A program made the translations under genes and the position numbers. Shown piece by piece: positions 1 to 39,712 of a stretch of DNA of 39,712 nucleotides. Origin of the DNA: Fidelibacterota bacterium (lineage in GTDB: Bacteria > Fidelibacterota > UBA8477 > JABMPR01); contig JABMOS010000112.1 of NCBI GenBank assembly GCA_013203185.1, positions 1-39,712 on the forward strand. Reading direction: 5' to 3'. A model generated the notes under the pieces. It had not been told where the DNA came from, ran no database searches, and worked only from the letters and a program-made list of their open reading frames with translations. Every line of letters begins with the position of its first letter. The first letter of the stretch is position 1.

Positions 1-20
1 ACCTAATTGAAAGGATTATT

Positions 21-341
21 ATGGAAAAAGGTATGATAAAAGTAAGTGTCCTGTATGCAAATGGAGATGGAAAAACCTTTGATATGGATTACTACCTCAA
101 CAAGCACATCCCTCTGGTTGGCGGTCTTCTTGGAGACGCTGTCAAAGGTGCATCAATTGAAAAAGGCATAGCTGGTGGAGCTCCTGGATCCGTGGCTCCC
201 TATGCCACCATGAGCAATCTCTATTTTGATAGTGTCGCTGATTTTGAAGGTTCTTTTGGGCCAAATGTTGACCAGATCATGGGCGATTTGCCCAACTTCA
301 CAAATATTGAGCCTAGCATTCAAATCAGTGAAGTGATGTAG
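21..341 (+). CDS. EthD family protein
   Basis: Small 106-residue soluble protein of the EthD / dimeric alpha-beta barrel type. The N-terminal I-K-V-S-V-L-Y strand, the D-M-D-Y-Y-L-N-K-H-I-P segment (the x-Y-Y-x-x-x-H-x-P pattern typical of EthD proteins) and the length all fit. EthD was named from an ether-degradation locus, but most members have no defined substrate, so only the fold is called here. The start at 21 has AAAGGA just upstream; an internal ATG at 33 is possible but its purine run lies too close. A hairpin terminator follows at 371, before the convergent MFS gene. Seen: motif and length. Inferred: function unknown. Confidence 0.8.
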   Translation: MEKGMIKVSVLYANGDGKTFDMDYYLNKHIPLVGGLLGDAVKGASIEKGIAGGAPGSVAPYATMSNLYFDSVADFEGSFGPNVDQIMGDLPNFTNIEPSIQISEVM

Positions 342-370
342 CTCATTAGCAGAAACAACTGTTGTATCAG

Positions 371-411
371 CCCCAGCATTATTGTGAATGCGTATATGCT
401 GGGGAATTTTT
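371..411 (+). terminator. Intrinsic terminator between convergent genes
   Basis: CCCCAGCAT (371-379) pairs perfectly with ATGCTGGGG (396-404) and is followed by AATTTTT. A second overlapping hairpin (GGGGA 401-405 with TCCCC 413-417, then TTTTT) adds to it. It lies between the EthD gene and the end of the minus-strand MFS gene and could serve both strands. Confidence 0.75.
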
Positions 412-476
412 CTCCCCTTTTTATAGCGGATTACTCTTTGAAATGAATAACTGATTTTGAATTGGTGTTGCTCATT

Positions 477-1766
477 TTAGGTCACTTCAGCAGACTGCTT
501 CCTTGGTTTGAGAAATGGCAGTAATATGAGGGGTATAAATGCTATCCAACCATCCATAAACAGAACTTTTGCGTAGCCATACAGATCGGCGTGTTTACCC
601 TGCCATAGGCTTGAATAAGAATAAACAAAATTATGGAGAGCCATGTAGCCGGTAAATTGCGTAGCTGCCACTGCAGGGCTGGTCAGGCCCATGAAAACTG
701 CCGTAGAAGTTCCCTGCACCAATCCACTGGCAAAACTGTAGGCGATTGACACATAAAAAAACATTTCGATGGTGACACCAGCCGTTCCATCAATTCCTGT
801 AAACTGTCGAGCCAGAAAAAAGGTGGGGATGGTCGTCAGGACATACCAGGCACCTAGAGCTTTGCGGTGTCCAACTCTATCAGATATCCATCCTCCCAGG
901 ACACAACCTGTCGCCGCGAAAATCGTACCCAGCATGGTCAGTTTTGCGATTTGATTTTCATCCATTCCAAGATCCACCTGGAGGGCACTTCCCAGAACCA
1001 GACCCAAAGCCAATGCTCCGAAGGGCAACAGTGAGAAGATCACTCCGGCAATGGGACCTGTCCCCGATTTAAAGAATCCCTGGAAGAGCTCCTTGAAGAA
1101 ATGTTTAAGCGTCTTGATTATTTCTCCAGTCACACTTCCTTGAGAAACAACCTTGTCAACGACTTCAGATACTGGCTCCTGTATCCGTAGTGTCACAAAT
1201 ACCAAAATCAGGATTAACATGAGCAAAACAAATGGGAATGAAAACGCAAACCCAAACTTACCAGCGATTAGCAATGCCCCACTGCCACCGATGGCCTGTC
1301 CCAGATAGGATGAACCAAACATGAATCCATTGGCAATGCCTCGTTCGTGCTCTGGTAAAACTTTAATGGCCAGGGCATCGATGGCCACATCTTGAGTTGC
1401 TGCAAAAATATTGTGAATGACAATGAGAGTTGTCAACAATTGGATATTGGTGGAATAGTCAAAGAAAACCACTATTCCCAGTGTACCTATCATTGCTGCC
1501 TGCGCTCCGGCAATCCAGGTTCGTTTGGATCCAAATCGTTTAAATTCTACCAGGTCTACCAGGGGTGCCCAGGCCCATTTCAATCCCCAGGGAGCATAAA
1601 GGGAGGCTGTGAAGAGACCGATCTCAGTCAGACCAACACCACTCATCCGCAGATGAGTTGCCAGTGCAATGGCACTGAATCCAAAGGGAATTCCTTCGGA
1701 TAGATAGAGGAGAGAAAATGCCAGCAGTCTGCCATTTTTTGTCTTAAGCGCATTTTTAGACAGCAT
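477..1766 (-). CDS. AmpG-type MFS permease
   Basis: Inner-membrane major facilitator protein of about 429 residues with roughly 12 hydrophobic segments. Features typical of the AmpG / SLC33-like branch are visible: an N-terminal L-Y-L-S-E-G-I-P-F-G-F, a W-A-P-L-V-D segment, and the A-T-Q-D-V-A-I-D-A-L-A motif in the first half. AmpG imports anhydromuropeptides, but relatives carry other cargo and no cell-wall recycling gene is adjacent, so the substrate is open. I place the start at the ATG at 1766 because AAGGA lies five bases upstream; an upstream GTG at 1787 has no such site. The gene runs divergently from the cysteine leader transcript at 1973. Confidence 0.85.
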   Translation of the reverse strand: MLSKNALKTKNGRLLAFSLLYLSEGIPFGFSAIALATHLRMSGVGLTEIGLFTASLYAPWGLKWAWAPLVDLVEFKRFGSKRTWIAGAQAAMIGTLGIVVFFDYSTNIQLLTTLIVIHNIFAATQDVAIDALAIKVLPEHERGIANGFMFGSSYLGQAIGGSGALLIAGKFGFAFSFPFVLLMLILILVFVTLRIQEPVSEVVDKVVSQGSVTGEIIKTLKHFFKELFQGFFKSGTGPIAGVIFSLLPFGALALGLVLGSALQVDLGMDENQIAKLTMLGTIFAATGCVLGGWISDRVGHRKALGAWYVLTTIPTFFLARQFTGIDGTAGVTIEMFFYVSIAYSFASGLVQGTSTAVFMGLTSPAVAATQFTGYMALHNFVYSYSSLWQGKHADLYGYAKVLFMDGWIAFIPLILLPFLKPRKQSAEVT

Positions 1767-1935
1767 ATGTTTCCTTATCCGCTCCACACAATTTTCAACA
1801 GTGAATGCTAGAAGAAGTGATCTCCCGCTTGGACTTCCGCACTAAGATAGACTCAGGAAATAAACTTCAAACCGAGATTTTTGAGCTCCTGGTTTTCGAA
1901 AAAGTAGTGTTTGGGAAGAATAATCAAAATAGCTA

Positions 1936-1965
1936 TTGCATTCTCTCGCTAATAGCACCTATACT
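1936..1965 (+). promoter_or_regulatory. Sigma-70-like promoter of the cysteine leader
   Basis: TTGCAT (1936-1941) and TATACT (1960-1965) are separated by 18 bases. The expected transcription start falls at about 1972-1973, on the ATG of the leader peptide, so the transcript may be leaderless. This agrees with the lack of a Shine-Dalgarno sequence before that ATG. Confidence 0.6.
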
Positions 1966-1972
1966 TACACCG

Positions 1973-2053
1973 ATGAGAATTAGCACCAATATATATGCCC
2001 TTAATGCGTGTTGCTGTTGTCACATGGAAATGTGTGGAATAACCGGCATGTAG
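1973..2053 (+). CDS. Poly-cysteine leader peptide (attenuator uORF)
   Basis: A 26-residue reading frame whose codons 13-16 are TGT TGC TGT TGT (2009-2020), four cysteines in a row, with a fifth Cys codon at 2033. It stops at TAG 2051-2053, 26 bases before an intrinsic terminator and 133 bases before a cysteine-synthase-like gene. This is the layout of an amino-acid attenuator: ribosomes short of Cys-tRNA would stall at 2009-2020, and otherwise run to the stop and cover 2037-2046. The ATG has no ribosome binding site but sits at the predicted transcription start. The frame stays open upstream to 1805, but that part contains the promoter and is probably not translated. Inferred from sequence only. 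Confidence 0.72.
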   Translation: MRISTNIYALNACCCCHMEMCGITGM

Positions 2054-2097
2054 CTAATCGTACAACATAATTAGTTTTTAAAAGCCCCCGGTTATTC
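2037..2097 (+). promoter_or_regulatory. Cysteine attenuator: antiterminator pairing
   Basis: GAATAACCGG (2037-2046) is perfectly complementary over 10 bases to CCGGTTATTC (2088-2097). The second segment takes up the inner 5' arm and loop of the terminator hairpin, so the two folds exclude each other; the remaining terminator stem could only form as a pseudoknot. A small hairpin CACAT/ATGTG (2021-2025 with 2030-2034) sits directly after the Cys codons and would be melted by a ribosome stalled there. Confidence 0.7.
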
Positions 2098-2116
2098 ATC
2101 GGGGGCTTTTTTTTAC
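2080..2116 (+). terminator. Attenuator terminator before the cysteine synthase gene
   Basis: AAAAGCCCCCG (2080-2090) pairs with CGGGGGCTTTT (2100-2110), a perfect 11-bp stem with a 9-base loop, followed by more T residues. It lies in the 5' leader of the sulfur operon, which makes it a regulated terminator rather than an end-of-gene signal. Confidence 0.85.
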
Positions 2117-2186
2117 CACGATCAACAAGCTTCAGACCCAGGTAGATCATCTACAGGAATCTGAATCGAAACGAAGGATACAAAAG

Positions 2187-3185
2187 ATGGAAGTAGCAGA
2201 TCTTAAAATAAGAACCAATCAGAGAAAACGTGTCTACGAGAGTATCGCTGATATGATTGGAAATATTGACAACCCAACACCTGTGGTGATGCTCAATAAA
2301 AGAGCGAACCCTCATCCAAATTTTAACCTGGGGATTAAGCTGGAGCGTCACAATGTTTTCGGGTCAATTAAAGACAGGGTGGCTTTAAAGATGATTCAAA
2401 ATTCTCATATTCTGACTGATCAAACTATTCTGGAAGCTTCATCAGGGAACACCGCCCTGGCACTGGCTGCACTGGGAAATGCTATGGGTCTACCTGTGGA
2501 GATTGCCATTCCTGAAAGAGCGCCCAGTGATAAAAAAGACATACTGAAAGTGCTGGGTGTCTCAGAGCTGTGGGAAGCTGATGATCAACTCTGTCCTTTG
2601 TATCCAAACGAAGGTGCCCGAGGCCTGGCCAAGGGATTGGCTGAAAGCCCTGCCTATGATGGGAAGTATGTGTATTTAAATCAATACGAGAATGATCTTA
2701 ACGTTCAAGCCCATTATGAATCTACTGGACCAGAAATCTGGAATCAATTTGATGGAAATATTGATGTGTTTTTTGCCGGTTTTGGAACAGGTGCTACCAT
2801 ATCTGGTGTTGGAAAATTCCTCAAGGAAAAGAATCCCAACATCAAAATTATCGGTGTGGAACCATCCACGGCGAATCACTCCATTTCAGGTTTAAAACGA
2901 ATTAGTGATTTGGCCGATGAGTACATACCTGAAATTTTAGATATGTCCTTGGTGGATGAGGTACTTGAGGTCAGTGATGATGATGCTTTTCAGACTGGCA
3001 TTATGCTGGCAAGGCAAGCGGGATTATTGGTTGGCCCCAGCTCTGGTGCCATTATCTGGGCAGCCCTTGAGTATGGAAAAAGCCATCCTGGAATTGGGGT
3101 TGCCATCTCCCCAGATGATGCCTTTAAATACACCCGCTTGTATACTGACTATTTAGACAAGCAGGCTGGACAGAATACGCCCTAG
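2187..3185 (+). CDS. Cysteine synthase-like PLP enzyme
   Basis: A 332-residue fold-type II PLP enzyme of the CysK/CysM/cystathionine beta-synthase family. The PLP lysine is probably K62 in V-F-G-S-I-K-D-R, the A-S-S-G-N-T-A loop (84-90) binds substrate carboxylate, and the phosphate-binding loop is G-F-G-T-G-A-T-I-S-G (198-207). Such enzymes make cysteine (or a related thiol amino acid) from O-acetyl- or O-phosphoserine and sulfide, or from a sulfur-carrier protein. GAAGGA eight bases upstream fixes the start. It is the first gene of a run with DsrE2-like, TusA and DUF2892 genes, behind a poly-Cys leader and terminator, which supports a role in cysteine supply. The exact acceptor and sulfur donor cannot be read from the sequence. 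Confidence 0.88.
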   Translation: MEVADLKIRTNQRKRVYESIADMIGNIDNPTPVVMLNKRANPHPNFNLGIKLERHNVFGSIKDRVALKMIQNSHILTDQTILEASSGNTALALAALGNAMGLPVEIAIPERAPSDKKDILKVLGVSELWEADDQLCPLYPNEGARGLAKGLAESPAYDGKYVYLNQYENDLNVQAHYESTGPEIWNQFDGNIDVFFAGFGTGATISGVGKFLKEKNPNIKIIGVEPSTANHSISGLKRISDLADEYIPEILDMSLVDEVLEVSDDDAFQTGIMLARQAGLLVGPSSGAIIWAALEYGKSHPGIGVAISPDDAFKYTRLYTDYLDKQAGQNTP

Positions 3186-3238
3186 GACGAGGGCATGCTA
3201 ACCACATCTCATATACACAAATTACAAAGGATATCACT

Positions 3239-3754
3239 GTGAATACATCTAAACGAAAACGTCTGGCTCTCATTGCTTCAAAAGGCACCTTGGATTGGGC
3301 CTACCCCCCTTTCATTCTCGCGTCCACAGCAGCAGCAATGAACATGGAGGTGGGAATATTTTTCACCTTCTATGGTCTACCTCTGCTCAATAAGAAGATT
3401 GATGCAAAGGTCGCTCCCCAGACCAACCCGGCTATGCCCATGAAAATGCCTTTTGGATCTGAGAATTTCCAAAATATGGAATGGCCCATACCCAATATTC
3501 TGGCAAACAATATTCCTGGCTACGAAACCATGGCTACCTCCTTCATGAAAAAATCCTTTGCCAAAAAGGGAGTCGCCAGCATTGAACAATTACGGGAAAT
3601 CTGTGTCGAATCAGGTGTCCGGTTGATCGGATGCCAGATGACCATGTCAGTCTTTGGCTTTGAACCTGACCAGTTTATTGAGGGTGTTGAATTTGGCGGG
3701 GCAGCAACATTTTTGGAATTTGCTGCTGATGCTGATATCTCACTCTTTATCTAA
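3239..3754 (+). CDS. DsrE/DsrF/DrsH-like (DsrE2) sulfur-transfer protein
   Basis: A 171-residue protein starting at GTG (AAAGG nine bases upstream). The N-terminal L-A-L-I-A-S-K-G-T-L-D strand, the middle Met/Pro-rich stretch (about 60-90) and the late G-C-Q-M-T-M-S-V-F-G motif match the DsrE2 branch of the DsrE-like family. C132 in that motif is the expected persulfide-carrying residue. Family members pass sulfane sulfur to or from TusA and rhodanese partners. It lies 53 bases after the cysteine-synthase-like gene and 41 bases before tusA, so a shared relay is likely. It might be membrane-associated through hydrophobic segments at about 23-50. Confidence 0.85.
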   Translation: MNTSKRKRLALIASKGTLDWAYPPFILASTAAAMNMEVGIFFTFYGLPLLNKKIDAKVAPQTNPAMPMKMPFGSENFQNMEWPIPNILANNIPGYETMATSFMKKSFAKKGVASIEQLREICVESGVRLIGCQMTMSVFGFEPDQFIEGVEFGGAATFLEFAADADISLFI

Positions 3755-3795
3755 CCACACCACTTTTAAACAACGTTATTTATAAAGGAATAGAG

Positions 3796-4032
3796 ATGAA
3801 TACAATTACATATGATCAAGAGTTGGACTGCAGGGGATTGAACTGTCCGTTACCAATTTTGAAGACCAACCAGACCATTTCCAAAATGGATGTGGGTCAA
3901 ATTTTAAAGGTTGAAGCCAGTGATCCTGGCTCAGTAAGCGATATGCTGGCCTGGAGCAAGCAAACAGAGAATGAACTGATTACCCATCATGTAAATGGAG
4001 AGCTTTATACCTACTATATTAAAAAAAGCTAG
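3796..4032 (+). CDS. tusA: Sulfur carrier protein TusA
   Basis: A 78-residue TusA/SirA-like protein. The hallmark L-D-C-R-G-L-N-C-P-L-P is present: C17 in the C-P-x-P motif is the persulfide-carrying cysteine. The following helix and C-terminal beta strands match the usual length of 75-82 residues. TusA hands sulfur from desulfurases or rhodaneses to tRNA thiolation, molybdopterin synthesis or DsrE-type proteins; with a DsrE2-like gene next door it is most likely part of that exchange. AAAGGAA lies upstream of the ATG. The gene belongs to the same transcription unit as the cysteine-synthase-like gene. Confidence 0.93.
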   Translation: MNTITYDQELDCRGLNCPLPILKTNQTISKMDVGQILKVEASDPGSVSDMLAWSKQTENELITHHVNGELYTYYIKKS

Positions 4033-4161
4033 ATTTTGAATTCATTTTGAACCATGAGAAAATAATTGAGATACTTTGAATGTTAGTAAATTGCTTGCCT
4101 TATGCATGCCCTCAAATAATAACTTCTATATACAAAACACAATTTCTTGGAGGTGATTGAA

Positions 4162-4416
4162 ATGTTGAAAAATGTGGGCTGGATTGACAGGGGCTTCAGG
4201 TTTTTTTGGGCGGTGTTTTTAATATGGTTTGGACTCTTCTTTCTAGAGGGAATCCATGGGAATATTTTGGGCATACTGGTCTCAGTGACTGCCCTGCTTC
4301 CCCTCTATATGGTGATAACTCAATCCTGTTTTGTTTTCCGATGGTTCAACATTCACTCACTTTCAAAGAAAGAAATTCTGAGGTTTGGAGATTCTGAAAG
4401 CACTGGGAAAAATTAA
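4162..4416 (+). CDS. DUF2892 (YgaP-like) small membrane protein
   Basis: An 84-residue protein with two hydrophobic helices (about 13-32 and 39-58) and the N-terminal N-V-G-x-x-D-R-x-x-R pattern of the DUF2892 / YgaP transmembrane family. The start at 4162 is set by a full anti-16S match, GGAGGTGATT at 4149-4158; in-frame TTG and GTG codons further upstream lie inside that site. In YgaP this domain anchors a rhodanese to the inner membrane; here it stands alone after tusA and may anchor the sulfur relay. A 129-base gap separates it from tusA, so it could have its own promoter. Its stop overlaps the convergent gene by four bases. Confidence 0.8.
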   Translation: MLKNVGWIDRGFRFFWAVFLIWFGLFFLEGIHGNILGILVSVTALLPLYMVITQSCFVFRWFNIHSLSKKEILRFGDSESTGKN

Positions 4417-4889
4417 TTCTCGATAAGATGCTGGGCAAAACCCCTTAATCTGGATACCTGGTCAGCAGCTTTCAGCCGACCAAGGGCTAAGACCCCGAAA
4501 GTTATCACAATGAGGAGTCCTGAGAATAGTGTGACTACCAGGGCTAGCACAGGTGAGTCTCCAATGGTCATCTGGGAGAGTGACATCATCAACGCAGCCA
4601 GGAAAACTACTGCACCCAGAATCACAAAGAACATTGCCAGGGTAAACATAGATGAATTGGGACCGATCGATTCATAAAAGGTGGTCTCACTTCCCTCACC
4701 TTCAAGGCGGAGTGTCAACTCAGGTGACCACCAGTGCTGCTCTTCCTGCTTTACATTCATAGAGATCAAGTGATTGGCAATTTGGATTGTGAATGGTTGG
4801 TCCTCGGCCTTTTGGGAATTGACAAATTTTCTCAAGAGTTCTGCTTGTGAGAGAGGGTTGCTATATGCTCTGCGAAGGTTTATCCCCAT
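4413..4889 (-). CDS. Hypothetical protein with two membrane segments
   Basis: A 158-residue protein I do not recognise. Residues 1-75 are soluble and polar, with a W-W in the middle. Two strongly hydrophobic segments follow (about 80-106 and 113-135), then a short basic tail. It could display the N-terminal part on one side of the inner membrane. It is convergent with the DUF2892 gene, overlapping its end by four bases, and has no co-directional neighbour close by. No function is proposed. Confidence 0.65.
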   Translation of the reverse strand: MGINLRRAYSNPLSQAELLRKFVNSQKAEDQPFTIQIANHLISMNVKQEEQHWWSPELTLRLEGEGSETTFYESIGPNSSMFTLAMFFVILGAVVFLAALMMSLSQMTIGDSPVLALVVTLFSGLLIVITFGVLALGRLKAADQVSRLRGFAQHLIEN

Positions 4890-5027
4890 TTGAAATCCAA
4901 TCTGATTTGATTAAGTGATACATTTTATCATATTTGCCTGGGAAAGTCAAGTCCAGGAAGTAGAGGATTAATCAGAGCGAATCAAAAAAACTAAGCGTTT
5001 ATCTTCATCTTCTATTTCATATGTGGA

Positions 5028-5054
5028 TTTACCCATGAGACAGATATGGGTAAA
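5028..5054 (-). other. Inverted repeat next to a terminator
   Basis: TTTACCCAT (5028-5036) and ATGGGTAAA (5046-5054) form a perfect 9-bp inverted repeat with a 9-base spacer, directly beside the hairpin at 5061-5078. It may stack with that terminator; no other role is visible. Confidence 0.4.
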
Positions 5055-5085
5055 AAAAAAGGCCTCCAGGTGGAGGCCTTTTTAA
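5052..5085 (-). terminator. Bidirectional intrinsic terminator
   Basis: GGCCTCC (5061-5067) pairs with GGAGGCC (5072-5078), with A residues on the left and T residues on the right, so it can work on both strands. On the minus strand it follows the small ORF that ends at 5097. Confidence 0.7.
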
Positions 5086-5096
5086 GGGAGGATGTG

Positions 5097-5198
5097 TTAC
5101 TTCAAAAAACTTATTACTAGCAAAGCATTCAAAAGAAGAAAGATGGATGTTCTAACGAAGATTTGCACTGTCTTTGATTGTTTCTTTGGATCGGTCAT
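5097..5198 (-). CDS. Possible 33-residue membrane peptide
   Basis: An open frame ATG(5198)-TAA(5097) encodes 33 residues: a basic, polar N-terminus (M-T-D-P-K-K-Q-S-K) followed by one hydrophobic helix of about 18 residues and a final Lys. AGGA lies 11 bases upstream of the ATG, and a terminator follows 19 bases after the stop. The layout is that of a single-pass small membrane protein. It could be chance; no family is recognised. Confidence 0.4.
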   Translation of the reverse strand: MTDPKKQSKTVQIFVRTSIFLLLNALLVISFLK

Positions 5199-5370
5199 TA
5201 TGTATTGATTCCTAATATTATCATCATTCATTTCCAGGCATGACATATGCATTTTCTGTGCCATCGAAGCAAGTATTAACAGGCAATCTTTAAGAAATTT
5301 TGGGAATTATTTTTAACCGTCCCTTTGGGTAGGTCTTCACTGAATTTCTGATGAGATTATTGCCCAATCC

Positions 5371-5426
5371 AGGAGGGTATAATGTGCTTGCTCACTCATC
5401 CTTGGCCAGATAACTTCCTGCAATAA
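5371..5426 (+). promoter_or_regulatory. TATAAT box or 14-codon uORF before the DUF1761 gene
   Basis: AGGAGGGTATAATG can be read two ways. TATAAT (5378-5383) is a perfect -10 box, though no clear -35 lies 16-18 bases before it. Alternatively AGGAGG (5371-5376) is a ribosome site for the ATG at 5382, opening a 14-codon frame that stops at 5426. A hairpin with a T5 run (5454-5483) follows before the next gene. Confidence 0.4.
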
Positions 5427-5453
5427 CAGAAACAATGGGGGTTACCATTAATT

Positions 5454-5483
5454 CAGGGGGCTGATGCTTATACCCCTGTTTTT
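5454..5483 (+). terminator. Weak terminator-like hairpin in a 5' leader
   Basis: CAGGGG (5454-5459) pairs with CCCCTG (5473-5478), followed by TTTTT. GGGGT at 5438-5442 could compete for the same C run (ACCCC, 5472-5476). It lies 33 bases before the DUF1761 gene. Confidence 0.4.
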
Positions 5484-5515
5484 AATGCGTCTAACAACTT
5501 GGTGAAGGAGTCAAT

Positions 5516-5950
5516 ATGTACGAATCAATGGTCAATTATTGGGCAGTTCTGGTTTCTGCTCTGGTATTTTTTGGAATAGGAATGTTGTGGTATGGAATCC
5601 TTTTCTCAAAAGCGTGGATAAAATCAATGGGCTTGAGTGAAGCGGATCTGGAAGCCCAGAAGGCTGATGAGAACATGGCCATGTCCTTTGGGCTCATGTT
5701 TGTTTCATCCTTGCTGGTGGCTGTTGCCACAGCTTATTTGGTAGATTATCTCCTCTTCGTATTCCCGGATTCCAGTGCTGTGAGAGTAGGGTTAACGACT
5801 GCATTTTTTGCATGGATTGGCTACATCTTCTCATATCTCATAACCGCTCCTGCTTTTGAGAAGCGACCCTGGTCCTATGTTTGGATCAATGGTGGTTACT
5901 GGTTGGTTGGCATGGCAGCCACGGGACTTATTGTTGGACTATGGCGCTAA
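5516..5950 (+). CDS. DUF1761 family membrane protein
   Basis: A 144-residue inner-membrane protein with four hydrophobic helices (about 8-30, 53-80, 89-110 and 122-143). The N-terminal segment with G-I-G-M-L-W-Y-G-I-L-F, then W-I-K-S-M-G, is the signature of DUF1761 proteins; the length is normal. Function of the family is unknown. GAAGGAG seven bases upstream fixes the ATG. The next gene, a second DUF2892 protein, follows after 57 bases in the same direction and is probably co-transcribed. Confidence 0.8.
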   Translation: MYESMVNYWAVLVSALVFFGIGMLWYGILFSKAWIKSMGLSEADLEAQKADENMAMSFGLMFVSSLLVAVATAYLVDYLLFVFPDSSAVRVGLTTAFFAWIGYIFSYLITAPAFEKRPWSYVWINGGYWLVGMAATGLIVGLWR

Positions 5951-6007
5951 AATATTTACATCCCATTGGCCAGAAAGTGGTCGATTAATCATAAGGAAGA
6001 GGTTGGT

Positions 6008-6235
6008 ATGACAGATGAACAAAGAAATGTAGGACAAGCAGACAGTTTTATCAGAATCATCCTGGGTGTCATCGCCCTAGGCTCCATAATCTATCATTTT
6101 GTTGGTGATGGATTATTCCCCATATATATCCTGGTGGTGGTCATCATTTTGGTGCCCTTCTTTTTAAAGACAGGCTTAACCAAAGTGTGTCCCATCATGA
6201 AATCAATGGGTGTTTCCACATATAAAGGGGACTAA
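6008..6235 (+). CDS. DUF2892 small membrane protein (second copy)
   Basis: A 75-residue protein with two transmembrane helices (about 14-31 and 33-51) and the N-V-G-x-x-D-x-x-x-R pattern shared with the protein at 4162. The ATG at 6008 is chosen because AAGGAAGAGG lies directly upstream; the longer in-frame extension starting at TTG 5966 lacks a site. The C-terminal K-V-C-P-I-M-K segment has a conserved Cys-Pro seen in many DUF2892 proteins. It probably forms an operon with the DUF1761 gene. Function unknown. Confidence 0.8.
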   Translation: MTDEQRNVGQADSFIRIILGVIALGSIIYHFVGDGLFPIYILVVVIILVPFFLKTGLTKVCPIMKSMGVSTYKGD

Positions 6236-6261
6236 ACCCGGACCTTCAATTTGGAGGGACC

Positions 6262-6972
6262 TTAAAGTCCTAAAAACTGAATTGAAATACCACACAAAAG
6301 GATGGTTATACCTGCAATGGCGTGGGTAAAGCGTTCCAGCTTTTTCATGGGGATCATTTTAAGGCCATAACTTGCACCAAGGACGATGACCAACATGGTT
6401 CCAATTGTGGCCACTGCAAAAACCAGAGTTACCAGCACCAACCCAAGAGTACTCCCCGATGAAGCAGGATACATAAGCAAGGGGATAAGTGATTCACAGG
6501 GTCCGAATACAAAGATTATAAACAAAGCCCAGGGTGAAAATAGCGCTTTGCCTTTCACCTTATGAATATGCCCGTGCTCATCGATGTGTTCATGGAGGTG
6601 TTCATGTTCACCCTTTGTATGAAGATGCGCATGTACATGGGGGCGATTCTTTATGGCATGGAGTACGCCCCAGGCAGTATAGAGGAGTCCCAGGACAATT
6701 AACCCCCAAGCTGCCAGATCACCGCGGAAGGATTCAAAAGCCTCCAGCTTACCCAAAGCCAAACCAAGGGAAACACCCAGGAGACCTAGTACGATGGACC
6801 CAGCCACATGGCCTACCCCACAAATAAAGGTTATGATTGCGGTTTTTACGATACTCCACTGGCCAGATTTTGACATGGCTACAAAAGGTAAATAGTGATC
6901 TGGACCTATGACAGTGTGAATAAAACCTATTGACGCCGCTGCAGTAACCAGGGATGCAATATCATTTTCCAT
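6262..6972 (-). CDS. NicO/UreH/TauE-like transporter with His-rich loop
   Basis: A 236-residue inner-membrane protein with about six helices. The first helix holds H19 and G-P-D-H (23-26), the H-x(5)-D-H arrangement found in nickel/cobalt transporters of the NicO/RcnA and UreH type. A cytosolic or periplasmic loop at 111-137 contains eleven histidines, followed by F-G-P-C-E-S-L-I-P-L. This points to export or import of a divalent metal such as Ni or Co; automatic annotation often calls such proteins sulfite exporter TauE/SafE. No urease or hydrogenase gene is nearby to decide. A single-gene unit, convergent with the DUF2892 gene. Confidence 0.75.
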   Translation of the reverse strand: MENDIASLVTAAASIGFIHTVIGPDHYLPFVAMSKSGQWSIVKTAIITFICGVGHVAGSIVLGLLGVSLGLALGKLEAFESFRGDLAAWGLIVLGLLYTAWGVLHAIKNRPHVHAHLHTKGEHEHLHEHIDEHGHIHKVKGKALFSPWALFIIFVFGPCESLIPLLMYPASSGSTLGLVLVTLVFAVATIGTMLVIVLGASYGLKMIPMKKLERFTHAIAGITILLCGISIQFLGL

Positions 6973-7121
6973 TTAGCAATAGCTCCTTTTCGCGAGTATT
7001 AAGATAATGACCTCAGAAGCAAATCCAATCCTGCAATTTCACTTACAGTATTTTGATGATTTCTAAATATGCAGGAGTTGGCGTTTTTGTGAAAACACGC
7101 TTCCAGAATGGAAGTGGTATA

Positions 7122-8360
7122 TCAGACTATTTTGAAGCTTTGACGTTCTTGTGGTGCGACACACCTTGTTTTTGAATTCCATTCGGCTAATAGATCCTGG
7201 GCGGTCTTCAGCTTAGCATCAATAGCATCATCATTTTGATCAGGATCATGATGAATCAGATGTAATTCTTTTACTTGGGCATCATGAGCAAGTTTGGCAA
7301 CTTGGGACACTGCAGAATGACCCCATTTAACCTTTTTGAGGTACTCCTCATCGGTGTATGTGGCATCTGTAATGAGAATATCGGTTCCCCGTACAAATTC
7401 TGTTAATTTACTCCAATAATTTCCATTATAGTCCCGGGACCCTTCAGGAAATAACTCATTATCAGTGATGTAAGAAATGGACCTATTTTTATATTCCAGA
7501 CGGTAACCCAAACAGGTGCCTGGATGCGATAAGAGCATGGTCTTTACCAGGATATCATTTATCCTGAATGTTTCTTCTCTCAAATCCCGAAAATAGGTTC
7601 TGGCAGCGAATTCTTTAATCCTGATCGGGAAATATACACCATCCATCTGAGCCGAGATTAATTCACGCATGGTGACGCTGCCATGGGGTGCACCAAAAAC
7701 TTCAAACTCATTGCCTGGTATGTAGAGGGGAACAAAAAATGGGAGGGCATTGATATGATCCCAGTGGGGATGCGAAATGAAAATTTTGGCGTGGAGTGCC
7801 TCTCGTTGCTGGCCCATGAGATGATCAGATAATTGTTTGATACCAGATCCAGCATCAAGTATAAAAAGATTGTCCTTAGGGAACTGGATTGATGTGCACA
7901 TGGTGTTTCCACCGTAACGTAGAGAACCCTTACCTGGAACGGGCAATGTTCCCCTGACACCCCAATAGGTTACTTCAACTTTCTCTTCAACAATATCCTG
8001 CAGTTTAGCGACAAACTCATCAGTGATGAGAGGTTTCGTCAGATAGCCATCTGCACCAAACGAAAAAGCACGCTGTTGATCCTGTTCATAAGATTTTCCA
8101 GAAAAGATCACTATCTTTAGTTTTTCCAGATCCGTTTCCTTACGCAGAAGGCGAGTCAAATCCAGGCCGTCCATTTCAGGCATCATCAAATCAAGGATAG
8201 CAAGATCAGGCTTGTCTTCTATGATCTCACTCAAAGCCTTTTTGCTGGAGGTGCTGGTTTTAACCTTAGCTCCAAAATCTTCAAGCAAAGCCTTTACGAC
8301 TACAAGTACGTCGGGGTCGTCATCGACCACATGAATTTTTAGATTTTTAAGTTCGGACAT
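7122..8360 (-). CDS. Response regulator fused to metallo-beta-lactamase-fold hydrolase
   Basis: A 412-residue two-domain protein. Residues 5-125 are a receiver domain with the acidic pair D13/D14, phospho-acceptor D57, S87 and K109. Residues 128-412 are an MBL-fold hydrolase that opens with T-Y-W-G-V-R-G-T and carries the zinc motif H197-P-H199-W-D201-H202, with later histidines in L-S-H-P-G and I-H-H-D. This hydrolase subtype resembles phosphodiesterase/beta-CASP-less MBL enzymes, but the substrate is unknown. The fusion suggests phosphorylation controls hydrolysis, possibly of a nucleotide or second messenger. No histidine kinase is encoded in this window, so the kinase must be elsewhere. 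Confidence 0.88.
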   Translation of the reverse strand: MSELKNLKIHVVDDDPDVLVVVKALLEDFGAKVKTSTSSKKALSEIIEDKPDLAILDLMMPEMDGLDLTRLLRKETDLEKLKIVIFSGKSYEQDQQRAFSFGADGYLTKPLITDEFVAKLQDIVEEKVEVTYWGVRGTLPVPGKGSLRYGGNTMCTSIQFPKDNLFILDAGSGIKQLSDHLMGQQREALHAKIFISHPHWDHINALPFFVPLYIPGNEFEVFGAPHGSVTMRELISAQMDGVYFPIRIKEFAARTYFRDLREETFRINDILVKTMLLSHPGTCLGYRLEYKNRSISYITDNELFPEGSRDYNGNYWSKLTEFVRGTDILITDATYTDEEYLKKVKWGHSAVSQVAKLAHDAQVKELHLIHHDPDQNDDAIDAKLKTAQDLLAEWNSKTRCVAPQERQSFKIV

Positions 8361-8434
8361 TGGTTCAACTTAATTTTATTGCCAATTAAGAACCAGCAAT
8401 TTATGCACGCGAACAGATTGAATGTGAGTGCATA

Positions 8435-9313
8435 TTAATATTCCTCGATCTCAGGTCGCTCCATTTGCTCCAGCCCCCCATCTCTAACCAGACTGCCGTA
8501 GGTCACCAGCTCAATTCCACGATCCTTGACCAATTGTCTTAATGCAGGATTTGAAACAGCTTTTAACTCATCCTGGCGGTGACGGCTCATCTCCTTGAGT
8601 CCAAACGTATTCAAGTCCTGCATGGCCTGCATTTCAGGCTCATCCAGACCTACATGGACTACTTGCATATGTAAGCCCTCTCCCATCCGAGCAGCATGTG
8701 CCAGAAGGCTGTCAGCTTTGCTTCCTATTGCCGTGGCGTAAGTGATGTTTGAGTAAATCTCACCGAAATATCCTGACATGGCCAGACCGTACTCTGCAGC
8801 CAGGCTTTCCACTATTTGCCTAAGCTCAAGGGTCTGTACTGCAGCACCCATATGGTAGTCAACATAGTCGATCTTAAGGCCTGTATTTATTGCGCGCTCA
8901 ATCTGGGCTCTTAATTCTCTAGTAATCTCACCCACGTCTGGATCATTCTCGAAAAGTTTGGTACGTGATGGAAAAAAGGTCCCCACGCTATCCACCAAGC
9001 TAGGCACTGCTTCTGGTCCCAAAATGGGTCCCCAGCGATATCCCGCCCATTCTGCGTTGAGTGTCAGGTGAATACCCACACTCACCTGGGGATGCTGCTT
9101 TAAAATTTCAACAGCTTCTTCATACCAGGGACACGCAAACATCACCGAGGTGGAAAATGGCATACCCGTCTCCGCGACCTGCTCAATAGCCATATTAACT
9201 GAATGACACATCCCCATATCATCAAGACGGATGAGGTACCGAATATTCTCTTGTCTAACTGAGCAGGTAATAAGGGTGAGAACACCCAAAATCAGTACAA
9301 TATTTTTAATCAT
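8435..9313 (-). CDS. ChbG/YdjC-type polysaccharide deacetylase lipoprotein
   Basis: A 292-residue protein with a signal peptide ending in the lipobox L-I-T-C (C17), so probably membrane-anchored in the periplasm or on the outer membrane. The family signature R-L-D-D-M-G (29-34), with H82 in G-I-H-L-T and H154 in D-Y-H-M-G, gives the metal ligands expected for ChbG/YdjC carbohydrate deacetylases, which remove N-acetyl groups from chito-oligosaccharides. An extracytoplasmic location is unusual compared with cytosolic ChbG. It is transcribed away from the glucanase locus. Substrate is inferred only from the family. Confidence 0.82.
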   Translation of the reverse strand: MIKNIVLILGVLTLITCSVRQENIRYLIRLDDMGMCHSVNMAIEQVAETGMPFSTSVMFACPWYEEAVEILKQHPQVSVGIHLTLNAEWAGYRWGPILGPEAVPSLVDSVGTFFPSRTKLFENDPDVGEITRELRAQIERAINTGLKIDYVDYHMGAAVQTLELRQIVESLAAEYGLAMSGYFGEIYSNITYATAIGSKADSLLAHAARMGEGLHMQVVHVGLDEPEMQAMQDLNTFGLKEMSRHRQDELKAVSNPALRQLVKDRGIELVTYGSLVRDGGLEQMERPEIEEY

Positions 9314-9517
9314 ATATTCCCCTTTTTAATGATCACAAGATAATCTTATTCTGTAATCAGTTGCAAAATTTTAGTGCTGTAAATTCACATTATACATAGA
9401 GAGTCTGAACACAATGTGCTAAACTAAATTCGACTTTGGATGCTCCATTTAGGGACAGATTCTATTAAAATGATAATAATGGGTTAATTGTTTTGATAAG
9501 GTTGCTTCGAAAATCAT

Positions 9518-9544
9518 GTGAATCAGCTTTTCATTCTGATTCAC
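9518..9544. repeat. Inverted repeat, possible operator
   Basis: GTGAATCAG and CTGATTCAC, 9-bp arms with a 9-base spacer, about 200 bases before the GH3 gene. No T run follows, so an intrinsic terminator is unlikely. Confidence 0.4.
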
Positions 9545-9702
9545 CCTGCCAGTTGTAAATGCTTATGACAAAGGGCTGTATTATATCTTCAGTTCATCTT
9601 TCCATCGGAGTACTATACTGGCTTGCGATTTGCAAATTAAACCGGACAAATCCATGCCGTTTCATAAGGCCATGAGACAAATCAAAAATAAGAGATAACG
9701 TC

Positions 9703-9716
9703 CCGCTCATGAGCGG
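9703..9716. promoter_or_regulatory. 14-base palindrome before the GH3 gene
   Basis: CCGCTCATGAGCGG is a perfect palindrome 22 bases before the ATG at 9738. It could be a LacI-type operator or a hairpin in the 5' leader near the ribosome site (GGGGAAAAG). Confidence 0.4.
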
Positions 9717-9737
9717 AAAAAACACCCTGGGGAAAAG

Positions 9738-12215
9738 ATGAGAAACCTGACCATCGCATTACTGACAATCCTGATGAATTTTGCCATGCTCATGGCTATT
9801 GAACTTGATCCAGGCATAGAAAAGCAGATCAATGACATTCTTGCACAAATGACACTGGAAGAAAAGGCAAATATGCTCGGGGGAGATACGACCGGTTTTG
9901 ATAGCAAGCCCCTGGCTCATCTCGGGATTCCCGCCTTACGCATGACAGATGGTCCCAATGGCGTACGCTGGGGTAAAGCGACCTCATTTCCAGTAGGTGT
10001 TTGTATGGCAGCCACCTGGGATACTTCCCTGGTTCATGAATTGGGACAGGCATTGGGCCGGGAAACCAAAGCCCAGGGTAGGAATGTTCTGCTTGGACCG
10101 TGTGTAAATATCCATCGCGATCCCCATGCTGGTAGAAATTTTGAAAGTTATGGTGAAGACCCTTATCTGGCAGCCAGGATGGCAGTGAACTGGGTTAAAG
10201 GTCTCCAAAGCGAGCAAATCATCGCTACAACCAAACATTTTGCAGTGAACAACCAGGAGTTTGAGCGCAATAGTATGGATTCCAGGGTAGATGAGCGTGT
10301 GCTTCGTGAGATTTACTTCCCTGCTTTCAAAGCAGCTGTCCAGGAGGGAGGAACGTGGGCTGTTATGTCTTCCTACAATCGGGTGAACGGTCAATACGCC
10401 AGCTCCAACACCTGGCTACTAAATGATGTGCTGAAGGATGAATGGGGTTTTAAAGGGTTTGTCATGTCAGATTGGGGCGCGGTTCACAGTATCGTGCCAA
10501 CCATGTACGCCGGATTAGATATAGAAATGCCCAATGGTAAATACCTGAACACCAAAAATGTGGTTCAAGCTATTAATGAAGGTCGGATGAAGGAATCCAG
10601 GGTTGATGAGAAAATTAGGCGCATGCTTCGTAGTATGCTGGCTATGAATCTTTTTGAAAATGAAATTCCTCAAGGGGGCGCTGTTCACACTCCTGAGCAT
10701 CTCGATATCGCCCGTAGAGTCGCCGAAGCAGGTATCGTGCTCCTAAAAAACCAGGATCAGATTCTACCCCTCAATACCAATAAGATAAAATCAATCGCAG
10801 TTCTGGGTCCCAACGCTGGTGTATTGAGGACAGGCGGAGGGGGCAGCTCCAAAATTGACCCCATTGAAGCTCAGAGTCCATTTGAAGCGCTGATAGAAGC
10901 AGCACCTGATCTTGAAATTAGCTACTCCCCTGGCATGTTTATTCCAAGTGATCTCAAACCCATCCCTGCTGATTTCTTATCAACTGGAGATGGGAAGCCT
11001 GGATTGGACGCGAAATATTTTGGTAATCCTGATTTTGTAGGACCGGCGATCAAACACGAGAGCGATGCTCAGATTGATTTTGACTGGGGTCGAAAAGGAC
11101 CAGAATCAGTTGGTATTGATAATTTTTCAATAGAATGGAGTGGGAAATTAACAGCTCCAGCTGACGGGAAATATTACCTCGGTACCCACAGTGATGATGG
11201 GAGTCGTGTTTACATCAATAACCAGTTGGTGGTTGATAATTGGGGTGACCATGCCATGACGACACAAATCGGGATGGTAGAATTATCCGCCCAGACCCCT
11301 GTCGATATCAGAGTCACCTTCTATGAGCATGGCGGTGATGCAGGAGTGAGGCTGCTATGGCAGAAGGTTAAGAATTCTCCAATGGAACAGGCTATTGAAT
11401 TGGCCCAAACAGCAGACGCTGCGCTACTCTTCCTGGGTTTTTCTGATCAATATGAGTCAGAAGGGTTTGACAGAAGATCAAACGCTCTTCCTCAGGAGCA
11501 GCTAGAGATGCTTGAGAAAGTATGTGCTGTAAACAATGAGGTTGTGGTAGTCATTAACAGTGGTGCAGGCATTCTTATGGATGAGTGGGAGCCAAAAGTG
11601 GATGCCATTATTGAATCATGGTATCCTGGTGAGCAGGGTGGAGTGGCCATTGCTAATATTTTAATGGGTACGGTGAATCCTTCAGGAAAACTCATCACAT
11701 CCTTTTTCAAAGAGGAAACCGACACGCCAACGTTTAAAAATTATCCCGGCGCTGATGATGAGCTTAACTATGAAGAAGGATTGTTTGTGGGCTATAGGCA
11801 TTATGACAAAATGAATATCGAGACCCTCTATCCTTTTGGTCATGGATTGAGCTATACGACCTTTGAATATTCAGACCTGAAACTCTCTTCCAGGAGGATT
11901 CGAGCCGGTGAATCAATTCAGGTTTCTGTAAACATTAAGAATTCTGGTGAAGTACCTGGAGCTGAAGTGGTCCAGCTCTATCTGAGTGATACCAAATCGA
12001 GTGTCATCAGGCCTCAAAAAGAGCTCAAAGGATTCTCAAAAATACAGCTCCAGCCCGGTGAAGAGAAAAGGGTCACCATGACCCTTAAGGCCCAGGACCT
12101 CATGTTCTGGGATAGGGCAACAGGTGACTGGAAGGCTGAAGCAGGAAAGTTTACTGTAATGGTGGGTGCATCCTCCAGAGATATTCGCCTCAACAGAGCA
12201 TTCAGATTGAGGTAA
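9738..12215 (+). CDS. Glycoside hydrolase family 3 beta-glucosidase with PA14 domain
   Basis: An 825-residue exported GH3 enzyme. A signal peptide (1-20) is followed by the GH3 TIM-barrel domain with D71-G72, K166-H167 and the nucleophile D245 in V-M-S-D-W. The second alpha/beta domain is interrupted by a PA14 domain (about 417-545), as in the PA14-containing GH3 beta-glucosidases. E575 in E-S-E-G-F-D-R is the candidate acid/base. A fibronectin-III-like domain closes the protein (about 715-825). It would release glucose from beta-linked oligosaccharides, here probably laminari-oligosaccharides given the GH128 and GH16 genes directly downstream. The ATG has GGGGAAAAG just upstream. It is the first gene of the locus. 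Confidence 0.93.
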   Translation: MRNLTIALLTILMNFAMLMAIELDPGIEKQINDILAQMTLEEKANMLGGDTTGFDSKPLAHLGIPALRMTDGPNGVRWGKATSFPVGVCMAATWDTSLVHELGQALGRETKAQGRNVLLGPCVNIHRDPHAGRNFESYGEDPYLAARMAVNWVKGLQSEQIIATTKHFAVNNQEFERNSMDSRVDERVLREIYFPAFKAAVQEGGTWAVMSSYNRVNGQYASSNTWLLNDVLKDEWGFKGFVMSDWGAVHSIVPTMYAGLDIEMPNGKYLNTKNVVQAINEGRMKESRVDEKIRRMLRSMLAMNLFENEIPQGGAVHTPEHLDIARRVAEAGIVLLKNQDQILPLNTNKIKSIAVLGPNAGVLRTGGGGSSKIDPIEAQSPFEALIEAAPDLEISYSPGMFIPSDLKPIPADFLSTGDGKPGLDAKYFGNPDFVGPAIKHESDAQIDFDWGRKGPESVGIDNFSIEWSGKLTAPADGKYYLGTHSDDGSRVYINNQLVVDNWGDHAMTTQIGMVELSAQTPVDIRVTFYEHGGDAGVRLLWQKVKNSPMEQAIELAQTADAALLFLGFSDQYESEGFDRRSNALPQEQLEMLEKVCAVNNEVVVVINSGAGILMDEWEPKVDAIIESWYPGEQGGVAIANILMGTVNPSGKLITSFFKEETDTPTFKNYPGADDELNYEEGLFVGYRHYDKMNIETLYPFGHGLSYTTFEYSDLKLSSRRIRAGESIQVSVNIKNSGEVPGAEVVQLYLSDTKSSVIRPQKELKGFSKIQLQPGEEKRVTMTLKAQDLMFWDRATGDWKAEAGKFTVMVGASSRDIRLNRAFRLR

Positions 12216-12302
12216 ATAGTTATTCCAGGAGAACAAAAATCAGCTACACTAGTTTGGAGTGCATAATCAATTTCCAATTAGAGAAATGAAGGTGCCTAAA
12301 TA

Positions 12303-13208
12303 TTGAAACATCCCTTTAAATATATCATTCTCATAGTGAGCTTGTTGATCCTATTCATGTCTTGTGAAGATGAGGTAGTGAGCCCTGCCCCCCCCGATGC
12401 CCCATCCGACACAATTGCCAAAAGTTTTAAGCGTGGATTGTCTTTTAACCTCAAGGACGCTCAGGATTTGGATACTCTGAAAGGTGGTGTTTCCTGGTGG
12501 TATAACTGGCATTTCAGCACCCAAGCCCCGGAAGGGTATTATGAGGATTACCAAATGGAATTCATCCCCATGCTCTGGGGCGGCAATACCTCTCAATCGA
12601 ATCTCACAGCGGAAAGAGCCTTTATTCTGGATCATCCCGAAATTGAATATTTGCTGGTCATGAATGAACCCAATCTGGTGGATCAGGCGAATCGGACACC
12701 GGTTCAGGCAGTATCGGACTGGCTCATCTACGAGCAATTTCTTTTTGACCTGGCCAACGATGATGGTCGCGAATTGAAATTGGTGGGTCCTGCTATGAAC
12801 TGGGGAACCCTCAATAATTATTGGGATCCAGTGGTCTGGCTGGATGCGTTCTATTCTGCCTACCTAACCTCCGAAGGTCGTGAACCACGGATTGATTACC
12901 TGGCCTTCCACTGGTACGATTATGGTCTGTCCCAGCAATTGGATCGTCTGCAGAAATACAACAAGCAAATCTGGATTACTGAAATGGCCAACTGGAATGC
13001 AAATATTGATTCTTACTCTGAGCAAATCGTCCAAATGACTGAAATGGTAGCCATTTGTGAAAGCCGTGATGATGTCTTTCGCTATGCCTGGTTTATTGGA
13101 CGAGGGGGGTATCCTGACAATCATTACACCTATCTATTTAATCTTGAACCGGGTGATTTAAACAATCTGGGATATACCTATATTAATTTGCCTTACGCTA
13201 GTGAGTGA
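12303..13208 (+). CDS. GH128-like beta-1,3-glucanase lipoprotein
   Basis: A 301-residue lipoprotein (lipobox F-M-S-C, C21) with a TTG start; GAAGGTG lies nine bases upstream. The mature part resembles the glycosyl-hydrolase catalytic core of GH128 endo-beta-1,3-glucanases: V-M-N-E-P-N with candidate acid/base E122, A-F-H-W-Y (201-205), and W-I-T-E-M with candidate nucleophile E227. Members cut beta-1,3-glucan chains internally. The gene is 88 bases after the GH3 gene and 19 bases before the GH16 start, so the three are probably one transcription unit. Anchoring to a membrane would keep products near the cell. Confidence 0.82.
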   Translation: MKHPFKYIILIVSLLILFMSCEDEVVSPAPPDAPSDTIAKSFKRGLSFNLKDAQDLDTLKGGVSWWYNWHFSTQAPEGYYEDYQMEFIPMLWGGNTSQSNLTAERAFILDHPEIEYLLVMNEPNLVDQANRTPVQAVSDWLIYEQFLFDLANDDGRELKLVGPAMNWGTLNNYWDPVVWLDAFYSAYLTSEGREPRIDYLAFHWYDYGLSQQLDRLQKYNKQIWITEMANWNANIDSYSEQIVQMTEMVAICESRDDVFRYAWFIGRGGYPDNHYTYLFNLEPGDLNNLGYTYINLPYASE

Positions 13209-13227
13209 ACCCCTTGAAGGAGGATTC

Positions 13228-16164
13228 GTGACAAAACTACTTAACAGCATTATTGCTGCATTCTTTATCTTGTCAGTTGGACAAGCTCAAATCGGTGCGT
13301 TGATCTGGGAAGAAAATTTTAACGATCTGGGCAACTGGAATCAAGAATTGGGCAATGGTGCATGGGGTTGGGGTAACGGCGAACTTGAGTATTATCACCC
13401 GGACAACGTGACAATTTCAGAAGTCCCTGGGGAACCAGGCAATACGGCCCTGCACATCACAGCCAGAGCTGAATCACTTCCAGGATATACGGATCAGTGG
13501 GGAAACCAGCTCAGCTATACCTCAGGGAAGGTGACAACCAAAGCAAAGGTCTCTGTCCATTATGGCATGATTGAAACCCGAGTACGCGTTCCAGACCTTA
13601 ATTTAGGTGGATGGCCTGCCGTCTGGTTGTTGGGTACTGCAAATTACGCCTGGCCTTTTAACGGAGAGCTGGACATGATGGAAATGGGGGCTCGCCAGGA
13701 GTTCCGCGACATTCATGATACCCATAACGGTGGCAATGGTCTCAATAACTCCACTGTAAATCAATCTGTAGGAGCCAATGCCATCTACTATTCAGATGAA
13801 GCATTGACCCCTGAAAATCCTTCTGGAGCTGCCAGTATTTCCTGGGATCCAGATGACGATTACAATCGACTCTATTACAATTACGAAAACCCCCTGATCC
13901 AGCGATTTGTTACCTATCGTCTCTATTGGGATGATTTAAGTTTACGCTTTACTGTAACGGATAATGGGACCGAATCCGATCTCTATACAGATCCTTTCCC
14001 AATTGACAGTGTCTCCAGCGAGTTCCAGCAACCCTTTTATCTTATCGCAAACCTGGCCATTGGTGGTGCTTTCACTGATGCTTACAATCTGGGCGATCCA
14101 GGTTCAGGAGCCCCTGTGAGCATGCCTTTGCCTGCGGATATGTATGTGGATTATATCAAGGTCTATGAGTGGAATGGACAAGGAGAAGTCAATGTGGGTC
14201 CGCCCTATCCCGAGAGTGGTGTTTTCGGGGTCTACACAGATACTACCCCTGTAAACAATGAGCTTGAGGCAGGTATTTCTTCGGAAATCTATGTCTGGGA
14301 AGGGACGCTTGTCGATGGTACCATACCACCCTTTGAAGGCGAAAATGGTATTTCCTGGCAAACAACTGGGAGTGGTTGGTTTGGCGCCGGCATCTTACCA
14401 GTCCAACCCCTGAATTTGACCAATTTTAGCGATGGTTTCCTCAAATTTATGATCAAGATACCAGCCAATGTCACCTTCAAAATCGGTATTATCGATACCT
14501 GGAATAATCAGAATTATGTGACCTTCCCTGCAAACCAAACCACTTATGGACTGGTACGTGATGGCGAATGGGGACGCGCCTCCATTCCTGTTACTGATCT
14601 CCGTGGTGTGGCTATTGATATGAGAATGCTCAGCTATGCCTTTGTTATTCTGGAAGAGAGTGGTGCAGCCTGCGAGTTTGGACTGGATGATATCTATTAT
14701 GAAGGAGGTGGTGTATCTAACCCACCCATAGCAAATGCTGGTAACGATCAGGTGATTCTCGATGATGATAATGACGGAGAGGCAACAGTTTCTCTGAATG
14801 GATCACTGAGCTCGGATCGATTTGGCAGTATTGAACTATATCAGTGGATGCATAGTGATACGCTCCTGACTACTGGTGAAATAGCTGAAGTCACCCTCCA
14901 GCTAGGTGAGTTTCCCATCACATTGGTGGTTACTGATAATGATGGCAACACCGATTCTGATGATGTGCTGATTTCAGTGATCAACAACTATCTCCCCACC
15001 GCCCATGCAGGCGAGGATCAAACGGTCATAGATATGGATGGGAATGGAACAGAAGCAATCGTCCTGAATGGGTCTTCCAGCACGGACAGTGATGGCAGTA
15101 TTATTAGTTATAGCTGGTCTGAAGCAGGAACTGAATTAGACACTGGAGACCAGGTTACTCTGGATCTTGATATTGGTGTTCACCTCATCACATTAACTGT
15201 GACTGATAACGATGGCGGCCAGGGTACAGATGCCCTGACCATTCGTGTTAATCGCAATCTACCCACCTCAGCACCTGCTATCTATTATACTGGTACACCA
15301 ATCATCATTGATGACCAGGTAGATTATACCTGGGTCAATACACCTGAAATGGGAATCAACAATGTGACAGTAGGTGCCCGCACTGCAGACTTCCAGGCCC
15401 AGTGGAAGGGTATGTATGATGCGGACAACCTCTATCTCCTGGTGGAGGTCAACGATGAGGTTTTGATCAATGATTCTGGCGCTGGTTGGTATATGGACGA
15501 TGGTGTGGAGGTATTTATTGATGCCGATAATAGCAGCGGTGGCACTTATGACGGGATCAATGATTTTCAATTTGGCTTTCGCTGGGATGATGATGTCATC
15601 AAAATCGGAAACAACTCAGTGAACAACACTGCAGGTATTGAATTTGCTCAATATGCTACTCCCGTAGGCTACAATCTGGAAGCTAGCTTCCCCTGGAGTC
15701 TTCTGGGTGTATCACCGGAAAATATATCCATTATTGGATTCGATGTCGCAGTAGATGATGACGACAATGGCGGAGATCGTGAGTGTGCGGTTGCCTCTAT
15801 CTTTACTGCAGATGATGCCTGGCATAATCCCAGTGTATTTGGGAATGTACCCCTCGTGTATGTTGTTGGAATTGATGGGGATGATGATCATGCCCAACCT
15901 CGAGAATTTGCACTCCATCAGAACTTCCCCAACCCATTTAACCCAAGCACCTCTATTCGATATGAATTACCTCGCTCAAGCGACATTCAGATCCTTGTAT
16001 ACAATACACTTGGACAGGAGGTCACCAGCCTATATCAAGGGATGCAAACAGCAGGGAATCATGAACTCCTGTTTACCCCACAAGGACTGAGTTCAGGTAT
16101 TTACTTTGTAATTTTGCGGGTTGGCAAGGAACAACTGAAACAGAAGATACTTCTTATAAAATAG
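13228..16164 (+). CDS. Multidomain GH16 laminarinase with T9SS-type sorting domain
   Basis: A 978-residue secreted enzyme. I choose the GTG at 13228 because AAGGAGG (13216-13222) sits five bases upstream and a clean signal peptide follows; the frame extends to 13201 but overlaps the previous gene. Order of domains: GH16 (about 25-315) with the catalytic E147-L-D149-M-M-E152, the E-x-D-x-x-E spacing of laminarinases; a beta-sandwich, probably carbohydrate-binding, region (330-490); two PKD domains (about 497-674); a CBM9-like domain (678-880); and an 86-residue C-terminal sorting domain with N-F-P-N-P-F-N-P-S-T. It should be secreted to the cell surface and cleave beta-1,3-glucan. An intrinsic terminator follows. 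Confidence 0.92.
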   Translation: MTKLLNSIIAAFFILSVGQAQIGALIWEENFNDLGNWNQELGNGAWGWGNGELEYYHPDNVTISEVPGEPGNTALHITARAESLPGYTDQWGNQLSYTSGKVTTKAKVSVHYGMIETRVRVPDLNLGGWPAVWLLGTANYAWPFNGELDMMEMGARQEFRDIHDTHNGGNGLNNSTVNQSVGANAIYYSDEALTPENPSGAASISWDPDDDYNRLYYNYENPLIQRFVTYRLYWDDLSLRFTVTDNGTESDLYTDPFPIDSVSSEFQQPFYLIANLAIGGAFTDAYNLGDPGSGAPVSMPLPADMYVDYIKVYEWNGQGEVNVGPPYPESGVFGVYTDTTPVNNELEAGISSEIYVWEGTLVDGTIPPFEGENGISWQTTGSGWFGAGILPVQPLNLTNFSDGFLKFMIKIPANVTFKIGIIDTWNNQNYVTFPANQTTYGLVRDGEWGRASIPVTDLRGVAIDMRMLSYAFVILEESGAACEFGLDDIYYEGGGVSNPPIANAGNDQVILDDDNDGEATVSLNGSLSSDRFGSIELYQWMHSDTLLTTGEIAEVTLQLGEFPITLVVTDNDGNTDSDDVLISVINNYLPTAHAGEDQTVIDMDGNGTEAIVLNGSSSTDSDGSIISYSWSEAGTELDTGDQVTLDLDIGVHLITLTVTDNDGGQGTDALTIRVNRNLPTSAPAIYYTGTPIIIDDQVDYTWVNTPEMGINNVTVGARTADFQAQWKGMYDADNLYLLVEVNDEVLINDSGAGWYMDDGVEVFIDADNSSGGTYDGINDFQFGFRWDDDVIKIGNNSVNNTAGIEFAQYATPVGYNLEASFPWSLLGVSPENISIIGFDVAVDDDDNGGDRECAVASIFTADDAWHNPSVFGNVPLVYVVGIDGDDDHAQPREFALHQNFPNPFNPSTSIRYELPRSSDIQILVYNTLGQEVTSLYQGMQTAGNHELLFTPQGLSSGIYFVILRVGKEQLKQKILLIK

Positions 16165-16185
16165 ACACTGGCAAAAAATGATTAC

Positions 16186-16218
16186 AAAAAGCCCCTTCAT
16201 AGTAAGGGGCTTTTTTTT
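16186..16218 (+). terminator. Terminator after the GH16 gene
   Basis: GCCCCTT (16191-16197) pairs with AAGGGGC (16204-16210), with AAAAA before and eight T residues after. It can act on both strands and separates the GH16 gene from the convergent Spy-like gene ending at 16230. Confidence 0.85.
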
Positions 16219-16229
16219 GAAAGTGGGCG

Positions 16230-16817
16230 TTATCTATCCCTGGGCGGTGGTGCACCTGAACCAGGTCCCTGTCCGCGGGGTGGTGGTCTTCTATCCATGC
16301 CTTGAGCATCTGGATGGGGAGGTCTTCCTTCTTCACCCATCCCCTGAGGTGGTGGTGGCTGTGATCCCCCACGCATTAATTCACCAGCCAGTTCCTTCAA
16401 ACGAGCCTGCTGTTCTGGGGTACAAAGCGCATTAAGTTCGACGAAGTGACGGTACAATGCCCGATCCATGTCGATATGGATATTTGAAATATGATGTACG
16501 AGCATATCAGCTCGAGTTGAATCTTTTGCTGGATTGAAGGCCTCTGAGATTAGAAGTTCCATTGAATCAGCCAGAGATGACATGAGGGGATGCGTGTTAT
16601 CAAAATGCTGTTTTCTGATAGCGTGCATGGCTTCCGTTTGACTCTCCGTCAATCCCAGCTCAGATTTTAAAAAGCCTTCCAATCCCATAGGATACACAGA
16701 GTTATTAGGACCTGGTCTCTTTGTGAGAATCATGCTGGAAATAAGTGCCAGATTCAAAACGACCAATATGGCGATGGTAGTCTGCATCATTCTTTTTTGT
16801 TTTATAATGTCCAGCAT
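16230..16817 (-). CDS. Spy/CpxP-like periplasmic sensor, proline-rich tail
   Basis: About 195 residues: one N-terminal membrane anchor (about 11-32), an alpha-helical periplasmic region (45-150) with L-G-L-T-E-S-Q and C-T-P-E-Q-Q-A-R-L repeats like the LTxxQ motifs of Spy/CpxP/ZraP, and a Pro/Gly-rich tail (150-195). Such proteins often act with an ECF sigma factor as heavy-metal or envelope-stress sensors (CnrX-like). The ATG at 16817 has AAGGGGAG upstream; a GTG at 16838 would overlap the preceding gene. It is the third gene of the sigma/anti-sigma operon. Binding of a metal is not proven by the sequence. Confidence 0.75.
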   Translation of the reverse strand: MLDIIKQKRMMQTTIAILVVLNLALISSMILTKRPGPNNSVYPMGLEGFLKSELGLTESQTEAMHAIRKQHFDNTHPLMSSLADSMELLISEAFNPAKDSTRADMLVHHISNIHIDMDRALYRHFVELNALCTPEQQARLKELAGELMRGGSQPPPPQGMGEEGRPPHPDAQGMDRRPPPRGQGPGSGAPPPRDR

Positions 16818-16821
16818 TTTT

Positions 16822-17169
16822 TTACTCCCCTTCTTCACTTAACAAGTAGGTATCTGCGTAATTGAGACCGTACTGTGATGACAAATTTTCAATATAATCA
16901 GAACGACCTGTGGAGCTTGTCTCATTGGGAATGGCAATCCAGATCATCATGATCAGATTCAAGGCCACGAGGCCAATCAACATCCCAGGCTTCAGCACGC
17001 GACTCCACCACGCTTCAATAGATGGTGAATCATGATTGTCTTCATGCTCAATGCGATTTTTCAGGCGATCATAGAACCAGGGATCCATTTCTGGCGGTTC
17101 ATCCTGGTGAAATGCTTCCAGTGTCAGTTTTACCTGCTCCTGAATCTCATCATGGTTGCTTTTTTTCAT
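16822..17169 (-). CDS. Putative anti-sigma factor, single membrane segment
   Basis: A 115-residue protein. A polar, acidic N-terminal half (1-55) with W-F-Y-D-R-L-K-N-R-I looks like the short cytosolic segment of many anti-sigma factors, followed by one transmembrane helix (about 60-80) and a short outer tail. No zinc-binding ZAS motif is visible. The assignment rests mainly on position: 35 bases after the ECF sigma gene and four bases before the Spy-like gene. GAGGAAGCT precedes the ATG. It could equally be an unrelated small membrane protein. Confidence 0.6.
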   Translation of the reverse strand: MKKSNHDEIQEQVKLTLEAFHQDEPPEMDPWFYDRLKNRIEHEDNHDSPSIEAWWSRVLKPGMLIGLVALNLIMMIWIAIPNETSSTGRSDYIENLSSQYGLNYADTYLLSEEGE

Positions 17170-17204
17170 AGCTTCCTCAATTCTTCAACGCTTTATCCAT
17201 GCCC

Positions 17205-17759
17205 TCAAGGTGTGTAATGTCCCGAGAGGTGTTTTTTTAAATTTTTTCGTCCTCGATGGAGTAATCCCTCTATGGCAGATACTGAGGTGTTCATTATATC
17301 AGCAATCTCCTGATTGCTGTAATCCTCGTAGCTGCTCAAGGTGATGGCCACCCGCTGATTCTCTGGCAATTTTGCGACTGCCCAGGCTAATATTCGATTC
17401 CGTTCTGCATCCATGAGGTCAGTTTCCGGGGTAGAGTCATCAGCAACATCAACTTCACCTTCGGCACTGCCAATTGACAGCAGGGCTTTTACGGAACCCA
17501 ACCTGCGTTTACGATTCTGTTTCCGAATCAGATCCAGGCTCTTGGTCACAGCAATGCGATATATCCAAGTGGAGAGTTGGGCTTCACCCCTGAAATCATC
17601 CAAAGATTTATAGACCTGGATGAACACTTCCTGGGAAACATCCTGGGCATCCTCCCGGGATCTCAAAAAACGATAGCACGTACTGTATACCCGCTCCTGA
17701 TGATCAAGCACGACCTTGCGAAAATCAGTTTTATTTGATGTTGTTTGCTTCGTATTCAC
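17205..17759 (-). CDS. ECF-type RNA polymerase sigma factor
   Basis: A sigma-70 family ECF factor of about 184 residues. Region 2 (about 15-82) has D-A-Q-D-V-S-Q-E-V-F and F-R-G-E-A-Q-L-S-T-W-I-Y-R-I-A; region 4 (about 122-175) has L-P-E-N-Q-R-V-A and S-A-I-E-G-L-L-H-R-G-R-K. The GTG at 17759 is preferred: AGGA lies seven bases upstream and the length becomes normal. An in-frame ATG at 17828 adds a Cys-rich extension without a ribosome site, and that stretch reads as a zinc-ribbon-like peptide in another frame. It is first in an operon with the anti-sigma and Spy-like genes and divergent from the second Spy-like/CotH unit, its probable target. Confidence 0.88.
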   Translation of the reverse strand: MNTKQTTSNKTDFRKVVLDHQERVYSTCYRFLRSREDAQDVSQEVFIQVYKSLDDFRGEAQLSTWIYRIAVTKSLDLIRKQNRKRRLGSVKALLSIGSAEGEVDVADDSTPETDLMDAERNRILAWAVAKLPENQRVAITLSSYEDYSNQEIADIMNTSVSAIEGLLHRGRKNLKKHLSGHYTP

Positions 17760-17847
17760 TCCAGAATCCTGGTTTTCCTCAATATAGGGTCGTTCCACAC
17801 ATGGGACACAACATCTTTCCGCATTCACAGCCGTGGTGCAATTGATC

Positions 17848-17924
17848 TGACGTCAAGTATCTCAAAACCTTTTGCCCAAAATTAAAATAAATAAAAGTGC
17901 AAGGTTTGGGATTGGTAGACGTCT
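17848..17924. promoter_or_regulatory. Divergent control region with two GACGTC palindromes
   Basis: TGACGTCA (17848-17855) and AGACGTCT (17917-17924) are perfect 8-base palindromes sharing the GACGTC core, 69 bases apart, between the sigma factor operon and the Spy-like/CotH operon. They contain CGTC, a frequent -10 element of ECF promoters, but I find no convincing -35 AAC element at the right spacing. Confidence 0.35.
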
Positions 17925-17970
17925 CAAACAACAGACGAAACACTTGAAAAAAATGCAAAAGGAGCATATC

Positions 17971-18357
17971 ATGAAAACCAACATCCTGAAGAGAACCATA
18001 TTTCTAACCAGTTTATTGTTGATCACCACCGTCGGCCTGGCCCAACGCAAGCAGGGACCACCACCACAACCCTCAAGTCAACAAATCAATCAGATGATCG
18101 ATGACCTCTCCAGCGAACTGAATCTCACTTCCTCTCAGACATCCCAGATTAGCAATATTTTCAGTGAGCACTTTAACGAGATGAAATCTAAGAGAGGCAA
18201 AAAATCAGGGAGTAAACGCCCAGATCAAAGTGCTATGGAAGGCTCACGTCAGGAATTTGAAGCTCAGATTAAGCAGGTGCTTTCCCCTGATCAGATAACA
18301 GCTTATGAAAAATTCATGCGGAGTCGCGGTCCCCAATCTCAACGACCAAACCGATAA
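17971..18357 (+). CDS. Spy-like LTxxQ periplasmic protein
   Basis: A 128-residue secreted protein. The start at 17971 is set by AAAGGAG (upstream in-frame codons from 17872 are non-coding in appearance). A signal peptide ends near A24; the mature part is helical with E-L-N-L-T-S-S-Q (49-56) and V-L-S-P-D-Q-I (103-109), the paired LTxxQ-like motifs of Spy/CpxP proteins. It is a soluble counterpart of the membrane-anchored protein at 16230 and is the first gene of the unit with CotH and DUF1566 genes. Its role as a chaperone or sensor is inferred from the family. Confidence 0.78.
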   Translation: MKTNILKRTIFLTSLLLITTVGLAQRKQGPPPQPSSQQINQMIDDLSSELNLTSSQTSQISNIFSEHFNEMKSKRGKKSGSKRPDQSAMEGSRQEFEAQIKQVLSPDQITAYEKFMRSRGPQSQRPNR

Positions 18358-18381
18358 ACAGAGTCTCAGGGAGTAAATAAA

Positions 18382-19794
18382 ATGAAACGAATATTCTTTC
18401 TCAGTATGCTTCTCTTAGTATGCATACTCACAAGCTGTAATGACACCCTCACTGATCCATCAGTAAGTATGGATGATCTGGAATTCGAACCCACAGATTG
18501 GACCTCCGAATCTCACAGCAAAAGTGCAGATCCAAATTTTGAGGAGGTTTTTGACAATTCTGAAGTCAAAAGACTGGATATCGTAATCTCTGAAAATAAC
18601 TGGCAAGTCATGCTCAATGACATGACTGACCTTTATGGCGAGTTTGGTGGCAATGCAGGAGGTCCTCCAGGGGGAGGACCAGGAGGCGGTCCAGGGGGAG
18701 GTCTTGTGGAAACTGATAATCCGGTATTTATACCTGCCGATGTTTTTTACAATGATATTCAGTGGTACAAGGTCGGTGTCCGTTTCAAGGGAAATTCAAG
18801 CTTACAAAGTAGCTGGCAATCAGGCATTCTGAAGCTTTCACTCAAACTGGATTTCGATGAATTTGAGGATGATTACCCTCAGATCAACAATCAGCGTTTC
18901 TACGGATTTAAGAAATTAAGTCTCAAGAATAATTACGAGGATCAATCCTTCCTCAGAGAAAAAGTCACCGCTGAAATATTCAGGGATGCAGGGCTGGCAG
19001 TTTCTCATACGGCTTTCTATGAATTGTATATGGACACAGGTGATGGTCCTGAATATTTTGGATTATATACCCTGGTGGAAGAAGTGGATGATACGCTGAT
19101 TGAGACCCAGTTTGCCAACGATGATGGCAACTTATATAAGCCGGAATATGCTGGCGCCAGTTTTGAAGAAGGCTCATTTAATGAGTCTGATTTTACCAAG
19201 AAGACCAATGAGGATGACAATGATTGGTCAGATATTCAGGCGCTTTTTGAAGCACTCCATGCTGATACGAGATCCAGCAATCCTGAAGCCTGGCGGGCTG
19301 ATCTTGACAGCATTTTCGACACAGATGTGTTCTTGAAATACCTGGCTGTCAATACAGTGGTTCAAAACTGGGATACCTATGGACGTATGACCCATAATTA
19401 TTATCTCTATAACAATCCAGAGAATGGTAAACTGACCTGGATTCCTTGGGACAACAATGAAGCATTACAGGAAGGTAAAATGGGCGGCTCCCTGAATCTT
19501 GATTTTTCAGACCTCTCAAGTGGCAATTGGCCATTAATCGAGTACCTATATGAAGATGATGTCTATCGAAACAAGTATGATGCATACGTGAGTGAGACCA
19601 GGTCTACTGTTTTTGCCCCTGGAGAGATTCAGGCAAAATATGCTGAATATGGAGCTCTCGTGGAACCCTCTGCCACCAAGGAAAGAGCTGGTTTCACCTT
19701 TCTGTACAGCAGTTCATATTTTCAGAGTGCAATTTCTCAGTTGAATGCCCATGCAGATAATCGTGCCAGTGCAGTAGATAACTATTTAAACTAA
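18382..19794 (+). CDS. CotH kinase family lipoprotein
   Basis: A 470-residue lipoprotein (lipobox L-T-S-C, C19). The CotH-like region runs from about residue 62 to 450: V-G-V-R-F-K-G-N-S-S, K-K-L-S-L-K-N-N-Y, F-L-R-E-K-V, and W-I-P-W-D357-N-N-E, where the Asp matches the conserved metal-binding P-W-D of CotH. CotH proteins are atypical protein kinases that phosphorylate secreted or spore-coat proteins. A glycine/proline-rich insert (about 88-107) lies between early strands. It follows the Spy-like gene by 24 bases and precedes the secreted DUF1566 gene by 25 bases; that protein is an obvious candidate substrate, though this is only inferred. Confidence 0.88.
   Translation: MKRIFFLSMLLLVCILTSCNDTLTDPSVSMDDLEFEPTDWTSESHSKSADPNFEEVFDNSEVKRLDIVISENNWQVMLNDMTDLYGEFGGNAGGPPGGGPGGGPGGGLVETDNPVFIPADVFYNDIQWYKVGVRFKGNSSLQSSWQSGILKLSLKLDFDEFEDDYPQINNQRFYGFKKLSLKNNYEDQSFLREKVTAEIFRDAGLAVSHTAFYELYMDTGDGPEYFGLYTLVEEVDDTLIETQFANDDGNLYKPEYAGASFEEGSFNESDFTKKTNEDDNDWSDIQALFEALHADTRSSNPEAWRADLDSIFDTDVFLKYLAVNTVVQNWDTYGRMTHNYYLYNNPENGKLTWIPWDNNEALQEGKMGGSLNLDFSDLSSGNWPLIEYLYEDDVYRNKYDAYVSETRSTVFAPGEIQAKYAEYGALVEPSATKERAGFTFLYSSSYFQSAISQLNAHADNRASAVDNYLN
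18659..18703 (+). repeat. Short tandem repeat coding for Gly/Pro
   Basis: Imperfect 12-base units of the type GGNGGNGGNCCN inside the CotH gene encode a G-G-G-P repeat. Such runs can change length by slippage without breaking the frame. Confidence 0.5.
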
Positions 19795-19819
19795 ACGATA
19801 TCTTTTTGAGGAAGACAAA

Positions 19820-21388
19820 ATGAAAAAGCTATTCAGAGCCATGCAGCCTATCCTATTCAGCCTTCTACTATTATTCATGGGCAGTCAAAGTATTCTAGCT
19901 CAGTCATATAAAATCGTAGATACAGGTCAAACTACCTTTTACAACAACCAGAGTGCAATCAGTGAGCCGCAGCCGGGTGGGTCTTTTTACGGCCAGGATG
20001 CCTCCTTCATTGGCCACCAACCTGATTACACGGACAATGGTGATGGGACGGTTACAGATAACGTCACCGGTCTCATGTGGCAGCAAAGTACTGATCTGAA
20101 TGGTGATGGTGTTACCAATGTGAATGATAAGCGAAGTCAAGCTGAGGCAGAGGCGGGGGCAGACACCTTCAGACTGGCAGGCTATGATGACTGGCGTTTA
20201 CCTACCATCAAGGAGGCCTACTCCCTATTCATGTTCACTGGTGAGGATCCCAGCGGTTATGAAGGCACAGATACTGAGGGATTGACACCTTTTGTGGATA
20301 CCGATTATTTTGATGTGGCCTATGGCGACACAGATGCTGGTGAACGTATCATTGATGGGCAATATGCCAGTACAACTCTGTATGTAGGCACCACCATGAA
20401 CGGTGATGCCACCATGTTTGGAGTCAATTTTGTGGATGGACGCATCAAAGGTTATCCCACCGGCCCCATGCCAGGGCAAACCGAGGACAAACAATTCTAT
20501 GTGCTCTATGTTCGTGGCAATGAAGCATATGGTATCAATGATTTTGTCGATAATAGTGACGGGACTGTGAGTGATGTGGCCACGGGACTCATGTGGATGC
20601 AGGATGACAGTCAAATAGGTGTGGCCTGGGAAGCTGCTTTGGAGTATGCCCAAACCAAAAACGCAGAAAATTATTTGGGGCACAATGATTGGAGAGTGCC
20701 AGATGCCAAGGAGCTTCATAGTATTCTTGATTATTCTCGTTCACCCCAAACCACAAACTCAGCTGCCATTGACCCCGTTTTCAATTGTACGGTAATAACA
20801 GATGAGGGTGGTGATGAAAACTATGCCAGTTACTGGTCAAGTTCTACCCACGCCAACATGAACAATGGTGCCTGGGGGGCCTATGTTTGTTTTGGTGAAG
20901 CACTGGGTTTTATGGAGGAGCCCTTCCCGCCCTTTAACGTGTCCCTTCTGGATGTTCATGGTGCTGGTGCTCAACGTAGCGATCCCAAGGCAGGTGATGC
21001 AGATGACTATCCACAGGGTCATGGTCCACAGGGTGATGTGGTCCGCATCGATAATTTTGTAAGGTTGGTTCGTGATATCCAGAGTGCAACAGGCTTGAAT
21101 GACAAGCCGGAGACAGCGTCACCAAATTCATTCTCCTTGGGGCAGAATTATCCCAATCCTTTTAACCCCTCAACGACTCTTGAATACAAGCTATCTGAAC
21201 CAGGAGAACTTGCCATCAGCCTGTACAATCTCTCAGGACAGCGGGTGGCACAGCTTTTCGAAGGTCATCAAGGCAAGGGTGACCATTCACTTCTAATTGA
21301 TGGTGACAATTTTAGCTCAGGAGTATACCTGATTGTGTTGAAATCGGGGTCCACCCAAATCCAGCAAAAAATAACTTTACTTAAATAG
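19820..21388 (+). CDS. Secreted DUF1566 protein with T9SS-type sorting domain
   Basis: A 522-residue exported protein. A signal peptide (1-27) precedes two DUF1566 (Lcl-type) repeats, each starting with D-N-x-D-G-T-V-x-D and T-G-L-M-W (about 72-87 and 245-260) and continuing with D-W-R-L/V-P. The C-terminus (about 437-522) is a sorting domain with N-Y-P-N-P-F-N-P-S-T, closely like that of the GH16 protein. DUF1566 domains are common in surface and lectin-like proteins; no enzyme activity is known. It is the last gene of the Spy-CotH unit, which suggests it is modified or assembled with their help. Confidence 0.85.
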   Translation: MKKLFRAMQPILFSLLLLFMGSQSILAQSYKIVDTGQTTFYNNQSAISEPQPGGSFYGQDASFIGHQPDYTDNGDGTVTDNVTGLMWQQSTDLNGDGVTNVNDKRSQAEAEAGADTFRLAGYDDWRLPTIKEAYSLFMFTGEDPSGYEGTDTEGLTPFVDTDYFDVAYGDTDAGERIIDGQYASTTLYVGTTMNGDATMFGVNFVDGRIKGYPTGPMPGQTEDKQFYVLYVRGNEAYGINDFVDNSDGTVSDVATGLMWMQDDSQIGVAWEAALEYAQTKNAENYLGHNDWRVPDAKELHSILDYSRSPQTTNSAAIDPVFNCTVITDEGGDENYASYWSSSTHANMNNGAWGAYVCFGEALGFMEEPFPPFNVSLLDVHGAGAQRSDPKAGDADDYPQGHGPQGDVVRIDNFVRLVRDIQSATGLNDKPETASPNSFSLGQNYPNPFNPSTTLEYKLSEPGELAISLYNLSGQRVAQLFEGHQGKGDHSLLIDGDNFSSGVYLIVLKSGSTQIQQKITLLK

Positions 21389-21487
21389 TATAATTAGACC
21401 CAAATTGAAAATTGAAACTTGATTTATTATCTAAATTAAGTAACTACAACCCTGGGCTTGATCACAACAAAAAGGGATTAATACGCG

Positions 21488-22948
21488 ATGAAACGAATAA
21501 GTTTTTTGCTAGTTGTTGGTATGGTTTTTTTGGGGTGTTCATCCATAGCAGAGGATGCTGCTGGGGTTAAGAAATTTTCAACCAAGGATAGGGTGGTTTC
21601 AGTCTATACCACGGCTGAAAATACAGATTTACGGCTCTCTCCCACAGGTACGAAATCATTTGAACCAGCAGAGCAGGCCAGGGAAACTGAAATTTCCATT
21701 TGGGTAACCCCCGAAAAATCATTTCAGACCTTTTGGGGCATCGGTGGGGCACTAACAGATGCTTCGGCTGAGGTATTCGCAAAATTACCAGCTGATAAAC
21801 AGGAAGAATTCCTCAAATCCTATTATGATGTGAACGAAGGTATCGGCTACACACTGGCACGAGTACCCATTCACTCCTGTGATTTTAGCAGCAGCAGTTT
21901 TACCTATATTACTGATACTGACAAAGAGCTAAAGACTTTTAGCATTGATCACGATCAGGAATTCCGCATTCCTTTTATCAAGAGAGCCATTCAAGCAGCA
22001 GGGGGTAAATTACCCCTTTATGCCAGCCCCTGGAGTCCCCCACCCCATATGAAAAGCAATGGTGAAATGCTCCATGGCGGTAGTTTACTCCCTGAATATT
22101 ATGATTCATGGGCTCTGTATTATACGAAATTCATTAAAGCATATGAAGCTGAAGGCATCCCCATCTGGGGCATCACTCTCCAAAATGAGCCCATGGCAAC
22201 CCAAACCTGGGAGTCCTGTATCTACACAGCGGAACAAGAGAGAGATTTTTTGAAAAATCATCTTGGTCCCACCATGGTTCGTGAAGGATTGCACAACAAA
22301 AAAATTATCGTTTGGGATCACAATCGTGATCTCATAGCTGAACGGGCTCACACCATTTTTGGTGATCCTGAAGCATCCAAATATGCCTGGGGTATTGGGT
22401 TTCATTGGTATGAAACCTGGACAGGTAGTGATCCAAATTTTAACAATCTAAACAATGTGACTGAGTCCTATCCTGATAAAAAACTGGTCTTCACAGAGGG
22501 TTGTGCTGAGCGATTTATTGATGGTCACTATGAATACTGGCCCAATGCCGAGCGGTATGGGAACTCAATGATTAATGATTTTAATCATGGGACTGTTGGA
22601 TGGACAGATTGGAACATATTGCTGGATGAAACCGGTGGACCGAACCACGTAGGTAATCTTTGTTTTGCTCCTGTTCACGCCGACACTAAGACTGGCGAAT
22701 TGGTATACACACCTAGCTATTACTACATTGGTCATTTCTCAAAATTTGTTCGTCCAGGTGCCAAGCGCATCAGTACTTCAGCTAGTAGGACGTATATAGA
22801 AAGCACTTCCTTCCTGAACGAAGACGGTAAAATGGTCACTGTGGTTATGAATAGCACCGATGAGCCAATCGAGTATAAACTCTATATTGGGATGGAGGCA
22901 ATAACGGAGACCATCCAGGCGCACGCCATGCAAACGCTGGTGTACTAG
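21488..22948 (+). CDS. GH30 family beta-glucanase/glucosylceramidase-like lipoprotein
   Basis: A 486-residue lipoprotein (lipobox F-L-G-C, C17). The GH30 TIM barrel starts with Q-T-F-W-G-I-G-G-A-L-T-D-A (about 80-92). The acid/base is E234 in L-Q-N-E-P and the nucleophile E337 in F-T-E-G-C-A. The C-terminal beta-sandwich (about 405-486) is typical of GH30. Members of this branch include glucosylceramidases and beta-1,6-glucanases; beside GH3, GH128 and GH16 enzymes, action on beta-1,6-linked branches of laminarin-type glucan is the best guess. It follows the DUF1566 gene by 99 bases and may have its own promoter. Confidence 0.9.
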   Translation: MKRISFLLVVGMVFLGCSSIAEDAAGVKKFSTKDRVVSVYTTAENTDLRLSPTGTKSFEPAEQARETEISIWVTPEKSFQTFWGIGGALTDASAEVFAKLPADKQEEFLKSYYDVNEGIGYTLARVPIHSCDFSSSSFTYITDTDKELKTFSIDHDQEFRIPFIKRAIQAAGGKLPLYASPWSPPPHMKSNGEMLHGGSLLPEYYDSWALYYTKFIKAYEAEGIPIWGITLQNEPMATQTWESCIYTAEQERDFLKNHLGPTMVREGLHNKKIIVWDHNRDLIAERAHTIFGDPEASKYAWGIGFHWYETWTGSDPNFNNLNNVTESYPDKKLVFTEGCAERFIDGHYEYWPNAERYGNSMINDFNHGTVGWTDWNILLDETGGPNHVGNLCFAPVHADTKTGELVYTPSYYYIGHFSKFVRPGAKRISTSASRTYIESTSFLNEDGKMVTVVMNSTDEPIEYKLYIGMEAITETIQAHAMQTLVY

Positions 22949-22981
22949 GCAGGAAGATTCCTATAATCAGAAGGGTAACAG

Positions 22982-23545
22982 TTAGGTTCTTGCGCTCCCC
23001 ACCTTGTTTACCAGCAATGTGATTCCGGCAACAATCATCCATATGAGAAGGATGTACAAGAGAACAACTCTGGCGACATATCCCCCACTTATGGTATAAA
23101 CCACCATGTTGGATAAGGTGGGTATACTTGAGGATGCTATGAGGAAGACCAGGGTTGGGATAATATCCAACAATGCTATAGCAATAGCCACTATGGGGAA
23201 AAGCAAGGCAGATTTGGCCAGCCGGCTTCTTTCAGGTACCCGTCGTGCAAGCATTAAGCTTAATGAAAAAAAAGTAAGCATGAAGCCCGTCATTGAAATG
23301 AGATTCAGATTAAAAGTCCAGATAAATGCCTGCAGCTGACCCAGGTCCTCTAACTTTCTAAAAAATTCCTCAAATACTGATGCGTCAAATGAAAGCCAGA
23401 CCGTATTAAATTCGGTGGTTTCCACGCCCATTTTGCCAAATAATTGCACGATATAGGTGTAGACAGGGACAAAAATAAGCAACCCGAGAATAAGTATATT
23501 TCGATTGAGTTTTTTTGCCGGATTGTTCTTTAGGTATTCCATCAT
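22982..23545 (-). CDS. Hypothetical four-helix membrane protein
   Basis: A 187-residue inner-membrane protein not recognised as any family. Hydrophobic segments lie at about 16-36, 72-98, 108-136 and 152-180; the N-terminus is basic. GGGGAGGAAACATC precedes the double ATG at 23545. It is convergent with the GH30 gene and divergent from the DUF2161 gene, so it forms a unit on its own. Confidence 0.65.
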   Translation of the reverse strand: MMEYLKNNPAKKLNRNILILGLLIFVPVYTYIVQLFGKMGVETTEFNTVWLSFDASVFEEFFRKLEDLGQLQAFIWTFNLNLISMTGFMLTFFSLSLMLARRVPERSRLAKSALLFPIVAIAIALLDIIPTLVFLIASSSIPTLSNMVVYTISGGYVARVVLLYILLIWMIVAGITLLVNKVGSART

Positions 23546-23724
23546 GATGTTTCCTCCCCTTTTTACTTAAATTTTTTATCTCGCTTTAATTTTGTGTTGT
23601 TATCAATTGAATTTTCTCAGCTCTAGATATTACAGTTACATCTGGGATATTTCTTAACCAGCACTGGTGGTATCCAGAAGAAATGAGTGTTGTCTCAGTC
23701 AAATTGGATATCTTGGAGGCAATC

Positions 23725-24402
23725 ATGCAAGAAGTCGATCTATATCCTCCTCTGAAATCCTATCTGGAGGGACAGGGTTATGAGGTAAAGGGGGAAATCC
23801 TAAACTGTGATGTGGTGGCGCTCCGTCATGGAGACACCCCTGTCATCGTCGAGTTGAAGTTATCACTAAACTTGACCATCCTACTCCAGGCTGTGGATCG
23901 TATGAAAATTTCCCAAACTATCTACATTGGTGTCCCCATAGGTCTGGCAGTTCTCAAAAAGCGACGTAAACAAACCGTAAAACTCATGCGGATGTTGGGC
24001 ATTGGTTTAATTGTAATAGATCCTAAAGCAAAAATAGGCGGAGTAGATGTACTCTGTGATCCAGGTGAGTACAAACCTCGACAGGTCAAAAAGCACACCC
24101 AGAGACTACTGAAAGAATTCCAGGAGCGTGTGGGAGACCCAAATCAAGGTGGTACCAGTATGAAGCGTGGTCTCATGACGGCCTATCGTCAAAAGGCTCT
24201 GGCCATCTCTGATTACTTATTGATCCATGGAAATACCAAAGCCTCAATTATCGCAAAATCACTTGAGGAGCCTAAAACCCGTGCCATCCTTTACGACAAT
24301 GTATATGGATGGTTTGATCGACTGGGTAAGGGTTTTTATACCCTTTCGCCCAGAGGGATTTCTGAATTACCAGATTGGTTATCAAAGAGCGACTTCGATT
24401 AA
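23725..24402 (+). CDS. DUF2161 family PD-(D/E)XK nuclease-like protein
   Basis: About 225 residues. The N-terminal half carries a PD-(D/E)XK-type core: D in N-C-D-V-V-A-L-R (about 30-37) followed by V-I-V-E-L-K-L (43-49), as in DUF2161 'phosphodiesterase' proteins. The C-terminal half (about 150-225) looks like a winged-helix region. I choose the ATG at 23725 because TTGGAGG ends five bases upstream; an ATG at 23683 would add 14 residues but has only a weak site. Role unknown; such domains act in DNA repair, restriction or tRNA processing. It is a lone gene. Confidence 0.75.
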   Translation: MQEVDLYPPLKSYLEGQGYEVKGEILNCDVVALRHGDTPVIVELKLSLNLTILLQAVDRMKISQTIYIGVPIGLAVLKKRRKQTVKLMRMLGIGLIVIDPKAKIGGVDVLCDPGEYKPRQVKKHTQRLLKEFQERVGDPNQGGTSMKRGLMTAYRQKALAISDYLLIHGNTKASIIAKSLEEPKTRAILYDNVYGWFDRLGKGFYTLSPRGISELPDWLSKSDFD

Positions 24403-24465
24403 ATTAAAGCCTTGAAATTTTCACAAAAACCGCAATTTATGAGTGGCTTATCTACATCTCCCGGC

Positions 24466-25215
24466 CTACTCCCGGAGTGCCGCTTTGGTAAAGAGGTATT
24501 CAGGAATGTCCACATTAAATTTGATATCATCTACCAAATATCGAGTTCCCTGGCCGTTTGCCAAGACATCCTTGAAGTACATTTCCTTCGGATACCATCG
24601 ATCTCCAATCTTCATGACCTCTCGAATTTCGAAGATTTTTAACAGGGTCGTACCATTTTTGGCATATCGTTCTTCCTTTAGGGGTAAGTATCGAGATTTA
24701 TCCACCCAGATTTTGCGCTGAGCGTAGGCAATATCATCAACGTTCTCTTTTGCCCGTAGTCGCAAAACATAGCAAAGCCTGTCCATGAAAACCTCTTCAC
24801 CAACGACTGCTGCATCATAAACATCCAGCAACTTACCATTGTTGACCATATCCTCGTAGGACAGATCTGAACCGGAGACACTCTGGCGAAGCATATGCCC
24901 ACTGATCTGGATAACACGATCTGCCTGAGGTGTATACATCCAGAGAACATCATCCAGGCGCAGCATTTTGACGCCTTTTTCACGTGCAGGGCTGAGATAT
25001 TCAACCAGGGACGTGGTTTCACCTTTGGACCAGCTGCGAGAGGTAATTCGGGTCTCACGACCACGCCGATTGGTGATAACCATGGTAGCTGTAGCTTCAG
25101 CAGATTCAGTCACCATTTGCTTGTCAATCTTCCGCAGGATTTCCGCAGCATCTGGTTGGGCCATAAGCATGGCAGGCATGGCACCTAAAATGAGGAAGGG
25201 TAATATGTATCTCAT
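24466..25215 (-). CDS. LolA-like outer membrane lipoprotein-sorting protein
   Basis: A 249-residue periplasmic protein with a signal peptide (1-19). The body matches the COG2834-type 'outer membrane lipoprotein-sorting' family: W-S-K-G-E, E-K-G-V-K-M-L-R-L-D-D, L-W-M-Y-T-P and S-Y-E-D-M. These have the LolA/LolB half-barrel that shields lipid acyl chains. It overlaps the upstream permease by four bases (ATGA), so it is translationally coupled and probably the dedicated periplasmic carrier of that ABC transporter. Cargo, lipoprotein or lipid, cannot be told. Confidence 0.85.
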   Translation of the reverse strand: MRYILPFLILGAMPAMLMAQPDAAEILRKIDKQMVTESAEATATMVITNRRGRETRITSRSWSKGETTSLVEYLSPAREKGVKMLRLDDVLWMYTPQADRVIQISGHMLRQSVSGSDLSYEDMVNNGKLLDVYDAAVVGEEVFMDRLCYVLRLRAKENVDDIAYAQRKIWVDKSRYLPLKEERYAKNGTTLLKIFEIREVMKIGDRWYPKEMYFKDVLANGQGTRYLVDDIKFNVDIPEYLFTKAALRE

Positions 25216-26543
25216 GTCTCTAATTCCTTAAATAAACTGGCGGTATCACGTTTGAAGATGCGCAGACCTGAAAGTCCAGCCCCTAACAGTGTTGCGATTA
25301 CTCCTGGAAAGAAGCCTATATAGAAGGCAGTTGGTGTAATCCTTGCGCGAATGATGGTTGGCATCATCATGGTGCTATCCTTCATCATATCCCCCATATT
25401 AAAGCCAACTTCCTGGAGGTAAAGACCTAACCCTAAACCCATGATGGTCCCTAACACGGTACCCACAACACCGATACCCACACTCTCTACCAGCAAACTG
25501 CGATAAACATGTCCTTTCGATTCTCCCACAGCAAGCCGCAACCCCATCTCAGCATAGCGACGAATGGCTCCCATGAGGCCTGTATTCCATAAAACAATCC
25601 CCATGGCAAAGATCATCACAAAACTAATAATACTGCCAGCTTTGTCGACATAGGTATAATAATCACGCATATTGGAGTCATCCAGCATACTCATCATATA
25701 GGGGGCAAAGCGATCAATTGAATCATCATGATCAAGATTGGTTGAAAAGTTCAGCGTATCATTTGCCATGAATATTGGATCACTGTGAACCACATTAAAG
25801 GTATCCCGCAGTGCTTCCGCCAAAGCATCATCGTAGTATGGTATGGGAAAGTAGCCAAGGATTTCTGAGCTCCAATCGCCCATATCCAGCATGCGTTTTA
25901 CATCATTAAGATCAGCCAGGATTATGCTGCGATCCATGGGGGGGATACCAAACTCAATGAATCCGGCGACACGAAAATTCTGAAGACTCATGGATCCATT
26001 CACCGTCGCAGAGATCAATGTCACTTCCTCACCCACTGCGACACCCATGTTGCCTGCCAGTTTTTCGGCCATAAGGATATCGCCTGGCTTCTGAGGTAAT
26101 GTCCCCGCCCGTAATCCCGACTCTAGATTCCAGCGCTCTCGATCAGCTGCATTTGGTCCGAAGAGGTCAATTCCAATACCTCCCACACCCAACTGGGCAC
26201 GGGTTTCACGGTTCTTATCAAAGGCATCAAGCAGACCACCAAATTTGATCCGTTCTGACCATGCTAAATCTGGATAGTTCTCCTGTAGCATAGCCATCAT
26301 TGCAGGTCCATTGTCCATGGCTAAATCGTTGGGGAGAACATCAATTTCACTGCGGTATGCCAGGGAGGTGATCTTTACATGACCGGACTCAAGCTGTGCG
26401 GTGTTATTAAGCATATCACCCATGACGCCTTTCATGTAGGCAAACATACCTACAGTCAAGAAAACACCTAAGGTGACTACGATGGTGGGCATCAGGCTGC
26501 GGTGCTTGTCTCGCAACATGCCTTTCATTAAAAACCTAAACAT
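25212..26543 (-). CDS. FtsX/MacB-type ABC transporter permease
   Basis: A 443-residue permease. One N-terminal helix (about 17-40), a large periplasmic MacB-PCD-like domain (about 45-305) and three C-terminal helices (about 308-332, 355-382, 402-430) give the four-helix FtsX plan of LolC/LolE and MacB. It starts one base after the preceding permease ends (26545) and its stop overlaps the LolA-like gene. With the second permease it probably forms a LolCDE-like heterodimer that pulls a substrate from the outer face of the inner membrane. Confidence 0.88.
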   Translation of the reverse strand: MFRFLMKGMLRDKHRSLMPTIVVTLGVFLTVGMFAYMKGVMGDMLNNTAQLESGHVKITSLAYRSEIDVLPNDLAMDNGPAMMAMLQENYPDLAWSERIKFGGLLDAFDKNRETRAQLGVGGIGIDLFGPNAADRERWNLESGLRAGTLPQKPGDILMAEKLAGNMGVAVGEEVTLISATVNGSMSLQNFRVAGFIEFGIPPMDRSIILADLNDVKRMLDMGDWSSEILGYFPIPYYDDALAEALRDTFNVVHSDPIFMANDTLNFSTNLDHDDSIDRFAPYMMSMLDDSNMRDYYTYVDKAGSIISFVMIFAMGIVLWNTGLMGAIRRYAEMGLRLAVGESKGHVYRSLLVESVGIGVVGTVLGTIMGLGLGLYLQEVGFNMGDMMKDSTMMMPTIIRARITPTAFYIGFFPGVIATLLGAGLSGLRIFKRDTASLFKELET

Positions 26544-26544
26544 T

Positions 26545-27717
26545 CTATTTCCCCCTCAGTGCGTCAGTTGGCGTGAGTTTCGAAATTTTACGGGTAGGAA
26601 GCCAGCTGACTAAAACCACAGTGGCAAAGAGCAATGATGTGGTTCCAAGCATGAGACCTGCACCATATTTGGCGTAAATGGTATTGCCTAGAGCCATTCC
26701 AAAATCATCCATCCCACCGGGAATGGTATAGCCATGTACAGCCATATAATAGAAGAGCGGAGAACCCAGAATAAAACCAGTTCCAAAAGCGAGAAGACCA
26801 TTCATACTGCCTTCGAGCGTGAATAACCCGATGACTTTGGCACGGGTAAGCCCCATCGCCATGAGGGTTCCCATCTCCTTTTTACGTCTGAAGATAGATA
26901 GAACCTGGGTGTCGAAAATAGCCAGGAGGGCAATGGCAAATAATATCCCATACATGATATTCCCACCGGCATTCTTGGCAGTGATCAGTTCTTTAGTATC
27001 CCGTAACAGAAAGTCAAGATCCCGATAAACCCAAGCCGGACTTGAGGGTGTTCCCTCAAAAGGTTCATTTAACGCGATCATGGTCGCCTGTCCTGCCATA
27101 TCGGACATTTCCTGGAGATCTAAAATAGGTATCCAGATTTGATTTTTATCTACCGTTTGAACCACCGTATTCATGACATGAACAATTTCTACGTCACGGG
27201 CATCAAAAGTACCGCCTGCATCACGCCACCGAACCGTGAGGAGGTCACCTTGAGCCAGACCTGTTTTGTCTGCCATCTTTTGTCCAATGAGTGCAGGTGT
27301 AAGGCCAGTAGATCCGGCAACAATTTTATCTGTGGGTAGATCCATTACCTTTTGACCAGGATTGATTCCTTTGATCATGATTGTCTGCATCCTGCCCTCT
27401 GGATAAATAGTCCCTTGGCGCACCAGGATAGTGGCAACATCATCAGTAGCGATATGTTGGGCAAGTTCCTGTGGATAGACTGCATGTGCATCTTCGATAG
27501 TCAAAGGATCAAGTGGATCAAATTCGCTATGCCAGAGCTGTCCCCCTTTGCCAAACTCAATATTGGTCATGGCATCGTAAAGCTGATATGCCATGCCATC
27601 CACCACACTTTTTCCCCATATCATAAGGATAAAGGCCATGGCCAAAACCAGAACATTGAGCCAGGTTCGTAAGCCCGCTCCCACTAGATTTCGCCAAGCA
27701 AGTTTTAAAAGTATCAT
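26545..27717 (-). CDS. FtsX-type ABC transporter permease
   Basis: A 390-residue permease with the same layout as its neighbour: N-terminal L-A-W-R-N-L and helix (about 17-40), a periplasmic domain (about 45-260), and three C-terminal helices (about 266-285, 312-335, 350-372). L-x-W-R-N-L at the start is typical of LolC/LolE-like subunits. It lies 11 bases after the ATPase gene, preceded by GGAGG. It is the likely partner of the permease at 25212. Confidence 0.87.
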   Translation of the reverse strand: MILLKLAWRNLVGAGLRTWLNVLVLAMAFILMIWGKSVVDGMAYQLYDAMTNIEFGKGGQLWHSEFDPLDPLTIEDAHAVYPQELAQHIATDDVATILVRQGTIYPEGRMQTIMIKGINPGQKVMDLPTDKIVAGSTGLTPALIGQKMADKTGLAQGDLLTVRWRDAGGTFDARDVEIVHVMNTVVQTVDKNQIWIPILDLQEMSDMAGQATMIALNEPFEGTPSSPAWVYRDLDFLLRDTKELITAKNAGGNIMYGILFAIALLAIFDTQVLSIFRRKKEMGTLMAMGLTRAKVIGLFTLEGSMNGLLAFGTGFILGSPLFYYMAVHGYTIPGGMDDFGMALGNTIYAKYGAGLMLGTTSLLFATVVLVSWLPTRKISKLTPTDALRGK

Positions 27718-27728
27718 AACGAGCCTCC

Positions 27729-28424
27729 TTAGGCTGTCGTTTCATCTGATTGAATAGCTCCATCAACCAGTGTGACCTTGCGCTTGAGATAGGCAATGAC
27801 TTTCTCATCATGGGTGGCAAAGACAAATGTAGTCCCAAGATCATTATTCATTTTGAGCATGGTATCTAAAATATGGTGACTATTTTTGGCATCCAGATTG
27901 GCTGTGGGTTCATCTGCTATTACCAGTTTAGGTTTTTTCACCATGGCTCGAGCAATAGCCACACGTTGGCTTTCACCACCACTTAGCATTTTTGGTCGAC
28001 TCTGTGCCTTATCGGCAATGCCCACCCATTCCAGGGCTTCCATGACCATTTGCTTGCGCTCTTTAGTACTTTTACCCAGTAAGAGTAGGGGGAATTCCAC
28101 ATTTTCGAAAACTGTATAGACAGGAAGCAGATTATAAGTCTGAAAGATAAATCCTAAAAAAGCGCTACGGTGGTGTGCTGCCTGCGGACCGGATAATGTT
28201 GCCAGATCCTTGCCCAATACTTCCACCACACCTTCAGTCGCTGTATCAAGAGCACCGATAATATTTAGCAGGGTGGTTTTTCCCGATCCAGAAGGACCGA
28301 CCAACCCCACAAATTCACCTGCATTCACATTGAGATCGACTCCCTGGAGTGCTGTAAAAAAACCTGCCCCCACAGGATAGCGTTTCACAAGACCTTTGGT
28401 TTTGATCAGTGTGCTATTTTCCAT
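27729..28424 (-). CDS. LolD/MacB-type ABC transporter ATPase
   Basis: A 231-residue ABC ATPase. Walker A G-P-S-G-S-G-K-T-T (43-51, K49), Q-loop Q95 in F-I-F-Q-T-Y-N-L-L-P, signature L-S-G-G-E (148-152), Walker B L-V-I-A-D-E-P (167-173, catalytic E172) and the switch His in F-A-T-H-D-E are all present. Such enzymes power mechanotransmission by FtsX-type permeases rather than transport through a channel. The gene lies between the beta-barrel gene and two permease genes on the same strand. Confidence 0.93.
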   Translation of the reverse strand: MENSTLIKTKGLVKRYPVGAGFFTALQGVDLNVNAGEFVGLVGPSGSGKTTLLNIIGALDTATEGVVEVLGKDLATLSGPQAAHHRSAFLGFIFQTYNLLPVYTVFENVEFPLLLLGKSTKERKQMVMEALEWVGIADKAQSRPKMLSGGESQRVAIARAMVKKPKLVIADEPTANLDAKNSHHILDTMLKMNNDLGTTFVFATHDEKVIAYLKRKVTLVDGAIQSDETTA

Positions 28425-28459
28425 GTTGATTCCCTCTTAGTTCTTGTTAAAGAAATTTA

Positions 28460-29554
28460 TTAATGATTAAATGCTATGTTCAATTGTAAGCCTGTTCCAC
28501 TGGGCAGGGACATCACGCTACCATATGAGAAGTCAGGCATGTCATATAAAGCAAGATAGAACAGCCAATTCCCTGAGGTATGTTGCCATCCCAGCATGGG
28601 GATGGTTTGGGATTCAAGTATGGGGAAATAAATGGCATATAGATAAAATGTCAACCCGTCGGACAACCCCAGTGTATAATTTCCTGTTAAGGCAATGGTT
28701 CTCACCTGCCAGGGCATGTCATCCCCTGTACTACCCTGGTAGGTTGTAGCTACTTCAAGAGCTGTGTATAGACCATTCCCAAGACCAAAAGTGTAGTCCA
28801 CCCCTGCCATCACAGACACAACATCCATTTCCCATGTGGGATCCTCGATTCTGGCAAACATTGCTTCAGACCAAAGCCCAACAATTGCATCCACTCTGAC
28901 ATCTCCAGCAATACGATTTTCTTTGATTTCACTGGCATTGTTAACATCAAGACTGTGGAGTGTTAGACCGAGAGTGCCTGCGGGAAGGGGGTATTCCAGC
29001 CTTCCTCCTACATCCCATGGCCAGGACTCTGTATCACCCCAGTAGCTCCGTTGATTATCAGGAGCATCAGCCATGGTCCAAACCCGAATATTCCCTCCAC
29101 TTTTTAGATAGTAACGACCCATGGCTGCCCATACCCCTGGTGACAGGGCCAATGGATCTCTTGGATCAAGCTGGTCAAACCATTGCAAGACCCGCAACAT
29201 GCGCGCTGGTCCAAAATTTATCTTCTGCAGTCCAACCCTAACCTGGGTACTGGGGGTGTCGTAGCGAAGAGTGAAACGATAGAGTTCAGTATCCATTTTG
29301 ACCAATGAATCACCCAGGGAATAATTATAAACATCCACAGCGGCATCAAATCCCAGTCTGTTGGAAGTACTGGACTGAGAGTCTAGTCTCAATTGAGGGA
29401 TGTAGCGCATGGTCGTAGAACTCTCATCAAAGGGTCCTTCCAGTGATCTGGCATGAATGACTGAAGCCTGCCCTTTCCATTGTAGGTTGAAATCACTCTG
29501 ATCTGCAAAAACAAGAGAAAGTGAAATCGTGGTAAGTAAAAAATAAAATTTCAC
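28460..29554 (-). CDS. Outer-membrane beta-barrel protein
   Basis: About 364 residues. A signal peptide (1-19, ending near F-A-D) is followed by alternating amphipathic strands with many aromatic residues and short polar turns, the pattern of an outer-membrane barrel; the protein ends in L-N-I-A-F-N-H. No named family is recognised. The GTG at 29554 has AGGA eight bases upstream and starts one base after the TetR stop; an earlier in-frame start would overlap the TetR gene. Its place in the TetR-ABC-LolA operon suggests an outer-membrane receiver or exit for the transported molecule. Confidence 0.75.
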   Translation of the reverse strand: MKFYFLLTTISLSLVFADQSDFNLQWKGQASVIHARSLEGPFDESSTTMRYIPQLRLDSQSSTSNRLGFDAAVDVYNYSLGDSLVKMDTELYRFTLRYDTPSTQVRVGLQKINFGPARMLRVLQWFDQLDPRDPLALSPGVWAAMGRYYLKSGGNIRVWTMADAPDNQRSYWGDTESWPWDVGGRLEYPLPAGTLGLTLHSLDVNNASEIKENRIAGDVRVDAIVGLWSEAMFARIEDPTWEMDVVSVMAGVDYTFGLGNGLYTALEVATTYQGSTGDDMPWQVRTIALTGNYTLGLSDGLTFYLYAIYFPILESQTIPMLGWQHTSGNWLFYLALYDMPDFSYGSVMSLPSGTGLQLNIAFNH

Positions 29555-29555
29555 T

Positions 29556-30185
29556 TTATTTGTCCTGTGTTGGAGGTCCTGCAGTCCCATAAAACAAGAA
29601 ATTCATGAAGTCTTGTGATAGCTTCACCATATCATCATTATACATTTTTAGCATGCTTTCTGATCTGGCGATCTCAGACATGGAGGTCCAGACATGAAGC
29701 AGGAAATCCACAGAGTATCCAGAATAAATCTCACCGCTTTTCTGTCCATCCTCTAGAAAAGCTCGCATACCATTCATACTTTGAATTACCCACTCTTGCA
29801 TAAATGCCTGGACATCTTCATCTCCGCTCAGTAAACTTTTATAGAAGACTGGTGTGAAATGACTCACTGCAGATTCCTTCATGGCGATCAATGCCGCCAT
29901 CTTCTCCTGAAGACTTGCATCAGCTGCCCGAATTCTGTTAAAGACATCCATCCCCAATTCTAGACGAATAGTCATATACTCTTCTAGCACCCCAAATTTG
30001 TTCCTGAAATATTTATAGAAGGTAACCTTTGAGACCCCAGCCTCACGACAGATCTCCTCTACACTCACACGATCATATCCAAATTGCATAAAGAGATCTT
30101 CAGCAGTGCGAAGAATATCCCCTTCCTTTTTGGGTCGATCCTGGAAGTCTGGTAATTGAACTTCTGAGAGTATTCGATGTGGCAT
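29556..30185 (-). CDS. TetR/AcrR family transcriptional regulator
   Basis: A 209-residue repressor. The N-terminal helix-turn-helix lies at about 22-68 (I-L-R-T-A-E-D-L-F, V-S-V-E-E-I-C-R-E-A-G-V-S, F-Y-K-Y-F-R-N-K). The rest is the variable ligand-binding domain, probably for a hydrophobic compound. It is the first gene of an apparent six-gene operon and is downstream of a near-consensus promoter flanked by two TTACGTAA sites, so it probably represses its own operon. No strong ribosome site precedes the ATG at 30185. Confidence 0.92.
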   Translation of the reverse strand: MPHRILSEVQLPDFQDRPKKEGDILRTAEDLFMQFGYDRVSVEEICREAGVSKVTFYKYFRNKFGVLEEYMTIRLELGMDVFNRIRAADASLQEKMAALIAMKESAVSHFTPVFYKSLLSGDEDVQAFMQEWVIQSMNGMRAFLEDGQKSGEIYSGYSVDFLLHVWTSMSEIARSESMLKMYNDDMVKLSQDFMNFLFYGTAGPPTQDK

Positions 30186-30216
30186 AATATGTACGGTTTC
30201 CGTTCTTTAATTTAAA

Positions 30217-30272
30217 TTACGTAAATAATATTGCTAAAATAGATGCCATGTCAATGAAATATTTACGTAAAT
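30217..30272 (-). promoter_or_regulatory. Promoter and twin operators of the TetR operon
   Basis: Reading the minus strand, TTGACA (30254-30249) and TATTAT (30230-30225) are separated by 18 bases, a near-consensus sigma-70 promoter. The palindrome ATTTACGTAAAT (30261-30272) sits just upstream of the -35 box, and a second TTACGTAA core (30217-30224) covers the expected start site. Binding of the TetR protein to both would block RNA polymerase. Confidence 0.65.
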
Positions 30273-30581
30273 AGTATAATTATATAAATTTCGTACATCC
30301 CATGTAATATCATAAATATTATCTCATGCCTGGATACTTTTGCTCGTCTTCAATACGACAAATATTGTTAAAATATCCCAAATCTAACTATAGCAATCTC
30401 CCTTGACCAAACTCAATCCAAAAATGAAATAAGGAGACACAGATATCCGTTTCCTGATCGAAAATTTCCTAGTCACTAATTCCGGGATAAGTGACAATAA
30501 CGATCTCGTATACTACTTGACTATCAGATTGGATGTTATAAACTTATGCGTAATAAATATTTAAACATGAATGGAGGAGAA

Positions 30582-30929
30582 ATGCAACGCAGAGAACTTT
30601 TATGGAGGTCAATGAGTCTTCTTGGTCTCTCGATTATTTTTGGGCCAATTGCCTGTAGCACAACGGAGCCGGAGGAGGAAGAAACTACACCCACAACGAT
30701 CACTTCCATTTCCACCTATGAAAATGGCCACTCCCATACCATACAAATTGAACGCAGCCTAGTTGAGAACCCGCCGTCCAATGGTAGAACATTCACTAGC
30801 ACGGGTAGTCATACTCACAGTGTAACGCTATCAAGTTCCGATTTTCAGACCCTGAGTAATGGTAGCACATTGACAAAGACATCAAGCTCCAGTGACGGCC
30901 ATACTCATGGTTTCAATTTCAAAGCTTGA
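30582..30929 (+). CDS. Small His-rich lipoprotein with Tat-like signal
   Basis: A 115-residue protein. The ATG at 30582 has GGAGGAG two bases upstream. The leader begins M-Q-R-R-E-L-L, a twin-arginine-like motif, and ends in a lipobox-like G-P-I-A-C (C25). The mature part is Thr/Ser-rich and has three short histidine motifs, G-H-S-H-T, G-S-H-T-H-S and D-G-H-T-H-G, each at a beta-strand-like edge. This suggests metal binding on the cell envelope. No named family is recognised. It stands alone between the TetR operon and the carbamoyltransferase cluster. Confidence 0.6.
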   Translation: MQRRELLWRSMSLLGLSIIFGPIACSTTEPEEEETTPTTITSISTYENGHSHTIQIERSLVENPPSNGRTFTSTGSHTHSVTLSSSDFQTLSNGSTLTKTSSSSDGHTHGFNFKA

Positions 30930-31383
30930 TACTGATCAGCTTGTAAGTGCCACATCTGGCTGATGTAGATGTCCTTCACGCCTTATCAGTATCTATAAAT
31001 GCCACCATTAAATTTGGACGGAGTAAGGCAATAGGCGTGCGCAACAATTTCTCAACTTTGTTTACTAGATCTCGAACTATCGTGAAAAATTACTAAGAAG
31101 ATATCTCATTGGGGCTTAGCGGGCCAATTTATTAAAAATTGTAGCAACTCAATCCTAAAAGAGGACAATCTTGGTGGACATTAAGTCCTCTGAGAGAGAA
31201 TTTTCTTCAAAACGAATATTTCTCTTCTTTCAGAAGAATCTGAAAGAATCCCAAAATATCTGCACTATATACTCATCATGCTCTGCTAGGACCATTTAGG
31301 CATCAGAAAAAGCACCTCCGATTCAGAATTAGTGCCATTATTTTTCAGTACCTTTATTTGACTCACCGTGTAACATGTTTTGA
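30930..31383. other. Intergenic region with two possible RNA hairpins
   Basis: No gene is seen in these 454 bases. A nested structure lies at 30928-30993 (outer stem GATACTGAT/ATCAGTATC, inner stem ACATCT/AGATGT), just after the His-rich lipoprotein. A perfect 10-bp stem with a 4-base loop lies at 31225-31248. Neither has a clear T run. Confidence 0.5.
31225..31248 (+). repeat. Perfect 10-bp hairpin upstream of the carbamoyltransferase gene
   Basis: TTCTTTCAGA (31225-31234) and TCTGAAAGAA (31239-31248) enclose the loop AGAA. It lies 135 bases before the carbamoyltransferase start. It may be an operator or part of a 5' leader. Confidence 0.4.
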
Positions 31384-33192
31384 ATGAATATTTTAGGCAT
31401 ATCGGCTTTTTATCATGACAGCGCTGCTTGTCTCATTAGAGATGGCCAGATCATTTCAGCGGCCCAGGAAGAACGCTTTACCCGTAAAAAACATGATCAT
31501 GATTTTCCCACCAATGCTATAGAATATTGTCTCAAAGAAGCTGGAATTGATCAACAAGATCTGGACTATGTAGCCTTCTATGATAAGCCATTTCAAAAAT
31601 TTGACCGGCTACTTAACACCTACTTGACATATGCTCCTCTCGGGTTTGCATCATTTCTCAAAGCCATGCCCTTGTGGTTGAAACAAAAACTTTGGATCAA
31701 GGATTTCATAGCAGATGAGCTGCAGTTCCAGGGCAAGATACTTTTTCCAGAACATCACCAATCTCACGCCGCATCGGCATTTTTCCCATCACCATTTCAG
31801 GATGCCGCATTTCTTACTATTGATGGTGTGGGAGAATGGACCACCTCAAGCTATGGCATTGGTGAAAATAATAAAATTGAGATCATGGGAGAATTGCACT
31901 TTCCCCATTCTCTAGGTTTGCTGTATTCAGCGTTTACCTATTTCACAGGATTCAGAGTCAATTCGGGTGAGTACAAACTCATGGGCCTGGCTCCTTATGG
32001 GAATCCAGAATACGTCCATATCATCAAAGAAAAACTAATTGACCTCAAAGACGATGGCTCATTCAAAATGGATATGCAGTATTTTAATTTTGCTGCTGGA
32101 TTGACCATGACCAATAAAAAGTTTGCAAAGCTCTTTGGTGGTCCTCCCCGAAAACCAGAATCAGATATCAGCCAGAGGGAAATGGATATTGCCCGATCCA
32201 TTCAGGAGGTCACTGAAGACATCCTACTGAAGATGGTCAGCCATGTTCATAAGGAGACCAGAAAATCAAATCTGGTTCTAGCTGGTGGCGTTGCCCTTAA
32301 CTGTGTTGGGAATGGCCGTATTTTAAGAGAAGGACCCTTTGAAAATATCTGGATTCAGCCTGCAGCGGGAGATGCCGGGGGTGCTCTGGGAGCTGCTCTT
32401 TTTACCTGGCATCAATATCTTGACCAGGCTCGTGAACCTCATGCTCAGAGAGATAGTCAGAGTGGTTCATATCTGGGACCAGATTTTTCAGATATTGACA
32501 TTAAAGCGTATTTAGATTCCAACAAAATTCCATATCATCATTTTGAGGATAGAGATCTATACACTTCAGTCGCTCAGCTTATTGCAGATGAGAAAGTAAT
32601 TGGTTGGTTTCAAGGCCGTATGGAGTTTGGTCCCCGGGCCTTGGGAAACAGAAGTATCATCGGAGATGCAAGATCCCCTGAAATGCAATCTACCATGAAC
32701 TTGAAGATTAAATATCGAGAGAGTTTCAGACCATTTGCACCAAGTGTCCTTAGCGAAAGGTCATCAGACATATTTGACCTAGAAGAGGAAAGCCCCTACA
32801 TGCTCCTGGTAGCCCAGGTAAAAAGGGAGCTTTGGCGGGAGGAGAACACAGACAAGTCAGGGTTGGACATGATTAATTCTCCCCGATCAACAGTGCCTGC
32901 TATTACACATGTAGACCAGTCTGCACGGATACAGACTGTTAACGCCACGGATAACCCCAGATATCATGCACTCATCAGTAGCTTTTATGAACTAACTGGA
33001 AGCCCGGTAATCATCAACACGTCTTTTAATGTGCGTGGCGAACCTATTGTCTGCCAACCAGAGGAAGCATTTACCTGTTTTATGCGGACAGATATGGATC
33101 ATCTGGTTCTCGGGAATTATCTACTCAATAAATCTGAACAAACTGCTCTTTCAGATGATGTGGATTGGAAAAAGCAATATGAACTCGATTAG
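31384..33192 (+). CDS. NodU/CmcH-type carbamoyltransferase
   Basis: A 602-residue carbamoyltransferase. The N-terminal ASKHA-like domain starts G-I-S-A-F-Y-H11-D12-S-A-A and contains E-H-H-Q-S-H-A-A (123-130) and T-I-D-G-V-G-E-W; the C-terminal domain (about 400-595) has G-W-F-Q-G-R-M-E-F-G-P-R-A-L-G-N-R-S. The family moves a carbamoyl group from carbamoyl phosphate, through an adenylate, to a hydroxyl group of a sugar, antibiotic or polyketide. No Shine-Dalgarno is obvious before the ATG. It heads a tight cluster with SxtJ-like, DUF5989 and SGNH-hydrolase genes, so the acceptor may be a surface glycan or lipid made elsewhere. Confidence 0.92.
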   Translation: MNILGISAFYHDSAACLIRDGQIISAAQEERFTRKKHDHDFPTNAIEYCLKEAGIDQQDLDYVAFYDKPFQKFDRLLNTYLTYAPLGFASFLKAMPLWLKQKLWIKDFIADELQFQGKILFPEHHQSHAASAFFPSPFQDAAFLTIDGVGEWTTSSYGIGENNKIEIMGELHFPHSLGLLYSAFTYFTGFRVNSGEYKLMGLAPYGNPEYVHIIKEKLIDLKDDGSFKMDMQYFNFAAGLTMTNKKFAKLFGGPPRKPESDISQREMDIARSIQEVTEDILLKMVSHVHKETRKSNLVLAGGVALNCVGNGRILREGPFENIWIQPAAGDAGGALGAALFTWHQYLDQAREPHAQRDSQSGSYLGPDFSDIDIKAYLDSNKIPYHHFEDRDLYTSVAQLIADEKVIGWFQGRMEFGPRALGNRSIIGDARSPEMQSTMNLKIKYRESFRPFAPSVLSERSSDIFDLEEESPYMLLVAQVKRELWREENTDKSGLDMINSPRSTVPAITHVDQSARIQTVNATDNPRYHALISSFYELTGSPVIINTSFNVRGEPIVCQPEEAFTCFMRTDMDHLVLGNYLLNKSEQTALSDDVDWKKQYELD

Positions 33193-33207
33193 TTGCGGTG
33201 TTGTATC

Positions 33208-33630
33208 ATGCTGAAGCAGGAATTATCAATCATCTGGACTGGTAAGGATACTGGCGAATTCCGTAAATTTGGCCGAACGATGGGTATATTTCTCATACTC
33301 GTTGGTCTCATCTTATATTTTCTTTCAGCCAGCTATGTCATGCCTCTAATCTCAAGCGGTGGTCTTATATTGTTTGTGGGATTTATATATCCAATAGCGC
33401 TCAGGCCCCTTTTTGTTCTGTGGATGAGTATCGCTGCATCTCTTGGATTTATTATGACCAGAATTATCCTTGGGCTCATCTTTTTTCTTATATTCAGCCC
33501 TATTGGTCTGGTATTCAGACTCCTTAAAAAAGATCATCTGGATGAGGCTATCGATCCTGAAGCAACTTCCTACTGGAGGAAAAGGGACTCCAAACCATAT
33601 GAACCAGGTATGTCTGAAAAACAGTCCTGA
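33208..33630 (+). CDS. SxtJ-like membrane protein
   Basis: About 140 residues with three hydrophobic segments (about 24-43, 47-67 and 70-98), the length and helix plan of the SxtJ family, named from the saxitoxin cluster, where it also accompanies a carbamoyltransferase-type gene. Function unknown. The ATG at 33208 is preferred over a TTG at 33193 that abuts the previous stop. It starts 15 bases after the carbamoyltransferase gene and is followed after 25 bases by the DUF5989 gene. Confidence 0.8.
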   Translation: MLKQELSIIWTGKDTGEFRKFGRTMGIFLILVGLILYFLSASYVMPLISSGGLILFVGFIYPIALRPLFVLWMSIAASLGFIMTRIILGLIFFLIFSPIGLVFRLLKKDHLDEAIDPEATSYWRKRDSKPYEPGMSEKQS

Positions 33631-33655
33631 GAGTTCGAGGGGAAAATAATCTGGT

Positions 33656-33814
33656 ATGAGTAAACTGTCCATCGTCAAAGAATTCGTCCTTTTTCTCCGC
33701 GAAAATAAAAAAACATGGATGATCCCCATTGTCTTGATGTTATTGTTTCTAGGCGTCATTATTGTAGTGGGGCAAGGGAGTTCACTGGCCCCCTTCATTT
33801 ATGCCATTTTTTAA
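33656..33814 (+). CDS. DUF5989 family small membrane protein
   Basis: A 52-residue protein: M-S-K-L-S-I-V-K-E-F, a basic R-E-N-K-K-T-W stretch, one transmembrane helix (about 22-40) and the ending G-S-S-L-A-P-F-I-Y-A-I-F. This composition is that of DUF5989 proteins, which are found between SxtJ-like and SGNH-hydrolase genes in several phyla. The gene is easily missed because of its size. GAGGGG lies 13 bases before the ATG. It is 15 bases ahead of the SGNH gene and certainly part of the same unit. Confidence 0.85.
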   Translation: MSKLSIVKEFVLFLRENKKTWMIPIVLMLLFLGVIIVVGQGSSLAPFIYAIF

Positions 33815-33829
33815 GCACTTGAGAATTTT

Positions 33830-35659
33830 ATGAAAAGCAAAAAAAACATATTCCGTATTCTGGCAGCACTACTCCCTGTTGCCTTCCTTGGCATAATAGA
33901 ACTATCTCTTTGGATTGTGGATGCCTATCCGCAGCCCCCACTTTTTTTCGAGGTGACAGAGGGAGATACATCCTTTACTCAAATCAACTCCCAGGTAGGT
34001 GAGCGCTATTTTGACAAAGCCATTATGCCTGTTCCCAATCTATATCCTCAGAAGTTTAGCTCGGAAAAACCTGCTAGTACTATTCGCATTTTTTGTCTGG
34101 GTGGCTCCTCCACGGCTGGCTTTCCCTATGAAATGACTGCACCTTTCCCCAAGCAACTTGAGCTGCTATTGAAATCGGATTACCCCAACCAAAATTTTGA
34201 AGTCATTAATATGGGCCTGTCCGCCATCAACAGCTTTACAGTTGTAGATTGGATTCCTGAAATTCTGAACCAAGACCCTGATTTAATCCTGCTTTATATG
34301 GGTCATAATGAATTCTATGGGGCTTATGGGACTGGCTCCACAATTTCGTTAGGACATGACGGTAGAATTGTCCGCCTTGTTCTAAAGTTTCAAAAATTCA
34401 GGGTTGTTCAAATGATTACCTCTCTAATCCGAGGTTTTGCAGACCCTCCTCCCACTGAAACCAACTCAACCCTTATGGAAAAAGTGATCGATGACAAATT
34501 CATCGAAACCAATTCTGTTCTCAGGATAAAGACCAGGGGAAATTTTTCAGCTAACCTGGATGTTATCTTATCAGCATGTCAATCAGCAGGCGTTCCCGTT
34601 ATACTGAGTAACCTGGTCAGTAATATCAAAGATCAAATGCCCCTGGATGTGACATCAAACCCTGATCAAACATCAAGCAAAGCAAATAAACTATATCTCA
34701 AAGGTCTCCGTGAGTTTCGACAGGGTGATACAACAACGGCCCATATCTCCCTTACCCGTGCAAAAAATAAGGATCAGGTTCCATTTCGTGGAAATGACTA
34801 TCTCAACGAGATACTTCAACTTCAGGCTGGCCGATTTGGTCAACCCATTGTGAATATGAAATCTGCCTTCAGGCGTGCCTCCTCTTCGACTATCCCAGGC
34901 AATGATTTATTTTGCGACCATCTCCACCCCAACCCAATTGGCTACCATGTCATGGCAAGGGAGTTTCGGAAGGCTATGAATAAAACGGATTTACTACCCA
35001 TAGCTCCCATTCAGGATACCACCATGCTCCCCATCCTGGTTACTGACCTTGATTGGGAAATTGGTGCACTACAAATATTCAAGCTGCGACAGCGGTGGCC
35101 CTTTGGCAACAGTAGTGTGGATTATGCCGACTATACTCCCCTTTACAATGACATGACTACCCAAATGGCCAAGGAATACCTTTTTGATCATGCCGTATGG
35201 GGTAAAGCCCACAGTGATATGGCAGACTATTATCTAAAGCAGGCCGATTTCAAAAAGGCTTGCCAGGAATATCAGGCTATTATTGAAATACATCCTGAAA
35301 AAACAGAGTATTACACCAAACTGATTGAGTGCGCAAAGGAACTTCGTTTGTGGGAACTGGTAAAGCAAACCAGTCAGGATGCCCTTGTGACTACTACCTC
35401 AAGAGGGATGTTTTACTATAATCTGGCGATATCTCATAGGATGACGGGCGATATAGACCAGGGTTTGTCTGTTATTGAAATCGCGCTCAAAGCACCTGAA
35501 TTGACCCGCGTTCAACTGGCAAATATTCGTTTTACCTATGCGAGGTTTTTGCTGGAGGTCCAGAAACCTTCAGAAGCAGCATCAGTTTTAACTGAGTTGG
35601 TAAAAGACAGTCCGGATTTCACCAAAGCACAAGAATTGCTAAGCAAAGTTCTTTATTAG
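33830..35659 (+). CDS. SGNH/GDSL hydrolase with TPR-like C-terminus
   Basis: A 609-residue protein. One N-terminal membrane anchor (about 9-30) leads into an SGNH domain (about 84-385) with block I L-G-G-S93-S-T, block III G-H-N160-E and block V D-H-L-H-P. S93 is the likely nucleophile and the D-x-x-H the rest of the triad. Residues about 440-609 are helical repeats resembling TPRs. Such anchored SGNH proteins often transfer or remove acyl groups on extracellular polymers. Together with the carbamoyltransferase, SxtJ-like and DUF5989 genes this suggests decoration of a surface polymer, but no substrate can be named. Confidence 0.85.
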   Translation: MKSKKNIFRILAALLPVAFLGIIELSLWIVDAYPQPPLFFEVTEGDTSFTQINSQVGERYFDKAIMPVPNLYPQKFSSEKPASTIRIFCLGGSSTAGFPYEMTAPFPKQLELLLKSDYPNQNFEVINMGLSAINSFTVVDWIPEILNQDPDLILLYMGHNEFYGAYGTGSTISLGHDGRIVRLVLKFQKFRVVQMITSLIRGFADPPPTETNSTLMEKVIDDKFIETNSVLRIKTRGNFSANLDVILSACQSAGVPVILSNLVSNIKDQMPLDVTSNPDQTSSKANKLYLKGLREFRQGDTTTAHISLTRAKNKDQVPFRGNDYLNEILQLQAGRFGQPIVNMKSAFRRASSSTIPGNDLFCDHLHPNPIGYHVMAREFRKAMNKTDLLPIAPIQDTTMLPILVTDLDWEIGALQIFKLRQRWPFGNSSVDYADYTPLYNDMTTQMAKEYLFDHAVWGKAHSDMADYYLKQADFKKACQEYQAIIEIHPEKTEYYTKLIECAKELRLWELVKQTSQDALVTTTSRGMFYYNLAISHRMTGDIDQGLSVIEIALKAPELTRVQLANIRFTYARFLLEVQKPSEAASVLTELVKDSPDFTKAQELLSKVLY

Positions 35660-35688
35660 TAGACCCTTTATAGCATACTGGATCAATG

Positions 35689-36135
35689 CTAAGGATTTCT
35701 TCTTAGCGTTATATCCCCCGGTCTCATACTTAAATCAAATATGTAATTGCTGGAAAGATGAAAATCACCAATTGTGGCATTATCGCGAACAGCTTTTAGC
35801 AGAAGCGTAATACGTTTTTTGTGAAACTCATTGTTTGGGAAAATTTGTCCCTGGACGCTTCCCTTTATACTATAACCGCCATTCCAGTCATCCACTTCAA
35901 TTTCTGTATCCACTATTTGCGCATTACCTATTGAACCTGTGATGTCCATTTCTGGTGTGACCCGCAAGGTGAAGCGAACCATCCCCACCTCTCCACTCAG
36001 ATTAACATTGTAGAAGTGCCCCTCTCCCCGCCAATCTCCTATAAATTGTTCTAAACCTAGCGTGTCTGTTTGTCCCATGACCACGGTGCTCATACCCAGC
36101 AATAGTATGGAGACAGCTTTCAATATGATTTTCAT
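35689..36135 (-). CDS. Hypothetical secreted beta-rich protein
   Basis: A 148-residue protein with a signal peptide (1-21, cleavage after V-M-G-Q or just before). The rest looks like an all-beta, lipocalin-like fold: I-G-D-W-R-G-E-G followed by alternating strands. I do not recognise a family. AAGGAGG sits four bases before the ATG, inside the palindrome CCTCCAAGGAGG, which could hide the ribosome site in a hairpin. It is convergent with the SGNH gene and follows the XRE gene on the same strand. Confidence 0.65.
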   Translation of the reverse strand: MKIILKAVSILLLGMSTVVMGQTDTLGLEQFIGDWRGEGHFYNVNLSGEVGMVRFTLRVTPEMDITGSIGNAQIVDTEIEVDDWNGGYSIKGSVQGQIFPNNEFHKKRITLLLKAVRDNATIGDFHLSSNYIFDLSMRPGDITLRRNP

Positions 36136-36196
36136 TGGACCTCCTTGGAGGATATAGTTTGAAGATGATCCCCATTTATGTGATTATTTATCCTGA

Positions 36197-36433
36197 TCAA
36201 TTAATATCCCCATCTCGCCACCCTATCAATTCAAACATTTCTTCTACAGTTGCACCAAGAACCTGAGCCAATCGGAGTGCCAATCCGACTGAGGGTGAAT
36301 AGCGACCTTTTTCAATTGAGAGAATGGTTTGCCTTGTAGTACCTACTCTTTCGGCCAACTGCTCCTGGGTTAAATCTCCAGCTTTCAGTCTACATAGCTT
36401 CAAATTATTTTTAATATCATACTTAGGTCTCAT
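36197..36433 (-). CDS. XRE-family helix-turn-helix regulator
   Basis: A 78-residue DNA-binding protein. The helix-turn-helix L-T-Q-E-Q-L-A-E-R-V-G-T-T-R-Q-T-I is followed by S-I-E-K-G-R-Y-S-P-S, as in short XRE regulators of the YgzD/PbsX group. The ATG at 36433 is preferred to a TTG at 36442. Two TGTATA copies 12 bases apart (minus strand, 36460-36443) lie just upstream and may be its own operator or -10 elements. It is divergent from the receptor-like gene at 36683 and could control it. Confidence 0.85.
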   Translation of the reverse strand: MRPKYDIKNNLKLCRLKAGDLTQEQLAERVGTTRQTILSIEKGRYSPSVGLALRLAQVLGATVEEMFELIGWRDGDIN

Positions 36434-36682
36434 ATCAACCAATATACAATAAACTATACATAATGAAAAGTTTATTTTACATTTGTAGCAAATCCACCTA
36501 TATTTCTACCATCTTGACTGCACTTTTTGTTGATGCAAACCCGTCCTTTCCAAGCATTCTGCCACACCCCAAGACCCGCCTCTTAACCTTTTTACTTATG
36601 TGGTGTCTCAGTTATGTTATCGGCCAAATGAAACAGCAATCGCTGGCCAATAATCGGTCTCGATTTGATAAAGGAAAAGTTC

Positions 36683-38377
36683 ATGCTACGATTCATAAAA
36701 GTTTTTCTCCCCTTCCTTCTGATAGCCTTCACAACAAATAATATTTTAGCCCAGCGCTCCAGTGGACCAGGAATGGGTGGAGGAAACAGATCCAGTAATG
36801 GTATTGTTGGTAAAGTCCTTGATGACCAATCAGGAAATCCTATCCAATACGCTAATATCATGCTCCATGACAGTGATAGTGAGGCAGCCATTACAGGTAC
36901 CATCACTGATGAAAGAGGTCGGTTCAACATTACTCCTGTCAAACCGGGAAACTACTTCGTGACCATCAAATTTATGGGTTATGAGGAAATGAGAATCGAC
37001 AGCCTAACCATTACCATGGCTACGCCCATGGCCATGGTAGGTGAAGTATTTATCGTACCAGCTACCATGTCAGGTGAGTCGGTTGTGGTAGAACGAGAAC
37101 GAACCACCATGGAATACAAAATTGATAAAAAGGTAATTAATGTCGGTCAAGATCTTACTTCCAGTTCAGGGACAGCTGTAGAAGTCCTGGAAAATGTCCC
37201 TTCAGTTCAAGTTGATATTGATGGCAATGTGGAGTTGAGAGGAAGCAGCAATTTTACGGTACTCATTGACAACCGTCCTTCTATTCTGGATGGAAATGAA
37301 GCCCTGCAAACCATCCCTGCCAGCACAATTGATAATATTGAGATCATAACCAATCCATCGGCTGCCTACGATCCTGATGGTGTTTCGGGTATCATCAACA
37401 TCATCACCAAGAAAAGCAAACTTGAGGGGATGAGTGGTATCGCCAATCTCAATGCCGGTATGCTGGGACAGTTGGGTGGAGATATTCTCCTCAATTACCG
37501 CAACCACAGATATACTGCCTATATCAGCGCAGCCTACCATTCCCGCGTTTATGAGGGACAGGACACCAGTATGAGTATAACCACTGTTGGTGACACAAGC
37601 TATTATGTTGGTCAACAAGGTGGTCGGCGTTTTGAGCACGGAGGCTATCGACTGCGCACGGGAATTGATTTTACCCTCTCTGACAATGATGTTTTAGGCA
37701 TAAATCTTTCGTATGGATCCAGGGGCTTTTCTAGGTCAAGTGAAAATGCCTTTACGGAGTATTTCGAGTACCCCACATATCTCAGTTCGGTTTATAAGTC
37801 TACCTCAGAAGCCGATTCAGACCGTGGCGGTAGCTACTACAATTTGGGTGGGAACTTTGAGCATCGATTCACTGGTCCGACCCACCGTCTCGAAGTGAGT
37901 GGAAGGTATAGCATTCGGGAATCAGATGACGAAAGTACAACCATGCAGTTTGACGTCACCGGTGAACAGGTAAGTGGTCGAATAACCTCAGAAAATGGTC
38001 CTACATCACGGGGTCGACTGGAGGTCAAATACGAGCAACCATGGGCTAATGATGGCAAGCTTGAAGCGGGATATCAATTTCGTTCGGGAATTTCTTCAGA
38101 TGAGAATGGATTGCAAATCTGGGACTCCACCACTACGGATTATCTCGTAGTGGATAGTTATGCTTTTGACACAGAGTACAAGCGAAATATTCAATCTCTA
38201 TATAGCGTTATGTCCTCCAATTTTGGGAAACTGGGAATTCAGGGGGCTTTCGTGCTGAATACACCTATCGGAACATTGTACTCATCGATAGCACTGATGA
38301 ATTTCAAATTGATCGTTGGGATTACTTCCCCAGCATCCATCTATCATACAATATCACCCCAACCCAGAAATTCATGA
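36683..38377 (+). CDS. TonB-dependent receptor-like protein, N-terminal part (frameshifted)
   Basis: The ATG at 36683 has AAAGGA upstream; a signal peptide ends near I-L-A-Q. A carboxypeptidase-regulatory-like domain (about 30-105) is followed by a plug domain with V-E-V-L-E-N-V-P-S-V-Q-V-D and barrel strands, the plan of the 'outer membrane beta-barrel family' related to TonB-dependent receptors. After residue 521 the reading frame goes wrong: the last 44 residues before the stop at 38377 are not barrel-like, and the true barrel continues in another frame to 39156. Joined, the protein would be about 824 residues. It may import a nutrient such as a metal complex or oligosaccharide. Confidence 0.85.
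   Translation: MLRFIKVFLPFLLIAFTTNNILAQRSSGPGMGGGNRSSNGIVGKVLDDQSGNPIQYANIMLHDSDSEAAITGTITDERGRFNITPVKPGNYFVTIKFMGYEEMRIDSLTITMATPMAMVGEVFIVPATMSGESVVVERERTTMEYKIDKKVINVGQDLTSSSGTAVEVLENVPSVQVDIDGNVELRGSSNFTVLIDNRPSILDGNEALQTIPASTIDNIEIITNPSAAYDPDGVSGIINIITKKSKLEGMSGIANLNAGMLGQLGGDILLNYRNHRYTAYISAAYHSRVYEGQDTSMSITTVGDTSYYVGQQGGRRFEHGGYRLRTGIDFTLSDNDVLGINLSYGSRGFSRSSENAFTEYFEYPTYLSSVYKSTSEADSDRGGSYYNLGGNFEHRFTGPTHRLEVSGRYSIRESDDESTTMQFDVTGEQVSGRITSENGPTSRGRLEVKYEQPWANDGKLEAGYQFRSGISSDENGLQIWDSTTTDYLVVDSYAFDTEYKRNIQSLYSVMSSNFGKLGIQGAFVLNTPIGTLYSSIALMNFKLIVGITSPASIYHTISPQPRNS
38242..38246 (+). other. G5 tract at the frameshift
   Basis: A run of five G residues followed by C. Adding one G, or a -1 slip at the tract, restores a single frame (Q-G-G-F-R-A-E-Y) that continues without stop into the 38374-39156 frame. 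Confidence 0.75.
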
Positions 38378-39156
38378 CCAGTTACAGCAGGAGGATCGAC
38401 CGCCCTCGTGGATGGTTTCTTGAACCTTTTGAAACCTGGACTGATGCTTACAATGTCCGGACTGGGAATCCAGGCCTGCTTCCAGAATACATTAACGCCT
38501 TTGAAGCTGGCTATATGAAATATTTCGGGAAAAATATGCTCTCCGCAGAATTATATGCCCGCCAGACCACCAACCTGGTTGAGCGTGTACAAAGTGTCTA
38601 TTCAGAAAACGTCATTTTGCATACCTTTGAGAACGTGGGTAATTCGCTCTCAATTGGAAGCGAACTCTCTGTGCGTCTCATGCCTTTTAAGTGGTGGGAT
38701 TTTAATCTTATGGGTAACATATATCATTACGAAATTAACGACCAGCCAGCCAGCTTTAATCAAGAGATTCAAAGCGATAATTGGAGTTTACGTTTCAACA
38801 ATAATTTCACCGTGAATCGCAGGTTGAAGTTACAGATGAATGCCATGTATAACAGTCCCTCTGTAACCGCCCAGGGAGAAAGGGAATCTATGTTCTTCCT
38901 CAATGCCGGAGCTCGTTTGGATATTATTGATAACACGCTTAGTGTTTCTGTCAACGTCCGGGATCTTTTAGATACTGGCGATCATGAATTTACCAGCCAG
39001 GGTGACGGGTGGTATCGCTACCAATCTTCTGATCGAGTGGCACCAATTTTTTCAGCCTCTATCAAATACAACTTCAATAATTACCGATCAAGAGACAGGA
39101 GCGGGAATGGGGATAGTATGAATGGTGGCGAGAGTGCCGAAGGTGACGACTTTTAG
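38374..39156 (+). CDS. TonB-dependent receptor-like protein, C-terminal barrel part
   Basis: A frame of 260 codons from an internal ATG, carrying the last barrel strands: R-T-G-N-P-G-L-L-P-E-Y, the R-x-G-N-P-x-L-x-P-E motif typical of this outer-membrane family, followed by alternating strands and a Gly/Asp-rich tail. The same frame is open upstream to the G tract at 38242, which shows it is the continuation of the gene at 36683 and not an independent protein. No ribosome site precedes the ATG. Confidence 0.85.
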   Translation: MTSYSRRIDRPRGWFLEPFETWTDAYNVRTGNPGLLPEYINAFEAGYMKYFGKNMLSAELYARQTTNLVERVQSVYSENVILHTFENVGNSLSIGSELSVRLMPFKWWDFNLMGNIYHYEINDQPASFNQEIQSDNWSLRFNNNFTVNRRLKLQMNAMYNSPSVTAQGERESMFFLNAGARLDIIDNTLSVSVNVRDLLDTGDHEFTSQGDGWYRYQSSDRVAPIFSASIKYNFNNYRSRDRSGNGDSMNGGESAEGDDF

Positions 39157-39248
39157 GTCATATCAATATGCTAGAAAGTATTTGGTATGAGCATAAACCA
39201 CAATTATCATCCTGCGTGATGATGAGAAGTATAAATATTGAGTTTCAT

Positions 39249-39277
39249 GATTCCGTGGGCACACAAGCCCATGGATC
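39249..39277 (+). other. Imperfect hairpin downstream of the receptor gene
   Basis: GATTCCGTGGGC (39249-39260) and GCCCATGGATC (39267-39277) pair with one bulge and one mismatch. It lies between the receptor and the terminator at 39345. Confidence 0.3.
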
Positions 39278-39344
39278 AGCATATATATGTGGAGAATGTC
39301 AATAGGTAGACCTGTTTACTAACACATATCACAGAGGTATTTAA

Positions 39345-39380
39345 AACCCCGCTGATCTCAAGAGACGGCGGGGTTTTTTT
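39345..39380 (+). terminator. Intrinsic terminator
   Basis: AACCCCGC (39345-39352) pairs with GCGGGGTT (39368-39375), followed by a T7 run. It ends transcripts from the receptor region before the last gene. Confidence 0.85.
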
Positions 39381-39422
39381 GTTTCAGGAGATACAACCAA
39401 ATAACCAAGAAAGGGGTTAGAA

Positions 39423-39662
39423 ATGAACCTGAAAGACATGGTAAAAAAAGGACAGAAAGTAAGAATCAGTTTTTATAGCCGCGGGAGTTTGTGGTATATC
39501 ACAGATAGTGGTTTTGAATTCCCAGTCCCCGTTGGAGACAGAGCTGAAGTTGGTAACGCCACCTTCCTGGCTGAGGATAAGGCCATTTATTTCATGCGTT
39601 ATATTCGGAAATATATCCAGTTTCTGGAAGACGCACGTGTAGAAGCCAGGAATAGATCATAG
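39423..39662 (+). CDS. Small conserved-looking hypothetical protein
   Basis: A 79-residue soluble protein: M-N-L-K-D-M-V-K-K-G, a beta-rich middle (Y-I-T-D-S-G-F-E-F-P-V-P) and a helical end with A-T-F-L-A-E-D-K-A-I-Y-F-M-R-Y-I-R-K. Similar small proteins occur in other marine bacteria as far as I recall, but no function is known. AAAGGGG lies upstream of the ATG, and strong terminators on both sides make it a single-gene unit, which suggests it is really expressed. Confidence 0.75.
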   Translation: MNLKDMVKKGQKVRISFYSRGSLWYITDSGFEFPVPVGDRAEVGNATFLAEDKAIYFMRYIRKYIQFLEDARVEARNRS

Positions 39663-39666
39663 CAAT

Positions 39667-39696
39667 AAAAACAGGCAGATTATTCTGCCTGTTTTT
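39667..39696 (+). terminator. Intrinsic terminator at the end of the window
   Basis: ACAGGCAGA (39671-39679) pairs with TCTGCCTGT (39684-39692), extended by A4/T4 on the outside, with loop TTAT. It follows the last gene by four bases and is bidirectional in form. Confidence 0.9.
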
Positions 39697-39712
39697 ATTA
39701 GTAGAAATTAAG

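Follow-up and report, generated by a model that had tools for sequence, protein, structure and literature searches.

A predicted cysteine-responsive transcription attenuator in Fidelibacterota and its likeness to arginine leaders before argG

In the his, trp and leu attenuators of enterobacteria, a leader peptide with cognate codons is combined with mutually exclusive antiterminator and terminator structures. The Fidelibacterota leader described here shares both traits, but it would sense cysteine, its start codon lies next to the promoter and no common 1:2 protector hairpin was found in the Cys leaders. Leader frames have been predicted in mycobacteria (PMC1262725), leaderless poly-Cys short ORFs have been reported there (Canestrari et al., 2020, as cited in PMC13236596 and PMC9031893) and cysteine leaders are noted in mycobacteria and other actinobacteria (PMC1262725; PMC13236596). 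As these sources present them, the mycobacterial leaders have in common with ours a poly-Cys frame, a leaderless start (predicted in our case), a position before cysteine biosynthesis genes and the speed of the ribosome on the Cys codons as the sensor. Compared by description only, they are translational or of a proposed Rho type and have no conserved terminator, whereas the Fidelibacterota leader, from another phylum, has a predicted intrinsic terminator and an explicit antiterminator. The uORFC-8-2 motif of Rhodobacterales also has tandem Cys codons, an intrinsic terminator and a proposed stalling on uncharged tRNA-Cys; as described, it differs in lying before cysS in alphaproteobacteria, with its Cys codons inside the first stem (PMC8632094). 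Our leader, which stands before a synthase-like gene and has its arm 3' of the Cys run, falls outside that motif. In Streptomyces lividans, LeuL2, TrpL1 and IlvL are likewise leaderless leader frames followed by a hairpin and a U run, but by their description concern other amino acids and an actinobacterium (PMC8079986). Clues to leader-peptide attenuation before amino-acid operons come from Flavobacterium psychrophilum, which has the FCB superphylum and the type of operon in common with Fidelibacterota; the accessible part of that paper names no Cys or Arg leaders and gives no structures (PMC9723704).

Fidelibacterota is a phylum of the FCB group, and a sequence-only reading of this locus named poly-Cys leaders as known from mycobacteria and as not known to be described in an FCB-type lineage with the TusA/DsrE2 genes. 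The mycobacterial precedent stands (PMC1262725), cysteine leaders are also described before cysS in Rhodobacterales (PMC8632094), and none was found for Fidelibacterota: our literature search, with most subscription papers outside its scope, returned neither a Cys or Arg leader in this phylum nor a poly-Arg argG attenuator. What looks new is the arm–stop–terminator unit common to Cys and Arg leaders in Fidelibacterota. The locus would be a complete, minimal cysteine attenuator, as predicted, outside the groups for which our search met cysteine leaders and in a phylum known mostly from metagenomes.

The stretch of DNA analysed (the window; contig C103, 39,712 nucleotides) belongs to a genome of 3.07 Mb that is 82% complete (G000). 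We consider it highly probable that positions 1936–2114 form a ribosome-mediated transcription attenuator: a leader peptide, likely leaderless, would gauge charged cysteinyl-tRNA through its Cys codons and govern a cysteine-synthase-like gene, probably together with DsrE2 and TusA genes (Table 1). The promoter, the 26-codon frame and the CCCC run of the sequence-only reading are all present in the window sequence where it had placed them. A consensus scanner called neither the promoter nor the terminator in the window; what supports the two is folding together with conservation in four of four genomes. Rfam gave no match over the gathering score, either in the window or in 20 leader loci of the Cys, Arg and His types.

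Table 1. Coordinates of predicted features in the window and at related loci.
Feature	Locus	Position	Strand	Details
Promoter	Window	1936-1965	+	TTGCAT 1936-1941, 18-nt spacer, TATACT 1960-1965; read from sequence
Leader peptide frame	Window	1973-2053	+	MRISTNIYALNACCCCHMEMCGITGM; ATG 1973, 26 codons, stop TAG 2051-2053; translation predicted
Regulatory Cys codons (four)	Window	2009-2020	+	TGT TGC TGT TGT; last one starts 19 nt 5' of arm
Fifth Cys codon	Window	2033-2035	+	4 nt 5' of arm; present in G015 too
Antiterminator 5' arm	Window	2037-2046	+	GAATAACCGG; overlaps last leader codons
Antiterminator 3' arm	Window	2088-2097	+	CCGGTTATTC; overlaps terminator upper stem (2088-2092) and loop
Intrinsic terminator (predicted)	Window	2080-2114	+	Stem 2080-2092/2098-2110, T tract 2107-2114; folding; conserved 4/4
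Cysteine-synthase-like PLP enzyme	Window	2187-3185	+	PALP; CysK/CysM-like; below NCBIfam cut-offs
DsrE2 sulfur carrier	Window	3239-3754	+	NF047629, 216.2 bits (cut-off 210)
TusA-like sulfur carrier	Window	3796-4032	+	PF01206
Small YgaP-like transmembrane protein	Window	4162-4416	+	PF11127
Poly-Arg leader	L077 (G000:C130:38647-38802)	1519-1596		Before argG, with terminator
Poly-Arg leaders	L067, L076, L078, L125, L127, L140, L149, L153, L155, L166, L168, L169, L173, L074			Before argG, with terminators
His-rich leaders	L085-L091 (order, 7 loci)			Before hisG
His-rich leaders	L069, L070 (two genomes, another family)			Before hisG
Synthase after PAPS-reductase gene	L055	1264-2469, 2485-3210		C-terminal TusA domain
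Synthase after PAPS-reductase gene	L058 (also L056, L057)	1270-1485, 2485-3231		L058 with TusA neighbour

A profile of five homologues, run against 245 genomes of the phylum at an E value of 1e-60 or better, found the cysteine-synthase-like gene in nine, four of them within a genus of 19 genomes (g1). All four of these genus loci (G000, that is the window, G015, G017 and G003) carry a Cys leader; the Cys loci with readable context number four, from one genus, while most of the 18 close proteins (71–93% identity) have no readable context. Each leader has TATACT preceded by a TTG(C/T) hexamer and an 18-nt spacer, an ATG 4–8 nt later, three to five Cys codons in frame, then the arm (10 nt), the stop codon and a strong predicted terminator. 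In all four the ATG follows the −10 box at this short distance (7 nt in the window), which predicts an mRNA that is leaderless, or very nearly so. The stop lies 4 nt past the arm in four of four, and one Cys codon starts 19 nt before the arm in four of four, despite 15 extra nucleotides in the frame of G017; the shared distance is less striking than it looks, because with the stop fixed in-frame codons fall only at every third distance. The peptides of G015, G017 and G003 (MMTKYTINSAACHCTAMMCGVAGM, MPNLIKHTMTNCCAMQMCAERRSSVTGV and MMKNTKMHMKMSSCQCCTDKKDVTGK; 24, 28 and 26 codons) and of the window differ in sequence, and what is kept is the Cys codons (in clusters CCCC, CHC, CC and CQCC), the stop, and the arm together with its TG/AG residues. 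A pattern scan of the genus gave 12 matches in nine of the 19 genomes, four of them the Cys leaders, and a reversed control pattern gave six. Cys-containing frames upstream in ten other loci were dismissed as chance; most have GTG or TTG starts or lie within genes.

Cysteine makes up 0.44% of the 9324 residues in the 22 window ORFs of at least 200 amino acids. The leaders have 5, 3, 3 and 3 in-frame Cys codons, with p values of 0.04, 0.31, 0.34 and 0.12 when the same short frame is shuffled by dinucleotides; taken singly, leader by leader, the Cys counts are not strongly above these shuffles, and in G017 another frame has four Cys codons against three in the leader frame. This weak enrichment gives some room to the view that an ordinary terminator precedes the synthase gene and that the frame and the pairing arose by chance, as does the frequency of short frames before terminators (28 candidates in the window). 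We regard that view as very improbable: only four of the 28 candidates have a run of at least three identical residues, two of these being the Cys-leader locus in two frames, and order and spacing are identical in four of four genomes, with covariation. The strength of the Cys-leader case is this recurrence and spacing. Another frame over the Cys run, beside the same terminator, reads Leu-Leu-Leu from a GTG at 2008 (VLLLSHGNVWNNRHVANRTT, window 2008–2070), and leucine might on that account be the amino acid sensed; the other three loci have not kept a Leu run there, the gene is cysteine-synthase-like and the promoter-adjacent ATG would be disregarded, which makes leucine sensing scarcely credible.

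Folding of the terminator region gave 13 pairs at −21.1 kcal/mol (z = −4.46), and none of 200 shuffles was equally stable. The terminator thus lies at 2080–2110 as the sequence-only reading had it, with a stem longer than the 11 bp that it gave. Its 10-bp antiterminator holds in full: all ten pairs between the two arms are Watson–Crick, and the 3' arm takes up part of the terminator stem and loop. When the 23-nt leader end of G000 was shuffled 1000 times, ten Watson–Crick pairs occurred in none of the shuffles and ten pairs including G-U in two. The corresponding p values for Watson–Crick pairs (with G-U in brackets) were 0.237 (0.007) in G015, 0.000 (0.053) in G017 and 0.032 (0.020) in G003, so that the per-locus test is strong in G000 and mixed or weaker in the other three. 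The same reading had proposed aligning relatives in search of covariation between 2037–2046 and 2088–2097 and of kept Cys codons; the pairing covaries and the Cys codons are retained in all four gene-bearing members of the genus. In the alignment, which holds four Cys sequences only, 97.4% of 39 cells are paired and three of ten pairs are changed on both sides; slid structures pair at 20.5–50%, and shuffles reach the observed pairing and two-sided-change values in 8 and 16 of 500, respectively. The firmest two-sided change is the third pair (A-T, G-C, G-C, G-T). The other two are the outermost pairs of the helix and hinge on how the sequences are aligned beside a gap or an unpaired cell.

The conserved terminator bears on where control is exerted. 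Mycobacterial poly-Cys leaders, which are reported without a conserved terminator (PMC1262725) and described as acting on translation (PMC9031893), suggest control mainly at the translation of the gene or through Rho, with the terminator secondary. For the Fidelibacterota leader this is distinctly unlikely, since four of four loci keep a strong predicted terminator along with a covarying antiterminator, and the T tract in the window is separated from the start of the synthase gene by 72 nt.

Under transcription attenuation, synthesis would begin at or beside the leader ATG. With plentiful cysteine, a ribosome would reach the stop at 2051 and cover 2037–2046, leaving the terminator at 2080–2110 to form. 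With scarce cysteine, it would stall on the Cys run, whose last codon starts 19 nt before the arm; the arm would stay free and capture 2088–2097 before 2098–2110 is transcribed, and RNA polymerase would read into the gene. Amino-acid attenuation for cysteine is what the sequence-only reading had proposed, and the arm, the stop spacing, the terminator and the covarying pairing in four of four loci argue for it. Stepwise folding was modelled with a ribosome covering 13 nt from the first base of the regulatory codon. When this ribosome sat on the last regulatory codon located 16 nt or more 5' of the arm, and the RNA ended 8 nt ahead of the T tract, the four Cys leaders showed pairing of the arm with its partner at 0.81–1.00; when it sat on the stop, arm pairing was 0.00 and the terminator reached 0.99–1.00 once its 3' arm had emerged. 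In the equilibrium folds of all four Cys leaders, the terminator prevails as soon as its 3' arm has been made, even with a ribosome stalled, and the antiterminator stretch of the window folds at −14.7 kcal/mol against −21.1 kcal/mol for the terminator. The switch would therefore have to work kinetically, by order of synthesis, because the finished terminator is the more stable of the two. In G000 and G015, the last Cys codon is only 4 nt before the arm, and a stall there would mask it. When the RNA was folded with no ribosome and cut off 12 nt ahead of the T tract, upstream pairing of the arm was 0.20, 0.67, 0.46 and 0.80 (G000, G015, G017 and G003). No common 1:2 protector hairpin was found, and a leader that is not translated would therefore be likely to allow at least partial readthrough. 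Ribosome-free antitermination was 1.00 in G000, 0.84 in G015 and 0.79 in G017; G003, where an upstream fold hides the arm, is the exception at 0.00.

A covariance model built from the four Cys leaders and searched over the 245 genomes of the phylum returned 17 matches: the four training loci, four at E values of 1.4e-6 to 5.2e-4 and nine at 0.007–0.045. The four strong non-training matches are all leaders with RRR or RRRR before argG (G015, G006, G000 and G003). The nine weak ones comprise two His leaders before hisG, one Arg leader before argG (G126) and six non-leaders, rejected as ends of genes that carry ordinary terminators. Relaxing the search within the order brought back the same four plus four and then nothing below 0.02; no leader was seen in its seven further matches. 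The genus Arg leaders have an Arg codon starting 19 nt before the arm in four of four (with the arm of Arg_G003 set by another motif), and in three of four the frame ends GTGV-stop 4 nt past the arm. A cognate codon thus stands 19 nt before the arm in all eight Cys and Arg leaders of the genus, and seven of the eight have the arm–stop unit RCCGG N RWG TRR. In the shuffle test of the pairing, Arg_G003, Arg_G126 and the two His leaders included did not reach significance.

Across the phylum, argG occurs in 64 of the 245 genomes, at 65 places. Scanning 61 upstream regions, one of them only 83 nt long, gave 14 with an RRR frame and a terminator behind it; the scan left out G126, whose Arg leader was found separately, and G013, G056 and G135, where the contig ends. 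The candidate poly-Arg leaders before argG are spread over four Fidelibacterota families (f1, f10, f11 and f31). Five more argG regions have a terminator near the gene, with RR-containing frames in G223 and G143, Lys-rich frames in G103 and G104 and none recognised in G235. The Lys-rich short frames (L176 in G103 and L171 in G104, both AT-rich genomes), found by eye, lie before the terminator and are not Arg-rich. Leader Arg codons also report arginine supply, as proposed for the argG leaders, in rbfL of Staphylococcus aureus (PMC13009471) and in the speF leader of Salmonella (PMC6386406). As described, rbfL differs in acting on the translation of a biofilm regulator through two rare Arg codons (PMC13009471), and neither rbfL (PMC13009471) nor the speF leader (PMC6386406) precedes argG, unlike the Fidelibacterota Arg leaders.

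His leaders extend the series. The order has hisG in seven of 23 genomes, and all seven loci have a leader frame of at least three His codons, five of them with a run of at least three; the hisG terminator region is longer and laid out differently, with terminators in the three loci examined by fold scan. For leucine, the 1.5 kb before leuA-type genes in the order was coding, and Leu-run frames there occurred only inside genes, with no fitting terminator. A scan for terminators with short ORFs covered 74.4 kb of biosynthetic clusters (G000, G006 and G003); it picked up the Arg and His leaders already known there and no Leu leader. The trpE model matched only partial, below-cut-off proteins, in 18 of the 23 order genomes. 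Within genus g1, the Cys-leader synthase occurs in 4 of 19 genomes, argG in 5, leuA over the cut-off in 5 and hisG in 7, in small overlapping sets; most members may be auxotrophic, although several of the genomes are incomplete.

The leader element is one of a set of predicted amino-acid leaders in Fidelibacterota, with Arg and His alongside Cys, and the codons of these candidate leaders follow the downstream pathway, as ribosome-mediated attenuation predicts. We read the Cys codons as reporting cysteine supply because of this match (Cys, Arg and His), which is our strongest argument. It also bears on the possibility that the Cys-rich frame is there for its product, a small thiol or metal-binding peptide with a function, or is a metal- or oxidant-sensing leader, and not a counter of charged tRNA-Cys. 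Copper-responsive Cys uORFs exemplify a metal-sensing leader, the clusters listed above could bind metal, and DsrE2 and TusA are sulfur carriers. Nevertheless, apart from the Cys codons and the arm-encoded residues the peptides have little in common, what is kept is the pairing and the stop spacing, and a near-identical unit occurs with Arg codons before argG, as do His-rich leaders before hisG; we therefore judge a peptide function or metal sensing to be unlikely.

The near-identical arm–stop–terminator unit with Arg codons before argG behaves, therefore, like a cassette in which the codon run sets the amino acid. In whole-leader alignments, Cys against Arg beats all 300 shuffles in G000 and G015 and gives p = 0.013 in G003; the coding parts alone do not clearly exceed shuffles (0.068, 0.018 and 0.114), and neither do the coding parts of the Cys leaders among themselves (0.078–0.22). 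Since the likeness sits in the arm–stop–terminator unit, it does not demonstrate common ancestry of the Cys and Arg leaders. Our proposal of a modular cassette (promoter-adjacent start, codon run, fixed arm–stop unit and terminator) is tentative, and we lean somewhat against it as a whole: the sensed amino acid would be exchangeable, the Cys and Arg versions would share ancestry, with CGY and TGY one transition apart, and the poly-Arg argG attenuators would add a new class to the arginine attenuators of bacteria. The shared unit suggests that attenuators can be retargeted through codon changes.

The gene behind the window leader is predicted to be cysteine-synthase-like and is assigned to neither CysK nor CysM: its best score, with TIGR01136, is 240.3 bits against a cut-off of 344.15, and its best-scoring solved relative is an O-acetylserine sulfhydrylase (1ve1). 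The YgaP-like gene is possibly in an operon with it. Downstream, G015 keeps DsrE2 and TusA; in the 1.5 kb or so read there, their place is taken by a glutathione-peroxidase gene in G017 and by an EamA transporter in G003. A Cys leader before a cysteine-synthase-like gene, as first proposed, is borne out; DsrE2 and TusA do not belong to the unit that defines it.

Five other homologues in the phylum (G124, G074, G075, G125 and G217) have no Cys leader. The gene in G124 follows hisI (PRA-CH) in a his gene cluster, with upstream sequence identical to that of L034, where a 65%-identical synthase gene (2538–4008) directly follows hisI, also in a his gene cluster and without a Cys leader. In the other four, the gene follows a PAPS-reductase gene (recognised by eye each time, with PF01507 as confirmation for G075 and G217), and the Cys-containing frames upstream in these loci were discarded as ends of that gene. 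No Cys frame was found upstream of three relatives at 34–35% identity or of the CysK-like loci (38–42%) of genus members G002 and G004 (L028 and L031). Relatives that keep the operon but lack the Cys run or the pairing had been named as evidence that would count against cysteine attenuation: the genus keeps the leader in four of four, and the distant homologues, in other operons, are without it. The leader therefore belongs to the genus version of the gene and not to the enzyme family.

In the PAPS-reductase-linked loci, the enzyme of G075 carries a fused TusA domain (29.5 bits; cut-off 28.6) and that of G217 has one next to it (37.2 bits), which suggests that the synthase-like enzyme may take sulfur from a TusA-type carrier. 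The leader would mark as cysteine-responsive a synthase-like gene that is fused or linked to TusA-type carriers in relatives. It would do so in a genus in which a clear CysE-like match was seen in only one of 19 genomes, several of them incomplete: none passed the cut-off of the CysE search, all 19 gave weak matches, and the one strong match (G002, 2.5e-49) was followed by the next at 1.1e-9. Further along the window, a hairpin with a T run (GGCCTCCAGGTGGAGGCC, 5061–5083) lies between genes and is apparently an ordinary terminator.
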